64,000 nt of DNA from Amycolatopsis orientalis DSM 40040 = KCTC 9412 (GTDB lineage: Bacteria; Actinomycetota; Actinomycetes; Mycobacteriales; Pseudonocardiaceae): the NCBI RefSeq assembly GCF_000478275.1, contig NZ_ASJB01000057.1:124001-188000 (forward strand), given 5' to 3'. Under the pieces are notes generated by a model. It ran no database searches. It saw only the letters and a list, made by a program, of their open reading frames with translations, and was not told where the DNA came from. The translations under genes and the position numbers were made by a program. The stretch's first letter is position 1; each line of letters starts with the position of its first letter. Positions 1 to 64,000 of this stretch are shown in pieces.

Positions 1-1422
1 GTGGTCCCGACGGGGCGGAAACCGCGGCGGCGGGCCGGGGAGATCACCGCGGCCGAACTGCCCGATCCCGAAGCAGCCGGAACCGACTTCTCCGTCCGGA
101 TCACCGGGGTCGGCGGGACCGGCGTGGTCACCGTCGCGCAGATCCTCGCGACGGCCGCCGTACTCGAAGGCAGGCACGTCCGGACACTGGACCAGACCGG
201 GCTCGCGCAGAAGGGCGGCGCCGTCGTCTCGGATCTGAAGATCACCGCCGAGCCGACGCCGCAGGCCCCGAAACTCGCGGACGGCGAATGCGATCTCTAC
301 CTGGCCTGTGACGTCCTGGTCGGTGCCGATCCGGTGCAGCTGACGGTGACCGATCCCGGCCGGACCACCGCCGTGGTCTCCACGACCGAGGTGCCGACCG
401 GCCGGATGGTCGTCGACACCACCGTCTCCTTCCCCGACGCCGCGGCGGTGCGTGGCGCGATCGCGGAGAACGCGGCGCGCACCGTGGCGCTCGACGCCAG
501 GGCGCTGGCGGAGACCCTGTTCGACGACGACCAGTTCGCCAACATCCTCCAGCTCGGCGCGGCGCACCAGACCGGCGCCATCCCGCTGGCCGCGGCCAGC
601 CTGGAACGCGCGATCGAGCTCAACGGGGTCGCGGTCGCGGGCAACCTCCAGGCGTTCCGCCGCGGCAGGCAACTCGTCGCCGATCCCGACGGCCTGCACG
701 CGGCCGTCGCGCCTCCCGCCGTCGCCGCGGCCCCCGCCCCGTCGGAGGCCGCTCTCCGCGCCCGCGCGCTCGTGCACGCCGAGCCGGGCTCGGAACTCGC
801 GCGCCTGCTGGACATCCGCGTCCCCGAACTCGTCCAGTACCAGGACGCCCGCTACGCACGGGAGTACGCCGAGTTCGTCGAGCGCGTCCGTGTCCTGGAA
901 GGGGACTCGACCGCGGTCACCGAAGCGGTGGCGCGCAATCTGCACAAGCTCATGGCCTACAAGGACGAGTACGAGGTCGCGAGGCTCTGTCTCGATCCCG
1001 CCGTGCTCGCGGGGATCGAGGCGGAGTTCGGGGAGGGCAGCCGCTACGCCTACCGCCTGCACCCGCCGGTCCTCCGCGCACTCGGGATGAAGCGGAAGAT
1101 CGCGCTGGGCCCGGGATTCCGCCCGGTGTTCGTCGCGCTGCGCGCCGCGCGGAAACTGCGTGGCACCCGGTGGGATCCGTTCGGCCGGGCCGGGGTCCGG
1201 AAGGTCGAGCGCGAACTCGTCGGCCAGTACCGGGAGACGATCCTGGCCGCGTTCGGTGCCGAGGACGCCGATCGCGGCAGGCTGCTCGCGCTGGCCGAAC
1301 TGCCCGACCTGATCCGCGGCTACGAGGACGTCAAACTGGCGAATGTCGAGGCATATCGCCGGGAACAGGCCGCGCTCCTCGCCGATCTCGTGCCGGGCGA
1401 CAGGCTCGGCGTGAGCGGCTGA
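1..1422 (+). CDS. Indolepyruvate ferredoxin oxidoreductase, C-terminal part (5' end outside window)
   Basis: This is the last 473 codons of a larger gene; the frame is open at base 1, so the GTG there is not taken as the start. The visible part begins just before the gamma (catalytic 2-oxoacid:ferredoxin oxidoreductase) domain, with GVGGTG at residues 36-41 and GLAQKGGAV at 67-75. A C-terminal helical domain typical of single-chain IorAB-type enzymes follows (about 250-460). The family oxidises aryl pyruvates to acyl-CoA with thiamine diphosphate and ferredoxin in the cytoplasm. The TPP-binding and iron-sulfur parts must lie upstream. Family assignment is firm; substrate is inferred. Confidence 0.85.
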   Translation: MVPTGRKPRRRAGEITAAELPDPEAAGTDFSVRITGVGGTGVVTVAQILATAAVLEGRHVRTLDQTGLAQKGGAVVSDLKITAEPTPQAPKLADGECDLYLACDVLVGADPVQLTVTDPGRTTAVVSTTEVPTGRMVVDTTVSFPDAAAVRGAIAENAARTVALDARALAETLFDDDQFANILQLGAAHQTGAIPLAAASLERAIELNGVAVAGNLQAFRRGRQLVADPDGLHAAVAPPAVAAAPAPSEAALRARALVHAEPGSELARLLDIRVPELVQYQDARYAREYAEFVERVRVLEGDSTAVTEAVARNLHKLMAYKDEYEVARLCLDPAVLAGIEAEFGEGSRYAYRLHPPVLRALGMKRKIALGPGFRPVFVALRAARKLRGTRWDPFGRAGVRKVERELVGQYRETILAAFGAEDADRGRLLALAELPDLIRGYEDVKLANVEAYRREQAALLADLVPGDRLGVSG

Positions 1423-1531
1423 CGGGTCGCCGATCACCGGCCCGGATACGTAGTTTCGCGTATGGAGCCGTCGGGCTCGCTCGGCCAGGCTGAAGATCGC
1501 CGAACGAGGCGAACTTCAGAGGAGAAGAGCG

Positions 1532-1770
1532 ATGCGCACACGACTGCAACGTCTCAGCGCCGTGGCCGGGCCGGCCATCTGCGCCGCGACTGGGATCGGC
1601 GCGGTACCGCCACGGCGGCGGAGATCTCGGCCTGCCCGGACGTGGACCTGATCTTCGCCCGCGGCACCTTCGAGATCCCCGGACTCGGCATCGTGGGCAA
1701 ACCACTGCTCCCGGCCCTGCAACGAGCCCTGCCCGGTAAGTCGGTCAGCGCGCACGCCTTGCCGAGCAGG
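1532..1770 (+). pseudogene. Cutinase-family esterase remnant, frameshifted and truncated
   Basis: An ATG at 1532 opens a signal-peptide-like frame (MRTRLQRLSAVAGPAICAA). A different frame from about 1606 encodes a typical cutinase N-terminus, with CPDVDLIFARGTFEIPGLG followed by GKPLLPALQRALPGKSV. The two parts are one frame apart, so an indel near 1600-1620 broke the gene. The catalytic GYSQG serine motif and everything after it are missing. A frame open from about 1773 to 1925 gives residues not recognised. Cutinases are secreted serine esterases acting on cutin and lipid esters; this copy cannot make one. Confidence 0.7.
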
Positions 1771-1920
1771 CGGCGTACCTCCGCTCCCTCACCACGACGG
1801 CCGATGTAGCCGGACGGTTCCGCCGAGGGGGTGGTGGTCTCCGAATGGTCGACGGTGCCACCTCGCACTTCGAGATCAACTGCTGGCCGGGGAAACACGG
1901 TAGCGTCCGGCCGGCCAAGG

Positions 1921-1969
1921 CGTGAAGGACTCCTTCACTACCTTCAGGGTAGGGAAGGGGGCCTTCACG
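1921..1969. repeat. Imperfect inverted repeat with GTGAAGG/CCTTCAC ends
   Basis: The element starts CGTGAAGG and ends CCTTCACG, with further partial pairing inside. A similar arrangement with the same ends is at 62083-62129. It lies in the gap after the broken cutinase, next to the larger palindrome at 1997. Role unknown; a degenerate transcription terminator is possible. Confidence 0.5.
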
Positions 1970-1996
1970 GACCGTGGTCTGGGGTTTCGGTAGGGG

Positions 1997-2073
1997 CTGA
2001 AGGGCGCTTTCCCCGCATCGCATGCGGGGAAAGCGCCCTTCGCCGCATGCGATGAGAGGAAAGGCCCCTTCAG
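1997..2073 (-). repeat. 77-bp compound palindrome, copy 1 of 3 (inverted), 3' of the lipase
   Basis: Read on the minus strand it starts CTGAAGGGG and ends CGCCCTTCAG. It contains a near-perfect hairpin with 20-21 bp arms (TGAAGGGCGCTTTCCCCGCA and its complement). The same 77-bp element occurs at 25332-25408 and 45182-45258. It lies 20 bp beyond the stop of the lipase gene, so it may act as a terminator although there is no T tract. Confidence 0.75.
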
Positions 2074-2092
2074 CCCCTCGCGACCGCCGGAC

Positions 2093-3343
2093 TCAGAACC
2101 GGCCGCAGTTCCCGCTTCCCGCCTGCCCGTTGAACGCGGCCTTCAGCCACTCGGTGGCGTCATTGGGGGCCGTCATCATGCCCAGCGCGTGGGAGAACAG
2201 CGGCGTGAGCGACGCCAAGTCCTTCCACTGGACGTTGGCACCCTTGCCACACCAGTCCTTCGCCATCTGCTTGCCGACGACCGCCGGGATGACGTCGTCC
2301 ATCGGGCTCTGTTCCACCATGACCGGCATGGCGGGTTTGACGGTGCCGATCCGGTTCTCGGCCACGATCGCGTCGAACGGCGGCTGGGACAGGTAGGAGG
2401 ACACCGGCTTGCCGTCCTTGGTCAGGGAGCCGGATTGCTTGTACATGAACTGGAAGACCGCGTTCAGCGTGCACGTCTGACGGGCCTTCAGGAACAGGTC
2501 GGCACCGGTCGGGTTGGCCAGGTTCATCAACTTGGCCTCCGGGTAGGCCTGGTTGATGCCGATCAGCGCGTAGCCGAGGAACCCGAAGTACATTCCGCCG
2601 TCGAGCGACTTCGACAGCGCGGCCTTGTCGGCGGGCGGCGCGCCGGAGTAGACGCCTTTGACGTTCAGTTCGGGCGCGTAGGTGGCGGCCAGTTCGGCGG
2701 CGGCCGCGGCGGCACTGCCGCCCTCGGAGTAACCGGCGATGCCGACCGGGCCGTTGGCGGGCAGTCCGGTACCGGGCAGTCGTTGTGCGGCACGGATGAC
2801 GTCGAGCACGGTATGCGCCTCGGACAACCGGATCACATACGGGTGATCACCGCTGCCCTCCACCCAAGGTCCGATGTAGTCGGTCTGTGCCACGGCGAAC
2901 CCGGCGCCCAGCAGCGCGTTGACGAAGCCGCCCTGGAAACCGGAGACCATGTCCGAGGCCCCTTCGCCCGCCAGGGTTTTCGACGGCGCGCAATCCGGGC
3001 CCATGCCGAAGGTGAACGGCGCGTAGGCCACGATCGGCCGTTCCCCGGGGCCGTTCCACGGATTGTCCGGCACCAGGACCGTGCCGCTCACCGCGACTTG
3101 CTTGTCCTTGTTGTCCCGGGACAGGTATTGGATCCGTGTCGCTTTCGCGCCGTTGTAGGTCGAGGGCTGGGACTTGACCACGTCACCGTTCTGGCCGGCG
3201 GGAAGCGGTGAAGACGAGGTGTAGACCGAGCCGGTGTCCGCGCTCGCCGCCGGAGCGTTCACCGCCAGAGCCGCCACCGTGCCCGCCGCGACCAGTGACG
3301 CGGTCATGGTGGCGATCAGGCCATGGCGAAAGGAAAAAGTCAT
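2093..3343 (-). CDS. Secreted lipase of the secretory lipase (LIP) family
   Basis: A 416-residue alpha/beta hydrolase with a signal peptide (about 1-35, cleavage after an Ala-rich ASA). The nucleophile elbow GYSEGG is at about 204-209, with Ser206 as the likely nucleophile. The Asp of SPMDDVIPA and the His of FSHALGM are candidate remaining triad members. Four or more cysteines suggest disulfides after export. The ATG at 3343 is chosen because GGAG lies 6 nt upstream; an in-frame GTG at 3355 has no such site. The family hydrolyses triacylglycerols or related esters outside the cell. It is monocistronic and followed by a palindrome. Confidence 0.85.
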   Translation of the reverse strand: MTFSFRHGLIATMTASLVAAGTVAALAVNAPAASADTGSVYTSSSPLPAGQNGDVVKSQPSTYNGAKATRIQYLSRDNKDKQVAVSGTVLVPDNPWNGPGERPIVAYAPFTFGMGPDCAPSKTLAGEGASDMVSGFQGGFVNALLGAGFAVAQTDYIGPWVEGSGDHPYVIRLSEAHTVLDVIRAAQRLPGTGLPANGPVGIAGYSEGGSAAAAAAELAATYAPELNVKGVYSGAPPADKAALSKSLDGGMYFGFLGYALIGINQAYPEAKLMNLANPTGADLFLKARQTCTLNAVFQFMYKQSGSLTKDGKPVSSYLSQPPFDAIVAENRIGTVKPAMPVMVEQSPMDDVIPAVVGKQMAKDWCGKGANVQWKDLASLTPLFSHALGMMTAPNDATEWLKAAFNGQAGSGNCGRF

Positions 3344-3715
3344 ACTGCACTCCACACTGAGTCGGAACGTGAGGTCGGCTGACGAAATGCCTTGATCGCG
3401 AGAGCTTGTCGCACGCCGGGATCTTTTCCCGCACGCTGCACAGATGGAAAACCCGCAGACCCCGGCCAGTCAATGGACGAGGACTCACCGGTCGTCAAAT
3501 TGTCACGGGGTGACGGTTGAGCATGTCCGCGTCTGTCAACGACGCGACTGATCGATCGCGTCAAAGCTCGAAACATCAGGCTGGTGACACTTTTGTCATT
3601 CCCGTAAGTGCGGATCGCCGGAATATGCTCATTGAGATCGAGGCTTGTCGCCGAATTCCTGGAATTGACGATTTTCCCGGGTGATCCGTCGCCGATTCTG
3701 GCTAGCATCGTCGTC
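3344..3715. other. Divergent intergenic region (372 bp)
   Basis: This gap separates the lipase from the DUF1707 gene. A short inverted motif (TTGTCAC-GGG-GTGAC) is at about 3500-3515. A TAGCAT hexamer at 3703-3708 ends 7 nt before the DUF1707 ATG, as expected for the -10 box of a leaderless mRNA. No coding region is recognisable here. Confidence 0.4.
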
Positions 3716-4342
3716 ATGTCCGAACTGAAGCGGTCGGCGATGCGGGTGGCCGATTCCGACCGCGAAAGCGTCGCGCGACTGCTGTACGAAGCCATGGGCG
3801 CGGGCCGGATCACCACCGGTGAACTGGAGACGAGACTGGACGCCGTCTACGCGGCCAAGACTTTCGCGGAATTCGAACCCATCGTCGCGGATCTGCCCGC
3901 CATCGGTGCGTACGCGGTGTCCCCCGCCGGAGAAGGAGAACAAGGCGGACGGCGTTCGTTCGCCGTCATGTCCTCGACCAGCAGGCGATTCGACGGGCCG
4001 TTGCCGTCGAACCATGTCAGCCGGGCCTTCTGGGGGAGTGTGCGTCTCGATCTGAGGCATGCCGACATCCCCGCAGGCATGCGCACGATCAGGGCCGTGG
4101 CGGTCATGGGCAGCGTCAAGATCGTGGTCCCCGAGGACTTCGCCGTCGACGTCCGGGGGATCGGCCTGATGGGCGGATTCGGCGCCGGTCGCGGGATCGG
4201 CCGAGGGCAGCCGTCGACGGGCGCGCCGGTTCTGCGCGTCACCGGCTTCGCCTGGTGGGGTTCGGTGAAAGTGATCCGGAAGTCGCCGGAGTCGCGGCGG
4301 CGCTCCCGGCCGCGGCTACGGCACCTCGGCCGGCGTCGCTGA
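3716..4342 (+). CDS. DUF1707 domain protein
   Basis: A 208-residue protein. Residues about 2-55 match the actinobacterial DUF1707 domain (MRVADSDRES, then the G-R-I-T-x-x-E-L-E-x-R pattern). The C-terminal half (about 95-190) has the Gly/Val-rich beta structure of LiaF/cell-wall-stress-associated proteins, including GSVKIVVPEDFAVDV. DUF1707 is common in actinobacterial regulatory and membrane-associated proteins, with no fixed reaction. No clear membrane segment is present. The ATG at 3716 is chosen because DUF1707 starts there and a -10-like TAGCAT ends 7 nt upstream, suggesting a leaderless transcript. Confidence 0.75.
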   Translation: MSELKRSAMRVADSDRESVARLLYEAMGAGRITTGELETRLDAVYAAKTFAEFEPIVADLPAIGAYAVSPAGEGEQGGRRSFAVMSSTSRRFDGPLPSNHVSRAFWGSVRLDLRHADIPAGMRTIRAVAVMGSVKIVVPEDFAVDVRGIGLMGGFGAGRGIGRGQPSTGAPVLRVTGFAWWGSVKVIRKSPESRRRSRPRLRHLGRRR

Positions 4343-4350
4343 CGTGGTGC

Positions 4351-5652
4351 TCAGCCGACGACGAAGTACCGCAGCCAGAGGTAGGGCGCGGCGACGACGA
4401 CGGTGATGAGGGTGACGATCGCGCCTTTGCGGGTGAACTCCCAGAAGGAGATCGGGCTGCCGGCTCTGGCGGCGATGCCGAGGACGACGACGTTGGCGCT
4501 GGCGCCGATGGCGGTCATGTTGCCGCCGAAGTCGGCGCCGAGGGCGAGTGACCACCACAGGGCTTCGGAGTGGGTGGGGTCGGCGATGTCGTTGGTGAGC
4601 GCGAGCACGAGCGGGCTCATGGTGGCGACGTAAGGGATGTTGTCGATGATCCCGGACAGCAGCGCCGACACGACCAGGATGAGCATGACCGCGAGGAGTG
4701 CGTTGCCGCCGGTGGCGTCGGCGGCCAGTTTCGCGAGGTCTTCGATCACGCCGGTCTTCACGAGCGCGCCGATCATGATGAAGAGTCCGGCGAAGAACAG
4801 CAGGGTTTCCCATTCGACACCGGCGAGATAGTCGCTGGTCTTCACGTTGGAGACCAGGACCAGGACGCCCGCGCCGAGCAGCGCGACGATCGACGGTTCG
4901 ATGTGGAACAGCGAGTGGCCGATGAACGCGGTGAAGACGGCGGCCAGCACGACGCCGCATTTGATCAGCAGGCGTTTGTCGTGGATGGCTTCGCGTTCGT
5001 TGAGCGCCATGACGTCGGCGACACGGTCCGGGTCGACGGCGAAGGAGCCGCGGAAGAGCCGGGGGAGCACGAGGGTGAACACGAGCAGTTCGATGACGAC
5101 GATCGGCGCCATGTTGAGCAGGAAGTCGTTGAACGTCAGGCCCCCTCGGCTGCCGATGATGATGTTCGGGGGATCGCCGATCAGGGTGGCGGCTCCGCCG
5201 ATGTTGGAGGCGAAGACCTCGGCGATGAGGAACGGGACCGGGTTCACGTCGAGGCGGTCGCAGACCAGCAGGGTCACCGGCGCCATCAGCAGGACAGTGG
5301 TGACGTTGTCGAGGAACGCCGATGCGACGGCGGTGATGAGGACCAGCAGGATCATCACGCGCAGCGGCGAGCCTTTGGCGCGTTTCGCGGCCCAGATCGC
5401 GGTGAACTCGAAGACCCCGGTCTTGCGGAGGACCCCGACGATGATCATCATCCCGAGCAGCAGGAAGACGACGTCCCAGTCGACCCCGGTTTCCTGGGAG
5501 TAGAAGGCGTCTTCGGAACCGACGACGCCGAGCGCGAGGACGATACCGGCGCCTGCCAGCGCCGCGACCATCTTCGGGATCTTCTCGGTGGCGATGAACA
5601 GGTACGCCACGGCGAAGACGGCCACCGAGACCACGGTGTTCACGCCGGGCAC
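4351..5652 (-). CDS. ArsB/NhaD/SLC13-superfamily ion permease
   Basis: A 433-residue membrane protein with about 11 hydrophobic segments and two internally related halves. Family marks include [23 protein letters not shown] in the first half, and [13 protein letters not shown] and [14 protein letters not shown] in the second. These fit the ion transporter superfamily of ArsB (arsenite), NhaD (Na+/H+) and P-protein permeases. No arsenic gene is adjacent, so a Na+/H+ or anion role is equally likely. The start is a GTG at 5652 with a weak ribosome site; a GTG at 5643 is an alternative. It is divergent from a CBS-domain gene that may regulate it. Confidence 0.85.
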
Positions 5653-5722
5653 CGTCCCGCGCGCTCGTGAGACCGCACGTCACCCTGATCCCGCACCCGA
5701 TGCTCCCGCCGTCGTCGACCAA

Positions 5723-5767
5723 GCCCATCCCGGAAGGAATGGGCCCGCCGACCAGGCTTCCCGACAC
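5723..5767 (-). promoter_or_regulatory. Candidate cis-element upstream of the permease: hairpin plus shared 21-nt motif
   Basis: The block GCCGACCAGGCTTCCCG plus RCAC at 5747-5767 recurs at 8097-8117, upstream of the ABC export operon. Both copies have the same orientation relative to the minus-strand gene downstream. Next to it is a hairpin (GCCCAT/ATGGGC, 5723-5744). It could be part of a leader RNA or a protein-binding site. No known riboswitch class was recognised. Confidence 0.35.
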
Positions 5768-5894
5768 ACCTCGCGTAAAGATGCCGCAAGTACGCCCACG
5801 GGGCAAACCCGCGGCCCCCGGCGGGGCATGAAGAACCCGGCAGAAGCACCGGATGATCCCGGCACACCGGGCCGGGTGGTCGTAGGCTGGACCG

Positions 5895-6341
5895 ATGCAT
5901 GCCAGTGAGATGGCGGAGGAGTTCCCGGTCGTGGACCTGGACTCCGCCGCGCTGGACGCGGCCCGCCTGCTCGCCGAGCACCGGTTGCCGGGGATCGTGG
6001 TCACCGACCGTTCCGGCTGCCCGCAATCGGTCCTGCCCGCGTCGCAGGTGGTGCGGTTCCTGGTGCCGAGCTATGTGCAGGACGATCCGTCGCTGGCCGG
6101 AGTGCTCGACGAGTCGATGGCGGACAGCGTCGCGGGCAAGCTCGGCGGCAAGAAGGTCCGGTCCCTGTTGCCCGGTGAACCCACCGAGCTGCCGAGGGTG
6201 AACGCGGACGACACGATCATCGAGGTCGCCGCGGTCATGGCCAGGCTGCGCTGCCCGCTCGTCGCGGTCATGGAGGGCAAGACCCTGCTCGGCGTGATCT
6301 CGGCGTCGCGACTGCTGCAACTGGCGCTCACCCCGCGCTGA
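5895..6341 (+). CDS. CBS-domain protein
   Basis: A 148-residue soluble protein made of two CBS motifs (about 10-60 and 95-145), ending with the typical LLGVISASRLLQLAL strand-helix. CBS pairs bind adenosine nucleotides and often gate transporters or enzymes. It is divergent from the ArsB/NhaD-type permease, which suggests it senses energy state for that transporter; this is inference. TAGGCT at 5883-5888 ends 6-7 nt before the ATG and no good ribosome site is present, so the transcript may be leaderless. Confidence 0.8.
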   Translation: MHASEMAEEFPVVDLDSAALDAARLLAEHRLPGIVVTDRSGCPQSVLPASQVVRFLVPSYVQDDPSLAGVLDESMADSVAGKLGGKKVRSLLPGEPTELPRVNADDTIIEVAAVMARLRCPLVAVMEGKTLLGVISASRLLQLALTPR

Positions 6342-6348
6342 ACCGTGC

Positions 6349-7137
6349 TCAGCGGTCCTGGTCGGCACGGATCCACCAGCCGATCGTGGCGGTGACACCG
6401 GTGATCCCGGCAGCGGCCACGAGCAGGTAGCCGACCGGTCCCGGCAGGGTTTGGTCCGGGCCGCCCGCGCCGCTGAACAGGGCCGGTACCGACCAGGGGA
6501 AGTACGCGCCGTAGCCGAGCAAGGTGATCACCTGCGCCAGGAACACCGTGAGGAACATCGACGCCACCCCGGCGAGATAGCCGCGGCCGACGCTGGCGGC
6601 GACCGCGAACGGCGTCACCAGCAGGGCGGTCATGACGGCGGTCGCCAGCACCCGCCACAGTCCGGTGAGGACGACGGCCGCCGACCATCCCGGCAGTCCG
6701 AGCGCCGCGCCGATTCCCAGGCCCAGCACACAGGTGAACAGGCCCAGCAGCACACACCAGGCCACCGCGACACCGAATTTGGCGCCGACGATCGTCGCGC
6801 GCGACGTCGGCAAGGCGAGGAGGTCTTTGGCGGTGTCCTGGCTGAATTCCCGGCCGAACGTCCACACCACGACGAGCCCGAAGATCAGGAGCCCGCCGAC
6901 GGCCGTGGCCTGTCCGAGCAAGGCGAAATACGCTGCCCAGCTCGCTTCGCCGCCGGTCAAGGCGGCCTTGGTGCCGAGAAGGCCCAGCGCCTTGGCGCGG
7001 CTCACGTCCTGCAGGATGAACATCACCAGGCCCCCGAAACCGGCGGCGATGGTGAACGCGAGCGCGGTGACCCAGGGCAGGTGGGAACGGCGCGCTTTCA
7101 GGGTTTCCGCCCACACGGCGGCGGGCAGCGCGCTCAT
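6349..7137 (-). CDS. ABC transporter permease
   Basis: A 262-residue membrane protein with six predicted helices, of the ABC-2 type permeases found in BcrB/antibiotic-export systems. WTFGREFSQDT and the following DLLALPTSR region fit the family's conserved cytoplasmic loop. Its ATG overlaps the stop of the ATPase gene upstream (ATGA, 7134-7137), so the two are translationally coupled and form one exporter. The substrate is unknown; the lack of an adjacent resistance or biosynthesis gene leaves drug, peptide or lipid export open. Confidence 0.85.
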   Translation of the reverse strand: MSALPAAVWAETLKARRSHLPWVTALAFTIAAGFGGLVMFILQDVSRAKALGLLGTKAALTGGEASWAAYFALLGQATAVGGLLIFGLVVVWTFGREFSQDTAKDLLALPTSRATIVGAKFGVAVAWCVLLGLFTCVLGLGIGAALGLPGWSAAVVLTGLWRVLATAVMTALLVTPFAVAASVGRGYLAGVASMFLTVFLAQVITLLGYGAYFPWSVPALFSGAGGPDQTLPGPVGYLLVAAAGITGVTATIGWWIRADQDR

Positions 7138-8066
7138 CGCGTCACCGTTTCCGCGTGGCCGACGAGCCGCAGGAAGTACGTCTCCAGATCGTCCTGCTCG
7201 ACGACGAGGCGGGTCGGCGCCAGCCCGGCCTCGACGAGCAGCGCGGCGACGTCGTCGGGTCTCGTCACCGCGCGTTCGTCGGCGAGTAGCAGTCCGGCCT
7301 CGCCGTTCGACTCCGGGGTGAAACCCGCTTCCCGTAAGGATTTCACGGCCGCTTGATCGTCCCTTGTGGACAAGTTGAGCCGCGGCCTCGCCTGCGCGGA
7401 GAGCTCGTGTGCGCCGACCTCCCGTACCAGCCGCCCCCGGTCGAGGACACCGATCCGGGTCGCGATCCTGGCGACCTCGGTGAGGATGTGGCTGGACAGC
7501 ACGACCGTGACCCCTTCCTCGTGGGCGAGATCGTGGAGGAGGTGGCGGATCTCCGCCACCCCGGCGGGGTCCAATCCGTTGGCGGGTTCGTCGAGGATCA
7601 GCAGGGCGGGCCGGTGCAGCAGGGCCTTGGCCAGGCCGAGCCGCCGCGCGTTGCCGAGCGACAGGGTGCGGGCCCGGTGCTCGGCGTGGCGCCCCAGGTC
7701 GAGGCGGCGCACGACGTCGTCGACCGCGTGCTGGTCCCGCAGCCCGCGTAGCCGGGCGGCGAGCCGGAGGTTCTCGGTCACCGTCAGGTCGGGGTAGGCA
7801 GCAGGGGTCTCGACGAGGTAGCCGACATCCGCCCACATCGCCGAGCGCCCGGAACGCACCGGGGAACCGAACAGGGAGACTTCGCCGTCACTGGGCCGGA
7901 TCATGCCCAGGAGCATCCTGATGGTGGTGGTCTTCCCGGCGCCGTTCAGACCGAGCAGCGCGTAGACCTCGCCGCGATCGACGGTCAAGGACAGGCGATC
8001 CACGGCGACCGTGTCACCGTAGCGTTTGGTCAGCGAGGTCGCCTTGATGATCGGGTGCACCGGCAT
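7134..8066 (-). CDS. ABC transporter ATP-binding protein
   Basis: A 310-residue ATPase of the drug/bacitracin exporter class (DRA/CcmA). Walker A is GLNGAGKTT (39-47), the signature is LSLGNARRLGLA (135-146, the SLGxxxRLG variant usual for BcrA-type proteins), and Walker B is LLILDEPANGLDP (155-167). The switch His lies in SSHIL. The start is placed at the ATG at 8066, where homology begins; the frame is open further up, but that stretch is low-complexity and not family-like. It energises the permease encoded downstream with a 4-bp overlap. Confidence 0.88.
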   Translation of the reverse strand: MPVHPIIKATSLTKRYGDTVAVDRLSLTVDRGEVYALLGLNGAGKTTTIRMLLGMIRPSDGEVSLFGSPVRSGRSAMWADVGYLVETPAAYPDLTVTENLRLAARLRGLRDQHAVDDVVRRLDLGRHAEHRARTLSLGNARRLGLAKALLHRPALLILDEPANGLDPAGVAEIRHLLHDLAHEEGVTVVLSSHILTEVARIATRIGVLDRGRLVREVGAHELSAQARPRLNLSTRDDQAAVKSLREAGFTPESNGEAGLLLADERAVTRPDDVAALLVEAGLAPTRLVVEQDDLETYFLRLVGHAETVTR

Positions 8067-8096
8067 CGAAACCCATTCCGTCCGCGTGACAACGAC

Positions 8097-8117
8097 GCCG
8101 ACCAGGCTTCCCGGCAC
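8097..8117 (-). promoter_or_regulatory. Shared 21-nt upstream motif, second copy
   Basis: GCCGACCAGGCTTCCCG followed by GCAC; the copy upstream of the permease gene (5747-5767) differs by one base. It lies 31-51 nt before the ABC ATPase start, in the same orientation. Both sites are flanked by TCGCGTAAA or its complement. Function unknown. Confidence 0.35.
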
Positions 8118-8286
8118 TCCACAGATGACTTTACGCGATCCGGGGCGTGGGCGACCGCTGAACGGCCCTGGACACCCTGGGCCGAAAGGCCCAGCAAGCC
8201 GGGGGTCCTCGTCCTCCAAACGCGGCCATGGCGTTCGCGACTTACCGGGTACAGAACCATTCCCTGCTCCTGGAGGTCGTCCCGCC

Positions 8287-8832
8287 ATGAAGTTCAACCG
8301 CAAGATCGCCGTCGTCGCCGGTGTCGCGGCCAGTGCCGCTCTCGTCTTCGGCGGGGTCGCCCAGGCCTACACGCTGGACCCGGCCACGGGCACCGGTTTC
8401 GTCGGCAAGGGCGAGGTCCAGACGCCGTTCGGCTGGAACAACGCCAAGTTGCAGGCCAACGCCGCCGGGGTGAGCTTCACCTACGACGCGACCGACAGCT
8501 ACGCGGCCGTGTGCACCTGGATCACCGGCGAAGGTACGAAGGGCGAGAAGACCCACAACGTCGAACACGCCACCTCGACCTCCGTCGCCAGCGTCGTCGC
8601 CTACGACGTCCGGGTGAAGACCCAGATCACCGGATTCATGCTCAAAGGCTTCGGCGCCACCACCACGACGGGCGAGGTTCCCGTGGTCGGTGGAGCCTGC
8701 CCCGGGAATTCGGGCACGGACGGAACGTGGACGAGCGTGACGCAGACCGGCTCCACCGGCGGTCTGTACGCCCGCCACGACGTTCTGGGTTTGACCGCGC
8801 TGCTGGTGCCCACCGTGCCGGCCGTCGTCTGA
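8287..8832 (+). CDS. Small secreted protein of unknown function
   Basis: A 181-residue protein with a clear Sec signal peptide (MKFNRKIAVVAGVAASAALV, cleavage after GGVAQA near 27). The mature part is rich in Thr, Gly and Ser, is beta-strand-like, and has two cysteines (in AVCTW and GGACPG) that could form a disulfide. GGAGG at 8272-8276 is a good ribosome site for the ATG at 8287. No enzymatic motif is seen. It is monocistronic and ends 20 bp before a palindromic terminator-like repeat. Confidence 0.75.
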   Translation: MKFNRKIAVVAGVAASAALVFGGVAQAYTLDPATGTGFVGKGEVQTPFGWNNAKLQANAAGVSFTYDATDSYAAVCTWITGEGTKGEKTHNVEHATSTSVASVVAYDVRVKTQITGFMLKGFGATTTTGEVPVVGGACPGNSGTDGTWTSVTQTGSTGGLYARHDVLGLTALLVPTVPAVV

Positions 8833-8851
8833 CGGAGAACCCCGGCTGAGT

Positions 8852-8897
8852 CTCGTGAGTGGTAATGATGGTTCTAACCGTCATTACCACTCACGAG
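8852..8897. repeat. GTGAGTGGTAA palindrome, copy 1 of 6
   Basis: A 46-bp inverted repeat starting CTCGTGAGTGGTAATGA and ending TCATTACCACTCACGAG, with one G:T-type mismatch in the stem. It lies between the converging 3' ends of the secreted protein gene and the small membrane protein gene. Five relatives occur in this window, all at gene 3' ends, so it is probably a bidirectional transcription terminator or mRNA 3'-end stabiliser. Confidence 0.75.
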
Positions 8898-8909
8898 CAC
8901 GAAGTGCGG

Positions 8910-9332
8910 TCAGGAAGCATCCGCGCCCTTCTTGGGGAAGGCGGAGCCGCGCACGAGGAACGCGAGCCGGATGACGGGCAGCATGCAGACGATCTGCATC
9001 ACGGCGTACCAAGGCGGGCAGACCCCCGGGATCACGTCGACGCCGATGATCGCGATCGGCATGATCACGGAGAGGGTGCGCACGCGGTCGAAGGCCTTTC
9101 GCGACCCCTGGGACGCGGAGACGGCGATGCGGTGGAGCAGCACGGCGACCACCGGCAGCAGGCCCGCCCGGACCCACATGAACGTGTTCACCGGGTGACC
9201 ACCGCTCGCCACCACGACGACCGTGATCAGGGCGACGACGCTGAGCGCGCCGTAGATCTTGACGCTGTTCTTCGCGGCGCCGAAGGCGGCTCGGGCACGG
9301 GGGTTGTCGAGAAGCGCGGTGTTGGTTTCCAT
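8910..9332 (-). CDS. Small polytopic membrane protein, unknown
   Basis: A 140-residue protein with four hydrophobic segments (about 28-44, 52-68, 88-104, 108-126) and a short basic C-terminus. The family was not recognised with confidence. The ATG at 9332 is chosen because the membrane-protein sequence begins there; longer in-frame starts add unlike, Pro/Arg/Thr-rich sequence. It is divergent from a histidine kinase gene, and no functional link can be shown. Confidence 0.65.
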   Translation of the reverse strand: METNTALLDNPRARAAFGAAKNSVKIYGALSVVALITVVVVASGGHPVNTFMWVRAGLLPVVAVLLHRIAVSASQGSRKAFDRVRTLSVIMPIAIIGVDVIPGVCPPWYAVMQIVCMLPVIRLAFLVRGSAFPKKGADAS

Positions 9333-9486
9333 GGTCGACGACGTTATGAAGCGCTCGGCCGCGCCGGAATCGGTCTGGGCACACGGCCGGGTGGGTCTAG
9401 CCCCACTCCTGGGCCGGACAGGGTGGGCGCGGGTTCCGCGTGGTGCACAGTGGGGAGCACCGAAGCGGAACGTGAAGGACGAAGCG

Positions 9487-10746
9487 ATGAGTCGACTGGG
9501 TGCGTGGCTGACGCGAGCCGGTGTGGGGTTCGTGCGGGCCTGTGCCGTGGCGGTGGTCGCGATGGTGATGCCCGCCGTGTGGGCGGCCTCCGTCGGGCTG
9601 GGGATCTGGTGGGGGCCGGGCAATCCGTGGTCGTGGCCGGCGCCGTTCGTGCTGGTGTGCGTGGCCACGCTCGTGCTGCCCCGCCCGGTCTGCCGGGCGG
9701 TCCGCTTCCTCGTCGCGAGGTGGACGGGCACGGTCATCCCCGGCGGTTACCGGCAGGCCGGGCCGGTGACGCGGCTGTCCACCGGGTACTGGTGGAACGG
9801 GTTCTCCTACGAACGCACCCGCCGGGACGCGCTGATGGACCAGAAATGGCGGGTCAGATGGCGTGACCCCGCCAACGGGCGCGATCTGCGATTCGCCGCG
9901 ATCGTCCCGTTCACCGCGGGTGTGGTCGCCTGCCTCCCGCCCGCCGGTGTGGCCGTGGCCGCCGTCGGATTCGTGCGGCCGGAGCCCACCGCGCGGCTCG
10001 TCGGTGTGCTCGGGCTGGTCGTGGCCGTGGTTTCCGCCCCGTACGCCTGGCGTTGCCTCGAGCCCGTCGCCGTCCGGTTCCTGCGGCCGTCGCCCGCGAT
10101 GGCGCTGGCGGGCCGGGTGAACGAGCTGACCGCCCAGCGCGCGGACACGACGATCGCGCAGGCCGCCGAAATCCGCCGGATAGAACGGGATCTGCACGAC
10201 GGCGCACAGGCCCGGCTGGTCGGACTGGGACTTTCCCTGGCGACCGCGGAGAAACTGATGGAGAGCGACCCCGAAGCGGCCAGGGCGCTGATGCGCGACG
10301 CGCGGGAAGGCGCCACCGCCTCGTTGACCGAGCTCCGTGAGCTGATCCAGGGGATCAGCCCGCCGGTGCTCACCGAACGAGGACTCGCCGACGCGGTGCG
10401 CGCTCTCGCGCTGGACCTCCCGCTCGACGTGACGGTCCACGCCGACGCCGGGTTGAAGCTGGACTCGCCGATCGAGTCGGCCGTCTACTTCGGTGTCGTC
10501 GAACTGCTGACCAACGCGGTCCGGCACGCCCAGGCGTCGCGGGCCCTGGTCAGCCTCGACCACGACGACGTCGGCCTCGTCGTCGAGGTCGAGGACGACG
10601 GCCGAGGCGGCGCCGTCGAGCGGGCCGGGGGCGGCATCGCCGGTCTGCGCCGCCGTCTCGCGGTCTTCGACGGCACCCTGGAGATCACCAGCCCGCCGGG
10701 CGGCCCGACCCGGGCCAGGATGATGGTGCCATGCGTGTCGTCGTAG
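9487..10746 (+). CDS. NarL-type sensor histidine kinase
   Basis: A 419-residue membrane kinase. Hydrophobic helices lie at about 18-40, 52-65, 138-160 and 168-186, with a cytoplasmic-looking loop between. HisKA_3 dimerisation helices follow, with the phospho-acceptor His237 in RRIERDLHDGAQARL, then a HATPase domain (N-box ELLTNAVRHA, G-box near GGGIAGLRRRL). Its stop overlaps the response-regulator start by 16 bp, so the pair is coupled. The signal is unknown; in actinomycetes such pairs often sit by transporters or respond to envelope stress. Confidence 0.88.
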   Translation: MSRLGAWLTRAGVGFVRACAVAVVAMVMPAVWAASVGLGIWWGPGNPWSWPAPFVLVCVATLVLPRPVCRAVRFLVARWTGTVIPGGYRQAGPVTRLSTGYWWNGFSYERTRRDALMDQKWRVRWRDPANGRDLRFAAIVPFTAGVVACLPPAGVAVAAVGFVRPEPTARLVGVLGLVVAVVSAPYAWRCLEPVAVRFLRPSPAMALAGRVNELTAQRADTTIAQAAEIRRIERDLHDGAQARLVGLGLSLATAEKLMESDPEAARALMRDAREGATASLTELRELIQGISPPVLTERGLADAVRALALDLPLDVTVHADAGLKLDSPIESAVYFGVVELLTNAVRHAQASRALVSLDHDDVGLVVEVEDDGRGGAVERAGGGIAGLRRRLAVFDGTLEITSPPGGPTRARMMVPCVSS

Positions 10747-11378
10747 CCGAAGACCTCTACCTCCTGCGGGACGGGATGGTCCGTCTGATCGAGGCGTTCG
10801 GGCATCAGGTGGTGGCGACGGCGGCCACCGGACCCGAGACGCTCGACGCGCTGCGGACCTGGCGCCCCGACGTGTCCGTCATCGACGTCCGCATGCCACC
10901 GAGCCAGTCGGACGAAGGACTCCGGGCAGCCCTCACCGCCCGGAGCGAGATGCCCGGGCTGCCCGTCCTCATCCTCTCCCAGCACGTCGAGCAGTTGTAC
11001 GCCCGCGAACTGCTGGCCGACGGCTCCGGCGGCGTCGGCTACCTCCTCAAGGAGAGCGTGTTCGACGCCGAGGGGTTCATCGGCGCGCTGGAGCGGGTCG
11101 CGGGCGGCGGGACGGCCATGGATCCGGCCGTCATCGCGAAACTGCTGTCCGGTGGTTCCCGGAACCGGGGGCTCGAGCGGCTCACCGAACGGGAGCATTC
11201 CGTGCTGGCCCTGATGGCCGAAGGACTGTCCAATCAGGCCATCGGCCGCCGTGTCTTCCTGAGCGAGAGCACCATCGGCAAGTACACGACGTCGTTGTTC
11301 GGCAAGCTCGGCATCACCGATGACGACGACACCAACCGCCGCGTCCGCGCCGTCCTCACCTATCTGAACAGGTCCTGA
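10731..11378 (+). CDS. NarL/FixJ-family response regulator
   Basis: A 215-residue regulator with an N-terminal receiver (phospho-acceptor Asp52 in VIDVRMPP, Lys near SGGVGYLLKES) and a C-terminal LuxR-type helix-turn-helix (about 150-210, LTEREHSVLALMAEGLSNQA). It is the partner of the kinase upstream, whose last 16 bp it overlaps. Its 3' end overlaps the 3' end of a second, convergent response-regulator gene by 19 bp (11360-11378). Confidence 0.9.
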   Translation: MRVVVAEDLYLLRDGMVRLIEAFGHQVVATAATGPETLDALRTWRPDVSVIDVRMPPSQSDEGLRAALTARSEMPGLPVLILSQHVEQLYARELLADGSGGVGYLLKESVFDAEGFIGALERVAGGGTAMDPAVIAKLLSGGSRNRGLERLTEREHSVLALMAEGLSNQAIGRRVFLSESTIGKYTTSLFGKLGITDDDDTNRRVRAVLTYLNRS

Positions 11379-12040
11379 TCGGCTCCGGGCGCGACCAGGC
11401 CGGCTTCGTAGGCGAAGACGACGAGCTGGGCCCGGTCGCGGGCGTGGAGTTTCGTCATGGCCCGGTTGACGTGGGTCTTCGCCGTCAGCGGGCTGATCAC
11501 CATCCGGGCGGCGATCTCGTCATTCGACAGGCCCTGGGCGACCAGGGTGACGGCCTCACGTTCGCGGTTGGTCAGTTCGGCGAGCCCCTGCCGCCCGGTA
11601 CCAGTGCCGGGCGGCAGGGTGAGGTACCGGTCGATCAGCTTGCGGGTGATCGACGGGGCCAGCAGCGCGTCGCCGCGGGCCGCGACCCGGACGGCGTGCA
11701 GGAAGTCCTCCGGCTCGATGTCCTTGACGAGGAATCCGGCGGCGCCCGCCCGCAGCGCCTTGAACACGTATTCGTCGAGACCGTAGTTGGTCAGGATGAC
11801 GACGTGCACCGAAGCCAGCGCCGGATCCGCGGCGATGCGGCGGGTCGCCTCGATCCCGTCGACCAGCGGCATCTGGACGTCGATGAGGGCGATGTCGGGA
11901 AGGTGTTCTCCGGCCAGCCGGACCCCTTCGGCGCCGTCCGTGGCTTCGGCCACGACCTCGATGCCGTCCTCGGCGTCGAGGAGCGCGCGGAATCCGCTGC
12001 GGATGAGCGGCTGGTCGTCGACCAGCAGGACCCGGATCAC
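11360..12040 (-). CDS. NarL/FixJ-family response regulator
   Basis: A 226-residue regulator. The receiver domain has Asp54 in ALIDVQMPLVDG and Lys in GFLVKDIEPED. The LuxR-type DNA-binding domain begins at LTNREREAVTLVAQGLSNDE. It is encoded downstream of its kinase with an ATGA overlap (12037-12040). It is not a close duplicate of the converging regulator (10731-11378); the linker and recognition helices differ. The target genes cannot be read from the sequence. Confidence 0.9.
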   Translation of the reverse strand: MIRVLLVDDQPLIRSGFRALLDAEDGIEVVAEATDGAEGVRLAGEHLPDIALIDVQMPLVDGIEATRRIAADPALASVHVVILTNYGLDEYVFKALRAGAAGFLVKDIEPEDFLHAVRVAARGDALLAPSITRKLIDRYLTLPPGTGTGRQGLAELTNREREAVTLVAQGLSNDEIAARMVISPLTAKTHVNRAMTKLHARDRAQLVVFAYEAGLVAPGADQDLFR

Positions 12041-13155
12041 GACGGCCTGGCCACGGGAAGTTCGGCCTCGACGGTGAAGCCGCCCTCGCCCCGGGGCGAG
12101 GCCCGGAGACGGCCGCCGAGCGCGGTGACCCGTTCGCGCATGCCGACCAGCCCGACGCCGGGCACCGGAACGCTGTCAGGACCGGCTTTCCCGTCGTCGT
12201 CGACCTGGATGACGAGCGCGTCCGGGCGATAGCCGATCCGGATCGAAGCCGAAGCGGCGGCGGCGTGCCGGGTGATGTTGGTCAGCGATTCCTGCACGAT
12301 CCGGTAGGCGGCCCGGTCCACCGCGGCCGGCAGGTCGGCTCGGCGTCCTTCGACCGTCAAGTGCGCGTCCAGTCCGGTCGTTCTGGCCTGCCGCACCAGT
12401 TCCGGGACGGAGTCGAGGCCCCGCGGCGGATGTTCGGCGTCGTCGCGCAGCGCCTCCAGGGTCGCGCGCAGTTCGCCCGCCGCCTCACGGCCCGCCTCCC
12501 GGATCGCGAGCAACGCCTCCGGTACCTCTTCACCGCGTTTGCGGGCCAGATGGACGGCGACCTCGGCCTGCACCTTGATGACGGAGATCTGGTGGGTGAG
12601 CGAATCGTGCAGTTCCCTGGCGATGTGCAGGCGTTCCTCGTCGGCCCGGCGCAGCGCGGCCTCTTCACGGGTGCGCTCGGCTTCGTCGGCCCGTCGCTCG
12701 GCCTGGCGCAGTGCTTCGCCCGCCGCGGCGGCGGCGATCAGCCAGGCCAGTTGCAGGACCTCGCGGCTGTGTGTGAAGGCCTCGCTCACGGAAAAGACGC
12801 GCGGGGAGGCCAGGATCGCGAACGGGAGCGCGAGCAGCATGACCACCGAACCGGCCAGCGTGGCGACGCGGTGCCCCGCCCGCATCGTCGCGTACACCGC
12901 GAACAGGTACGCGACGGCCGGGACGTCGAAACCCACCAGCTGACAGGCGAGCGCGGACAGTCCAGCCGCTGCGAGCACGAGGACCGGCGCCCGGCGGCTC
13001 GCGACCAGGGCCACGCCACCGAGCGCGAAGAAGGCATAGCCGAGCGGTTCGAGAGCTATGCCCGAGTGCTGCCGGGACAGCACGGTGACCACGAGGACCG
13101 CCAGAACCCCGGCGGCGATCGCCCAGTCCCTCGCATCGATCCGTGTCTTGCCCAT
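12037..13155 (-). CDS. Sensor histidine kinase (HisKA_3)
   Basis: A 372-residue kinase with about five membrane helices in the first 150 residues and no extracellular domain of note. A coiled linker (about 150-175) leads to the HisKA_3 motif with His183 in LHIARELHDSLTHQ, then the HATPase domain (ESLTNITRHA, GLVGMRERV). Such kinases with only membrane helices as the sensor usually sense membrane or cell-wall perturbation. It is the first gene of a two-gene operon with the response regulator. Confidence 0.88.
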   Translation of the reverse strand: MGKTRIDARDWAIAAGVLAVLVVTVLSRQHSGIALEPLGYAFFALGGVALVASRRAPVLVLAAAGLSALACQLVGFDVPAVAYLFAVYATMRAGHRVATLAGSVVMLLALPFAILASPRVFSVSEAFTHSREVLQLAWLIAAAAAGEALRQAERRADEAERTREEAALRRADEERLHIARELHDSLTHQISVIKVQAEVAVHLARKRGEEVPEALLAIREAGREAAGELRATLEALRDDAEHPPRGLDSVPELVRQARTTGLDAHLTVEGRRADLPAAVDRAAYRIVQESLTNITRHAAAASASIRIGYRPDALVIQVDDDGKAGPDSVPVPGVGLVGMRERVTALGGRLRASPRGEGGFTVEAELPVARPS

Positions 13156-13348
13156 CCCGGAACCCTAGCCGGACGGCGGCGCGGAGAGATCCTCCGTGAA
13201 GACCATGGGCGACTACCGCGTCCGTGGTAGTTCCCGGCTTCCTGCCGCGTCGACGGCAGTGCGGGATGTCCGCGTCCGCGCGACGACGGACGGCGGGTCC
13301 GGCGGACAGGATCGGCGTGTCCAGCAGCTGAAGGAAAAGGAGCACCGC

Positions 13349-13699
13349 ATGTCCATCCAGATCGCCGCCCAGCAGGCCGTCGATGTCTACTCGCTGAGCC
13401 CGGGGCGGATCGGCTCCATCGTGGCCGGGGTGCTCTGCCTGGTCGGCGTCGTCGCCGGTGGCCTCGCCCGGGTCCGGTCGAGGGCCGGTACCGGCTCCGG
13501 GCGGCGTGGTGCCCTCGTCGCCGTCGCGACGGGGGCGACCGGCGTGGTGGTGGCCGGAGTGGTCGCCGCCGGCTCCGACGGCGGTATCGGTACCGGCAAC
13601 GGGCTGGCCGGGGCCTTCGTGGCGCTGGCGCTGGGGCTGGCCGCCCTGGTCCTCGGCGGTCTGACCCTGGCCCGGTCCCGTCCTCGCGGCGACCACTGA
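13349..13699 (+). CDS. Small membrane protein, DUF6223-like
   Basis: A 116-residue protein with three or four hydrophobic segments (about 21-42, 56-76, 86-108) and a Gly/Ala/Val-rich composition. It resembles actinobacterial DUF6223 proteins (start region VYSLSPGRIGSIVAGVL); this is recalled similarity, not searched. The ATG at 13349 has AAGGAG upstream. It is monocistronic with no functional hint beyond membrane location. Confidence 0.6.
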   Translation: MSIQIAAQQAVDVYSLSPGRIGSIVAGVLCLVGVVAGGLARVRSRAGTGSGRRGALVAVATGATGVVVAGVVAAGSDGGIGTGNGLAGAFVALALGLAALVLGGLTLARSRPRGDH

Positions 13700-13760
13700 G
13701 CACAAAGGACACACCGCGACCGCGAGCGTGCCGGGTGCGGTGTGAGGAGTCCTCAGGGCC

Positions 13761-13796
13761 GGGACCGTAGGCCCCCTCAGGCGGGACTTCGGTCTC
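13761..13796 (+). promoter_or_regulatory. Paired DevR/DosR-like boxes before the stress-protein/phosphoketolase operon
   Basis: GGGACCGTAGGCCC (13761-13774) and GGGACTTCGGTCTC (13783-13796) are 22 bp apart, two helical turns. Both fit the GGGAC-N4-GGCCC core bound by DevR/DosR in mycobacteria and OsdR in Streptomyces. They lie about 60-90 bp before the small reading frame at 13853 and 150-180 bp before the first stress-protein gene. Confidence 0.65.
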
Positions 13797-13852
13797 TGCT
13801 CCCGGGTCCCGCGCTGGTCGAAGCTGGGAAGTGACCAGACGGGAGAGTGAAG

Positions 13853-13960
13853 ATGGAGATCCTCGTAGTGGCGGTGAGCCGCCACGGCGGGACCTGGGAC
13901 GTCACCGCTTCGACGCACGCCGGTGTCCGGGAGGGGAGTGGCCATGCCGGGCGCGAGTGA
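13853..13960 (+). CDS. Possible 35-residue leader peptide overlapping the stress-protein start
   Basis: An ATG at 13853 with GGGAGAG 6-9 nt upstream opens 35 codons (start MEILVVAVSRHGGTWDV) that end at 13960, 17 nt inside the stress-protein gene, in another frame. It is the first reading frame after the DevR-like boxes. It could couple translation or be a remnant of an older gene start. There is no family match, and it may not be translated. Confidence 0.35.
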   Translation: MEILVVAVSRHGGTWDVTASTHAGVREGSGHAGRE

Positions 13961-14891
13961 GGGCACGGTCGTGGCCGGGATCGACGGTTCGGGTTCGGCC
14001 GGGCGGGCAGCGGTCTGGGCCGCGGGCGAAGCCGCGCGGCGGGGCCTGACGTTGCGGCTGGTCCACGTGTACTCGGTACCGCCGGTACGGGCGCCCGCCG
14101 TGCTGCCGTCCGCGGAAGCGATCAGGTCGGGATTCGAAGAACGCGGCACGGACTGGCTCGCGGAGGCCCGCGACGCCGTCGCCCGCCGCTATCCGGACCT
14201 CGCCGTCGAAACCGCGGTGCGGGAGGGAAGCCCGGTGGCCGCGTTGATCCACGAATCGCGGTCGGCCACGATGATCGTCCTCGGCTCCCGGGGGCTCGGG
14301 GGTTTCACCGGCCTCATGGTGGGTTCGACCGCGGTGGCCCTCGCCCAGCACGGCCACTGCCCGATCGTCGTCGCCCGGGGGAAGAAGCCGGACGACGCCC
14401 CGCCGGAGACCGGTCCGGTCGTCGTCGGCACCGATGGTTCGGCCTGGAGCGACGCGGCACTGGCCTGCGCCTTCGACGAAGCGGCGTCGCGCGGTACGGA
14501 CTTGATCGTCGTCCGCGTGTGGAACGAGATCGTCGACCACGGCGCCTTCCGGGCACATCCACTGGCGGTGGATCCGGCCGAGATCGAGACGGCGGAGCGC
14601 AAGGCGGCCGAGGAACAACTCGCGCCGTGGCGGGACCGGTTCCCCGCGCTTCCTGTGGAGACCGTGGTCGTCCGCGACCGGCCGGTGCGCGCGTTGCTCG
14701 GTTTCGGTGCGCGGGCCCAGCTGCTCGTCGTCGGTTCCCGTGGCCGGGGCGGTTTCGAAGGCATGGTGCTCGGATCGACGAGCCAGGCGCTGGTGGCGCA
14801 CTCCGAATGTCCGGTGATGGTCGTCCGTCCGGCCGAGGCCGCCACGGGGGTAGCCGAAGCGAAAGCGACTTACCGGGAGGAAGAGCGATGA
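13944..14891 (+). CDS. Tandem universal stress protein
   Basis: A 315-residue protein of two UspA domains. Each ends with an intact ATP-binding signature, GSRGLGGFTGLMVGST in the first and [18 protein letters not shown] in the second. This layout matches the mycobacterial dormancy protein Rv2623, an ATP-binding growth regulator. The ATG at 13944 has GGAGGGG upstream. It is the first large gene of an operon with a second tandem stress protein (ATGA overlap) and phosphoketolase, behind paired DevR-like boxes. Confidence 0.88.
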   Translation: MPGASEGTVVAGIDGSGSAGRAAVWAAGEAARRGLTLRLVHVYSVPPVRAPAVLPSAEAIRSGFEERGTDWLAEARDAVARRYPDLAVETAVREGSPVAALIHESRSATMIVLGSRGLGGFTGLMVGSTAVALAQHGHCPIVVARGKKPDDAPPETGPVVVGTDGSAWSDAALACAFDEAASRGTDLIVVRVWNEIVDHGAFRAHPLAVDPAEIETAERKAAEEQLAPWRDRFPALPVETVVVRDRPVRALLGFGARAQLLVVGSRGRGGFEGMVLGSTSQALVAHSECPVMVVRPAEAATGVAEAKATYREEER

Positions 14892-15787
14892 ACACGGCTG
14901 AGCGGAAGATCCTCGTCGGGGTGGACGGGACCGGACCGGGGCTGGCGGCCGTCCGCTGGGCCGCGGCCGTCGCCGCGCGCCGACGGCTGAAACTGCTGAT
15001 CGTGCACGCGCTGCGCGCCGACCAGCCGGCGTACGGCGCGGGCCTGGCGGGACCGGTGCCCTGGTACGGAGACCTGGCCGAGGAAGGCAGGCGCGTCCTG
15101 GACGAAGCGACCGAGCAGGCGCGCGCAGTCTCCCCGGAGACCGTGGTGGACACGATCATGCCCACGGACTCGCCCGCGCCGTATCTGATCGACGCGTCGA
15201 AGTCGGCCGCGCTGGTGGTCGTCGGCGGCACCGGACGAGGCTTCTTCAACGAGCTGACGCTCGGATCGACGGCGTCGGCGGTGGTCGCGCACGCCCACTG
15301 TCCCGTGGTGGTCATGCGGGGCAAGGAGAACACGACCGCCTATCCGGCCGAAGGTCCGGTGGTGGTCGGCATCGACGGCAGCCCGCTGAGCGAACGCGCC
15401 CTCGAGGTCGCCTTCGAAGAGGCTTCCTGGCGGAACGCGCGGTTGGTCGCGGTCCACGCGTGGCGCGACGTCACCTACGACGACGCCTATGGGATGGCGA
15501 GGCTGGTCGTGCAGTGGGAGTCGATCGAGGAGGAAGAGCGCCGCCTGCTAGCGCAGCGGCTCGCGGGCTGGCAGGAGAAGTACCCGGACGTCGAGGTGGA
15601 GCGGGTGCTCGTCCGTGACCAGCCGAGGCACATCCTGCTGGAGTGGAGTGCCAAGGCCCAGCTGGTGGTCGTCGGCAGCCGCGGCCGCGGTGGGTTCACC
15701 GGGCAGCTGCTCGGTTCGACCAGCCAGGCGCTCGCGCATCACGCGGAGTGCCCGGTGATGGTGGTCCGGCCGGAGAAGTCGCGGTGA
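14888..15787 (+). CDS. Tandem universal stress protein
   Basis: A 299-residue protein of two UspA domains. The first carries the less regular signature [18 protein letters not shown], the second the standard [18 protein letters not shown], so both may bind ATP. The start overlaps the previous stop (ATGA, 14888-14891), and the stop overlaps the phosphoketolase GTG start (GTGA). Tight coupling of all three genes implies joint expression under oxygen or energy limitation. Confidence 0.88.
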
Positions 15788-18171
15788 CCGTGATCGGGGC
15801 ACCGGCCGCGCCCGAGACGCTGACTCCGGGCGAACTGTCGCAAGTGGACGCTCAGTGGCGGGCGGCGAACTACCTCGCCGCCTGCCAGATCTATTTGATG
15901 GACAACCCGTTGCTGGAGTCGCCGCTGAAGCCCGAGCACGTGAAGCCACGGCTGCTGGGCCATTGGGGCACCTCCCCGGGGTTGAACTTCCTGTACGCCC
16001 ACCTCAACCGGGCCATCGTGCGGCGGGACCTGAACGCCCTCTTCGTCACCGGGCCCGGGCACGGCGGTCCCGCCCTCTACGCGAACACCTGGCTCGAAGG
16101 CAGCTATTCGGAGGCATGGCCGGAAGTGCCGTACGACAAGGACGGGCTGCGTACGCTGTGCCGGCAGTTCTCCTTCCCCGGCGGGGTACCCAGTCATGTC
16201 GCGCCGCAGGTCCCGGGATCGATCCATGAAGGCGGCGAACTCGGTTATTCCCTCGCGCACGCCTTCGGGGCCGCGTTCGACAACCCGCACCTCGTCGTCG
16301 CCTGCGTCGTCGGCGACGGTGAGGCCGAAACCGGGCCGCTGGCCACGAGCTGGCATTCGGGCAAGTTCCTCAACCCGGTCCGCGACGGCGCGGTGCTGCC
16401 GATCCTGCACCTGAACGGCTACAAGATCGCGAACCCCACCGTGCTTTCGCGGATCAGCGGCACCGAGCTCGATGAACTGTTGCGTGGCTACGGGTATTCG
16501 CCCAGGTACGTCGAGGGCGACGACCCGGTCGCGATGCATCACGCCATGGCCGACGCGCTGGACGGCGTACTCGACGAGATCGACGGCATCCAGGTGCGGG
16601 CGCGTGCCGCGGGCAGGGTCACCGGGTCTCCGCGGTGGCCGATGATCGTCCTGCGCAGTCCCAAGGGCTGGACCGGTCCATCCTTTGTGGACGGTGTCCA
16701 GGTCGAAGGGACGTGGCGATCGCATCAGGTCCCGATCCCGGACGCGCGGAGCAATCCGGAGCATCTGCGTCAGCTGGAGGACTGGCTCCGGTCTTACCGT
16801 CCGGAGCTGCTCTTCGACGAGGAGGGACGGCCGACCGCCGAGGTCACCGCGCTGATCCCGCACGGCGACCGGCGGATGGGTTCGTCACCCCACGCCAACG
16901 GCGGGCTCGTGATACGGCCACTGGCGCTGCCGGACGTCGCGGCACACGCGATCGGCCTCGTCCGGCCGGGCGGCGCGGTCGCGGAACCGACCAGGGTGCT
17001 CGGGCGATGGCTGCGGGAGGTGTTCTCACAGAACGCGAAGGCAGGGAACTTCCGCCTGTTCGGCCCGGACGAGACGGCGTCGAACCGGCTCGAAGCCGTT
17101 TTCGACGTGACGGGCAAGACCTGGTTGTGCGAGACCGAACCCGTCGACGAACACCTCGCCGCGGACGGACGGGTCATGGAGGTGCTTTCGGAACACCTCT
17201 GCCAGGGCTGGCTCGAAGGTTACCTGCTGTCGGGCAGGCATGGGCTCTTCTCGTGCTACGAGGCCTTCGTGCACATCGTCGACTCGATGGTCAACCAGCA
17301 CGTGAAATGGCTCAAGGTGCACCGCGAGATCCCGTGGCGGCGGCCCGTCGCCTCGCTGACGTATCTGCTGACCTCCCATGTCTGGCGGCAGGACCACAAC
17401 GGGTTCTCCCATCAGGACCCCGGATTCGTCGACCACGTCGCGAACAAGAGTCCCGAAGTCGTCCGCGTGTACTTCCCGCCCGACGCGAACACCCTGCTGT
17501 GGGTCACGGACCACTGCCTCCGTGGCCGGGACTACGTCAACGTGATCGTCGCGGGGAAGAACGACAGCCCGGTCTGGCTCGACAGCGAACAGGCCGCGGT
17601 GCACTGCGCCCGGGGCGCGGGGATCTGGGACTGGGCGAGCACCCATCCGGACCGGGAACCCGACGTCGTCCTCGCGTGCGCGGGCGACGCCCCGACGGTC
17701 GAGGTGCTCGCCGCCGTCCGGTTGCTGCGCGATCTCCTGCCGGAGCTGGCGGTACGGGTGGTGAACGTCGTCGACCTGATGCGCCTGCAGCCCGCCGCGG
17801 AGCATCCGCACGGGATGACCGACCGCGAGTTCGACGCGCTGTTCACCACCGACAAGCCGGTCATCTTCGCCTACCACGGTTATCCCTGGCTGATCCACCG
17901 CCTGGCGTACCGGCGCGCGAACCACGACGGCATGCACGTACGCGGCTACATCGAACACGGCACCACGACCACACCGTTCGACATGCTGGTGCGCAACAGC
18001 ATGGACCGCTTCCAGCTGGTCATCGACGTCATCGACCGGGTGCCGGGCCTGCTCGCCGGTGCCGGCGCCGTCCGGCAGCGGATGACCGACGCGCGGGAAC
18101 GGCACCGCGGGTGGATCGTCGAGCACGGCGAGGATCTGCCGGAGATCCGTGACTGGGCATGGGAGTCGTGA
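15784..18171 (+). CDS. xfp: Phosphoketolase (xylulose-5-P/fructose-6-P)
   Basis: A 795-residue thiamine-diphosphate enzyme of full family length. Family marks are [19 protein letters not shown] near the N-terminus, [13 protein letters not shown], the TPP/Mg motif [19 protein letters not shown], and SHQDPGF with a conserved His in the C-terminal half. It cleaves xylulose-5-phosphate or fructose-6-phosphate with phosphate to acetyl phosphate plus a shorter aldose phosphate in the cytoplasm. The GTG start at 15784 overlaps the stress-protein stop. Placement under DevR-like boxes suggests a role in ATP supply through acetyl phosphate when respiration is limited; this last point is inference. Confidence 0.9.
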
Positions 18172-18190
18172 CATCACCGATGTGAACGGA

Positions 18191-18234
18191 CAGCAGGAAG
18201 GCCACCGGCGAGTTCGCCGGTGGCCTTCCTGCTG
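18191..18234. terminator. Bidirectional hairpin terminator
   Basis: A perfect inverted repeat with 20-bp arms (CAGCAGGAAGGCCACCGGCG) and a 4-nt AGTT loop. It lies between the converging 3' ends of the phosphoketolase gene and a universal stress protein gene. There is no T tract, as is usual in high-GC actinomycetes. Confidence 0.85.
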
Positions 18235-18252
18235 GTGGTGCGAGAAGAATAT

Positions 18253-18729
18253 TCAAGAGGCCGTGGGGCTGAACCGATGCGTCGCGTGGGGTGTCACCAC
18301 GACGACGGGGCAGGTGGCGTGGCGGACACAGGCCGTCGCGACACTGCCGAAGACGACGCGCTCCAGCCCGTTCCTGTGGCGGGAGCCCAGCACCAGCAGA
18401 TCCGCCGCTTGTGCGGCGGCGAGCAGTTCGGAGACGGGATTCCCTTGCCGCAGCGAGGTTTTCACGCGCACGTCGGAATGGAGTTCCGCCTGGATCCGCG
18501 CGACGGCCTCGTCGAGGGAGTAGTCCGTCCGCACCGGGACGCGGCCGTGCGGCTGAAGGGCGAACGACGTGCCGGGAAGGAGCTCCTCTCGCGGCAGTAC
18601 CAAGAGGACCTCGACGAAATCACCGACGGCGGCGGCTTCGGTGAGGGCCCATCGGATCGCTTCGTCACCGTCGGCCGAACCGTCGGCACCGACGAGGATC
18701 CTGCGGGCGTTGACCGGATTCTGGTTCAT
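18253..18729 (-). CDS. Universal stress protein, single domain
   Basis: A 158-residue single UspA domain (ILVGADGSADGDEAIRWAL start; GNPVSELLAAAQAADLLVLG near the end). Its nucleotide signature GSRHRNGLERVVFGSVATA lacks the second Gly of the usual G-2x-G, so ATP binding is less certain than in its neighbours. The ATG at 18729 is preferred for its AAAGGA upstream. It is the last gene of a minus-strand operon after the CBS-BON gene and a tandem stress protein. Confidence 0.85.
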   Translation of the reverse strand: MNQNPVNARRILVGADGSADGDEAIRWALTEAAAVGDFVEVLLVLPREELLPGTSFALQPHGRVPVRTDYSLDEAVARIQAELHSDVRVKTSLRQGNPVSELLAAAQAADLLVLGSRHRNGLERVVFGSVATACVRHATCPVVVVTPHATHRFSPTAS

Positions 18730-18764
18730 GGTTCTTTTCCTTTGCGCGAATGATTCGAGAGGTG

Positions 18765-19430
18765 TCAAAGCCCGAGTGCGGCGGGCCGGAGGCGGTCGTC
18801 GTCCCAGACGAAGTCGAGCCGGTTCCGCACCTCGACCACTCCGGAGACCTCGTTCGCGAGGGCACCCGCGCGATCGACGGCGCCGTGGTTGTCGAGCCTG
18901 CCGAGAAGGGTCACAACGCCGTCCTCGACGGTGACGGACGCTTGGCCCGGCGTCACCCGGAGTGTGCCGGCGAGGACGTCGTGCTCGATCTCCTCCCGGA
19001 TCTCCTCGTCGGATCGGCGGAAGGTGGCCAACAGGTCACGACGGGAGACCACCCCGGTGAGCTTTCCGTCCTCGACGACGAACAGCCGCCGGACGCCCTT
19101 CTTGCCGAGCCGGGTCGCCGCGGTCCCGACCGATTCTCCCGCGTCGATCGTGACGACCGGCGTTGTCATCAGGTCTTCGGCGAGGAGCGCGTTCGCCTTG
19201 CGCAGCTCGTCCCTGGTGTGGTGGCCGGCGAGCCGGGCGGGCCGTGGCCGCCGGAGGCGGGCCAGGAGGTCGGCCTCGGAGACCACCCCGATCGGCGCTC
19301 CCGCGTCGTCGACGACCGGAACGGCGCTGATCCGGTGCCGTGCCAGTACGGTGGCGATCCGTTTGTAGCCGGTGTCCGGCGCGACGGCGACCGGAGCACT
19401 CGTCATGACTTCGGAAACCTTGGTGCACAT
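18765..19430 (-). CDS. CBS-CBS-BON domain protein
   Basis: A 221-residue protein: two CBS motifs (about 8-60 and 84-140; VSEVMTSAPVAVAPDTGYK, AEDLMTTPVVTIDAGES), then a BON domain (about 148-212; VTVEDGVVTLLGRLDN). CBS pairs bind adenosine ligands and BON domains are often membrane- or lipid-associated. CBS proteins such as Hrp1 (Rv2626c) are strong DosR-regulon members in mycobacteria. GAAGGA precedes the ATG at 19430. It is the middle gene of the stress-protein operon. Confidence 0.85.
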   Translation of the reverse strand: MCTKVSEVMTSAPVAVAPDTGYKRIATVLARHRISAVPVVDDAGAPIGVVSEADLLARLRRPRPARLAGHHTRDELRKANALLAEDLMTTPVVTIDAGESVGTAATRLGKKGVRRLFVVEDGKLTGVVSRRDLLATFRRSDEEIREEIEHDVLAGTLRVTPGQASVTVEDGVVTLLGRLDNHGAVDRAGALANEVSGVVEVRNRLDFVWDDDRLRPAALGL

Positions 19431-19444
19431 GATCGTTCCTTCGT

Positions 19445-20338
19445 TCAGGATCCCCCGGTGCGGGCGATCAGTACCGGACAGGCCGCGCGGTGGACGAGGG
19501 TTTGCCCGGTCGAACCGAGGAGCAGGCCGCGAAACCCGCCCCGGCCCCGGTTTCCGACGACGATCAGCTGCGCTTTCACGCTCCAGCGCAACAGTTCCTG
19601 CCGGGGCTCCTCCTGGACGACCACTTGGCGCACGGTGACCTCGGGATGGGCGCCGGCGAACTTCGCCACTTGTTCGGCGACCATGCGCCGAGCGGACTCG
19701 GTGAAGGCACTCCAGCCGTAGTTGCCCGCCGAATCCCCGAAGGACCGCGAAGCCGAGACGTCTTCCCAAGCGTGGACGGCGATCAGTTCCGCGTCCCGGG
19801 CGGAGGCTTCGGTGAACGCCGCCACGAGGGCCGTTTCGGCGGCGGCGCTCCCGTCGATGCCGACCACCACCGGACGCTTTCGCGCGCCGGGCAGATCCCA
19901 GGTCTTTCCCCGCACCGAGACGACGGGGCAGCGCGCGTGCCCGGCGAGCGCGGTCGTGACGGATCCACCGAACAGCGCGGTGAACCGGCTGTGCTCGGTG
20001 GTGCCCAGGACGACCAGCCTGGCGCCGCCGGACGCTTCGATCAGCGCGGAGGCGGCCGGCTCGTCGGCGAGACGGGTGTCGACGGCGGGATCGTCAAGGC
20101 GCGCGGTCATCTCCCGCAGAATCGTTTCGCCGCGGACCCGCACCTTGTGCAGGAGTTCGTCGGTCGGCGGAACGGCTCCCAGGTAGTAGTCGGGAAGCCC
20201 CAGCGCGTGCACGAGCGTGAGGGAGGTGCCGTACCGATCGGCGGCCTGCAGGCCCCAGGTCACGGCCGCGGGGGATCCGGTGGATCCGTCGACGCCGACG
20301 ACGATCGGCCCGGCCGTCGGTGGGGTTCGGTTCGTCAT
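19445..20338 (-). CDS. Tandem universal stress protein
   Basis: A 297-residue protein of two UspA domains. The first domain's nucleotide signature is degenerate (GTTEHSRFTALFGGSVTT), while the second is intact (GNRGRGGFRGLLLGSTGQ). It may therefore bind one nucleotide per chain. It is the first gene of a three-gene minus-strand operon, with DevR-like boxes 64-99 bp upstream. That region is shared with the divergent lycopene-cyclase-like gene. Confidence 0.87.
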   Translation of the reverse strand: MTNRTPPTAGPIVVGVDGSTGSPAAVTWGLQAADRYGTSLTLVHALGLPDYYLGAVPPTDELLHKVRVRGETILREMTARLDDPAVDTRLADEPAASALIEASGGARLVVLGTTEHSRFTALFGGSVTTALAGHARCPVVSVRGKTWDLPGARKRPVVVGIDGSAAAETALVAAFTEASARDAELIAVHAWEDVSASRSFGDSAGNYGWSAFTESARRMVAEQVAKFAGAHPEVTVRQVVVQEEPRQELLRWSVKAQLIVVGNRGRGGFRGLLLGSTGQTLVHRAACPVLIARTGGS

Positions 20339-20401
20339 CGGCTATTCCCGCTCCTCCCTGCGTCTGTGGCCAACGCTAAGCGGACGGACTTCCCGTCACC
20401 G

Positions 20402-20437
20402 GTGCCGTTGGTCCCGGATGCCCAGGACCTCGGACGC
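20402..20437. promoter_or_regulatory. DevR/DosR-like boxes in the divergent stress-protein/cyclase promoter region
   Basis: On the minus strand 20402-20415 reads GGGACCAACGGCAC. On the plus strand 20424-20437 reads AGGACCTCGGACGC. Both are weaker matches to the GGGAC-N4-GGCCC core than those at 13761 and 24202. Position between two divergent genes of the island supports control of both. Confidence 0.5.
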
Positions 20438-20484
20438 GTCTCTGGTCACTGGCGCGCGTGCGGGCGGGGAGGTGCACTCGAAGG

Positions 20485-21609
20485 ATGACGATCCTCATCG
20501 CGGGCGGCGGACTCAGCGGTCTCAGTCTCACGGCGCATCTGGCGGCGAGACCGGAACCGCTGGGGCCGATCGTCGTCGTCGACGATGGTCGCCGTCCGCT
20601 CGCGACGGCGGGGTGGGCGTCATGGTCGGCGGAGCCGGGGCTGTTCGGCGAGGCCGTGTCGCGTACCTTCGACCGGTTCCATGTCCACGCGGAGGGGCAC
20701 GACCGCCGCGTCGATCTCGGCCGCTACCGCTACCGGTACATCCGTGGCGACGATTTCGCCGCCGCCGTCACGAGGATCGCGGCGAGACGGCCGGATATCC
20801 GTTTCCTCACCGGGCGGGTCACCGCGATCAGGCAGGCGGGCTCCGGCGCGGAAGCCATTGTGGACGGTCGGGTTCATCACGCGGACTGGGTGTTCGACAG
20901 CGTGCTCGGTCCCGCGCGGCCCAAGGCCGCCGCCTGGTTGATCTTCCGCGGCTGGCACGTCCGCACCCCGGAACCCGCGTTCGACCCGGCGGTGCCCACG
21001 TTCTTCGACTTCCGTACCCCGCAGCGACGCGGCGCGAGCTTCGTCTACGTGCTCCCGAGAGGCCCCCAGGAAGCCTTGGTCGAACACACCACCTTCGCCC
21101 CGCCGGAGTCCCGAGGGATCGCTCGTCCCCAGGAACAGCGAGCCGCGTTGCGCGAGTATTCGTCCGCGATCCTCAAGGTGCGGAACGGCGTGGTGGCGCG
21201 GGAGGAATCCGCGTCGATCCCGCTCTCCGCCGCCGCCGTGGATCGCAGACGCGGCTCGATTCTCGCCATCGGGACCAAGGCGGGCATGGTGAAGGCGTCC
21301 ACCGGTTACGCCTTCGCGCGGATACAGGCCGACAGCGTCGCGATCGCGGAATCCCTGGCGACCCACGGGCATCCGTTCGATCTGCCCGAACCGAAGGCGC
21401 GGCACCGCCTGTTCGACGCCGCCCTCCTGGACATGATCACCCGGCATCCGGCTCAGCTGGAACGGGTGTTCTCGGCACTTTTCGACCGGGTGTCCGCCGA
21501 ACCGGTGCTCCGTTTCCTGGACGAGGAGACTTCGTTCACGCAGGAGGCCAAGCTGTTCGCTGCCCTGCCGCCGTCGCTGTACACGGCCCTCGCCAGGAGG
21601 CACCGGTGA
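20485..21609 (+). CDS. Lycopene-cyclase-family flavoprotein
   Basis: A 374-residue FAD protein with an N-terminal dinucleotide fold (ILIAGGGLSGLSLTAHL). Marks of the CrtL/CrtY lycopene cyclase family include FFDFRTPQ, FVYVLPRGPQEALVEHT and KAGMVKASTGYAFARIQ. The family cyclises lycopene ends to beta-ionone rings, using FAD non-redox, at the membrane. No phytoene synthase or desaturase is nearby, so the role here is open; a different polyene or quinone substrate is possible. The ATG at 20485 is chosen at the start of the fold; a GTG at 20458 is an alternative. Confidence 0.75.
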   Translation: MTILIAGGGLSGLSLTAHLAARPEPLGPIVVVDDGRRPLATAGWASWSAEPGLFGEAVSRTFDRFHVHAEGHDRRVDLGRYRYRYIRGDDFAAAVTRIAARRPDIRFLTGRVTAIRQAGSGAEAIVDGRVHHADWVFDSVLGPARPKAAAWLIFRGWHVRTPEPAFDPAVPTFFDFRTPQRRGASFVYVLPRGPQEALVEHTTFAPPESRGIARPQEQRAALREYSSAILKVRNGVVAREESASIPLSAAAVDRRRGSILAIGTKAGMVKASTGYAFARIQADSVAIAESLATHGHPFDLPEPKARHRLFDAALLDMITRHPAQLERVFSALFDRVSAEPVLRFLDEETSFTQEAKLFAALPPSLYTALARRHR

Positions 21610-21693
21610 AGTTTCCGTGCCCGGCCGATCACTCCACGCCTTGGCAGGAGTGGTGAACTAGTGGAACGCTGGAGCGGTCTGTGGCGACCGTAG

Positions 21694-23448
<1,755 letters not shown>

Positions 23449-23451
23449 CGG

Positions 23452-24114
23452 CTACCGATCGCCGAACGGCGGGGGAGAGGTGTCGCGTCTGAGCTGGGTC
23501 GCGAGGACCGCGGCCTGGGTACGGCGTTGGATGTTGAGCTTGGCGAGGATGCGGGAGACGTAGTTCTTCACGGTTTTCTCGGCGAGGAACATGCGTTCGC
23601 CGATTTCGCGGTTGGTGAGGCCTTCGCCGATGAGGTCGAAGACGGTGCGCTCTTGTTCGGAGAGCGCGGCGGTGGGGTCGTTGTGGTCGCGTTCGCGGCG
23701 GATGCGGTTCATCAGTGCGGCGGTGGTGCGGCTGTCGAGCAGGGAGCCACCTGCCGCGATGGTGCGGATGGCGGAGACGAGGTCGTTTCCGAGGACCTGT
23801 TTGAGGACGAAACCGGACGCACCGGCCATGATGGCGGTGAAGAGGGCTTCGTCGTCGGCGTAGGACGTGAGCATCAGACAGCGCAGGTCTTTTTCGGTGG
23901 ACAGCAGTTCGCGGCAGAGTTCGATGCCGGTCCCGTCGGGGAGGCGCACGTCGAGGACGGCGATGTCCGCGTCGCTTTTGGGGATGCGCGCGAGGGCTTC
24001 GGACACGGACGCGGCCTCGCCGGCGATGTCGATGTCGGGTTCGTTGCCGAGCAGGTCGGCCAGTCCTCGCCGGACGATTTCGTGATCGTCGACGAGGAAC
24101 ACCTTGGTCGCCAT
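23452..24114 (-). CDS. devR: DevR/DosR-like response regulator
   Basis: A 220-residue NarL/FixJ regulator. The receiver has Asp55 ([20 protein letters not shown]) and the conserved Lys of GFVLKQ. The LuxR-type domain includes [20 protein letters not shown] and [17 protein letters not shown], nearly the mycobacterial DevR recognition helix, so similar DNA boxes are expected and are present. AGGAGGAAC before the ATG at 24114 is a strong ribosome site. It faces the DevS-like kinase gene convergently instead of forming a devRS operon. It is divergent from the Acg-type gene, and two DevR boxes lie between, so autoregulation is likely. Confidence 0.87.
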
Positions 24115-24201
24115 CTTGTTCCTCCTGCGGGGTCCTGGCTGCCCGACCGACGGTACCTGGGCGATGCGGTGGATACAGCCACCTGGACGTCCCAACGAGA
24201 A

Positions 24202-24245
24202 GGGACCTTGGGCCCTAGCCGTGCCCTCCCCGGGTATTTGGTCCC
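24202..24245. promoter_or_regulatory. Paired DevR/DosR-like boxes between devR and the nitroreductase
   Basis: GGGACCTTGGGCCC (24202-24215, plus strand) is an almost ideal DevR/DosR box. GGGACCAAATACCC is read on the minus strand at 24232-24245. They lie between the divergent devR-like and Acg-type genes and may activate both. Confidence 0.7.
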
Positions 24246-24332
24246 GCGGATCGGTGCCGTCGGTACCTGCTCCCTCCCCGCGGGACCGGCGCACCGTGGA
24301 GAAGGTCGAACGAGCGGTGAGGAGGGGATCCC

Positions 24333-25313
24333 ATGGCGACCGGGTGGACGAGGGCGGAGACCGAGGTGCTGGCGAGGGCGTTGGTGCGGGCCCCTTCGGT
24401 GCACAACATCCAGCCGTGGCGGCTGGAGTTCGACGGGGAGCGGCTCCTGTTGCGAGAGCGCCGCGACCTGGAACTGCCGCACCACGACCCGCGGGGCCGG
24501 GACAGGCTCATCTCGTGCGGCGCCGCTCTCACCAACCTTGAACTCGCGGTGCGGGTACTCGGCCACCGGATCCGTACCGAAACCCTCCCCGACGCCGGCC
24601 GCTCGGACGTCATCGCCACGATCGAGACCACCGGCCCGCTGCCGCCGACCGACGTCGAACTGCACCGGTACTCGGCGATCGCGCGGCGCGGCAGCTACCG
24701 CCGTCCCTTCTCCGGACGACCGGTCTCACGGCAGGAGATCGGGGATCTGATCGCCGCCGCGGCCCGGAAGGGGGTCGAGGCCCGGCCGGTTCAGGACGAG
24801 CTGGAGCTGTCGCAGATCGCGGACCTGCTCGAGTTCGCGGCCGAGGCATACCAGCACGATCGCGCGTACCAGCGTGAACTGGCGATGTGGACCATCCGCG
24901 ACGAAGGGCTCCGGCGCCACGGTGCCGGGCTCGCCGAGAGCACGATCCCGGCCGGGTCGCTGCCGTGGGCGGGGCTGGTCCGGGCGGCCACCGCCGTACC
25001 CGACCGGCGGGTGCTCCAGCGGCGGCTCGCCGGCGAGACCTTGCTCGTCTTCTTGACCATCGACGACAGCGCGCACGATCACCTCCACGCGGGGCGGGCG
25101 CTGCAGGACACCTGGCTCGACGCGGTCGACGACGGCCTGGCCGGTTCCGTGCTGACGCAGCCGCTGCATCTGCCGGAGGTGCGTTCCGCGCTGTGCGACG
25201 ACCTCGAACTACCCGGTTTCCCGCAGGCGCTCATGCGTTTCGGTTACCCCTCGGGTCTGATCCCGCCCAGTCCTCGCCGCGCCATCGACGAGATCCTCGG
25301 GACCGGGTTCTGA
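24333..25313 (+). CDS. Acg-type FMN-binding nitroreductase-like protein
   Basis: A 326-residue protein of the Acg family (mycobacterial Rv2032), related to flavin nitroreductases. Typical are [13 protein letters not shown] near the N-terminus, [15 protein letters not shown] in the middle and [20 protein letters not shown] at the end. Acg binds FMN but in mycobacteria seems to sequester it rather than reduce nitro compounds. GAGGAGGGG precedes the ATG. Strong DevR-like boxes lie about 90-130 bp upstream. Confidence 0.85.
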
Positions 25314-25331
25314 CCCCGCTGCCCGCCGGAG

Positions 25332-25408
25332 CTGAAGGGGACTTTCCCCTCGTCTCACGCGGTGAAGGGCGCTTTCCCCGCATCGCATGCGGGGAAAGCG
25401 CCCTTCAG
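25332..25408 (+). repeat. 77-bp compound palindrome, copy 2 of 3
   Basis: It has the same ends as the copies at 1997 and 45182 (CTGAAGGGG to CGCCCTTCAG). Its inner 45 bp (25363-25407) form a perfect hairpin with 21-bp arms; the left third has diverged. It sits between the converging 3' ends of the nitroreductase and MarR genes and includes the MarR stop codon (25405-25407). Confidence 0.75.
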
Positions 25409-25920
25409 CTCTTCCGGTCCCGCTCGGCTTGACCGACCGGGCAGACCGCGCCTTGGGTGCAGCTCGCCCGGTCGCACAGCCGGCACAGCAGATCCGCGCT
25501 GCCGACGTCCTGGTAAAGCCGGGTCAGCAGTTTGCCCAGCAGACCGGCGAACTGCTCCTGCTCGCGCGGGCTGAGTTCCTCGATCAGGCCGGTCAGTCCC
25601 GCGCCGCGCTCCTCGAGCAGCGTATGCGCCATCTCGCGTCCCTCGGCGGTGAGTTCGACGGTCACCTCCCGCCCTTGGCGAGGACGTCGCGCGAAGAACC
25701 CGCGCTGTTCCAGCGAGTCGACCATGCGGGCCGCGGCCGATTGACTCAGCCCGATCCGGCGGCCCAGTTCGGTCACGCTCAACGCCGAACCGGCCGACGC
25801 CACCACCAAAGCCGCCGCGCCACTGGCGCTGACACCCGCTTTCCGGTGCGCGTCCGCCAGGACCCGGTCGGTCACGGCGAGTGCGGCCGCGCCCAGCAGA
25901 TTCGCCGTTCTTGCTTGCAT
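25405..25920 (-). CDS. MarR-family regulator with C-terminal cysteine cluster
   Basis: A 171-residue winged-helix regulator (LSVTELGRRIGLSQSAAARM as helix-turn-helix, RPRQGREVTVELTAEG as wing). After the dimerisation helices there is a Cys-rich tail, LLCRLCDRASCTQGAVCPVG, with four cysteines spaced C-x2-C-x4-C-x5-C. Such a tail suggests metal or thiol-redox sensing, but no target is proven. Its stop codon is part of a 77-bp palindrome. It is divergent from the ArsR-arsenate reductase gene, which could be a target. Confidence 0.8.
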   Translation of the reverse strand: MQARTANLLGAAALAVTDRVLADAHRKAGVSASGAAALVVASAGSALSVTELGRRIGLSQSAAARMVDSLEQRGFFARRPRQGREVTVELTAEGREMAHTLLEERGAGLTGLIEELSPREQEQFAGLLGKLLTRLYQDVGSADLLCRLCDRASCTQGAVCPVGQAERDRKS

Positions 25921-25969
25921 GACTCATGCATATCCGCTCCTCCCGCCGCCTTGCAAATCCGCCGGATTC

Positions 25970-26011
25970 CATCAAAAGTGTTTGATGTATCAATTTCGTT
26001 TGATGTATGCT
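25970..26011 (+). promoter_or_regulatory. ArsR-type operator and leaderless promoter
   Basis: CATCAAA-AGTG-TTTGATG (25970-25987) is a perfect 7-bp inverted repeat. TTTGATGTAT is repeated directly at 25981-25990 and 25999-26008, 18 bp apart. TTGATG (25982) and TATGCT (26006-26011) give a possible -35/-10 pair with 18-bp spacing, ending 6 nt before the ATG. The operator overlaps the promoter, as in autoregulated arsR genes. Confidence 0.65.
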
Positions 26012-26017
26012 CTTGAC

Positions 26018-26767
26018 ATGGTGCCTCCCGCCGCCCCGCCGGCGTTCGTGCGACTGGCAGCCCACCCGCTGAGGTGGCAGCTGTTGAGCGAACTCGCCAC
26101 CGGCGACTATCGGGTCCGGGAGCTGGTGACGAAGCTGGGGCAACCACAGAACCTGGTGTCCTACCACCTGCGGCTGCTGCGGGACGGCGGGCTGGTCGCC
26201 GCCAAACGCAGCAGTTTCGACGGCCGTGACAGCTACTACCACCTGGATCTGGAGTTCTGCGGGGAGGCGCTGACCGACAGTGGCGCCGCGTTGCATCCGG
26301 CGCTGCGCCGGGATCCCGCGCCTCCCGCTCCCGCGGCCGGCCGGCGGCGCTACCGCGATGTCGCCGTGCTGTTCGTCTGCACCGGCAACAGCGCTCGCTC
26401 GCCGATCGCCGAAGCCCTGCTGCGCCACCACACCGCGGGCCAGGTGACCGTGGCCAGCGCCGGCAGCCATCCGAAGTCGAGCCTGCACCCGGAGACCGTC
26501 CGGGTGTTGCGCGAGAAGTTCGGCATCGATGTTTCCGGTCAACGCCCCCGGCGTCTGGACACCGTCACCGCGGACCGGTTCGACCACGTGATCACCTTGT
26601 GCGACAAGGCTCGCGAGGTCTGCCCCGAGTTCGGCCGCTCCGCGCGCCACACCCACTGGAGCATCGGCGACCCGGCCGTCGCCGAGCATCCCGCCTTCGA
26701 ACGGGCCGCGGCGGACATCGACACCCGCGTCCGGCATCTGCTGCCCGCACTCGCCGCCATCGCATGA
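26018..26767 (+). CDS. ArsR repressor-arsenate reductase fusion
   Basis: A 249-residue fusion: an ArsR winged helix (about 8-85, LGQPQNLVSYHLRLLRDGGL) joined by a Pro/Ala linker to a low-molecular-weight phosphatase/arsenate reductase domain (about 112-249). The active loop is CTGNSARSP (Cys121, Arg127). Cys195 and Cys202 (TLCDKAREVCPEF) have the 7-residue spacing of the thioredoxin-coupled ArsC cysteine relay, favouring arsenate reduction over phosphatase action. No ribosome site is seen; the -10-like TATGCT ends 6 nt before the ATG, so the mRNA may be leaderless. The next gene overlaps by ATGA. Confidence 0.82.
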   Translation: MVPPAAPPAFVRLAAHPLRWQLLSELATGDYRVRELVTKLGQPQNLVSYHLRLLRDGGLVAAKRSSFDGRDSYYHLDLEFCGEALTDSGAALHPALRRDPAPPAPAAGRRRYRDVAVLFVCTGNSARSPIAEALLRHHTAGQVTVASAGSHPKSSLHPETVRVLREKFGIDVSGQRPRRLDTVTADRFDHVITLCDKAREVCPEFGRSARHTHWSIGDPAVAEHPAFERAAADIDTRVRHLLPALAAIA

Positions 26768-27177
26768 TCGGAGATTTCGCCGTGACCACATCCGACCGGA
26801 CGGCCAGCGTCCGTTACGTCGTCGACGACGTGCAAACCGCCATCGACTTCTACACCACCCGCCTCGGCTTCACGCTCAACACCAGCGCCGCACCCGCGTT
26901 CGCCGACGTGGTCCGCGGCCCGCTGCGCCTGCTGCTGTCCGGACCCGCCAGTTCCGGCGCGCGCGCCACCCCCGACGACGTCGATACCCCCGGCCGCAAC
27001 CGGATCCACCTCGTCGTCGACGACCTCGACGCCGAGATCGCCCGCCTCGGCGACGCGGGGCAGTCCTTCCTCGGCGACGTCGTCGCCGGTCCCGGCGGAC
27101 GGCAGATCCTGCTCGCCGACCCGGCGGGCAACCTCGTCGAACTGTTCCAACCCGCCCAGCGGACCGGCGAGGCCTGA
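26764..27177 (+). CDS. VOC-family (glyoxalase/dioxygenase fold) protein
   Basis: A 137-residue protein with two beta-alpha-beta-beta-beta modules. His in NRIHLVVDD and Glu in GNLVELFQP are likely metal ligands, with a second pair in the first module less clear. Its start overlaps the arsenate reductase stop (ATGA). It has no cysteine, so it cannot be the arsenical C-As lyase ArsI, which needs a Cys pair. The substrate is unknown; co-expression suggests a toxic-metalloid or electrophile role. Confidence 0.75.
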   Translation: MIGDFAVTTSDRTASVRYVVDDVQTAIDFYTTRLGFTLNTSAAPAFADVVRGPLRLLLSGPASSGARATPDDVDTPGRNRIHLVVDDLDAEIARLGDAGQSFLGDVVAGPGGRQILLADPAGNLVELFQPAQRTGEA

Positions 27178-27192
27178 CCGGACGTATCCCGG

Positions 27193-27792
27193 TCAGCCGC
27201 GCAGAGCCGGTCCGATCCAGCGCCGGATGAGCGTCCGCAGCTCGTCGTTGGTGAGCGGTGGCGTGGAGGGATAACGCAGGAACGACAGGAAGAGCCGCAT
27301 CAGGATCTCGGCGAGCCCCTGAAGGTCCTCGTCGGTGGTGACACCGACGGCCGCCCAATCGACCGGCACGTTGCGGAGAATCCGCGCGCCGAGGGCGAAG
27401 GCCGGGGCGGAGGTGACCTCGACGGTGAAGAAGTCGCTTTCGCCCGCCTCCAGGAGCAGGCCGAGGTAGGGCTCGTTGGGCACCGTCCGGACGGCGAACA
27501 CCACCGATTCCACGGCCGCCTCGGCGGCGCTGCCGAACGAGGACAGGTGGCGTTCCATCCGCCCGGCGAACTCCTCGACACCCGCGAGCGCGACCGCGCG
27601 GAGGATCTCCGCCAGGCTCGGGAAGTAGCGGTACACGGTCTGCCGGGTCACGCCCGCTTCCGCGGCGACGTCGGAGAGGCTGGTCTTGGCGAGCCCGGCG
27701 CGGTCGATGCACGCCGTCGCCGCCTCGACGATGCGGCGGCGTGCCGCGTCTTCGGTGCCGGGTGGGTTGCCCTGCCATCCATGGTGACCCAT
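27193..27792 (-). CDS. TetR-family repressor
   Basis: A 199-residue regulator with the TetR helix-turn-helix (about 20-66; TSLSDVAAEAGVTRQTVYRY) and a helical ligand-binding domain. The ATG at 27792 has GGGGAAG upstream; a GTG two codons earlier is possible. It is the last gene of a minus-strand group with the FAD monooxygenase and membrane protein. The palindrome at 30433-30465, upstream of that group, is its probable operator. Confidence 0.82.
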   Translation of the reverse strand: MGHHGWQGNPPGTEDAARRRIVEAATACIDRAGLAKTSLSDVAAEAGVTRQTVYRYFPSLAEILRAVALAGVEEFAGRMERHLSSFGSAAEAAVESVVFAVRTVPNEPYLGLLLEAGESDFFTVEVTSAPAFALGARILRNVPVDWAAVGVTTDEDLQGLAEILMRLFLSFLRYPSTPPLTNDELRTLIRRWIGPALRG

Positions 27793-27819
27793 GCGCACAT
27801 CTTCCCCGAGGGGAACATT

Positions 27820-28926
27820 TCAGACGGTGGCAGGTGCCTTCCGGTACAGCGTGGCGAGCATCAGGCCTGCCCCGACAAAGCAGACGAGCGCGTAAAGGCC
27901 GCTTCCGATCGGAGTGCCGTCTCGGGTGAAGCCGTTCTCCGCGGCGAAGTACGACGGCAGGGCGCTGATCCAGAAGGCGGCCAGCCCGCCCAGGTAGACG
28001 GCGGGATAAAAGCGGGCGAAGGCGGACAGCGGTTCGCTTTCCCCGCGATCCGCCGACCGCAGATGCGAGACGAAGATCCAGGTGCCCGCTATCCAGAGCA
28101 GACCCAGTTCGACGCCGAGGACCCACGCCTGCGCCACCGGGTCGGGATCGTCCCCGCCGAAGAGGCTCGACGGGATACCGGCGATCGCCATGGTCGGCGG
28201 CGTGAGGACACCGGCGGCCAAAACGCGGAGCACGAGAGATCGTCCCCGTCGCGGCCCGCCGTCCGGCGCCGGGCCACCGGTCAGGCGGACGACCAGATAG
28301 GTCATGGCCCCCATCGAGACAGAGGCGAACAACAGCATGCTGTTCATCGGCACCGACGCCATCGCGGGATGGTTCACGATCCGGTTGTCCATATTCCAGG
28401 CCCACCATTTCAGTTGCGGGCCAAGGTGATCGAAGACCTCGTAGAACACCTGACAAGCGAACGCGACGGCCACCGACCCGGTGAGCGCGCCACGGCGCCG
28501 GAAGATCCCGAGCGACCGTACGAGTTCGTAGGCGACCTGACTGATCATCGGATAGAAGGCCACGATGTAGAGCGGCAGCCGATCCGCCATGAACTGCACG
28601 GTGAACAGGTTGTGGGCGAAGATGAAGCCGTACCGCTGCTCGAGACCGAACCATTCCGGGAAGTACAACGGCGGTTCGATCACGAAGAGATAGACCAGCG
28701 ACGCGCACCAGAGCGCCAGGTTGACCGGATCGCCCTCGCGACGGCGGCGGAGCGCGTGCACCAGGGCGAACACGGCGCCGCCGATGACGAGGAGTTCGAG
28801 CAGCGGCATCGTCGGTTCGGCGAGATCCCAGGGAAAGCGGAACGAGACGACGGGGGAGACGTCGTGACAGTCGAAGCCGAGCGCGCGGGTGACGGTCTCC
28901 GCGTCCGGCCCGCACACCGCGCTCAT
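27820..28926 (-). CDS. Polytopic membrane protein, unknown family
   Basis: A 368-residue protein with eight or more predicted membrane helices (first near 40-58, last near 345-362). Acidic and aromatic residues cluster inside the membrane region: FVIEPPLYFPEWFGLE and VFYEVFDHLGPQLKWW. Buried Glu/Asp near aromatic residues can mark membrane enzymes rather than pure transporters, but no family was recognised. Its start overlaps the stop of the FAD monooxygenase gene (28923-28926), so they are coupled. It may work on the same substrate. Confidence 0.7.
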   Translation of the reverse strand: MSAVCGPDAETVTRALGFDCHDVSPVVSFRFPWDLAEPTMPLLELLVIGGAVFALVHALRRRREGDPVNLALWCASLVYLFVIEPPLYFPEWFGLEQRYGFIFAHNLFTVQFMADRLPLYIVAFYPMISQVAYELVRSLGIFRRRGALTGSVAVAFACQVFYEVFDHLGPQLKWWAWNMDNRIVNHPAMASVPMNSMLLFASVSMGAMTYLVVRLTGGPAPDGGPRRGRSLVLRVLAAGVLTPPTMAIAGIPSSLFGGDDPDPVAQAWVLGVELGLLWIAGTWIFVSHLRSADRGESEPLSAFARFYPAVYLGGLAAFWISALPSYFAAENGFTRDGTPIGSGLYALVCFVGAGLMLATLYRKAPATV

Positions 28927-30416
28927 CGCACGGCCGCGGTCGCCGTGGCGGCGGCGTCGGGGGAGTAGTCGGTGGCGGGTGGTTCGGCCTGGGGATCGAA
29001 GCCGAAGGGAACCCGGTGTTTGCCCAGCGCGGCGCGGACGCGGTAGCGCACGAGCCCCGCCAGCACCCGTGGGTTCCGCAGCATCGCCCCCAAGGACTCG
29101 TCGAGGTTGAACACCTTGGCGAAGTGTTCGTCGACCACCGCGTCCTCACGCGCGGCGCCGACGATGAGGCTGAACGCCGGGCTGGACAGCGCCGCGACGA
29201 CGCGGCGCCGCCACTCGGGCAGCTTCTCGGACCCCACCGCGCAGGCGTAGCCGCCGTCCCTGGCCATCGCCAGGCTCCACGGCACGCTGAGCAGTTTGCG
29301 TTGCGCGGCAAGGAAACGTGCGGAGAACTTCGAATCGATACGATTGACGCGGGCGAGATGTCCGCGCAGCAGCAGTGCCGAACCCGCCGCGGAACTGATG
29401 CCCTGCGCGTAGAACGGATTGAACGCGCAGATCGAGTCGCCGATGGACACCAGACCCTTCGGTGGTGTGCGCAGCAGGTCGTATCGCCGCCACTTGTTGC
29501 CGGTCGAGCGGGTCAGGTGCACCTCCGAGGTGGGGGCGCACCGGTCCATGGCGTCGGCGAACAACGGCGTCCGCACCCGGCGGGCCGATTCGACGAACGC
29601 GTCGGTGGTCCGGGGCATCTCGATTCCCCACGATCCCATGCAGGCGATGACCCGGTTTCCCTCGATCGGGAAGAAGTTGACCAGGAACTCGTGCTCGGCG
29701 GGATGATCGCCCTTGTCCGGCGTCGGCATGATCACCAGGTGATGCCACCACCAGGACGGCGGCCGCTCCGACGGCGAGGGCAGGTCGTACCAGCGTGAGG
29801 TGTAGGTGACCTTGGCGTCGAGGGTCCGCACCTCGGGCTCGGGCCAGCCCGCGGCCGCCAGCCAGGCGCCGACCGGGGAGCCGCGGCCCATCGCGTCCAC
29901 CACGAAGTCGGCGTCGACGTGCTCGACGCCGGCGGAGGTGGAGAAGCCGACCCCGGTGACCTCTCCGTCGGGGGTGCCGCCGGCCCGCGTGGTCAGGCCG
30001 GTCACCGAGACACCTTCGCGGATGACGACGTTCGTCAGGCCGCGCACCTTGTCGCGCAGGACGCGCTCGATGAGGATCCGCGAGCTGTAGATCATCGTCA
30101 TCGTGCCGCGTTTGCGCGCCGACCAGCCCTCCCCGTCGAGGTAGGCCGCGTCCATGGACGGCATCAGATGCAGCCCGCCCGCGGCGATGAGGTCGTCTTC
30201 GAAACCGGGGAAGAGCTCGCCGATCGCGCGGCGGCCGGAGTTCAGCAGGAAATGCGGATGTTTGCTCTGCGGCACGCCACGCCGGTGCTCGGCTTCCGCC
30301 GGGAGTTCGTCGCGTTCCAGCACCAGCACTTCGTCGAAGTGCGGGGCGAGCGCTCCCGCGGTGCACAGACCGGCGGCGCTGCCACCCAGGACGACGGCGG
30401 TCTTGCCGAGCCGCAT
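28923..30416 (-). CDS. FAD-dependent monooxygenase
   Basis: A 497-residue flavoprotein of the group A monooxygenase/epoxidase type. The N-terminal FAD fold is TAVVLGGSAAGLCTAGALAP with acidic strand end VLERDEL. VDADFVVDAMGRGSPVGAWL corresponds to the DG motif region, and GLVSIGDSICAFNPFYAQG to the GD motif. It probably hydroxylates or epoxidises a hydrophobic substrate with NAD(P)H and O2. The ATG at 30416 has GGGAG upstream; a TTG at 30425 is less likely. It is first in an operon with an unknown membrane protein. Confidence 0.82.
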   Translation of the reverse strand: MRLGKTAVVLGGSAAGLCTAGALAPHFDEVLVLERDELPAEAEHRRGVPQSKHPHFLLNSGRRAIGELFPGFEDDLIAAGGLHLMPSMDAAYLDGEGWSARKRGTMTMIYSSRILIERVLRDKVRGLTNVVIREGVSVTGLTTRAGGTPDGEVTGVGFSTSAGVEHVDADFVVDAMGRGSPVGAWLAAAGWPEPEVRTLDAKVTYTSRWYDLPSPSERPPSWWWHHLVIMPTPDKGDHPAEHEFLVNFFPIEGNRVIACMGSWGIEMPRTTDAFVESARRVRTPLFADAMDRCAPTSEVHLTRSTGNKWRRYDLLRTPPKGLVSIGDSICAFNPFYAQGISSAAGSALLLRGHLARVNRIDSKFSARFLAAQRKLLSVPWSLAMARDGGYACAVGSEKLPEWRRRVVAALSSPAFSLIVGAAREDAVVDEHFAKVFNLDESLGAMLRNPRVLAGLVRYRVRAALGKHRVPFGFDPQAEPPATDYSPDAAATATAAVR

Positions 30417-30432
30417 GCGGATCAACTCCCGT

Positions 30433-30465
30433 CATTCATACAAACTGGCCTAGAATGTATGAATG
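30433..30465. promoter_or_regulatory. Probable TetR operator
   Basis: Inverted repeat CATTCATAC-N15-GTATGAATG, ending 17 bp before the monooxygenase ATG. It is AT-rich within GC-rich DNA and has the arm length and spacing of TetR-family operators. The only TetR gene nearby is the last gene of this operon. Confidence 0.6.
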
Positions 30466-30508
30466 ACCGAACCCTCGTGTCAAGGACGGCCCCGCCTGCC
30501 CACCAGGC

Positions 30509-30554
30509 CTCGTGAGTGGTAAGGACGGTTAGAACCGTCATTACCACTCACGAG
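30509..30554. repeat. GTGAGTGGTAA palindrome, copy 2 of 6
   Basis: 46 bp, starting CTCGTGAGTGGTAA and ending ATTACCACTCACGAG, with one stem mismatch. It lies 30 bp beyond the stop of the PL3 pectate lyase gene (minus strand), consistent with a terminator for it. Confidence 0.75.
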
Positions 30555-30583
30555 CAACCGCACCGCGTCCGAACGAGCGGGCG

Positions 30584-31372
30584 CTATTTGTAGATGACGT
30601 CGGAAGCGGAGTAGATGCAGTTCTTGCCGTCCGCTCCGGTGCCGACCTTCTTCGACGACCCGTCACCCTTCTTGACACCGTTGTACTTGTCGCAGATCGA
30701 GACCTTCTTGCCGCTGTCGCCGACAAGGGTGACCTTGCTCAGCCGCGCGGTGTCGCCGTAGTTCACGTTGATGCTGACGACGTTCTTCGCCGACATCTCG
30801 ATCCGTACGTTCTCCACCCGCACGTGCCGGTTCTGCGGGTTGTTGCCGCAGTCGCCGCAGGCCCGGTAAAGCTTGCCGATGCCCTGCGCGGCGAAATTCC
30901 GGATGATCATCGTGCCGGGACCGTTGTGCTGGAAGACCTTGTCGCTCGCGCTCAGTGCGCCGCCCCCGTCGATGGTCATCGTCTGCGAGGCCGAGGTGCC
31001 CTTGAACGTGGCGGCATCCTCGCCCACGTCTTCCCACCACACGTTGCGCAACGTGCAGGTGCCGAGGCAGTGCACGCCATCGGCGCCGGGTTTGCCGATG
31101 ATCACGTTGGCGAGCGTGGCCCCGTCGGCGAGTTCGAAGACCGCCTTCTGGCTCTCGCTGCCACCGCCGCCGCCCAGTCCTTGAGGGATGATCCGTTTCA
31201 TCCCGTAGTCCCGCGAGCCGGAAAACCTGACGGTGGCCGTCACGGTTTCTTCGCCGTTCGCCTTCGGTGGTGTGAGTGCTTGCGCGGGTTGCGCGAGCAT
31301 CACGATCGCGCTCGCCGCGAAGACCACGGCGGCTCCGCTCGACAAGACGCGGCGCCATCCCTTGCTGGTCAT
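30584..31372 (-). CDS. Secreted pectate lyase, family PL3
   Basis: A 262-residue protein with a signal peptide (about 1-32, cleavage after PAQA). The mature part is a small right-handed beta-helix of the PL3 type: GADGVHCLGTCTLRNVWWED, then GTMIIRNFAAQGIGKLYRAC and HVRVENVRI. The family cleaves polygalacturonate by Ca-dependent beta-elimination outside the cell. A palindrome matching a LacI operator (31465-31478) lies about 93 bp upstream. Confidence 0.85.
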   Translation of the reverse strand: MTSKGWRRVLSSGAAVVFAASAIVMLAQPAQALTPPKANGEETVTATVRFSGSRDYGMKRIIPQGLGGGGGSESQKAVFELADGATLANVIIGKPGADGVHCLGTCTLRNVWWEDVGEDAATFKGTSASQTMTIDGGGALSASDKVFQHNGPGTMIIRNFAAQGIGKLYRACGDCGNNPQNRHVRVENVRIEMSAKNVVSINVNYGDTARLSKVTLVGDSGKKVSICDKYNGVKKGDGSSKKVGTGADGKNCIYSASDVIYK

Positions 31373-31464
31373 GGAAAACCTCCGGTCGTACCTCCTGGTT
31401 TGGCTATCCCCGTGGGAAAGCCTGTGCAGCGTGTAAGCCGGGCTCGCAGGTGAGAGTACGGCCG

Positions 31465-31478
31465 GGAAAGCGCTTTCC
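31465..31478. promoter_or_regulatory. LacI-type operator before PL3
   Basis: GGAAAGCGCTTTCC, a perfect 14-bp palindrome with central CG. The same sequence is at 46303-46316, with a one-base variant at 46617-46630 and the related GGAAACCGGTTTCC at 33485-33498. Confidence 0.7.
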
Positions 31479-31496
31479 GCAAGGCTGCCGTCCGGG

Positions 31497-33338
31497 TCAC
31501 GGGAACTTCGCGGCGACCCAGGCCGCCAATTCCGCCCGCGCGGCCTCGCGGTCGGCCGAGGTCACCCCGGATCCGTTGCCGACGACCGCGAAGTGCACGC
31601 GACCGCTGTCGGTGGACGCGAGCATCAGCCGGTTGACGCCGGGTTCTCCCGGTTCCGCGGCGATGGACACCGGTTCGGCGCCGGTGTACGACGGCAATCC
31701 TGTGGTGGAGCCGAGATCGCTGACCACGGTCGTGCCCGTGCGGGTGAACGAAGAAGGCAGGTGCAGTTCGGTCGGCGCCTTGCCGCCGTTCGAACGCCAC
31801 ACGAGCACTCCGTACTGTCCCGTGCCGACGACCCGTTTGAGCGCGGGCATCGAATCGGGGATCCGGTTCCAGGACGCGACCGCCCGGTCTTCGTAGGTGA
31901 ACGCTTTGGTGTCACCCGCGACCATGCGCGGGAAGACCCGGTCGACGAGCTTGCCGTCCATGGTGAGGGTCGCGCTGCCGCCGTCGGTCCGCACCGCGGA
32001 GAAGTGCTCGTCGTTCATGGCGTCGCCTTCGGTGCGGACCTTGTCCGGGTTGTCGTTCATCAGCTCGTGGTGGCGGTTGTAGTAGATGTCCCAATGCCAT
32101 TGGCTGCCGGACAACGGCCGCCCGGAGCCCGCCGCGCCGGACCACCAGTTCGCTCCCGTCACCCGGGAATCCAGCGCCTGGTACATCGCCTTGAGTACGG
32201 TGGGCGCCTTGTCGGAGGTGTATCCCGCGACAGGATGGCCGAACTCGGAGACGATCCCGGTCGTGCCGAGGGCCTGGGAACGGTCGCGGATCAGGCCGAA
32301 GTCCTTGACGTACTCACCATCGTTGGCCGGCCCGGGTTTGAGGACACCGGATTGTGCCTTCCCGTCGTAGAAGTGCGAATTGAACACATAGCGGTTGCCG
32401 AGCGAGGCCACGCCGGTCAGGCCGCCGGGTTCGGCGACCAGGTCCACGTTCTGGTTCCAGAACATGTGCGGTTCCACGAAGGCCGCCTTGTCGCCCCAGC
32501 CGGATTGGTCCATCCGGGCGCGGAACTGTTGGTAGAACGGCCAAAGCAGGTCGCGTTCCCAGGTCGGGCCGGTCTGCCCGGAGTCGTAGCGGCCGGCATA
32601 GGGCTCGTTGAGCGGGTCGGCGCCGAGAACGAGCCGGAACGCGGCGGGGGAGAGGTTCTCCTTGAGGAAGCGCAGGGTTTCGCCCGCCTGATGGACGAAC
32701 TCGTCCCTGATCCGGATCGGCCCCGCCGCGGTCGAGAGTTCCCGGTTGTGCCAGAAGTCGTACGTCGCGCTGGTGACGGCCTTGTTGTTCTTGACGTTCT
32801 GTCCCCAGTGGAAACAGAGACCGCAGGATTCCGGCGGATAACCGCCCGCGCGGACCACCCAAGCGGGTGCCCCGTCGCCGGTGTACCAGCTCCCGGGGTT
32901 GAACAGGTACCTCGAAAACAGGTCCTGGTGGAAATCCAGGTAGACCCGGATGCCTTGGCCGGTGAAGGCGGAGATCTGCTCGGCGACCTTGGCGAGATAC
33001 GTGTAGTCGATCTTCTTCGGCTCCGGTTCGATCCACGCCCAGGTCACCAGGAACCGCACCGCGTTCGCGCCGGTCAGCCGCCGCATGGCCGCGGCGGAGG
33101 TCCGGGCGTCGTCCACCGTCGCGAACGGCAGGCCCCGGAATTCGGCGAGCTTGGCCTCCCCGGACACGTTGAATCCGCGCAGGACCACCTCGCGGCCGTG
33201 CTCGTCTCGGAAGGCGTCGCCGGAGACGGCCATGGACCCGTTGTCGAACCACAGTGGTGGTGACTCGGCCGCGGCCGCCCCGGCGGGTAGCGGCGCGAGC
33301 AGCAGGACCGCGGACAGGAGAAAGAAAAGTCGTTTCAT
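31497..33338 (-). CDS. Secreted GH5 glycosidase, endoglycosylceramidase-like
   Basis: A 613-residue protein with a signal peptide (about 1-24, ending in an Ala-rich stretch) and a GH5 TIM barrel (about 40-450). The general acid Glu is in DPLNEPYAG and the nucleophile Glu in GIVSEFGHP. A C-terminal beta domain (about 470-613) follows, as in bacterial endoglycoceramidases. In this pectin region it more likely acts on a plant glycan or glycoside, but the substrate cannot be read. The ATG at 33338 has GAGG 8 nt upstream. It is divergent from a LacI gene with an operator between. Confidence 0.78.
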   Translation of the reverse strand: MKRLFFLLSAVLLLAPLPAGAAAAESPPLWFDNGSMAVSGDAFRDEHGREVVLRGFNVSGEAKLAEFRGLPFATVDDARTSAAAMRRLTGANAVRFLVTWAWIEPEPKKIDYTYLAKVAEQISAFTGQGIRVYLDFHQDLFSRYLFNPGSWYTGDGAPAWVVRAGGYPPESCGLCFHWGQNVKNNKAVTSATYDFWHNRELSTAAGPIRIRDEFVHQAGETLRFLKENLSPAAFRLVLGADPLNEPYAGRYDSGQTGPTWERDLLWPFYQQFRARMDQSGWGDKAAFVEPHMFWNQNVDLVAEPGGLTGVASLGNRYVFNSHFYDGKAQSGVLKPGPANDGEYVKDFGLIRDRSQALGTTGIVSEFGHPVAGYTSDKAPTVLKAMYQALDSRVTGANWWSGAAGSGRPLSGSQWHWDIYYNRHHELMNDNPDKVRTEGDAMNDEHFSAVRTDGGSATLTMDGKLVDRVFPRMVAGDTKAFTYEDRAVASWNRIPDSMPALKRVVGTGQYGVLVWRSNGGKAPTELHLPSSFTRTGTTVVSDLGSTTGLPSYTGAEPVSIAAEPGEPGVNRLMLASTDSGRVHFAVVGNGSGVTSADREAARAELAAWVAAKFP

Positions 33339-33484
33339 GGCTTCACCTCGGTAGGTAGGACCGCCGAACGGGTCGCTCATCCTGATCCGGAAACATGAGA
33401 AATAATCGCGTTAGTGCACTGTAATGGGAGTGTCCCCCACGCGCCAGAGCGTTACGGGATGATGTGCGAGCGGTGGGTATGATG

Positions 33485-33498
33485 GGAAACCGGTTTCC
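33485..33498. promoter_or_regulatory. LacI-type operator between GH5 and lacI genes
   Basis: GGAAACCGGTTTCC, a perfect 14-bp palindrome 14 bp before the LacI start. It differs from the pectate-lyase sites only at the symmetric bases flanking the central CG. Probable site of autoregulation and of GH5 control. Confidence 0.65.
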
Positions 33499-33512
33499 GG
33501 AGCGGGGGCGGC

Positions 33513-34526
33513 GTGGGTTCGCAGATCACCTTGGCGGATGTCGCCGAGAGGGCCGGTGTTTCGCTGGCCACGGCGTCGAGGGTCGTCAACGGCAGTGAAC
33601 GTGTTGTGGGCAAGCGGTTCCGCGAGCGGGTGCTCGCGGCCGCGGCCGAACTCGGCTACACCGCGAACGCCTTCGCGCAGGCTGTCGCCCGCGGCCGCAG
33701 CGACGTCGTGGGTCTCGTGGTCGCCGACATCCAGGACCCGTACTTCTCGGTGATCGCGGCGGCCGCCCTCACCGTGGTCGAACCGCACGGCGAGCTGATG
33801 CTGGGAACGACGCTGCACCGCCCGGAACAGGAACTGCGCTACGTGACGACGATGCGGGCGCGCCAGGTCCGCGGCATCGTGCTGGTCGGCAGCCGGACCA
33901 CCGACACCGGGCACACCAAGCGGCTGGCCGAGGCGATCGCGGAGTTCGTCTCCGGCGGCGGCCGGGTGGCGGTGATCGGCCAGGACAAGCTGGGCGCCGA
34001 CACCGTGCTGCCGCAGAACCGGTCCGGTGCCAGGGAACTGGCAACGGCGTTGACCGGGCTGGGCCACCGTTCGTTCGCCGTGCTCGGTGGTCCCAAGAAT
34101 CTGCTGACGGCGCGGGACCGGGTCGACGGTTTCGTCGACGGGCTCGCCAAACGGGGCAGGCGGGCCGAAGTGGTCGTGCACAGCGAATTCGTGCGGGACG
34201 GCGGATACCGGGCGATGAACGAACTCCTCGATCGGCCGCGAAGGCCCGGCTGCGTTTTCGCGGTCAACGACGTGATGGCGATCGGGGCGATGGCCGCTGC
34301 GCGTGACCGCGGCCTCCGCGTCCCGGAGGACATCGCGATCGCGGGTTTCGACGACATCCCGTCGCTGCGGGATCTCGCGCCCACGCTGACCACGGTCCGC
34401 CTCCCGCTGGAGGAGATGGGCCGGAAGGCCGCGTCGCTGGTGCTCGACGACGCACGGGAGGGCGGTCGCAAGCGGGTGGTCCGGATCAAGGGCGAGGTCG
34501 TGCTCCGCGACAGCACTCGCCGCTGA
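33513..34526 (+). CDS. LacI-family repressor, probable pectin-regulon regulator
   Basis: A 337-residue regulator: helix-turn-helix at 5-25 (TLADVAERAGVSLATASRVV), hinge helix around 45-57, and a periplasmic-binding-protein-like ligand domain. The GTG at 33513 has GGAG 10 nt upstream. It is divergent from the GH5 gene. The GGAAASCGSTTTCC palindromes at 33485, 31465, 46303 and 46617 are the best candidate targets by proximity. Confidence 0.85.
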   Translation: MGSQITLADVAERAGVSLATASRVVNGSERVVGKRFRERVLAAAAELGYTANAFAQAVARGRSDVVGLVVADIQDPYFSVIAAAALTVVEPHGELMLGTTLHRPEQELRYVTTMRARQVRGIVLVGSRTTDTGHTKRLAEAIAEFVSGGGRVAVIGQDKLGADTVLPQNRSGARELATALTGLGHRSFAVLGGPKNLLTARDRVDGFVDGLAKRGRRAEVVVHSEFVRDGGYRAMNELLDRPRRPGCVFAVNDVMAIGAMAAARDRGLRVPEDIAIAGFDDIPSLRDLAPTLTTVRLPLEEMGRKAASLVLDDAREGGRKRVVRIKGEVVLRDSTRR

Positions 34527-34620
34527 GCCGGGTCCGCGAACGCGCCTCGTGATTGGACCGTTACGCGGATTCGCCTTGCTCCCGAACGAGTTGTCGATAA
34601 CGTGAATGCGGCTCCGTTGT

Positions 34621-34632
34621 GTTAACGCTAAC
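34621..34632. promoter_or_regulatory. Operator-like sequence between convergent lacI genes
   Basis: GTTAACGCTAAC resembles LacI operators with a central CG (GTTA-N-CG-N-TAAC), but lies between two converging 3' ends where no promoter is expected. It may be a relic or a chance match. Confidence 0.3.
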
Positions 34633-34689
34633 GTTCGAGGGAGAACGAGTGGTGGCCGAGCAGGCGCCGTCGCAGCCGGGAACGGCCGC

Positions 34690-35679
34690 TCAGTGCTGGG
34701 TCGCCGACGGTGGCGCGGTGGTGGCCCGGACGATGAGATACGTGTCCAGCGCTTGGTTGACAGCCACCCGGTGGTCGTCTTCGAGCAGGGCGAGCAGGAC
34801 GTTGACCGCGGCGCGGCCCGCCGCCTCGGCGGGGATCGACACCGTGGTCAGCGGAGGCGCCGAGATCGCGGCGAAGACGAGGTCGTCGAAGCCCACCAGG
34901 CTGATTTCGTCCGGCACCGGGACCCCGCGGGCGTTCAGCCGGGCCAGCACACCGAAAGCGACCATGTCGTTGTACGCGACGATGGCGGTGACGCCGGCGG
35001 CGAGCGCGAGGTCCGCGCCCTGCAGCCCGCCTTCGAACCGCGCCGGGAACGGCCCGAACTCCGCGACCTCGATCCCGTGCTCTTCCGCGGCGGGCAGCAG
35101 TCCGCGCCTGCGGGCCGCCGACGACCAGGAATCCTTCGGCCCGCCGATGAACGCGCATTTCCGGTGGCCGAGCGCGGCGAGGTGCTGGACGGCCTGGCGC
35201 ATCCCGCCCGGACTGTCCACCACCACCGACGGGATGCCGTCGACCTCGCGGTTCAGCAGGACCAGCCAGGTGTGCCCGGCCAGGTCGTGGAGTTGTTCGT
35301 CCGACATGCTGGGGCTGCACAGCACCAGGCCGTCGACCTGTTTGGCCATGCTGCGGGCGAGGTTCTCCTCGACGACAGGGTCTTGGCCGCTGTTGGCGAA
35401 CAGTACGGCGACGTCGTCCTGCCGGGCCCTGGCCTGCGCCCCGTCGAGGACGCCCGTGAAGAACTGGTTGTCGAGGTCGGAGACGATGATCCCGAGCTGC
35501 CCGGTGGATTTCGCCGGTTTGCGCGGCCCGCCGACGGGGGAGTATCCGAGTTCGCCCGCCGCGGCGAGAATGCGGTTCCGTGTCTCGGCCCTGACCAGAT
35601 CGGGGGTCGTGAACGTCCGGGAGACCGTCGAGATGGACACCTTCGCCCGTTGAGCGACGTCGTAGATGGTGACGGTCAC
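34690..35679 (-). CDS. LacI-family repressor
   Basis: A 329-residue regulator with helix-turn-helix at 4-24 (TIYDVAQRAKVSISTVSRTF) and a full sugar-binding domain. The GTG start at 35679 has GGGAG upstream. It is divergent from a Gfo/Idh oxidoreductase gene. The intervening region holds ACTTGCACAAC (35698-35708), whose exact inverse complement lies before the ABC importer operon at 38099-38109, so it may control itself and that operon. Confidence 0.83.
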   Translation of the reverse strand: MTVTIYDVAQRAKVSISTVSRTFTTPDLVRAETRNRILAAAGELGYSPVGGPRKPAKSTGQLGIIVSDLDNQFFTGVLDGAQARARQDDVAVLFANSGQDPVVEENLARSMAKQVDGLVLCSPSMSDEQLHDLAGHTWLVLLNREVDGIPSVVVDSPGGMRQAVQHLAALGHRKCAFIGGPKDSWSSAARRRGLLPAAEEHGIEVAEFGPFPARFEGGLQGADLALAAGVTAIVAYNDMVAFGVLARLNARGVPVPDEISLVGFDDLVFAAISAPPLTTVSIPAEAAGRAAVNVLLALLEDDHRVAVNQALDTYLIVRATTAPPSATQH

Positions 35680-35697
35680 GAAACTCCCTTTGCGCAG

Positions 35698-35708
35698 ACT
35701 TGCACAAC
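35698..35708 (-). promoter_or_regulatory. ACTTGCACAAC motif, candidate operator half
   Basis: An 11-bp motif 19-29 bp before the LacI start at 35679. Its inverse complement is at 38099-38109. Shorter versions (ACTTGCA, 35852-35858; CTTGCAGAAAG, 37967-37977) lie before the oxidoreductase at 35873 and the truncated LacI at 37946. Confidence 0.4.
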
Positions 35709-35872
35709 ATCATGTAAACGGTCTGCCGCCTTGTCAATTCGCGACCTCGCGCCGTCCTCCAGCCTGCCCATAAAAGCGGCTCCTACCTGCGTCTTCGTTC
35801 TTGACATCGAGGAGCGGCCGCCCCTAGCGTTGGCTCGCAGAAAACGGGCAAACTTGCAGGATCGGAGACCCA

Positions 35873-37045
35873 ATGGCGGGTACCGCACGCCTTGCCGTCG
35901 TCGGCACGTCTGGCTACGCGGCCACTTATCTGCGCAGGGCACGCGACCTGCACGACGAGGGCCTCATCGAGTTCGCGGCGCTCTGCGACATCCGTGAGCC
36001 GTCTCCCGCCGCACTCGGGCTGCTGCCCGACGGCGCCACCGTGCACCGTGACATCGACGCGCTGATGCGTTCGGAGAGTCCGGACGTCGTGGTGGTCGTG
36101 TCGCCTCCCCACACGCATCGGGCGGTGGCCGAGTCGGTTCTGCTGGCAGGGGGCGATCTGCTGATCGAGACGCCGCCGGTACTCGACCTCGACGGGTATC
36201 TCGAACTGACCGGACTCGCCGCGCGCTCCGGCCGGATCTGCCAGACGGGGTTCCAGAGTTTCGGATCGGCGGCGCTGCCCCCGCTGGCGGCCGCGATCGC
36301 CCGGGGCGAGCTGGGCGAGGTCACCGGGGTCGGCGCGGCGGGCGCGTGGGTCCGCACCGACGCCTACTACGCGCGCAATCCGTGGGCGGGCCGCCGGTGG
36401 CTGGACGGCGAGGCGGTGGTGGACGGGGCACTGACGAACCCGTTCTCGCACGCCGTCGCCACCGCGCTGCTGGTCGCCGGCGTCGAGGAACAGGACCCGT
36501 CGGACATCGCACTGGAACTGTTCGGCACCCGGGATCTCGAAGCGGACGACACCGCGTGCCTGCGGCTCCGGTTCGATCGGGGCCCGGAGATCGTGGTGGC
36601 GGCTTCCCTGTGCGCGGAACAGGATCACGAGCCGTACGTCCTGGTGCACGGCACCGGCGGGCGGGCGAAGTTCTGGTACAAGACCCATCGCCTCGAGATC
36701 AACGACGAGCGGATCCCCGTGGCGCCGCCGTCGGATCTGCTGCGCAACCTGATCGAACACCGGCGGAATCCGGAAGAGATCCCGTTGCTCGCCCCGTTGA
36801 CCAGGACCCGTGCGTTCGCTTCGGTCGTGCAGGCGGTGCGGGACGCCCCCGAACCCGCGCCGATCCCCGACGGCTGGATCCGCAGTGTCGGGGCGGGTCC
36901 GGCCCGGCATCCGGTGGTGCGGGGGATCGCAGAAGAGGTCGCCGTGGCCGCGGAACGACTCGCCCTGTTCTCGGAGATCGGCGTGCCGTGGGCGGGCCCG
37001 AACCGGTGGTGGCGTGGTGTCCACCGGGTGCCGGTCAGCTCCTGA
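35873..37045 (+). CDS. Gfo/Idh/MocA oxidoreductase with altered EKP motif
   Basis: A 390-residue protein with an N-terminal NAD(P) fold (ARLAVVGTSGYAATYLRRA) and a C-terminal alpha/beta domain. It is paralogous to the oxidoreductase at 41802. The conserved EKP motif, whose Lys contributes to cofactor and substrate binding, reads ETPPVLDL here (Thr codon at 36170-36172), while the paralogue keeps EKPPVLDL. It may be an impaired or specialised enzyme. Its 3' end overlaps the truncated LacI gene by 11 bp. The substrate is probably a sugar acid or sugar of the pectin pathway (inference). Confidence 0.8.
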   Translation: MAGTARLAVVGTSGYAATYLRRARDLHDEGLIEFAALCDIREPSPAALGLLPDGATVHRDIDALMRSESPDVVVVVSPPHTHRAVAESVLLAGGDLLIETPPVLDLDGYLELTGLAARSGRICQTGFQSFGSAALPPLAAAIARGELGEVTGVGAAGAWVRTDAYYARNPWAGRRWLDGEAVVDGALTNPFSHAVATALLVAGVEEQDPSDIALELFGTRDLEADDTACLRLRFDRGPEIVVAASLCAEQDHEPYVLVHGTGGRAKFWYKTHRLEINDERIPVAPPSDLLRNLIEHRRNPEEIPLLAPLTRTRAFASVVQAVRDAPEPAPIPDGWIRSVGAGPARHPVVRGIAEEVAVAAERLALFSEIGVPWAGPNRWWRGVHRVPVSS

Positions 37046-37946
37046 CCCCGGTGGTCCGCCGCACGACGAGTTCGCTGCCGAGCCGGAGCACGCCGGTCCG
37101 CGGTGGGGCGCCGATCCCGCACGCGAGCCGTCCCGCTTCGGCGCCCGCCTCCTGCAGTGGAAGCCGGACGGTGGTCAGCGGCGGCCGGGTGTCCCGGCAG
37201 AATCCGGCGTCCCCGAAACCGGCGACCGACAGTTGCCCGGGGACGGCCTTCCCCAGTGCGCGGGCGGCGGCCAGCGCACCCCGCGCCATCAGATCGTTCG
37301 CCGCGACGATCGCGGTGACGTCGTTGTGCCGCAACAACTCCTGACTGGCCCGCCAGCCCGAATCCCAGGTGAACGCGCCCTCGACCACCAGTCGCGGATC
37401 GTGTTCGCGGGTCGCGGCCCGGAACCCGCGCAGGCGTTCCCGGGTCGCGGGGTCGCGCGGCGGACCGGTGAGGTAGCCGATCCGCCGGTGGCCGAGCCCG
37501 GTCAGGAACTCGATCAGCCGGACCGTCCCGCCGATGTTGTCGAAGGTGATGGTGCTCGCCCGGTGGAGGCCGGGGAGCGGCGGTCTGCCGCACAGGACGA
37601 CGTCGACGCCCCGGCGGAGGAAGTCCTTCAGCAGCTTGGAAAGTTCGAGCCGGTGCCGCAGACCGCGGACGGTGCCGCCGATGAGGATGACACCGCGGGC
37701 CCGCAACCGCCGCAGCCGTTCCAATTGCGCGATCTCGCGAAGCGGGTCGTCGCCGGTGCTGCACACCAGGGCCAGGTGGTCGGCGAGGAACATCTGGTGC
37801 TGGACGCCGTCGATGATCCGCGCGCAGAACGGGTCCGTCAGGTCGGCGACGAGCACCCCGATCACGCCCGAAGCGGTGGCCCGCGCGCCGCCGTCACCGG
37901 GGATGACGTCGTCGGCGGGCATCGGCCAGCCGAGGTCCCGACGCAT
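37035..37946 (-). CDS. LacI-family protein lacking the DNA-binding domain
   Basis: A 303-residue protein that is all ligand-binding domain of LacI/GalR type (GVIGVLVADLTDPF to FGDAGFCRDTRPPLTTVRLP). The usual 60-residue helix-turn-helix and hinge are replaced by about 30 unrelated residues. A strong ribosome site (GGAGAGGAGG) precedes the ATG at 37946, and no helix-turn-helix is found in any frame just upstream, so this looks like a real shortened gene. It could be a ligand sink, a partner of another LacI protein, or an early decay product. Confidence 0.75.
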   Translation of the reverse strand: MRRDLGWPMPADDVIPGDGGARATASGVIGVLVADLTDPFCARIIDGVQHQMFLADHLALVCSTGDDPLREIAQLERLRRLRARGVILIGGTVRGLRHRLELSKLLKDFLRRGVDVVLCGRPPLPGLHRASTITFDNIGGTVRLIEFLTGLGHRRIGYLTGPPRDPATRERLRGFRAATREHDPRLVVEGAFTWDSGWRASQELLRHNDVTAIVAANDLMARGALAAARALGKAVPGQLSVAGFGDAGFCRDTRPPLTTVRLPLQEAGAEAGRLACGIGAPPRTGVLRLGSELVVRRTTGVRS

Positions 37947-38041
37947 ATCGTCCTCCTCTCCGCTTCCTTGCAGAAAGAAATGACATGATCGCGCAGCGCG
38001 AGATCCCTTGTCAAATGGCTGGCTAGCCACCTAATCGGCCG

Positions 38042-38109
38042 TTGACAGCGGCTTTGTGCCGGTCTTACCGTTCACGCTCACAGTCACACTTTCTGAAAGT
38101 TGTGCAAGT
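38042..38109 (+). promoter_or_regulatory. Promoter and operator region of the ABC importer operon
   Basis: TTGACA (38042) and TACCGT (38066) are a possible promoter with 18-bp spacing. Just downstream are ACTTTC-T-GAAAGT (38088-38100), a perfect palindrome, and GTTGTGCAAGT (38099-38109), the inverse complement of the motif at 35698. Both are well placed to block transcription. Confidence 0.45.
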
Positions 38110-38151
38110 TGCGCGACTGTGGGTGTTGCGTGACTGGGGATGGAGCTGGGC

Positions 38152-39432
38152 ATGAGCTCACGGAGACTCCGGGTGCGGTCGGCGATCCTCGCCCTCGCGG
38201 TGGCGCCGCTGCTGGCCGCGTGCGGATCCGGTGCGGACGGCGCGGGTGGCGAGGTGACCATTTCCTTCGCCTGGTGGGGAAGCGACGGCCGGGCCACGAT
38301 CACGAAGAAGGCCGTCGAGCTGTTCGAGCAGCGGAACCCGGGCATCAAGGTGAACACCACCTTTTCGGCGTACAACGCCTACTGGGACAAGGTCGCGACC
38401 CAGACCGCCGGGGGAAGCCCGCCCGACGTGATGACGATGGACACCCGGTACCTCTCCGAATACGGGGAACGGAAGGTGCTGCTGGACCTCGACGAAGGTG
38501 CCGGCAAGCAGGTGTCGCTCGCCGACATCAACCCGGAGCTGGCCGCGACCGGGACGATCGACGGCAAGCGGTTCGCCGTCCCGTGGGCGCAGAACGCCTC
38601 TTCGCTGGTGTACGACCCGGACGCGTATCAGGCGGCCGGAGTGGACCTGGGCAAGCCGATGACGTGGGAGGCCTTCCGCGCGGCCGCCGAGAAGGTCAGT
38701 GCCGCCGGCGGGTTCACGACCCGGGGCGTGACCGACTTCGGGCTGCTGGACAGCGCGCTGGAGATCTGGTTGCGGCAGCACGGGAAATCCTTCTACACGG
38801 CTAAAGGCGAACTGGGTTTCGGAGCCGGGGACCTGCGCGCCTTCTGGGAGCTGGCCGGAAGGTTCCGGACCACCAGGGCCGGGTCGTCCGCCGACGTGAC
38901 CGCGTCCAACAACACCTCACCGGAGCAGTCACCGCTGGGCAAGAAGCTCACGAACGCGGAATTCGCTTATGACAGCGTGTATCCCGGCTACCAGAAGGCA
39001 CGCGGCAAGGACCTCGCGGTCGCGCCCTACCCGTCGGACGACCCCGCCAACACCGGTCAGTACCGGCGGCCGGCGATGTTCCTGTCCGTCTCGGCGAGGG
39101 GCAAGGCGCAGGAGGCATCCGCGAAACTGGTGAACTTCCTGATCAACGATCCCGAGGCGGGCAAGATCCTCGGCGCGGAACGGGGGCTGCCGCCGAACCT
39201 GAAGATCCGCGGTCAGCTGGCAGCGGAGGCGACCGGCACGAACAAGGTGATCTTCGCCTACGAGGCGGCGATCGAACCGAAGCTCGGCCCCGCGCCCGCC
39301 GTGCCGCCCAAGGGAGCGGGCGCCATCCAGAAGCTGCTGCAGCGTACCTACGAAGAGGTCGCGTTCGAACGCCTGAGCCTGGACGACGCCGTCGGCAGGT
39401 TCATGTCCGAAGCACAGAAGGACCTGAAATAG
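38152..39432 (+). CDS. Sugar ABC transporter substrate-binding lipoprotein
   Basis: A 426-residue extracellular binding protein of the carbohydrate family 1 type. Its lipoprotein signal peptide has lipobox LLAAC (Cys about residue 23), after which the lipid anchor forms. ISFAWWGSDGRATITKKAVE and GGSPPDVMTMDTRYLSEY are typical. The ATG at 38152 is preferred over 38140 because GGAG lies 6 nt before it. It is the first gene of an operon with two permeases, a YesL-like protein, an oxidoreductase, a PmoA-like protein and a pectate lyase, so the ligand is probably a pectin or rhamnogalacturonan oligosaccharide. Confidence 0.85.
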   Translation: MSSRRLRVRSAILALAVAPLLAACGSGADGAGGEVTISFAWWGSDGRATITKKAVELFEQRNPGIKVNTTFSAYNAYWDKVATQTAGGSPPDVMTMDTRYLSEYGERKVLLDLDEGAGKQVSLADINPELAATGTIDGKRFAVPWAQNASSLVYDPDAYQAAGVDLGKPMTWEAFRAAAEKVSAAGGFTTRGVTDFGLLDSALEIWLRQHGKSFYTAKGELGFGAGDLRAFWELAGRFRTTRAGSSADVTASNNTSPEQSPLGKKLTNAEFAYDSVYPGYQKARGKDLAVAPYPSDDPANTGQYRRPAMFLSVSARGKAQEASAKLVNFLINDPEAGKILGAERGLPPNLKIRGQLAAEATGTNKVIFAYEAAIEPKLGPAPAVPPKGAGAIQKLLQRTYEEVAFERLSLDDAVGRFMSEAQKDLK

Positions 39433-39434
39433 GG

Positions 39435-40418
39435 ATGACCGTCCTTCGTGGAACGCCGCCGTCCAAGTCGGTGGCGCCGACGGCCCCACGGGATCGCCGC
39501 CCCCGTGGGGCCCGACGGCGCCGCGCCGATCACCAGCCGCAGGCCTACGTCTTCCTCACGCCGTGGATCATCGGCGCCGTCGCGCTGACGGTCGGGCCGA
39601 TGATCGTCTCGCTGTACCTGTCCTTCACCGAGTACGACCTGTTCACCTCGCCACGCTGGGTCGGGTTCGACAACTACGTCCACATGTTCACCGAGGACGA
39701 CCGCTACCTGCAGTCGGTCAAGGTGACCCTGCTGTACGTCCTCGTCGCGGTCCCGCTGAAACTTGGCGTTTCGCTGCTGGTCGCGATGATGCTGAACACG
39801 CGCGCCGCGTCGAACGGCTTCTACCGCGCGGCCTTCTACGCTCCCTCCCTGCTCGGGGCGAGTGTGGCCGCCGCGCTGGTGTGGCGGGCGATGTTCACCG
39901 AAGGCGGCACGGTGAACGAGCTGCTGGAGGGAATCGGCTGGGACACCCCCAGCTGGATCGACGACCCCGCGTACACGCTCTGGTCGATCATCCTCCTGAC
40001 GGTCTGGCAGTTCGGCGCGCCGATGGTGATCTTCCTGGCCGGGCTCAAGCAGATCCCGCGCGAGCTGTACGAAGCGGCCGAAGTGGACGGTGCCGGTGCC
40101 ACGCGCAGGTTCTGGCACATCACGTTGCCGATGCTCTCACCGGTCATCTTCTTCAACCTGGTGCTGGAGGCCATCCACGCCTTCCAGGTGTTCACCCCCG
40201 CCTTCGTGATCGGCGGCGGCCGCGGCGGCCCGGCCGATTCGGCGCTGGTCTACACGTTGTACCTGTACCAGGCCGGTTTCGAGGACTTCGAAATGGGCTA
40301 CGCCTCGGCGATGGCGTGGGTGCTGCTCGCCGTGATCGCGCTCGTCACCGCGGTGATCTTCCGGTCCGCCCGGTTGTGGGTCTTCTACGGTGACGAGCGT
40401 ACGGGGACCAAGTCATGA
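39435..40418 (+). CDS. Sugar ABC transporter permease (MalF/LacF type)
   Basis: A 327-residue permease with a basic cytoplasmic N-terminus (about 1-33) and six membrane helices. The ATPase-contact EAA loop is ELYEAAEVDGAGATRRFW. It follows the binding protein by 2 bp and overlaps the next permease by ATGA (40415-40418). It probably forms the heterodimeric channel with that gene's product. Confidence 0.87.
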   Translation: MTVLRGTPPSKSVAPTAPRDRRPRGARRRRADHQPQAYVFLTPWIIGAVALTVGPMIVSLYLSFTEYDLFTSPRWVGFDNYVHMFTEDDRYLQSVKVTLLYVLVAVPLKLGVSLLVAMMLNTRAASNGFYRAAFYAPSLLGASVAAALVWRAMFTEGGTVNELLEGIGWDTPSWIDDPAYTLWSIILLTVWQFGAPMVIFLAGLKQIPRELYEAAEVDGAGATRRFWHITLPMLSPVIFFNLVLEAIHAFQVFTPAFVIGGGRGGPADSALVYTLYLYQAGFEDFEMGYASAMAWVLLAVIALVTAVIFRSARLWVFYGDERTGTKS

Positions 40419-41251
40419 CCGTCCGGCTGAAGACGATCATCTGGCACGTCCTGTGCGTGGCCGCCGTCGCGGTGGTGCTGTATCCGCTGGTGTGGCTGGC
40501 TTTCGCGTCGGTCAAGCCGCCGGCCGAAGTGCTGTCCAGCCTCAGCCTGCTGCCCAGCGAAATCGTGCTGGACGGCTACCGGCAGGGCTGGGAAGGGGCG
40601 GCGGGGATCGGGTTCGGCACGTTCTTCCTGAACTCCTTCCTCGTCGCGTTCGGCTCGGTGCTGGCCAACCTGGTCTCGTGCACCTTGGCGGCGTACGCGT
40701 TCGCCCGGCTGCGTTTCCGGTTCTCCGGGCCGCTGTTCGTCTTCATGATCGCGACTCTGATGCTGCCGCACCACGCGACGCTGATCCCGCAGTACGTGAT
40801 CTTCAAGCAGGCCGGATTCGCCAACACCTTCCTGCCGTTGATCCTGCCGAAACTCCTCGCCACCGAGGCGTTCTTCGTCTTCCTCATCGTTCAGTTCATG
40901 CGCGGGATCCCGCGCGAACTGGACGAAGCCGCGACCATCGACGGCTGCGGTGTGTACCGGACGTTCTGGAACGTGGTACTGCCACTGGCGAAACCGGCGC
41001 TCGTCACGACGTCGATCTTCACGTTCATCTGGACGTGGAACGACTTCTTCACGCAGATGGTGTACCTCAACGACGCGGAGAAGTTCACCGTCCCACTGGG
41101 ACTCCGGCTGTTCGTGGACACCAGCAGCCAGTCCAACTTCGGCGCGATGTTCGCGATGTCTGCGCTGGCGCTCGTGCCGATCGTCTTGTTCTTCCTGGTG
41201 TTCCAGCGCCTGCTCGTCGAAGGCGTGAACACCAGCGGGATGAAGGGGTGA
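40415..41251 (+). CDS. Sugar ABC transporter permease (MalG type)
   Basis: A 278-residue permease with six helices and EAA loop ELDEAATIDGCGVYRTFW. FTFIWTWNDFFTQMVYLND is typical for CUT1 second permeases. No ATPase gene follows, so a multi-sugar ATPase (MsiK type) elsewhere is expected. Its stop overlaps a possible GTG start of the next gene. Confidence 0.87.
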   Translation: MTVRLKTIIWHVLCVAAVAVVLYPLVWLAFASVKPPAEVLSSLSLLPSEIVLDGYRQGWEGAAGIGFGTFFLNSFLVAFGSVLANLVSCTLAAYAFARLRFRFSGPLFVFMIATLMLPHHATLIPQYVIFKQAGFANTFLPLILPKLLATEAFFVFLIVQFMRGIPRELDEAATIDGCGVYRTFWNVVLPLAKPALVTTSIFTFIWTWNDFFTQMVYLNDAEKFTVPLGLRLFVDTSSQSNFGAMFAMSALALVPIVLFFLVFQRLLVEGVNTSGMKG

Positions 41252-41256
41252 AAGCG

Positions 41257-41805
41257 ATGAAGGCGACGCGGCTCGACCGGCTGACGGAGTTCTCCGACTG
41301 TCTCCTGCTCGGGATGCTCGTATGCCTGGGATCGGTGCCCGTGGTCACCGCCGGACCCGCCTTCGCGGCCGGCTGTGCCGTGGCCCGCAGGTGGCGGGAC
41401 GGCGATTCGCCGCCGATGTTCCCGGCCTTTCGCGACGCGTTCGTCCGCCACTTGCCAGGGGGAGTCCCGTTCAGCGCCGCCGCGGTCGCGGTGATCACCG
41501 TGCTGTGCGCCGACCTGGCCTTGTTCGGAGCGGGTCTTCCCGGCGGCCGGTCGCTCGCGGTGGTGCTCGCGCTCCTGCTGGCCGCGTCGGTGGTCGTGGT
41601 CCTGCGGACCTGCTCCGTGGTGGCTCCTGGGGAAGGATGGCGTGCGGCGCTGCGGACGGCCGTGTATCTCAGCCGGGACGTCCGGGGTTCGGCGTTGCTC
41701 GCCGCGGCCGTGGGAGTGGCCGGATTCGTGGTCTGGATGCAGCCGCTGATGCTGCTGATCGTGGCCGGGCCGCTGACCCTGGCCGCCGCGGGGACGGCCC
41801 CGTGA
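41257..41805 (+). CDS. YesL-like (DUF624) membrane protein
   Basis: A 182-residue protein with four or five helices. The N-terminal pattern (RLTEFSDCLLLGMLVCLGSVPVVTAGPAFAA) is that of YesL/DUF624 proteins. In Bacillus subtilis yesL heads the rhamnogalacturonan-utilisation operon; its function is still unclear. The ATG at 41257 has AAGGGG upstream; a GTG at 41248 is possible. The stop overlaps the next GTG start (GTGA, 41802-41805). Confidence 0.75.
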   Translation: MKATRLDRLTEFSDCLLLGMLVCLGSVPVVTAGPAFAAGCAVARRWRDGDSPPMFPAFRDAFVRHLPGGVPFSAAAVAVITVLCADLALFGAGLPGGRSLAVVLALLLAASVVVVLRTCSVVAPGEGWRAALRTAVYLSRDVRGSALLAAAVGVAGFVVWMQPLMLLIVAGPLTLAAAGTAP

Positions 41806-42920
41806 CGGCGCCGAAGGTGGTCGTCTTCGGGACGGCCGGGTACGCGCTGGTGCATCTGCGCCGGGCACGGGTCCTGCATGACGACGGGGAGATCGTCCTC
41901 GCCGGTGCCTGTGACGTGCGGGATCCTTCACCGGAGTCGGCGGACCTCCTGCCCCCCGGAGCCGTGCTCACACCGAGCATCGAGGAGTTGCTGAGGCAGG
42001 CCGAGCCGGACATCGCGGTGATCGCCACCCCGCCGCATACGCATCTGGACGCCGCACTCGCCGCCGTGGACGCGGGATGTCAGGTACTGCTGGAAAAGCC
42101 ACCCGTACTCGATCTCGCGGCCTTCGACCTTTTGTCGGAACGGGCGTCCGCCGCGGGGGTGGAATGCCAGGTCGGCTTTCAAAGCTTCGGATCGGCGGCC
42201 TTGACGGTGCTGCGCGAGGCCGTCGAAGCCGGTGCCGTGGGCGAACCCCGGGGAGTGGGCACGGCCGGGGCGTGGATCCGCCGTGATTCGTACTACCGGC
42301 GCAACGGCTGGGCCGGTCGGCGTGTCCTCGACGGGAAGTCCGTTGTGGACGGTTCGCTGACCAATCCCTTCGCCCACGCGGTGGCCACGGCGACACTCGT
42401 GGCGGGCACGGCAGGCTTGCGGCCGCGGCGGATCGACGTCGAACTTCACCGCGCCAGGCCGATCGAAGCGGACGACACCGCGTGCGCGCGGCTGACCTTC
42501 GACAACGGCGTCGACGTGGTCGCCGCGGCCACGCTCTGTGCCGACCAGGTCTTCGAGCCGTATGTGGTGCTGCACGGCGCCGAGGGGGCCGCGAGGTGGT
42601 GGTACCGATCGGACCGCCTGGAGATCAACGGCGAGACCATGCGGGCCGGACCACCCACCGACCTGCTGCGGAACCTCGTCCGGCACGTCGAAGAGGGGAC
42701 CCCGCTGGCCGCCCCGCTGAACCAGACGCGAGCGTTCACCGCGTTCGTCGAGGCGGTCCGGGACCATCCGGGGCCGAAAGCCATCGCGCCGGAATGGGTC
42801 GACCTCGCCGACGAGGGGCCGGAACAGCGGTACGTCGTGCGTCACGTCGAGAAATTCGTCGAGTCCGCGGCCGAGGAGCTGGCACTGTTCTCCGAACTGG
42901 GCGTTCCATGGGTGACCTGA
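41802..42920 (+). CDS. Gfo/Idh/MocA oxidoreductase
   Basis: A 372-residue NAD(P)-dependent oxidoreductase. The N-terminal dinucleotide fold is KVVVFGTAGYALVHLRRAR and the intact motif is LLEKPPVLDL (EKP). It is a paralogue of the gene at 35873 across its whole length. The GTG start overlaps the YesL-like stop, and its 3' end overlaps the PmoA-like gene by 13 bp, implying a functional pair. Substrate unknown. Confidence 0.83.
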   Translation: MTAPKVVVFGTAGYALVHLRRARVLHDDGEIVLAGACDVRDPSPESADLLPPGAVLTPSIEELLRQAEPDIAVIATPPHTHLDAALAAVDAGCQVLLEKPPVLDLAAFDLLSERASAAGVECQVGFQSFGSAALTVLREAVEAGAVGEPRGVGTAGAWIRRDSYYRRNGWAGRRVLDGKSVVDGSLTNPFAHAVATATLVAGTAGLRPRRIDVELHRARPIEADDTACARLTFDNGVDVVAAATLCADQVFEPYVVLHGAEGAARWWYRSDRLEINGETMRAGPPTDLLRNLVRHVEEGTPLAAPLNQTRAFTAFVEAVRDHPGPKAIAPEWVDLADEGPEQRYVVRHVEKFVESAAEELALFSELGVPWVT

Positions 42921-43834
42921 CCCTGACCGAGGGGGACGGCCGCGTGGTCGTCACGGCGGCCGACGTCGACCTGGCGGAGTACGTGGTCGAACCGGACGTG
43001 CCCCGGCCGGATTCGCCGAAACCGTACCTGCACCCGCTCAGGACCACGGCTGGCGACGTGGTGAGCGCGGTCCGGCCGCATGATCACCCGTGGCACAACG
43101 GCGTGCAGTTCACCGTGGCCAACCTGTCCGGGCAGAACTTCTGGGGCGGCCGGACGTTCGTCCGCGGCCGGGGATACGTCCCGCTCGACAACAACGGCTC
43201 GACGCGGCATGTGCGGTGGCAGCACACGGAATGCGAGGACGGCCGGGTGCGGTTGCGGCATCGCCTCGACTGGGAGACCAGGGCGGGGGAGCGTTGGCTG
43301 GCGGAGGACCGCACCGTCGAGGTCAGCGACGTCGACTTCCTCGACGGTTCCTGGCTGCTCACCTGGAAGACCAGGGTGCGTAACACGAGTGGGGCGCCGT
43401 TGCGCTGGGGTAGCCCGGTGACCGAAGGGCGAACGACCGCGGGCTACGGCGGGCTGTTCTGGCGTGGCCCGCGGTCCTTCACCGGCGGCGGCGTCCTCAC
43501 CTCGACGGGTATCCACGGCGACGACGCGATGGGGACGCGCGCGGCGTGGCTCGCGTTCACCGGACTGCACGATGTCAGCCTCCGTGCGTCCACTGTGGTC
43601 TTCGTGGACTGCCCGGCGAATCCCGTGTACCCCACGCCGTGGTACGTCCGCACGACGCCGTTCCCCGTGGTCAGCTTCGCGGTGACCTTCCACGAGCCGT
43701 TGCTGCTCGAACCAGACGAGGAACTCGGCCTGACGCATCACGCCGTCATCGCCGATGGCCGGTGGGAGGAGGACCGGATCGAAGACTATCTCGCTCGGCG
43801 CATTCATCCCCGCCGGCACGAGGAGAACAGATGA
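42908..43834 (+). CDS. PmoA-like (DUF6807) family protein
   Basis: A 308-residue beta-rich protein with conserved HPLRTTAGDVVS, RPHDHPWHNGVQF and WGGRTFVRGRGY, typical of the PmoA/DUF6807 proteins found beside Gfo/Idh oxidoreductases in actinomycete sugar clusters. The histidines of the HDHPWH motif could bind metal or a sugar. It has no signal peptide, so it is cytoplasmic. It is not a methane monooxygenase subunit despite the family name. It overlaps the oxidoreductase gene before it and the pectate lyase after it. Confidence 0.75.
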   Translation: MGDLTLTEGDGRVVVTAADVDLAEYVVEPDVPRPDSPKPYLHPLRTTAGDVVSAVRPHDHPWHNGVQFTVANLSGQNFWGGRTFVRGRGYVPLDNNGSTRHVRWQHTECEDGRVRLRHRLDWETRAGERWLAEDRTVEVSDVDFLDGSWLLTWKTRVRNTSGAPLRWGSPVTEGRTTAGYGGLFWRGPRSFTGGGVLTSTGIHGDDAMGTRAAWLAFTGLHDVSLRASTVVFVDCPANPVYPTPWYVRTTPFPVVSFAVTFHEPLLLEPDEELGLTHHAVIADGRWEEDRIEDYLARRIHPRRHEENR

Positions 43835-45111
43835 TGCTCGCCAAGATCCTCCCCGCCGTACTCGCATTGGGACTCGTTTCGGCGACACCCGCGACCGCCG
43901 ACTTCGAGCACCTCGGCCGTCAAAAACTCGGCCCACGAGACGGCTGGGCCGCCGCCACGACCGGCACCACCGGCGGTTCGGCCGCCACCCGCGACCATGT
44001 GTACACAGTGGACACCCGCTCGGAACTCGTCGCCGCGCTGCGCGTCGCCGGGCCGAAGATCGTCCAGGTCCGCGGCACCATCGAAGGCAATGCCGACGAC
44101 GCCGACCGTCCCATGACCTGCGAGCAGTACGCCGATCCCGGATACAGCTTGCCGGCGTATCTCACTCAGTACGATCCGGCCACCTGGGGAAAGGTCCCGC
44201 CTTCCGGACCGATCGAAGAGGCTCGCGCGAGGTCGCAGGCCAATCAGGCGAGCCGGGTGTTCGTCGACGTCGGGCCCGACACCACGATCGTCGGTCTGGG
44301 CGACGACGCCACCTTCCGCGGGCTGACCCTTCGAGCGGCCGGTGTGGACAACGTGATCATCCGCAATCTCCGGTTCGAGGATGCCTACGACTGCTTCCCG
44401 CAGTGGGATCCGACGGACGGGCCTGCCGGGAACTGGAATTCGGAGTACGACAACCTGGTGCTTTCGGGCGCCACCCACGTGTGGGTCGACCGGTGCGAGT
44501 TCAGCGACGGCGGCAACACCTCGCGTGACGTCCACTTCGGACGCCCGTACGAGGTGCACGACGGCCTGCTCGACGTCGTCCGCGGTGCGGATCTGGTGAC
44601 GTTGTCCTACAACAACTTCCACGACCATGACAAGTCATTGCTGATCGGCAACACCGACCGGCCGGACGCCGACGCCGGCAAGCTCCGGGTCACCCTGCAC
44701 CACAACCTGTTCGAGAACCTCGGATCACGCGCGCCGCGGGTCCGGTTCGGGCAGGTCCATGTGTATAACAACCTGTACGCCGTCCCAAAGGCCACCGCGT
44801 TCGAATACTCCTGGGGCATCGGCTTCGAGTCGAAGCTCTACGCCGAGAACAACTTCTTCGCGACCGGCCACGACGTGAGCCCGAGCACCTTCGCGAAATG
44901 GTGGAAGGGGACGGTGCTCCACGCCACCGGCACCCTGGCGAACGGTCGTCCGGTGGACGTGGTCGCGGCGCACAACGCCGCCTTCGACCCGGATCTCGGC
45001 ACCGATGTCGGCTGGACCCCCACGCTCGTCCCGCGGCTGGACGCCACCGCGAAGGTGCCGAGGGAAGTGCTGGCAAAGGCCGGGGTGGGTCGGGGTGGTC
45101 GTGAGTGGTAA
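43831..45111 (+). CDS. Secreted pectate lyase, family PL1
   Basis: A 426-residue protein with a signal peptide (about 1-23) and a PL1 beta-helix. VIIRNLRFEDAYDCFPQWDP and HDGLLDVVRGADLVTLSYNN contain Ca-binding acids, and LGSRAPRVRFGQVHVYNN has the catalytic Arg region. The family splits de-esterified pectin outside the cell. The start overlaps the PmoA-like stop (ATGA). The end is unusual: the last residues GREW and the TAA stop are encoded by the first arm of a 48-bp palindrome (45097-45144). Confidence 0.87.
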   Translation: MMLAKILPAVLALGLVSATPATADFEHLGRQKLGPRDGWAAATTGTTGGSAATRDHVYTVDTRSELVAALRVAGPKIVQVRGTIEGNADDADRPMTCEQYADPGYSLPAYLTQYDPATWGKVPPSGPIEEARARSQANQASRVFVDVGPDTTIVGLGDDATFRGLTLRAAGVDNVIIRNLRFEDAYDCFPQWDPTDGPAGNWNSEYDNLVLSGATHVWVDRCEFSDGGNTSRDVHFGRPYEVHDGLLDVVRGADLVTLSYNNFHDHDKSLLIGNTDRPDADAGKLRVTLHHNLFENLGSRAPRVRFGQVHVYNNLYAVPKATAFEYSWGIGFESKLYAENNFFATGHDVSPSTFAKWWKGTVLHATGTLANGRPVDVVAAHNAAFDPDLGTDVGWTPTLVPRLDATAKVPREVLAKAGVGRGGREW

Positions 45112-45144
45112 GTGTCGTTCTAACGGCACTTACCACTCACGACC
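45097..45144. repeat. GTGAGTGGTAA palindrome, copy 3 of 6 (GTCG subtype)
   Basis: 48 bp: GGTCGTGAGTGGTAAGTG, then a 2-nt loop region, then the complement, with one wobble-type mismatch. It supplies the stop codon of the PL1 gene before it. Subtype shared with 62001-62050. Confidence 0.75.
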
Positions 45145-45181
45145 CGCTGTACCGCCCAGCCTCCGTTCGCGCTTCGCGAGG

Positions 45182-45258
45182 CTGAAGGGGCCTTTCCTCT
45201 CATCGCATGCGGCGAAGGGCGCTTTCCTCGCATGCGATGCGAGGAAAGCGCCCTTCAG
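45182..45258 (+). repeat. 77-bp compound palindrome, copy 3 of 3
   Basis: Identical to the inverse of 1997-2073 except for a matched pair of changes (CTCG and GAGG in place of CCCG and GGGG) on opposite arms, so pairing is kept. It lies between the converging ends of two pectate lyase genes. Confidence 0.75.
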
Positions 45259-45285
45259 CCCAGTTGATACCCCGGGATGGAAGGA

Positions 45286-46224
45286 TCAGAGCTTGCCGGT
45301 GCCTGCTCCGCTCCGGACCATCGAACTGACGTTCGCGGCCGTGTCGAGTGAGTACGAGTAGGGGAGGCTCTTCACGCTGCCTCCGGCGTCACCGGCGCCG
45401 GAGTTGACGAAGTGGTTGTTGCGGGCGACCAGGCTGCCCGCGGGCGAGCTGCCTTCACCGCGGTGGAACGGATCCTTCGTGTTCTCGAAGTAGTTTCCTT
45501 CGACCAGGACACCGGCCTCCATTGTGGACGCTACGCCGTAGGAACCGACGCTGGCGTAGTAGTTGTTGTACACGTGGACGGGGTTCCCGAAGCGCACCCG
45601 CGGGTGGCGCTGGTTCGTGCCCGCGAACCAGTTGTGGTGGTAGGTCACCCGGAGCTTGCCGCGATCCTCGCCGCCGTTGTCGTCACTGTGTCCCAGCAAC
45701 ATCGTCTTGTCGTGGGAGCTGAACTTGTTCCAGGACACGGTGACGTAGTCCGACGCGCGTTTGACGTCGACGGCGCCGTCGTAGCCGTTCGAGAAGCTGT
45801 TGTGATCGATCCAGACCCTGGTCGAGTACTGGACGTTGATCGCGTCGTCCGACCAGTTCCGGAAGTTCAGGTTGCGGACGACCACGTTGGAGACCTTGGT
45901 GATGTTGAGCCCGCCGCCGGTGATCTCGGCGCCGGTGCCGACGCCGAGGATCGTCTTGTTGGCGGCGACCTTCTGCATTCCCGAGAGCGCGATGGACCCG
46001 GAGACCCGGATCACCGCCGGACTCGAGGACTGCATGGCCGAGATCAACGCCGACGACGTCGACACGGTCACCGGCGTCGCGCTGCCGCCACCGGTCGTAC
46101 CGTCGCCTTGGGTCGCCCAGCCGGCGAGATCGAACGACGCCGCGGTCGCCGGTGGGGAACCGAGGATGGTCCCCGCCGCCAACACGGTGACGGCGATGGC
46201 CGTACGCAAGGTTTTCTTCGTCAT
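45286..46224 (-). CDS. Secreted pectate lyase, family PL1
   Basis: A 312-residue protein with a signal peptide (about 1-29) and a compact PL1 beta-helix. Family marks are IWIDHNSF-like VWIDHNSFSNGYDGAVDV, DYVTVSWNKFSSHDKTMLLG and RHPRVRFGNPVHVYNNYY (catalytic Arg region). It differs clearly from the longer PL1 product of the convergent gene. GGGAGG precedes the ATG at 46224. A LacI-type operator (46303-46316) lies 79 bp upstream. Confidence 0.88.
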   Translation of the reverse strand: MTKKTLRTAIAVTVLAAGTILGSPPATAASFDLAGWATQGDGTTGGGSATPVTVSTSSALISAMQSSSPAVIRVSGSIALSGMQKVAANKTILGVGTGAEITGGGLNITKVSNVVVRNLNFRNWSDDAINVQYSTRVWIDHNSFSNGYDGAVDVKRASDYVTVSWNKFSSHDKTMLLGHSDDNGGEDRGKLRVTYHHNWFAGTNQRHPRVRFGNPVHVYNNYYASVGSYGVASTMEAGVLVEGNYFENTKDPFHRGEGSSPAGSLVARNNHFVNSGAGDAGGSVKSLPYSYSLDTAANVSSMVRSGAGTGKL

Positions 46225-46583
46225 GATGATTCCTCCCGCCGGGCGGGCCACGATGCCCGCCTGGGGTCGATGGGATGGGGAAACGCACTTTTCGCCGAGT
46301 TCGGAAAGCGCTTTCCCGACCGACGGTAAACAGGCTCCGCGGTGACTGTCAACAGTCCGGTCAGGTGGTGACCGCGAACCGGTCACCAAGAACCGGGCGA
46401 ACGGGCGAACCATTGTCTCGGTGCGCCGCCTCGGTTAGCATCGTCGTGGCAGCGATGGAAACCGGCTCGGCGCCTCGCGTTCACGATCCCCTCGAAATTC
46501 GGTCCCCGCCGACTCCGCGGTGGGGTCCTCGAACATCGTCGAAATGTTCCGCCGCGAACTCTGCAGGCTCGATGGAGTGCCTT
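46225..46583. promoter_or_regulatory. Divergent control region between PL1 and CE2 genes
   Basis: A 359-bp gap. It contains the operator GGAAAGCGCTTTCC at 46303-46316 and a weaker look-alike near 46279 (GGAAACGCACTTTTC). No coding region is recognisable. Expected to carry promoters in both directions. Confidence 0.5.
46303..46316. promoter_or_regulatory. LacI-type operator before PL1
   Basis: GGAAAGCGCTTTCC, identical to the site before the PL3 gene (31465-31478). The two lyase genes are therefore probably in one regulon. Confidence 0.7.
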
Positions 46584-47639
46584 ATGAGAACCATGACCAT
46601 GTCGCCCACGTCCGTGAGAAAGCGCTTTCCTCGATGGAGTACGAGAGTGTGCGCCGTCCTAGTCGGAATGCTGGCGGTCGTGGCGACCGCGGCACCGCAG
46701 TCAGCGGCCGCGACGGGGGACGGGTCGCCCACCGATTCGAACATCAAGTACTTCGGCCGGTGGGACACGCGGTCGGCGAGCGCCTATGTCTCCGAGTGGG
46801 CCGGTGCGTACGTCGTGGTCGGTTTCACCGGGACCACGGTGAAACTGCGCCAGCGGCGGGCGATCGATCTGTTCGCGAGCATCGACGGCGGCCCCTTCGT
46901 GTCCTATGTGAATGTCAGTGGGACGGCGAACCTGACGCCGAGGCCGCTCGCGGCGGGAACGCACACCCTGCGGGTGTCGTATCGCCCGGTCGCGGGTTCG
47001 TACCACGGTGACGCGGTCTTCCAAGGGGTCACCCTCGATCCGGGCGCCAGAACCGTGGCGCCGACGGTCCCGTCACGGATCATCGAGTTCGTCGGCGACT
47101 CGATCACCGTCGGACAGCGGTCCTCCCGCCAGGCGTTGACCGCCTACGGCTGGCTGGTCGGGGAGCGGCTGCGCGCCGGGCACACCCAGATCGCGGTGGG
47201 CGGCGCGTGCCTGTATCCGGCCTCCGACGGGTGCATCGGGATGAGTCAGCGGTTCCTCCGGACCGGCTTAGCCCCGGACTCGCCGAACTGGAACTTCGCG
47301 CGCTACCAAGCCGACACCGTGGTGATCAATCTCGGCACCAACGACGTCGGGCACGGGGTGACGTCGGAGCAGTTCCGCGGCGCGTACGTGACCTTGCTGC
47401 GCAACATCCGCGCGAAGTATCCCAACGCGACCATCCACGCGATGCAGACCTTCCGGAAGCGCTACGTCACCGAGACGAAGGCCGCCGTCAAGACGGTGAC
47501 CGACGGCGGCGACACCAAGGTCCGCTATATCGACACCACCGGCTGGATCGACGAAGCCACCGACACCGCCGACAACGTCCACCCGAACGACACCGGTCAT
47601 CGCAAGATCGCCGATCGGCTCGCCCCGCTGCTGGGCTGA
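46584..47639 (+). CDS. Secreted CE2-type SGNH carbohydrate esterase
   Basis: A 351-residue protein: a signal peptide (about 1-45, long basic n-region), an N-terminal beta-sandwich (about 55-155, IKYFGRWDTRSASAYVSEW), then an SGNH esterase domain with GDSITVG (Ser), NLGTNDVGHG and DNVHPNDTGH (Asp/His). This order is that of CE2 acetyl-xylan/acetyl-polysaccharide esterases. It probably removes acetyl groups from pectin or hemicellulose. GGAG lies 7 nt before the ATG at 46584. An operator-like palindrome (46617-46630) lies inside the signal-peptide codons; if it is functional, a GTG at 46614 is a less likely alternative start. Confidence 0.82.
   Translation: MRTMTMSPTSVRKRFPRWSTRVCAVLVGMLAVVATAAPQSAAATGDGSPTDSNIKYFGRWDTRSASAYVSEWAGAYVVVGFTGTTVKLRQRRAIDLFASIDGGPFVSYVNVSGTANLTPRPLAAGTHTLRVSYRPVAGSYHGDAVFQGVTLDPGARTVAPTVPSRIIEFVGDSITVGQRSSRQALTAYGWLVGERLRAGHTQIAVGGACLYPASDGCIGMSQRFLRTGLAPDSPNWNFARYQADTVVINLGTNDVGHGVTSEQFRGAYVTLLRNIRAKYPNATIHAMQTFRKRYVTETKAAVKTVTDGGDTKVRYIDTTGWIDEATDTADNVHPNDTGHRKIADRLAPLLG
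46617..46630. promoter_or_regulatory. LacI-type operator variant within the CE2 signal-peptide codons
   Basis: AGAAAGCGCTTTCC matches the pectate-lyase operators in 13 of 14 bases. It lies 33 nt inside the CE2 gene and could block elongation or an early initiation complex. Confidence 0.5.
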
Positions 47640-47663
47640 AACAACCGTGGAACGGAGTGATCG

Positions 47664-49460
47664 ATGCGTACGCTCGTAATCGCCCTCGTCGGCGCCCTGA
47701 CCGTCGCACTGGCACCGGCCGCAGTCATGGCGGCCGAAGCGCAAGGGCCGGACAAGCTCGGCCGGGGTGTCCTCAACATCCATGGCGCGGAGGGAAACCA
47801 GGTCAGCTGGCGCCTCCTCGCCGATGACCCGCCCGGCGTCCGGTTCAACGTCTACCGCGACGGCCTGAAGGTCGCCGAGGTCGGAGGCCCGACCACCTAC
47901 CGGGACAAGGGAGCTCCGGCGAACGCGCGCTATTCGGTGCGCGCGGTCGTCGGCGGCGTCGAGCGGCCCGCCGCGGCGGGTGCCGAGGAATCGCTGACCT
48001 TCGACGCGGGCGTCGCGGCCGCCACCAGGGACGTGCCGTTGCAGATCCCCGCGGGCGGTACCACTCCGTCCGGTGAGGCGTACACCTACTCCGCCAACGA
48101 CGCGAGTGTCGGCGACCTCGACGGGGACGGGCAGTACGAGATCGTCCTGAAATGGGATCCCAGTAACGCCAAGGACAACTCGCAGTCCGGCTACACCGGG
48201 AACGTCTACCTCGACGCGTACAAGCTCAACGGCACGCGGATGTGGCGGATCGACCTCGGGCGCAACATCCGCGCGGGCGCGCATTACACGCAGTTCCAGG
48301 TCTTCGACTACGACGGCGACAACCGCGCCGAAGTCGCCGTCAAGACCTCGGACGGCACCCGCTCGGGAACCGGGCAGGTGATCGGCAACGCCGGCGCCGA
48401 TCACCGCAATGCGAGCGGCTACATCCTGACCGGGCCCGAGTTCCTGACCGTCTTCCGCGGTACCGACGGCGCGATCCTCGATACGGAGAACTACGTCCCG
48501 GCGCGCGGGAACGTCGCCGACTGGGGTGACAACTACGGCAACCGGGTCGACCGCTTCCTCGCCGGGACGGCCTATGTGGACGGTTCCCGGCCGAGCATCA
48601 TCATGGCCCGCGGCTATTACACCCGCTCGGTGATCTCCGCGTGGGACTTCCGCAACGGGCAGCTGACCCGCCGCTGGACCTACGACTCCGGGAACAGCAA
48701 CACCGGTGCCTACGGTCAGGGCAACCACAACCTGTCCGTCGCCGACGTGGACGCCGACGGCAGGGACGAGATCGTCTACGGCTCGGCGACCATCGACGAC
48801 AACGGCACGCTGATGTACCGGACCGGGTTCGGTCACGGCGACGCCATGCACGTCGGCGATCTGGTGCCCAGCCGTGCCGGGCTGGAGGTGTTCACCGTCC
48901 ACGAATCCAAGACCGCGCCGTCGATGGACGTGCACGATGCCCGGACCGGCCAGGTCATCTACCGGGCACCGACCTGTGGCTGTGACACCGGCCGCGGCGT
49001 GGCGGCGGACGTCTGGTCCGGCAACCCCGGCGCGGAGATCTGGTCGTCGACGGACGGCGGGCTGCGCAGTGCGGCGACCGGCGCACAGGTGGCGAGCCGC
49101 AAACCCGGTTCGATGAACTTCGTGGTCTGGTGGGACGGCGACGCCCAGCGCGAACTGCTCGACGGTACCCATATCGACAAGTACGGCACCGGCGGTGACA
49201 CGCGCCTGCTGACCGCCTCCGGGGTGCGGTCCAACAACGGCACCAAGGCGACTCCGGCGCTGTCGGCGGACATCCTCGGTGACTGGCGCGAAGAGGTCAT
49301 CTGGCCGACGACCGACAACCGGGCGCTGCGGATCTACTCGACGACCGACTCGACCGGCATCTCCCGGCCGTCGCTGATGCAGGACCGCCAGTACCGGGTC
49401 GCGGTCGCCTGGCAGAACACCGCCTACAACCAGCCGCCCCACCCGAGTTTCGCGATGTGA
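47664..49460 (+). CDS. Rhamnogalacturonan lyase, family PL11
   Basis: A 598-residue protein with a signal peptide (about 1-23) and the eight-bladed beta-propeller of PL11 (YesW/YesX type). Repeated Ca-binding loops are visible, such as VGDLDGDGQYEIVLKWDPSN, FDYDGDNRAEVAVKTSDGT and VADVDADGRDEIVYGSATID. It cleaves the rhamnose-galacturonate backbone of rhamnogalacturonan I by beta-elimination outside the cell. GGAG precedes the ATG at 47664. It is followed by a CE12 esterase gene 18 bp on. Confidence 0.92.
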   Translation: MRTLVIALVGALTVALAPAAVMAAEAQGPDKLGRGVLNIHGAEGNQVSWRLLADDPPGVRFNVYRDGLKVAEVGGPTTYRDKGAPANARYSVRAVVGGVERPAAAGAEESLTFDAGVAAATRDVPLQIPAGGTTPSGEAYTYSANDASVGDLDGDGQYEIVLKWDPSNAKDNSQSGYTGNVYLDAYKLNGTRMWRIDLGRNIRAGAHYTQFQVFDYDGDNRAEVAVKTSDGTRSGTGQVIGNAGADHRNASGYILTGPEFLTVFRGTDGAILDTENYVPARGNVADWGDNYGNRVDRFLAGTAYVDGSRPSIIMARGYYTRSVISAWDFRNGQLTRRWTYDSGNSNTGAYGQGNHNLSVADVDADGRDEIVYGSATIDDNGTLMYRTGFGHGDAMHVGDLVPSRAGLEVFTVHESKTAPSMDVHDARTGQVIYRAPTCGCDTGRGVAADVWSGNPGAEIWSSTDGGLRSAATGAQVASRKPGSMNFVVWWDGDAQRELLDGTHIDKYGTGGDTRLLTASGVRSNNGTKATPALSADILGDWREEVIWPTTDNRALRIYSTTDSTGISRPSLMQDRQYRVAVAWQNTAYNQPPHPSFAM

Positions 49461-49478
49461 CCGAGTCAGGAGTGTCCG

Positions 49479-50342
49479 ATGTGGATTCGTTCGAGGAAAT
49501 GGCTGCTCGCCTTGGTCGTGGGAGCGCTGTTACCGGTGACGATCGGCGGGGAAGCGGCCGCCTCGGCCGCGCCGGTCTGTGACCCCGGCGGTACGGGCCA
49601 ACGGAGTGCCGCCGACCCGGCCGCGGTCAAGATCAAGGTGTGGCTGGCGGGTGATTCGACGATGGCGGATCCCCGGACCAGCTGCCCGGTCGGCTGGGGC
49701 AACCAGTTCGGCCCGTTGTTCACCGGCGACGTCACGGTGGTCAACAACGCGGTGGCCGGCCGGAGCGTGCAGACCTGGCTGTACGAGTCGAACGTGCAGA
49801 GCACCATGGATTCCGGCGGGGAATGCGTGGTCAGCCCGAAGACCTACGCCCAGCGCTGGACCTCGATGCTCGACCCGGTGACCGGGATGAAGGCGGGGGA
49901 CTACCTCTTCATCCAGTTCGGGATCAACGACGGGAGCCGCACCTGCCCCCGGCACGTGGGCCCGGCGCGATACCAGGAACTCCTCGGTGTCATGGTGAAG
50001 GCCGCCAAGGACCGCGGGGTCCGGCCCGTGCTGCTGACACCGGTCGCGGCGATCACATGCAGCGGGGCGACCGCGGTCGGCAACCGCGGATTCCTGACCG
50101 AGACCATGGCCGCCGGCCGGGCAGCCCAGGTGCCGGTGATCGACCTGCACAAGCTGAGCTACACGTTGTACAACTCGCTCAAGTTCTGTCCGAACGACGG
50201 GGACTACACCCGGGGCCCGGTGGGGGCCTTCTTCTGTGCCGATCACACGCATTTCGAAGCCGCCGGAGCACGGCAGATCGCGGGCGTGGTGGCGAAAGCG
50301 GTGCGGGATCAGAAGATTCCCCTCGCCTCCTATCTCAGGTGA
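49479..50342 (+). CDS. Rhamnogalacturonan acetylesterase, family CE12
   Basis: A 287-residue SGNH esterase with a signal peptide (about 1-31). GDSTMADP carries the nucleophile Ser, FGINDGSRTC the Asn block, and ADHTHFEAAGA the Asp/His pair. The family removes acetyl groups from rhamnogalacturonan I, opening it to the PL11 lyase encoded just upstream. Cysteines are consistent with export. Confidence 0.9.
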   Translation: MWIRSRKWLLALVVGALLPVTIGGEAAASAAPVCDPGGTGQRSAADPAAVKIKVWLAGDSTMADPRTSCPVGWGNQFGPLFTGDVTVVNNAVAGRSVQTWLYESNVQSTMDSGGECVVSPKTYAQRWTSMLDPVTGMKAGDYLFIQFGINDGSRTCPRHVGPARYQELLGVMVKAAKDRGVRPVLLTPVAAITCSGATAVGNRGFLTETMAAGRAAQVPVIDLHKLSYTLYNSLKFCPNDGDYTRGPVGAFFCADHTHFEAAGARQIAGVVAKAVRDQKIPLASYLR

Positions 50343-50375
50343 CCTTTGCCCGGGCCGAACGGAAGGTGATCGAAC

Positions 50376-51677
50376 ATGGTTCCCCGCCGCTACGCGATAG
50401 CCGGGCTCGGGTCGCGTGCCGAACTGTTCGTCCGGGCGATCGCCGAGCACGCCGAACTGGCGGCGTTCTGCGACCGCAACCGGACCCGGATGGCCGTGCA
50501 CAACGACTGGCTGACCGGCGCGACGGGACGGGCACCCGTCCCGTGTTACCCGGCGGAGGACTTCACGGCCATGCTGGAGAAGGAGCGAATCGACGTCGTC
50601 GTCGTGTGCACGCCGGACCATACGCACGCGGGCCTGATCGCGGACGCGCTCGGTGCGGGTTGTGCCGTGATCACCGAGAAGCCGATGGCCGTGGACGCGA
50701 CGGGATGCCGCCGGATCCTCGAGGCACAGCGGCGGACCGGCGGCCGGGTGACGGTCGGGTTCAACTACCGCTACAACCCGCTGCACCGGCAGGTCCGTGA
50801 CCTGCTCGCGGACCGGGTCGTCGGCGACGTCGGCTCGGTCGACTTCGAATGGTTGCTGGACACCCAGCACGGTGCCGACTATTTCCGCCGGTGGCATCGG
50901 GACAAGGCCGCTTCCGGCGGGCTGCTCGTGCACAAGGCGAGTCACCATTTCGATCTGGTGAACTGGTGGCTCGGCAGCAGGCCGGAGACGGTTTTCGCGA
51001 TGGGGCGGTTGTTCTTCTACGGCGAGGACAACGGCGGCAGGCACGGTCTGCGCCGGGAGTACGAGCGGGCGACGGGGGACAGCGCGGCCGACGGCGACCC
51101 GTTCGCGCTGGACCTGGGGTTCTCGCCCCGGCTGAGCGCGTTGTACCGCGATGCCGAACAGGAGGATCACTACCTGCGGGACCTGAACGTCTTCGGTCCG
51201 GGCATCACCATCGAAGACGACATGACCGTGCTCGCGCGATACGAAGGCGGTCCCCAGCTGAGCTATCACCTGGTCGCCTACTCACCGTGGGAGGGCTACC
51301 GGGTCGCGTTCACCGGCAGTGAGGGCAGGCTCGAACTCGCGGTGCGGACGAACGACCATGCCCGTCCGGCCACGCCGGGGGAGGTCCCGGTGAGTCTTCC
51401 GCCGGGAGCCGACGACGAGGCCGGGAACCGGGCGAGGCTGACGCTGCAGCGGCACTGGGCGCCGCCCGAGACGATCTTCGACGGCCCGGTCGGCGCGGGC
51501 CACGGCGGGGGCGACGAGCGGATGCTCGCCGAACTGCTGGCAGGAGGTCAGGGGGAGGCCGATCACCTGGCGGGCATGTGGTCCTTGGCGGTCGGCCTGG
51601 CGGCGAACCGCTCCATCGCGACCGGTGAAGCGATCGACGTCCGCGCTCTCGTGACCGAACTCGGAATGCCCTCGTGA
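50376..51677 (+). CDS. Gfo/Idh/MocA oxidoreductase (large type)
   Basis: A 433-residue oxidoreductase with dinucleotide fold RRYAIAGLGSRAELFVRAI, intact EKP motif (CAVITEKPMAVD), and the longer C-terminal domain of the glycoside-processing Gfo/Idh group (GGLLVHKASHHFDLVNWWL). It is not closely related to the other two oxidoreductases here. It may act on rhamnose-, galacturonate- or glycoside-derived products. The final TGA stop (51675-51677) is part of a palindromic repeat. Confidence 0.82.
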   Translation: MVPRRYAIAGLGSRAELFVRAIAEHAELAAFCDRNRTRMAVHNDWLTGATGRAPVPCYPAEDFTAMLEKERIDVVVVCTPDHTHAGLIADALGAGCAVITEKPMAVDATGCRRILEAQRRTGGRVTVGFNYRYNPLHRQVRDLLADRVVGDVGSVDFEWLLDTQHGADYFRRWHRDKAASGGLLVHKASHHFDLVNWWLGSRPETVFAMGRLFFYGEDNGGRHGLRREYERATGDSAADGDPFALDLGFSPRLSALYRDAEQEDHYLRDLNVFGPGITIEDDMTVLARYEGGPQLSYHLVAYSPWEGYRVAFTGSEGRLELAVRTNDHARPATPGEVPVSLPPGADDEAGNRARLTLQRHWAPPETIFDGPVGAGHGGGDERMLAELLAGGQGEADHLAGMWSLAVGLAANRSIATGEAIDVRALVTELGMPS

Positions 51678-51716
51678 GTGGTAATGACGGTTAGAACCGT
51701 CATTACCACTCACGAG
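51671..51716. repeat. GTGAGTGGTAA palindrome, copy 4 of 6
   Basis: A 46-bp perfect inverted repeat starting CTCGTGAGTGGTAATGACGG. It supplies the stop codon of the oxidoreductase gene and should end its transcript. Confidence 0.8.
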
Positions 51717-51791
51717 ACGCTCATGACCATCTGTAACGGACAGGGCGAAAATGGTCTGACCTTAGAGGCGGGGGAGTCGCCGGTCAAGACG

Positions 51792-51840
51792 TTGTGTTGA
51801 CCGGCCGCGTGGTCCTATCGTGTCGTCGAAGCGCTTCGAC
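51792..51840 (+). promoter_or_regulatory. Promoter and LacI-type operator of the xyloglucan operon
   Basis: TTGTGT (51792) and TATCGT (51816) give a possible promoter with 18-bp spacing. Immediately after it GTCGAAGCGCTTCGAC (51825-51840) is a perfect 16-bp palindrome covering the likely transcription start. The near-identical GTCGAATCGATTCGAC lies before the LacI gene at 62328-63335. Confidence 0.65.
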
Positions 51841-51875
51841 AGGTCGGATCACCGCGGATTCCGAGGGAGGCCACG

Positions 51876-53951
51876 ATGGCCAGCGGACATCGCCGCAAGA
51901 CGGCGGTTTCGATCCTCGTTGTGGTTTTCCTCCTGCTGGGTGACACCGTCGGGTTCGCGTCACCGGTGCCGCCGTCCTCGGGCCGTCAGACCGTCGACCT
52001 CAACCGGGACTGGCGGTTCGCCCGCGGGGACGTGCCCGGTGCGGAGACCACCCGGTTCGACGACTCGACGTGGTCGCGGGTGACGGTGCCGCACACTTGG
52101 AACGCCGAAGACGGCCAGGACGGCGGCGGTGATTACTACCGCGGAGTCGGCTGGTACCGCCGGTCGCTCGTGGTGCCGCCGCAAGCGGCGGGCCGGAAGC
52201 TCTGGCTGCAGTTCGACGGCGCGAACACCACCGCGGTGGTCTGGGTCAACGGCGTCCGGCTCGGTGAGCACAAGGGCGGCTATTCGCGGTTCCGGTTCGA
52301 CGCGACCTCCGTACTGCGGCCGGGACGGGCCAACGTCGTCGCGGTCAGCGTCAGCAACGCGCCGGACACCACGGTCGCGCCGTTGTCGGGCGACTTCACC
52401 ATGGGCGGCGGGCTGTACCGCGACGTCAGCCTGGTCGTGACCGATCGGGTGCACGTCGCCATGCTCGACTTCGGTGGCCCGGGCGTCTACCTGCGTCAAC
52501 GTGACGTGTCGGCGGGACAGGCGACGATCGACGTGACCACCAAGCTCGACGGCGGTAACGCGAAGCTGCGGACCCGGATCACCGGGGAGCACGGCAGGAC
52601 GGTCGCACAGGCAACGACGGGGGTGCGCCCGGCTGGAACCTCGGTCGCGCAGACACTCGTGATCGACCGGCCGCGCTTCTGGGCAGGCCGCGCGGACCCG
52701 TTCACCTATCAGGTCGCGGTCGACGTCCTCGACCCGCGCACGGGACGGGTCATGGATACGGTGACCGAGCCGCTCGGCGTCCGGACCGTCTCCGTGGATC
52801 CGGACAAAGGCTTGCACCTCAACGGAAACCACCTGCGCGTCCAGGGCGTGAACCTGCACCAGGACCGGATCGGCAAGGGTTTCGCGATCTCGCCTTCGGA
52901 GCTGGCGGAGGACTTCCGGCTGATGTCCGAAATGGGCGTGAACGCCGTGCGGACCGCGCACTACCAGCACGGACCCCGGTTCTACGACCTCGCCGACCGG
53001 CACGGATTCCTCGTGTGGACCGAGATCCCGCTGGTCAACCTCACCGACACGGACCCCGGCTTCCGCACCAACATCGAACAGCAGACGAGCGAGCTGGTCC
53101 GGCAGAACTTCAACCATCCGTCCGTGGTGTTCTGGGGACTGGGCAACGAACTCTGGAACGACACCCCCGAGGTCAACGAACTCGTCGCCGCGCTGACCCG
53201 GCAGGTCACTGCCGAGCGGCCGGGCGGCATGACCGCGTACGCGAGTTGCTGCGTGTGGGACCGCGGCACCTTGAACTCGCACGCCGAGATCAGCGGCTAC
53301 AACAAGTACTTCGGCTGGTACACCGACTCGACCGCGGACTTCGGGAAATGGGCCGACGAACTGCATGCCGCCGACCCGTGGCGCAGGATCGGCATGAGCG
53401 AGTACGGCGCGGGGGCGAGCGTCCACCAGCACGAGGAGCGTCCGGCGCGGCCGGTACCGGATTCGGATTGGCATCCCGAGGAGTACCAAGCCTCCTTCCA
53501 CGAGGACTACTGGCGCGCGATCGAGAGCCGTCCGTACCTGTGGGGCGGCTTCGTCTGGGTGATGTTCGACTTCGCCTCGGACGGTCGCAGCGAAGGGGAC
53601 ACCTACGGCCGCAACGACAAGGGCCTGGTGACCGGGGACCGCGCGATCCGCAAGGACGCGTACTACTGGTACCAGGCGAACTGGACCCGGACCCCGGTCG
53701 TCCACCTCGCCGGCGGCCGCTGGACGGAGCGGACGGTTCCGAAAACCGACGTCAAGGTGTACACGAACGCCGACACCGTCACACTGCACGTCAACGGCAC
53801 ACAGGTCGGGACAGCGCGCAGCGGCGCCGACCGGGTCGTCGTCTGGCCCGAAGTCTCCCTCAGTCCCGGACCCAACGTGGTCACGGTCTCCGGAGTCAAG
53901 GACGGCCGTACCCGCACAGACCAGGCCACGTGGACCCTCACCGGCCGATGA
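51876..53951 (+). CDS. Secreted GH2 glycosidase (beta-galactosidase-like)
   Basis: A 691-residue protein with a signal peptide (about 1-28), an N-terminal jelly-roll sugar-binding domain, an immunoglobulin-like domain and a TIM barrel. The general acid Glu is in VVFWGLGNELWND and the nucleophile Glu in RIGMSEYGAGAS. A C-terminal beta domain (about 600-691) ends the protein. GH2 includes beta-galactosidases, beta-glucuronidases and others; beta-galactosidase is favoured by the operon. GGGAGG precedes the ATG. It is the first gene of a six-gene operon with operator 51825-51840 just upstream. Confidence 0.85.
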   Translation: MASGHRRKTAVSILVVVFLLLGDTVGFASPVPPSSGRQTVDLNRDWRFARGDVPGAETTRFDDSTWSRVTVPHTWNAEDGQDGGGDYYRGVGWYRRSLVVPPQAAGRKLWLQFDGANTTAVVWVNGVRLGEHKGGYSRFRFDATSVLRPGRANVVAVSVSNAPDTTVAPLSGDFTMGGGLYRDVSLVVTDRVHVAMLDFGGPGVYLRQRDVSAGQATIDVTTKLDGGNAKLRTRITGEHGRTVAQATTGVRPAGTSVAQTLVIDRPRFWAGRADPFTYQVAVDVLDPRTGRVMDTVTEPLGVRTVSVDPDKGLHLNGNHLRVQGVNLHQDRIGKGFAISPSELAEDFRLMSEMGVNAVRTAHYQHGPRFYDLADRHGFLVWTEIPLVNLTDTDPGFRTNIEQQTSELVRQNFNHPSVVFWGLGNELWNDTPEVNELVAALTRQVTAERPGGMTAYASCCVWDRGTLNSHAEISGYNKYFGWYTDSTADFGKWADELHAADPWRRIGMSEYGAGASVHQHEERPARPVPDSDWHPEEYQASFHEDYWRAIESRPYLWGGFVWVMFDFASDGRSEGDTYGRNDKGLVTGDRAIRKDAYYWYQANWTRTPVVHLAGGRWTERTVPKTDVKVYTNADTVTLHVNGTQVGTARSGADRVVVWPEVSLSPGPNVVTVSGVKDGRTRTDQATWTLTGR

Positions 53952-53977
53952 TCACCGATTTCGTGGAGGAAGCACCG

Positions 53978-55255
53978 ATGTTCAAACGAGGTTTGGCGAC
54001 CGCCCTGGTCGCCATGCTGGCTCTCGCCGGTTGTGGGTCCGGATCGGACAGTGGTGACCCGAAAACGCTGAAGCTGTGGCACTTCGAGCCACCGGACAGC
54101 GCGATGGGCACCGCCTGGGCCGAAGCGATCAAGCAGTTCGAGGCGAGCCACCCCGGAGTCAAGGTCTCCTTCGAGGAGAAGGGCTTCGAGCAGATGCAGA
54201 AGACGGCACCGATGGTGCTGAATTCGAAGGACGCGCCGGACATCCTGGAATACAGCAAGGGAAACGCCACCGCGGGGCTGCTGTCCAAGCAGGGGCTGCT
54301 GACCGACATCAGCGACGAGGTGACGAAACGGGGCTGGGACAAGCAGCTCAATCCGGCGATGCAGACCACCGCGCGCTACGACGAACGTGGCGTGATGGGG
54401 GACGGGAAGTGGTACGGCGTCCCGAACTACGCCGAGTACGTCAAGATCTTCTACAACAAGGACATGTTCGCGAAGCACGGACTCGCGGCGCCCACCACCA
54501 TCGAACAGCTGACCACGGCGATGGACAAGTTCGCCGGCGCGGGGGTGACCCCGTTGGCGGTGGCCGGGGCGGAGTACCCGGCGCAGCAGGTGATGTACCA
54601 GCTCGCGCTGACCAAGGCCGATCGCGACTGGGTGGACCGTTTCCAGCGGTACACCGGCAAGGTGGACTTCCACGACGCCGCTTGGACCTACGGCGCGACC
54701 ACCTTCGCCGAGTGGGTGAAGAAGGGTTACATCGCCAAGGACTCGGCCGGGCTGAAGGCCGAGGACATGGGGTCCGCGTTCATCCAGGGCAAGTACCCGA
54801 TCATGATCAGCGGCAGCTGGTGGTACGGCAGGCTGGTCAAGGGCATCAAGAACTTCGAGTGGGGTTCGGTCCGGTGGCCGGGGATCGCCTCCGGTTCGGC
54901 GGGCAACATGTGGGTCATCCCCAAGGGGTCCAAGAACCGGGATCTCGCCCTCGACTTCATCGCGATCACGATGTCGCAGCCCATTCAGGACAAGCTGCGT
55001 GAAGCCGGTGGTGTGCCGATCGTGAACGCCTCGACGCCTCCCGCCAATCCGCGGCTGAAGGAGCTGGTGGAGGACTTCAACGCCGCGTCGACGGAGAACA
55101 ACCTGGCGTTCTATCCGGACTGGCCCGCGCCGGGCTACTACGACGTCCTCGCTTCGGCCGTGCAGAAGCTCATCACCTCGAGCGCGACGCCGGCTCAGGC
55201 ACTCGACGAGATCGCCAAGCCCTACGAAGAGAATCTGGCGAACGTCGGCAAATGA
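53978..55255 (+). CDS. Sugar ABC transporter substrate-binding lipoprotein
   Basis: A 425-residue binding protein with lipobox LALAGC (Cys about residue 19). The family 1 pattern is LKLWHFEPPDSAMGTAWAEA, with MISGSWWYGRLVKG at the hinge side. The ATG at 53978 has GGAGGA upstream; an ATG at 53948 overlapping the GH2 stop is a weaker alternative. It precedes two permease genes and two further glycosidases, so it probably binds xyloglucan oligosaccharides. Confidence 0.86.
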   Translation: MFKRGLATALVAMLALAGCGSGSDSGDPKTLKLWHFEPPDSAMGTAWAEAIKQFEASHPGVKVSFEEKGFEQMQKTAPMVLNSKDAPDILEYSKGNATAGLLSKQGLLTDISDEVTKRGWDKQLNPAMQTTARYDERGVMGDGKWYGVPNYAEYVKIFYNKDMFAKHGLAAPTTIEQLTTAMDKFAGAGVTPLAVAGAEYPAQQVMYQLALTKADRDWVDRFQRYTGKVDFHDAAWTYGATTFAEWVKKGYIAKDSAGLKAEDMGSAFIQGKYPIMISGSWWYGRLVKGIKNFEWGSVRWPGIASGSAGNMWVIPKGSKNRDLALDFIAITMSQPIQDKLREAGGVPIVNASTPPANPRLKELVEDFNAASTENNLAFYPDWPAPGYYDVLASAVQKLITSSATPAQALDEIAKPYEENLANVGK

Positions 55256-56136
55256 CCAAGGGACGGGGAACCTATCTTCTCTTCCTGATCCCCGGTGCGC
55301 TGCTGCTGATCGCGGTGATCGTGGTGCCGATGGTGATGAACGTCGGCATCAGCTTCACCCAGTGGTCGGGCGCCGGGGATCCGAAGTGGACAGGGCTGGA
55401 CAATTACCGGAAGTTGTTCGCGGACGGCACGTTCTGGTCGTCGTTCCGGCACAACCTCGGGCTCGTGGTGGCGATGGCCATCGTCCCGACCGTGCTGGGC
55501 CTGGTGATCGCGGCCGCGCTGTTCGACGTCGTCGCGAAGCGGTTCGGGCCGCGCGCGGCGAGCATCCTGCGTGCCTGCGTCTATCTGCCGCAGGTGCTGC
55601 CGATCGCCGTCGCGGGCATCGTGTGGGGCTGGATCCTCGCACCGGAAGGCGCGCTGAACGAGTTCCTCGCGAAGATCGGGCTCGGCGGGCTGACGGCGAA
55701 CTGGCTCGGCGACCCTGATCTCGCGCTGTGGAGCGTGATGGGGGTGATGCTGTGGATCCAGGTCGGCTATCCCGTGGTGATCTTCATGGCGGGGATGCAG
55801 CGGGCGGATCCGTCACTGCATGAGGCGGCCGAACTGGACGGCGCGTCGTGGTGGAGCCGGTTCTGGCATGTGACCGTGCCGCAGTTGCGGCCCGAGGTGT
55901 TCGTCGTGCTGCTGACCTGCACCATCGCCGCGCTGAAGGTGTTCGGGCCGATCTACGTGCTGACCCGCGGTGGCCCCGGTGGCGCGACGAACGTGCCGTC
56001 GTACTTCTCGTTCCAGAACTTCTTCGAGAAGACGCAGGTCGGCTACGGCGCAGCGATCGCGACCGTGCTCATGGTCCTGATCCTGATCCTGACGACGGTG
56101 TTCCTTCGAGTGCAGAACCGGGGTGAGCGTTCGTGA
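55252..56136 (+). CDS. Sugar ABC transporter permease (MalF type)
   Basis: A 294-residue permease with six helices and EAA loop SLHEAAELDGASWWSRFW. It overlaps the binding-protein stop (ATGA, 55252-55255) and the next permease start (GTGA). It pairs with that product to form the importer channel. Confidence 0.88.
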   Translation: MTKGRGTYLLFLIPGALLLIAVIVVPMVMNVGISFTQWSGAGDPKWTGLDNYRKLFADGTFWSSFRHNLGLVVAMAIVPTVLGLVIAAALFDVVAKRFGPRAASILRACVYLPQVLPIAVAGIVWGWILAPEGALNEFLAKIGLGGLTANWLGDPDLALWSVMGVMLWIQVGYPVVIFMAGMQRADPSLHEAAELDGASWWSRFWHVTVPQLRPEVFVVLLTCTIAALKVFGPIYVLTRGGPGGATNVPSYFSFQNFFEKTQVGYGAAIATVLMVLILILTTVFLRVQNRGERS

Positions 56137-56945
56137 AACGCCATGCGACGCTCTGGTCGCTGATCGTCCTCTCGATCGTCATGCTCGCGCCGTTCGTGAT
56201 CGTGGCGATGAACGCGCTGAAGTCACCGGCCGAGTACGCGGCCGACGGCCCGTTGTCCGTCCCGGACGGTATTCACCTGCAAGGGCTGATCGACTTCTGG
56301 GAACGGGTCGGCTTCGGCGAGAAGCTGCTCAACTCCCTCATGATCAGTGGGACAGTCGCGGTGCTCGCGGTGGTGATCTCGGTCTTCAACGCCTACGCGC
56401 TGGGCATCGGCAAGGTCCGGGGCCGGGCGTGGATCCTGATCGCCTTCCTGATCGCGAACACGCTGCCGCAGGAGGCCTTGGCCTACCCGCTGTACTTCCT
56501 CGCGAACGAGACCGGGCTCTACGACACCCAGTTGTCCGTGATCATCATCTTCACGATCATCCAATCCGCTTTCGGCACCTACCTCCTTTCGTCGACCTAC
56601 GTCGGTTTCCCGACGGAACTGCTCGAGGCGGCTAGGCTGGACGGCGCCAACAAATGGCAGACCCTGCTGCGGGTCGTCGTGCCGATCAGCAGGCCGACAC
56701 TCGGGGTTCTGTTCGTCTTCTTCTTCATCTGGACATGGAACGAGTTCTTCCTGCCGCTGATCCTGTTGATCTCCAACGACACCCAGACCGTTCCGGTCGC
56801 ACTGGGTCTCCTGCAGGGCCAGCGGATGATGGACGCGACCATGGCCAATGCGTCGGCGTTGCTCGGGGTCATCCCGGCGATCGCCTTCTTCCTGATCTTC
56901 CAGCGAACGTTGACACGTGGCATTACGGCAGGGGCGGTCAAATGA
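56133..56945 (+). CDS. Sugar ABC transporter permease (MalG type)
   Basis: A 270-residue permease with six helices, EAA loop LLEAARLDGANKWQTLLR, and the typical FFIWTWNEFFLPLILL near the end. It has a GTG start at 56133. As in the importer at 38152-41251, no ATPase gene is present. The stop overlaps the alpha-xylosidase start (ATGA, 56942-56945). Confidence 0.88.
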   Translation: MKRHATLWSLIVLSIVMLAPFVIVAMNALKSPAEYAADGPLSVPDGIHLQGLIDFWERVGFGEKLLNSLMISGTVAVLAVVISVFNAYALGIGKVRGRAWILIAFLIANTLPQEALAYPLYFLANETGLYDTQLSVIIIFTIIQSAFGTYLLSSTYVGFPTELLEAARLDGANKWQTLLRVVVPISRPTLGVLFVFFFIWTWNEFFLPLILLISNDTQTVPVALGLLQGQRMMDATMANASALLGVIPAIAFFLIFQRTLTRGITAGAVK

Positions 56946-59185
56946 AGTTCAGCAACGGCTACTGGCTGCTGCGCGACGGGGTACAGGCGGCGCATCCGGT
57001 GGAGGTGTACGACCTCACCGCGGGGGACGGCCGGATCGTGGTGCACGCGCCCACCCATCGCATCCGGCATCGCGGCGACCTGTTGAAGGGGCCGGTGGTG
57101 ACGGTCGGGTTCTCCTCGCCGATGCCGGACGTGATCGGGGTGAGCGTCACGCATTTCGAGGGCGGTCTGCCGGAAGAACCCCGCTTCGGACTGTCGACCG
57201 TCGATGACGAGGCGAAGATTTCCGAGGACGGCCACACGCTCACCGCCGGCGCGTTGTCGGTCCGGCTCCACCGCGGCGAGGGGTGGAAGGTCGACTTCGT
57301 CGCGGACGGCAAGACGCTCACCACCAGCGGGGCCAAGGGCATGGGCTTCATGAGCCTCGATGGGAAACACCATGTCCGTGACCAGCTGGACCTGGGCGTG
57401 GGGACCCAGGTCTACGGGCTCGGCGAGCGGTTCGGGCCGCTGGTGCGCAACGGCCAGGTCGTCGACATCTGGAACGCCGACGCGGGCACGAGCAGCGAAC
57501 AGGCCTACAAGAACGTGCCGTTCTACCTGACCAACGCCGGTTACGGCGTGTTCGTCAACCATCCGGGACACGTCTCCTTCGAGGTCGCTTCGGAAGCCGT
57601 GTCGCGGGTCCAGTTCAGTGTCGAGGGCCAGTCGCTGGAGTACTTCGTCATCTACGGGCCCAGCCCGAAGGAGATCCTGCGCAAGTACACGGCGCTGACC
57701 GGCAAGCCGGCGCTCCCGCCCGCGTGGTCGTTCGGGCTGTGGCTGTCGACGTCGTTCACCACGTCCTACGACGAGGAGACCGTCTCGGGCTTCGTCGACG
57801 GCATGATCGAACGCGACCTGCCGCTGAGCGTCTTCCACTTCGACTGCTTCTGGATGCGCGAGTTCAACTGGTGCGACTTCGAATGGGATCCGCGGATGTT
57901 CCCGGATCCGGTCGGCATGCTGGAGCGGCTGAAAGCCCGGGATCTGCGGATCTCGGTCTGGATCAATCCGTATGTGGCGCAACGATCGCCGTTGTTCGCC
58001 GAGGGGGTCGCGGGCGGATACCTGCTGCGGAAACCGAACGGTGACGTCTGGCAGTGGGATCTCTGGCAGCCGGGGATGGCGCTGGTCGACTTCACCAATC
58101 CCGCCGCGCGCGAATGGTATGCGGGCAAGCTGGCCGCGCTGCTCGAACAGGGCGTGGACTGCTTCAAGACCGACTTCGGCGAGCGGGTCCCGACGGACGT
58201 CGTCTACTACGACGGATCCGATCCCGAGCGGATGCACAACTACTACACCTACCTGTACAACCAGACGGTCTTCGACGTGCTCAAAGAACACCGCGGCGAA
58301 GGGGAGGCCGTGGTGTTCGCCCGCTCGGCCACGGCGGGATCCCAGCAGTTCCCGGTGCACTGGGGCGGTGACTGCGAGTCGACCTACGAGTCGATGGCGG
58401 AGAGCCTGCGCGGCGGGCTTTCCCTCGGCCTGTCCGGTTTCGGCTACTGGAGCCACGACATCGGCGGCTTCGAAGGCACCCCGGACCCGGCCCTGTTCAA
58501 ACGCTGGATCGCGTTCGGGATGCTCTCCTCGCACAGCAGGCTGCACGGCAGTTCGTCCTACCGGGTGCCGTGGCTGTTCGACGAGGAGGCGGTCGACGTC
58601 CTGCGCGTCTTCTCCAAGCTCAAGGCGCGGCTGATGCCGTACCTGTGGCACGCGGCGACGCAGGCGGCGACGGACGGCACGCCGATGATGCGGGCGATGG
58701 CGCTGGAGTTCCCGTCCGATCCGGCGTGCGCCCATCTGGAGCGGCAGTACATGCTCGGCGACTCCCTGCTGGTGGCGCCGGTGTTCTCCGACGACGGCGA
58801 AGTGACCTACTACGTGCCCGACGGAGTTTGGACCGACTTCTTCACCGGTGACGAGATCCAGGGACCGCGGTGGGTGACGACCGTCTGCGACATGCTCACC
58901 GTTCCGTTGCTCGTACGGCCCAACACCGTCCTGCCGCTGGGCGCCGTCGACGACCGGCCGGACTACGACTACGCCGACGGCGTCACGCTGGGGCTGTACC
59001 GCCTGGACGACGGCGCCCGGATCACCACCACCGTCGGCGGCTCGACGTTCCACACGCGCCGGGAGGGCGACAGCGTCCACATCGACGCCGAGTCCGCACC
59101 CGGCGCCTGGAAGGTGGCTTTCCCCGAGGGTGAGGATCCGATCGTGGCGACGGGAAGCACCTTGACGATCGAAGGTGTCCAATGA
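56942..59185 (+). CDS. GH31 alpha-xylosidase (YicI-like), cytoplasmic
   Basis: A 747-residue GH31 enzyme without a signal peptide, close in length to Escherichia coli YicI (772). The nucleophile Asp is in CFKTDFGERVPTD and the acid/base Asp region is HWGGDCESTYESMAESL; GFGYWSHDIGGFEG is the usual C-side motif. It removes alpha-1,6-xylose from xyloglucan oligosaccharides (isoprimeverose units) after import. Its start and stop overlap both neighbours by 4 bp, so it belongs to the import operon. Confidence 0.9.
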   Translation: MKFSNGYWLLRDGVQAAHPVEVYDLTAGDGRIVVHAPTHRIRHRGDLLKGPVVTVGFSSPMPDVIGVSVTHFEGGLPEEPRFGLSTVDDEAKISEDGHTLTAGALSVRLHRGEGWKVDFVADGKTLTTSGAKGMGFMSLDGKHHVRDQLDLGVGTQVYGLGERFGPLVRNGQVVDIWNADAGTSSEQAYKNVPFYLTNAGYGVFVNHPGHVSFEVASEAVSRVQFSVEGQSLEYFVIYGPSPKEILRKYTALTGKPALPPAWSFGLWLSTSFTTSYDEETVSGFVDGMIERDLPLSVFHFDCFWMREFNWCDFEWDPRMFPDPVGMLERLKARDLRISVWINPYVAQRSPLFAEGVAGGYLLRKPNGDVWQWDLWQPGMALVDFTNPAAREWYAGKLAALLEQGVDCFKTDFGERVPTDVVYYDGSDPERMHNYYTYLYNQTVFDVLKEHRGEGEAVVFARSATAGSQQFPVHWGGDCESTYESMAESLRGGLSLGLSGFGYWSHDIGGFEGTPDPALFKRWIAFGMLSSHSRLHGSSSYRVPWLFDEEAVDVLRVFSKLKARLMPYLWHAATQAATDGTPMMRAMALEFPSDPACAHLERQYMLGDSLLVAPVFSDDGEVTYYVPDGVWTDFFTGDEIQGPRWVTTVCDMLTVPLLVRPNTVLPLGAVDDRPDYDYADGVTLGLYRLDDGARITTTVGGSTFHTRREGDSVHIDAESAPGAWKVAFPEGEDPIVATGSTLTIEGVQ

Positions 59186-61986
59186 GGATGGTCCTCGCCC
59201 TGCTGATGGTGCTGGGCCTGGTCGTCGCACCCGGGGCCGCGGTGAACGCGGCCCCGGCCACGCCGGCGCGGGAACACAAGGTCGGCTACGACAAGTACTC
59301 GCTCACCGTCGACGGCGAGCGGATCATGGTGTGGTCGGGGGAGTTCCACTACTTCCGGCTGCCCAGTCCGGAGCTGTGGCGGGACGTGCTGGAGAAGATC
59401 CGGGCGGCCGGGTTCACCGGTGTCTCGCTGTACTTCCACTGGGGATACCACTCTCCGGCGCCCGGGGTCTACGACTTCAGCGGAGTGCGGGACGTGGAAC
59501 GGCTCCTGCGGATGACGGAGGAACTCGGGCTCTACGTGATCGCCCGGCCGGGTCCCTACATCAACGCCGAGACCACCGGCGGTGGCTTTCCCGCCTGGCT
59601 CAAGAACGTCGACGGGCGCGCGCGGTCGAGCGACCCCGGCTACACCGCCGCCTACCGGGAATGGCTCGGCCGGATCAACCCGATCCTGGCCCGCCACCAG
59701 GTCACCCGCGGCGGTTCGGTGATCGCGTACAACGCGGAGAACGAGTACGGCGCCAACGTCGATCCGCTCTACATGGAACAGATCCAGGAGAAGGCCAGGG
59801 CCGACGGGATCGACGTCCCGATCGTGCACAACAACTGCTGCAACGGCGACCTGCCGAACTGGTCGTCGGGACAGGGCGCCGTCCAGATCCCCGGTGTCGA
59901 CGACTATCCGCAGTCGTTCAACTGCCCGGACCCGAACACCTGGGGGACGTGGGGTGAAGGTGTCACGCGGCGGTTACGTGACGACGCGCCGGTCTACGCC
60001 GCCGAATACCAGGCGGGCGCGATCGACCTGAACAACGCGGGTTACGAGAAGTGCCGGGAGCTGACCGGACCCGACTACATGAAGGTGTACTACAAGTCGA
60101 ACGCCATCGGCAGCGGTGCGACGATGTTCGGGTACTACATGTTGTACGGCGGCACCTCCTGGGGGTGGCTGCCGCAGCCGAACGACGTCTACACCTCCTA
60201 CGACTACGGCGCGGCGATCACCGAGTCGCGTGGGCTGACCACGAAGTACGACGAGTTCAAGCGGCAGGGCTACTTCATGACCACGGTCGCGCCGTTGCGG
60301 AAGACGGACCCGGCCGCGGCGCCGAAGCCGGCCGATCCGGCCGTCTTCACGCAGGCGAGGTCCAATCCGGACACCCGCACGCAGTTCGTCCTTGTCCGGC
60401 ACACGGATCGGCGGGCATCCTCCGATCTTTCGACCACTGTGGACTGGGCGACACCGGACGGGAACTACTCCGTGCCGGTCCGCGTCGCCGGACGGGACGC
60501 CAAAATCCTCGTCGCCGGATACGACCTGGGCGGACAGCGGCTGGTCTGGTCGAACTCGGAGATCCTGACCCACGTGACCGTCGACGGCCGCGACGTCGCG
60601 ATGCTGTACGGGCGGCAAGGCGAGCAGGGTTCGACGGTGCTGCGGTACTCCTCGGCACCGGAGGTCCGCGTGCTCGAAGGTGACGTGCGAAGCTCGTTCG
60701 ACGGCAAGGATCTGCGGCTCGACTACACCCATTCCGGGCTGGCCAGGGTGCTCGTCTCCGGTGGGGGACGGCCGCCGATGCTGCTCCTGCTCGGCACCGA
60801 CGAGACCGCCGCACGGTTCTGGCGGATGGACACCGGGGCCGGGCCGGTACTGGTCCGGGGGACGTCGGTCGTGCGTGACGCGAAGATGGCGGGCGACAAG
60901 CTCGTACTCCGGGCGGACACGGACACGCCAGGTGACGTCGAGGTCTTCTCGCCGGCGCGGCGGCTCGTCGTCGGCGGCAAGCACGTGGAGACCCGGCGCA
61001 CGCCGAGTGGTTCGCTGCTGGGTGCCCTCCCGGGCCCGCGTGCGGTGACGCTGCCCGCGTTGTCGGACTGGCGGTACCGGGCCGAACCGCCCGCCTTCGG
61101 TGACACCGGCTGGACCGTCGCGGACAAGACCACGACCGCGAGCCCGATCAAGCCGAAGACCCTGCCGGTCCTGTACTCCGACGACTACGGCTATCACCAC
61201 GGCAATGTCTGGTACCGCGGGGATTTCACCGCCGAGGGAACCGAGAAGACGGTGTCGCTGAACGCCATCACGGGTAAGGGCGGCAGCTACCTGGTGTGGC
61301 TCAACGGTCGCTACCTCGGGTCCGCCCTAGGCGGAACCCAGGCCGATTCGGAAGCTCCCGTGAACCGCGACCCCGGCCGCGGTGACTTCCCGGTGCCGGA
61401 AGGGTTGCTGGCCAAGGGGAAGCCCGCCCGGCTCTCGGTGCTGGTGACCAACATGGGCCACAACGACGACTGGACGGCCGACGACACCAGGTTCAAGCAG
61501 CCGCGCGGGCTCTTCGGCGCGGTGATCGGCGACGCGAAGGTCTCCTGGCAGATCCGGGGCGCTCGCGACAACGACGTCGAACGCGGCCCGTTGAACACCG
61601 GTGGCCTGTACGGCGAACGCGAGGGATGGCATCTGCCGGGCGGGTACGGTCGCTGGGACCGGCCGCCCGCCACCACTGGACCGGGCGTCTCCTGGTACCG
61701 CACCGCTTTCCGGTTCGACGCGCCCCGGGACCAGGACGTCTCGGTCGCGCTGCGGTTCGGCGAGCGGGCGGGCAAGTACCGGGTGTTCGTCTTCGTCAAC
61801 GGGTGGAACATGGGCCAGTACGTCAACGGCGGTCCGCAACGCGACTTCGTGCTCCCGGCCGGGGTCCTCAAGACCGCGAACACCCTGTCACTGGCGGTGG
61901 TCTCGACCGAACCCGGGCCGGGTGCTCCGGTGCCGGTGAGCCTCGTCCAGCTGGGAAACCACCGGACCGGCGGGCCTCTGCGGTAG
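59182..61986 (+). CDS. Secreted GH35 beta-galactosidase
   Basis: A 934-residue protein with a signal peptide (about 1-24) and a GH35 barrel. RIMVWSGEFHYFRLP, RPGPYINAE, NAENEYG (acid/base Glu) and PVYAAEYQAG (nucleophile Glu) are family marks. Two or three beta-sandwich domains follow (about 400-934). It removes beta-galactose from side chains, as in xyloglucan XLG units, outside the cell. It is the last gene of the operon; a perfect 50-bp palindrome follows 14 bp on. Confidence 0.9.
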   Translation: MRMVLALLMVLGLVVAPGAAVNAAPATPAREHKVGYDKYSLTVDGERIMVWSGEFHYFRLPSPELWRDVLEKIRAAGFTGVSLYFHWGYHSPAPGVYDFSGVRDVERLLRMTEELGLYVIARPGPYINAETTGGGFPAWLKNVDGRARSSDPGYTAAYREWLGRINPILARHQVTRGGSVIAYNAENEYGANVDPLYMEQIQEKARADGIDVPIVHNNCCNGDLPNWSSGQGAVQIPGVDDYPQSFNCPDPNTWGTWGEGVTRRLRDDAPVYAAEYQAGAIDLNNAGYEKCRELTGPDYMKVYYKSNAIGSGATMFGYYMLYGGTSWGWLPQPNDVYTSYDYGAAITESRGLTTKYDEFKRQGYFMTTVAPLRKTDPAAAPKPADPAVFTQARSNPDTRTQFVLVRHTDRRASSDLSTTVDWATPDGNYSVPVRVAGRDAKILVAGYDLGGQRLVWSNSEILTHVTVDGRDVAMLYGRQGEQGSTVLRYSSAPEVRVLEGDVRSSFDGKDLRLDYTHSGLARVLVSGGGRPPMLLLLGTDETAARFWRMDTGAGPVLVRGTSVVRDAKMAGDKLVLRADTDTPGDVEVFSPARRLVVGGKHVETRRTPSGSLLGALPGPRAVTLPALSDWRYRAEPPAFGDTGWTVADKTTTASPIKPKTLPVLYSDDYGYHHGNVWYRGDFTAEGTEKTVSLNAITGKGGSYLVWLNGRYLGSALGGTQADSEAPVNRDPGRGDFPVPEGLLAKGKPARLSVLVTNMGHNDDWTADDTRFKQPRGLFGAVIGDAKVSWQIRGARDNDVERGPLNTGGLYGEREGWHLPGGYGRWDRPPATTGPGVSWYRTAFRFDAPRDQDVSVALRFGERAGKYRVFVFVNGWNMGQYVNGGPQRDFVLPAGVLKTANTLSLAVVSTEPGPGAPVPVSLVQLGNHRTGGPLR

Positions 61987-62000
61987 GGAGTCGGTCAAGT

Positions 62001-62050
62001 GGGTCGTGAGTGGTAAGTGTCGTTCTAACGACACTTACCACTCACGACCC
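62001..62050. repeat. GTGAGTGGTAA palindrome, copy 5 of 6 (GTCG subtype)
   Basis: A perfect inverted repeat with 24-bp arms (first 20: GGGTCGTGAGTGGTAAGTGT) and a CT loop. Located at the 3' end of the xyloglucan operon; probable terminator. Confidence 0.8.
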
Positions 62051-62082
62051 ACGCGCCCAACCGCCTACTCGCGGCGGTGTCC

Positions 62083-62129
62083 GTGAAGGCCCCCTTCCCT
62101 CGGCTCAGCAGAGGAAACTCGACCTTCAC
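62083..62129. repeat. Imperfect inverted repeat with GTGAAGG/CCTTCAC ends
   Basis: Same terminal heptamers as 1921-1969 and similar interior (GGCCCCCTTCCCT). Part of a 340-bp gap made almost entirely of palindromes; no gene seen. Confidence 0.45.
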
Positions 62130-62140
62130 ACCTTCCCCGG

Positions 62141-62193
62141 TACATGATGGCCCCCTTCCTTGCGCCAGGCGCAAGGAAGGGGGCCATCATGTA
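62141..62193. repeat. Perfect 26-bp-arm inverted repeat
   Basis: TACATGATGGCCCCCTTCCT plus 6 more bases, a single A at the centre (62167), then the exact complement. It is long enough to extrude as a cruciform or to fold as a very stable RNA hairpin. It lies between convergent transcription units. Confidence 0.8.
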
Positions 62194-62272
62194 CTTCACC
62201 GCGAGCAAAGCCGCGGCCAGGCTTCCGTCGGCCAGGCCGGACCGGGGCCGCGCGGTAGGAGCTCACACCGGT

Positions 62273-62318
62273 CTCGTGAGTGGTAATGAGGGTTAGAACC
62301 GTCATTACCACTCACGAG
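62273..62318. repeat. GTGAGTGGTAA palindrome, copy 6 of 6
   Basis: 46 bp, starting CTCGTGAGTGGTAATGAGGG, with one stem mismatch. It lies 9 bp beyond the LacI stop (minus strand); probable terminator for that gene. Confidence 0.75.
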
Positions 62319-62327
62319 CCGAGTCGC

Positions 62328-63335
62328 CTAGGTGTCGGCCGGGCCGGTGCTGCCTCGTTCGGTCAGCCGGGGTGACAGCAGCCGGACCTCGGCCTGGCCT
62401 CCGTCGTCGAGGCGGCGCATCGCCATCTCGACGGCGAGGCTGCCGAGTTCGGCGGCCGGGATGGCGATCGACGTGAGCTGGACCGACTGTGCCTCGGCCA
62501 TGTCCTCCGGGCAGACCGCCAGCACCGAGATGTCCCGCGGGACCTGCTTGCCGCGCCGGTTCAGTTCGGACAGCAGCGGGCCGAGGATGGCCTCGTTGTG
62601 CACGACCAGCCCGGTCACGCCGGGATGCTTGGCGAAGACGTCGTCGAGGCAGGCGCGCAGCGCGTCGTAGGAGGGCGCGCACGGGAACGAACCGGCGCGG
62701 ATCTTGCGTTTCGTCGCCGTCTGCCGGAAACCACGCAGGAAGCGTCCCGCGTAGCTGGTACCGCGTTTGTAGACCGCGGGGGAGGGGCCGATCAACGCGA
62801 TCTCGCGGTGGCCGAGATCGGCCAGATGGGTGACGCTCGCGGCACCGGCGGCGGTGAAGTCGAGATCGACGCACGTCAGGTCACCGGGATCGGCGGGAAC
62901 CCCTATCAGCACCACCGGCCGGTGCAAGGATCTCAGTACCGGCAGGCGGGGTTCGGAGGTTTCGACGTCCATCACGATCAGCGCGTCCGCGATGGCGGAC
63001 GCGGCGACCCGGCGCAGTCCGTCCGGCCCTTCGTTCTTGGTCAGCAGCAGGACGTCGTGATCATAGGTGCGTGCCTCGGTGACCGTGGCCGCGACGAACT
63101 GCATGACCACCGGGACGTTCAGGTCGGTCCGCAGCGGGACGACGAGCGCGAGCACGTTGGTGCGGCTGCTGGCCAGCGCGCGGGCGCCGGCGTTCGGATG
63201 GTAACCCAGTTCGCTGATGCTGTGCTGGACGCGGCGACGGGTGTCCTCGGAGATCGAACGCCTGCCCGAAAGCACGTAGGACACGGTGCTCGGGGAAACC
63301 CCGGCCGCTCGGGCGACATCTGCGATGGTGACCAT
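62328..63335 (-). CDS. LacI-family repressor, probable xyloglucan-regulon regulator
   Basis: A 335-residue regulator with helix-turn-helix at 3-23 (TIADVARAAGVSPSTVSYVL), a hinge helix (AGARALASSRTN) and a sugar-binding domain. The operator GTCGAATCGATTCGAC (63355-63370) lies 20 bp before its start, and a near-identical one precedes the GH2 operon. It should therefore repress itself and the operon until an oligosaccharide is bound. Confidence 0.85.
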   Translation of the reverse strand: MVTIADVARAAGVSPSTVSYVLSGRRSISEDTRRRVQHSISELGYHPNAGARALASSRTNVLALVVPLRTDLNVPVVMQFVAATVTEARTYDHDVLLLTKNEGPDGLRRVAASAIADALIVMDVETSEPRLPVLRSLHRPVVLIGVPADPGDLTCVDLDFTAAGAASVTHLADLGHREIALIGPSPAVYKRGTSYAGRFLRGFRQTATKRKIRAGSFPCAPSYDALRACLDDVFAKHPGVTGLVVHNEAILGPLLSELNRRGKQVPRDISVLAVCPEDMAEAQSVQLTSIAIPAAELGSLAVEMAMRRLDDGGQAEVRLLSPRLTERGSTGPADT

Positions 63336-63354
63336 CAGCCGATGATAATGCCGA

Positions 63355-63370
63355 GTCGAATCGATTCGAC
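63355..63370. promoter_or_regulatory. LacI-type operator before the repressor gene
   Basis: GTCGAATCGATTCGAC, a perfect 16-bp palindrome. It differs from 51825-51840 only at the two symmetric bases flanking the central CG. Confidence 0.65.
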
Positions 63371-63406
63371 GGACTCGGGCCCCCTAACGGCGACGCGGAG
63401 TCCCGG

Positions 63407-64000
63407 TCACCCGTCGCCTCGGCCTTTGCTCAGTTCGATCAGCCGCGGGATGCTGCCGTCGGGCAGCTCGATCCCCCGATAGGCCATGAGCTTGGTGAAC
63501 TGGCGCATCGGCATCGAAGCGATCATGCGCAACCAGTCCGGGCTGTCGGCCGCCTGCCTGCTTTGCTCCCCGGTCAGGCTCGCGGCCAGGAGTTCGCCGA
63601 GTTCGGGGCCGGCCACCGGATGGCGGAACCACTCCTCGACCGTGGAATCGAGCGACAGGACCCGGACGATGACGTCGCCCGCCAGGGTGATGGGCGTTTC
63701 GGCGACGATCCGCGCCGCGCTCCGCCCGATCTGGACGGTGTACTCGCCGGGCGAGACCACCCACCGGCTCAGTTCGATGTCGTACCAGGCGAAAGCCCGG
63801 CGGCCGAGGGTGAGTTCGACCCGCCGGGTCTCGCCCGGTTCGAGGAAGACCTTGGTGAACGCCCGGAGTTCCCGCGCCGGGCTGCGGACCGGGGCCGCGC
63901 CGGTGGCGACGTAGACCTGGACGACGTGCTTACCGGCCCGGGCGCCGGTGTTGGTCACGCTCACCGCGACGTCGGCGGTGTCGTCGCCCGTCGCCGTGAC
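63407..64000 (-). CDS. GH3 beta-glucosidase, C-terminal part (5' end outside window)
   Basis: The last 197 codons of a gene that begins beyond 64000. The visible part holds the fibronectin-III-like domain of GH3 enzymes (VSVTNTGARAGKHVVQVYVA, LRAFTKVFLEPGETRRVEL, then WVVSPGEYTVQIG) and a C-terminal helical tail. The catalytic domains are not in view. GH3 enzymes remove terminal beta-glucose and would complete xyloglucan-oligosaccharide breakdown begun by the neighbouring GH31 and GH35. Confidence 0.8.
   Translation of the reverse strand, partial: VTATGDDTADVAVSVTNTGARAGKHVVQVYVATGAAPVRSPARELRAFTKVFLEPGETRRVELTLGRRAFAWYDIELSRWVVSPGEYTVQIGRSAARIVAETPITLAGDVIVRVLSLDSTVEEWFRHPVAGPELGELLAASLTGEQSRQAADSPDWLRMIASMPMRQFTKLMAYRGIELPDGSIPRLIELSKGRGDG

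Follow-up and report, generated by a model that had tools for sequence, protein, structure and literature searches.

The mycobacterial DevR/DosR–DevS/DosT system and the OsdR/OsdK system of Streptomyces coelicolor are the closest described relatives of the locus analysed here, and in M. tuberculosis devS and devR form one operon. The stretch from 13.76 to 25.31 kb of the window (64 kb of the genome of the soil actinomycete Amycolatopsis orientalis DSM 40040 = KCTC 9412) is, with good confidence, the core of a hypoxia regulon of the DevR/OsdR type, probably an accessory one. It shares with the mycobacterial system the regulator and kinase architecture, the recognition helix, the heme-pocket residues, the targets of USP and Acg type and, as described in PMC3029386, closely packed box pairs. 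It differs from that system in the placement of devS behind a cyclase gene, in the inclusion of phosphoketolase, cyclase and CBS-BON genes, and in that the genome carries two DevRS pairs. According to PMC5069765, the S. coelicolor locus likewise has USP genes clustered about its regulator, and its box matrix also works here, the AGGGACCTTCGGCCCC sites being near AGGGACCTTGGGCCCT at 24201, whereas the nitrate-reductase genes are absent among the ten island genes, which include the cyclase and the phosphoketolase instead. Through this island, the low-oxygen system of DevR/OsdR type would reach Amycolatopsis and the genera near it, which are related to antibiotic producers, in a layout with two regulators and with a new target that is open to testing.

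Gene content and regulatory proteins

Domain and NCBIfam profile searches recovered all ten genes that an earlier sequence-only reading had listed for the island (Table 1), namely those of four universal stress proteins (USPs), a phosphoketolase, a CBS-BON protein, a cyclase-family protein, a kinase, a regulator and an Acg-family flavoprotein, the last with 247.7 bits against the NF047509 cut-off of 199. The ATG of usp2 overlaps the usp1 stop (ATGA), xfp starts with a GTG overlapping the usp2 stop, and usp4 heads a leftward run usp4-cbsbon-usp3. The devS gene starts with TTG (ATG at 21727) 114 bp downstream of the cyclase gene. The devS and devR genes are convergent, a feature missed by that reading, and therefore do not form one transcript, unlike the M. 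tuberculosis operon.

Table 1. Genes and DevR-type boxes of the island (window positions)
Feature	Position	Strand	Remarks
Two DevR-type boxes	13761-13774 + 13783-13796 (13761..13796)	+	Starts 22 bp apart, upstream of usp1-usp2-xfp
usp1, USP with two Usp domains	13944..14891	+	PF00582 1.5e-52
usp2, USP with two Usp domains	14888..15787	+	PF00582; start read from sequence
xfp, phosphoketolase	15784..18171	+	PF09364/PF03894/PF09363; NF003619 1409 bits; start read from sequence
usp3, USP with one domain	18253..18729	-	PF00582 2.2e-27; start read from sequence
CBS-CBS-BON protein	18765..19430	-	PF00571, PF04972; start read from sequence
usp4, USP with two domains	19445..20338	-	PF00582 4.6e-47
DevR-type box and weak second site	20402-20415 + 20424-20437 (20402..20437)		Divergent usp4/cyclase control region
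Lycopene-cyclase-family FAD enzyme	20485..21609	+	PF05834 1.7e-48
devS, DevS/DosT-like kinase, GAF-GAF-HisKA_3-HATPase	21724..23448	+	Domain search, DosT comparison
devR, DevR-like NarL-type response regulator	23452..24114	-	Comparison with M. tuberculosis DevR
Two DevR-type boxes	24202-24215 + 24232-24245 (24202..24245)		Between devR and acg; box starts separated by 30 bp
acg, Acg/Rv3131-family FMN-binding oxidoreductase	24333..25313	+	NF047509 1.9e-73

The regulator combines a NarL-type receiver with a LuxR/GerE domain, matches M. tuberculosis DevR at 1e-84 (286.4 bits) and retains the phosphorylatable Asp and the Lys of the receiver. Its recognition helix, which had been described as close to that of DevR, is in fact identical to it (KTVKNYVSR). 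The kinase architecture is that of DevS/DosT kinases, and its GAF-A domain matches DosT at 6e-63. The proximal His and distal Tyr of the heme pocket (His147/149 and Tyr169/171) have their aligned counterparts in the segments FPANHPPM and GNLYMTEK, and the kinase is DosT-like at six of the seven DosS/DosT positions, as numbered by eye. Judged from these residues, the first GAF domain probably binds heme.

DevR-type boxes and their conservation

The box positions given by the sequence-only reading (13761/13783, 20402/20424 and 24202/24232) are exact at all three control regions. That reading had noticed no such boxes elsewhere in the window. The exact GGGACNNNNGGCCC is found there just twice (13761 and 24202), and looser single boxes have frequencies not above chance. 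With up to one mismatch, GGGACNNNNGGCCC has 13 matches in the 64-kb window against 22.5 expected, and GGGACTTNNGTCCC with up to two mismatches has 6 against 9.8. Single-box counts, being below chance, were dropped as evidence for the boxes; it is the position of the boxes, not the frequency of single ones, that is non-random.

All positions of the 64 kb were scanned with an OsdR matrix built from a published site table, most of whose sites are predicted. The devR/acg box (24201) ranks first (shuffle p 0.005), followed more weakly by the cyclase box (20401), which ranks 19th (p 0.025), and the usp1 box (13760), which ranks 24th; the p value of 0.088 for the latter is not significant and counts against the hypoxia-regulon view. 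When the devR/acg promoters of relatives were the sole source of the matrix, the usp1 boxes took ranks 3 and 6 in the window (p 0.003), with ranks 12 and 27 for the cyclase boxes (p 0.037). Boxes are found upstream of the regulator gene as well as of stress genes, as in a DevR regulon. A two-box pattern, composed after the boxes had been seen, has two matches in the 9.06-Mb genome, one of which is 24202/24232, and its control pattern has none.

The second devR/acg box is kept in all 13 aligned promoters, and the cyclase/usp4 box is near-invariant in six Amycolatopsis promoters, the window's own included. Both the usp1 and the cyclase boxes, weaker though they are, are conserved in relatives. 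The site at 20424, weak in the window (AGGACCTCGGACGC), is better in relatives, and the second usp1 box (GGGACTTCGGTCTCT) recurs unchanged in one relative (L049), where its partner again lies at a distance of 22 bp (12233/12255).

In 60 Amycolatopsis genomes there are 56 occurrences of the stringent mycobacterial consensus as compared to 39 of the reversed control, a modest excess. For 18 of the 56 a DevS homologue lies no more than 30 kb away, as against 0.65 predicted by even placement. A looser box pattern in the own genome remains below its control (7 against 12). Both comparisons with controls count against the hypoxia-regulon view. Among eight box loci inspected in the own genome, homologues of island genes within 1.5 kb were present only at the island and at one USP locus (C63), where the box precedes the USP match by about 660 bp. 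The earlier interpretation as a hypoxia island is supported by the regulator and the kinase, the gene content and the boxes with their conservation, all of which fit the DevR/OsdR type; such an island would be expected to respond to oxygen.

Proposed circuit and the second DevRS pair

In the proposed mechanism, the DosT-like kinase, with heme probably in its first GAF domain, would be held off by O2 and would phosphorylate DevR when O2 drops. Phosphorylated DevR would then bind pairs of GGGAC-N4-GKCCC-like boxes and activate three control regions, those of usp1-usp2-xfp, of usp4-cbsbon-usp3 / cyclase-devS and of devR / acg. With boxes ahead of both devR and devS, the circuit should reinforce itself.

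The genome holds a second DevRS pair (locus C22), which the sequence-only reading had missed. Its regulator scores 309.9 bits against M. tuberculosis DevR, above the score of the window DevR, in a comparison of scores over slightly different alignment lengths; this suggests that the DevRS set of the window is probably accessory. An orthologue of the window kinase with at least 69% identity is present in 14 of the 60 genomes, whereas kinases near 50% identity to it, like that of C22, are common. Both observations would also agree with an unlikely alternative, namely that the C22 pair mainly governs the island through real boxes, while the window's own kinase and regulator have come to serve a different signal (redox, NO or the quinone pool) or only modulate the response. 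The best box of the 64 kb being in the window's own devR/acg promoter, together with the retention of the second box there in all 13 aligned promoters and of the heme residues in the window kinase, argues against this alternative. That C22 could act on the boxes is a further point counting against the hypoxia-regulon view.

The FAD cyclase

The cyclase scores 166.1 bits against PF05834 (gathering score 23.4) and is below the NCBIfam lycopene-cyclase cut-offs (TIGR01789, 40.8 against 215.2 bits; TIGR01790, 82.1 against 209.5 bits). It resembles the FAD-type lycopene cyclase CrtY of Streptomyces crt clusters in family, in 34-38% identity and in the core motifs DFRTPQ, YVLP and ALVE-T-F; unlike CrtY, it falls in a separate clade of a midpoint-rooted tree and is located in stress islands, in many cases downstream of DevR-like boxes, with no crt genes around. 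A search with its sequence profile found no PDB relative. The top Foldseek match was 3-hydroxybenzoate 6-hydroxylase, and in a repeat comparison many FAD hydroxylases, halogenases and reductases tied, with no solved lycopene cyclase among the matches listed; the tie of so many enzyme classes means that the fold gives no substrate.

The enzyme probably acts on an isoprenoid, the first guess being lycopene or a related carotenoid. It is possible, though somewhat less than probable, that it is another FAD-dependent isoprenoid enzyme needed in low oxygen, e.g. a prenyl reductase with menaquinone or lipid chains as its substrate, a proposal opposed by the shared crt-cluster motifs, by the lack of a CrtYc/CrtYd match in 6 of 24 cyclase-bearing genomes and by the occurrence of crtI in all 24 checked, an argument weakened by its presence in 281 of 294 family genomes.

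The cyclase is present in 20 of 297 family genomes, in six genera, and its recurrence in such islands of other genera had gone unnoticed earlier. At 15 of 17 non-Amycolatopsis loci (five other genera) island-type genes lie within about 10 kb of it, and crt genes were found near it at none of the 17. USP homologues occur in 15 of 18 test stretches as compared to 1 of 10 controls, the latter all from Amycolatopsis and not matched by genus; with one row per genus, the rows being hand-chosen by the analyst, Fisher p is 0.005. A DevR-like box is located 67-98 bp upstream of the cyclase at 9 of the 17 loci, eight of these nine in one genus, and the other 8 loci are without a clear box; the concentration in one genus and the loci without a clear box count against the hypoxia-regulon view. 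Clear boxes are found in three of the six genera (Amycolatopsis, g8 and g41), none being clear in g21 and g22 (4 loci) and none above threshold at 2 of 10 g8 loci and in g44 (2 loci), where box-like sites were seen by eye only. The small number of cyclase-bearing genomes and the loci without a box would suit a chance neighbour, or a gene under unrelated control of its own, beside a regulon of USP, Acg and DevRS genes only; the recurrent island-type neighbours, the excess of USP homologues, the boxes in three genera and the per-genus test make this quite improbable. Membership of the FAD cyclase in the DevR regulon is probably genuine, and this carotenoid-cyclase-like enzyme looks like an unexpected built-in member of an oxygen-controlled survival cluster of known type.

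A more detailed and rather doubtful proposal is that a reductively activated FAD isoprenoid cyclase, probably a carotenoid cyclase, belongs to the DevR regulon in several genera of the Pseudonocardiaceae. Low O2 would slow carotenoid desaturation while reduced FAD is plentiful, and the enzyme, predicted to be co-transcribed with the sensor kinase, would remodel the remaining acyclic carotenoids or another membrane isoprenoid; acetyl phosphate from the phosphoketolase could help to phosphorylate DevR. This proposal becomes less likely because the assays of the CrtI paper also employ a quinone acceptor replacing O2. If the cyclase is confirmed, actinobacterial hypoxic dormancy would include membrane isoprenoid remodelling. 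Text searches of open-licence papers found no report of this link or of the regulon membership of such a cyclase. In a scan of genome contigs, two strict peptide patterns were matched by six relatives only.

Layout of the island and its regulatory proteins

The window occupies G000:C56:124001-188000 of a genome of 9.06 Mb, and three control regions are readable from its sequence. The start/stop overlaps make usp1, usp2 and the phosphoketolase look translationally coupled, and from the gene layout we infer shared transcripts within the runs of the island. A 35-codon ORF at 13853-13960 (+), beginning MEILVVAVSRHGG, follows a purine-rich stretch and runs into the usp1 start; it is a possible leader peptide. 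Two back-to-back two-component systems (9259-13155; kinase-regulator on the plus strand, regulator-kinase on the minus strand) adjoin the island, and a DUF6223 gene comes after them.

Genes and control regions of the island
Feature	Position	Direction	Basis or remark
usp1	start 13944	rightward	domain search
usp2	ATG 14888	rightward	domain search and start read; overlaps usp1 stop
phosphoketolase	GTG 15784	rightward	domain search and start read; overlaps usp2 stop
usp4/cyclase control region	20339-20484	divergent	
usp4, CBS-BON, usp3		leftward	from the region 20339-20484
cyclase	20485-21609	rightward	from the region 20339-20484
devS	21724-23448	rightward	same run as cyclase
devR	24114-23452	leftward	tail to tail with devS
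devR/acg control region	24115-24332	devR leftward, acg rightward	

The sequence-only reading had placed pairs of DevR-type boxes at 13761/13783, 20402/20424 and 24202/24232, and these coordinates proved exact on re-reading of the sequence. The window site at 24201 reads AGGGACCTTGGGCCCT, comparable to AGGGACCTTCGGCCCC, one of the predicted OsdR sites, some of them gel-shift tested, in PMC5069765, including its Table 1. This site ranks first over the 64 kb with the OsdR matrix, scoring 14.1 as compared to 11.6 for the runner-up. Against the stringent DosR consensus GGGACTTNNGNCCCT, as quoted in PMC6448022, there is one mismatch at 13783 and one at 24202. Dev boxes are described as closely packed and cooperatively bound in PMC3029386.

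The recognition helix of the regulator, earlier called close to that of DevR, is in fact identical (KTVKNYVSR) to that of M. tuberculosis DevR, whose structure 3c3w is the top solved relative (9.8e-85). The receiver retains Asp (VLDVRL) and Lys (GFVLK), and GAF-A of the kinase matches DosT (2vzw, 5.7e-63) and also DevS. PMC4082495 names His149 as the proximal ligand (DosT His147), Tyr171 as the distal residue (DosT Tyr169) and seven positions at which DosS and DosT differ. In alignments to DosT and DevS, numbered by eye, the window kinase has both the proximal His and the distal Tyr; of its seven discriminating residues, six are DosT-like (87, 90, 97, 108, 118 and 169) and position 89 is Leu.

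Phosphoketolase produces acetyl phosphate. According to PMC3029386 and PMC5069765, acetyl phosphate phosphorylated DevR and OsdR, respectively, in vitro. Speculatively, the island phosphoketolase could be linked to DevR phosphorylation via this metabolite.

Conservation of the boxes and a second DevRS system

Alignment of 13 devR/acg promoters, window included and confined to islands with both genes (leaving out loci L054, L056, L057 and L059), revealed the second box in all 13 and the first in 11. The cyclase box is retained in six Amycolatopsis promoters, window included (L016 differs at two bases); a good match is absent from a seventh, more distant one (G041). Identity in the Amycolatopsis cyclase promoters is 96% within the box and 66% in the flanks, the inside value being raised by box-anchored rows. 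Box-like sites align near the usp1 start in four of five relatives, and the fifth (L049) carries a box pair further upstream with the 22-bp spacing of the window.

The stringent consensus yielded 56 sites in 60 Amycolatopsis genomes as compared to 39 for the reversed control (hand-summed). For 18 of the 56, a DevS homologue is found no more than 30 kb away, as compared to 0.65 expected under even placement (control sites were without positions); clustered sites are non-independent, so the Poisson p for this proximity is too small. Exact mycobacterial-type boxes near USP or CBS-type genes occur in other Amycolatopsis at L056 (G021:C170; four exact consensus sites within 18 kb), L111, L115 and L119. 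In the own genome, at L126 (G000:C63 near 253002), a match 69% identical to usp1 is preceded at a distance of about 660 bp by the DevR-like box GGGACTTTCGGTCCT.

Three DevS homologues in the own genome pass 1e-100. Contig C22 encodes two Acg homologues together with a kinase and a DevR that are 49-50% and 64% identical, respectively, to their window counterparts; this locus, L066 (G000:C22:20000-39900), has DevR-like boxes at 8126/8157. The island is probably an accessory set, judging from the higher score of the C22 DevR against 3c3w (309.9 bits, window DevR 286.4), and from orthologues of the window kinase (at least 69%) in 14 of 60 Amycolatopsis genomes, own included, as compared to some DevS homologue at 1e-100 in 45 of 60, many about 50% identical to it.

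The cyclase and the carotenoid genes

The island cyclase belongs to PF05834 by Pfam and falls below the NCBIfam lycopene-cyclase cut-offs. Its AlphaFold model is good (pLDDT 87.8); among the nearest solved folds in a structure search, halogenases and hydroxylases score level with a geranylgeranyl-reductase-like protein and squalene epoxidase. Published work suggests that an FADred-type cyclase may suit low oxygen. There are two crtI-crtB clusters in the own genome, with crt labels assigned from domain matches. The island cyclase is, as read from gene content, an extra cyclase in this genome, since the crt cluster on contig C52 (polyprenyl synthase, crtI, crtB, a further desaturase-like gene) already encodes two lycopene-cyclase-domain proteins of CrtYc/CrtYd type.

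Full-length relatives (at least 58%) occur in seven of 60 Amycolatopsis genomes, own included. Genome G031 has, besides its island copy, a partial one in two matched pieces, 62-63% identical (L011, L012; G031:C1 near 8.2706-8.2712 Mb). Carotenoid genes are not always distant: the cyclase and a crt cluster are separated by about 18 kb in G046 and by about 65 kb in G018. Streptomyces relatives are 34-38% identical, and three annotated regions of relatives (two Streptomyces, one Kitasatospora) are crt clusters. The Streptomyces-type crt-cluster cyclases separate from the island clade with support of 96/95 and 99/99 in a midpoint-rooted tree that carries a long-branch warning. More distant stand-alone relatives are L065 (Pengzhenrongella frigida) and L064 (Chloroflexales), with no USP or crt matches in the stretches around them.

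Text searches of the open-licence literature found no published account describing the island or naming its cyclase among DevR/DosR regulon members, and, judged by titles, nothing on a DevR/hypoxia island in Amycolatopsis or on carotenoids with the DosR regulon or hypoxia. The same searches covered DevR in related actinobacteria, with PMC5069765 among the papers, and likewise gave no such account.

Cyclase loci across the family

The cyclase subfamily is present in 20 of 297 family genomes and 6 of 46 genera. Outside Amycolatopsis there are 17 loci, two of them shorter than the usual 20 kb or so. USP, CBS-BON, Acg, DevRS or XFP homologues accompany the cyclase at 15 of these; the exceptions are L162 and L160, which a contig end truncates. 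DevS homologues occur at three, and crt matches at none of the 17. Of 18 test stretches (those 17 plus L018), 15 have USP homologues, as compared to one of 10 controls, which were Amycolatopsis stretches fetched for other reasons.

A box scoring at least 11 lies 67-98 bp ahead of the cyclase match start at nine of the 17 loci (locus p <0.05 each), namely eight of ten in genus g8 and the single g41 locus. None was found at the other eight (two each in g8, g44, g22 and g21); the two g44 loci reach 8.0 at best (p 0.12-0.13) and are box-like by eye. Fisher combination of one analyst-chosen row per genus, the window value coming from the OsdR-only matrix and the others from the joint matrix, gave p 0.005. 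Eight g8 promoters are 92% identical in the box and 50% in the flanks, the inside value being inflated by anchoring of the alignment on the box (L162 was dropped without an anchor; L152 was not entered).

At eight non-Amycolatopsis loci, including L151 (upstream of 9382), a gene divergent from the cyclase encodes a small protein that looks hydrophobic by eye. At L161, the box sits between the starts of the cyclase and the divergent small-protein gene.
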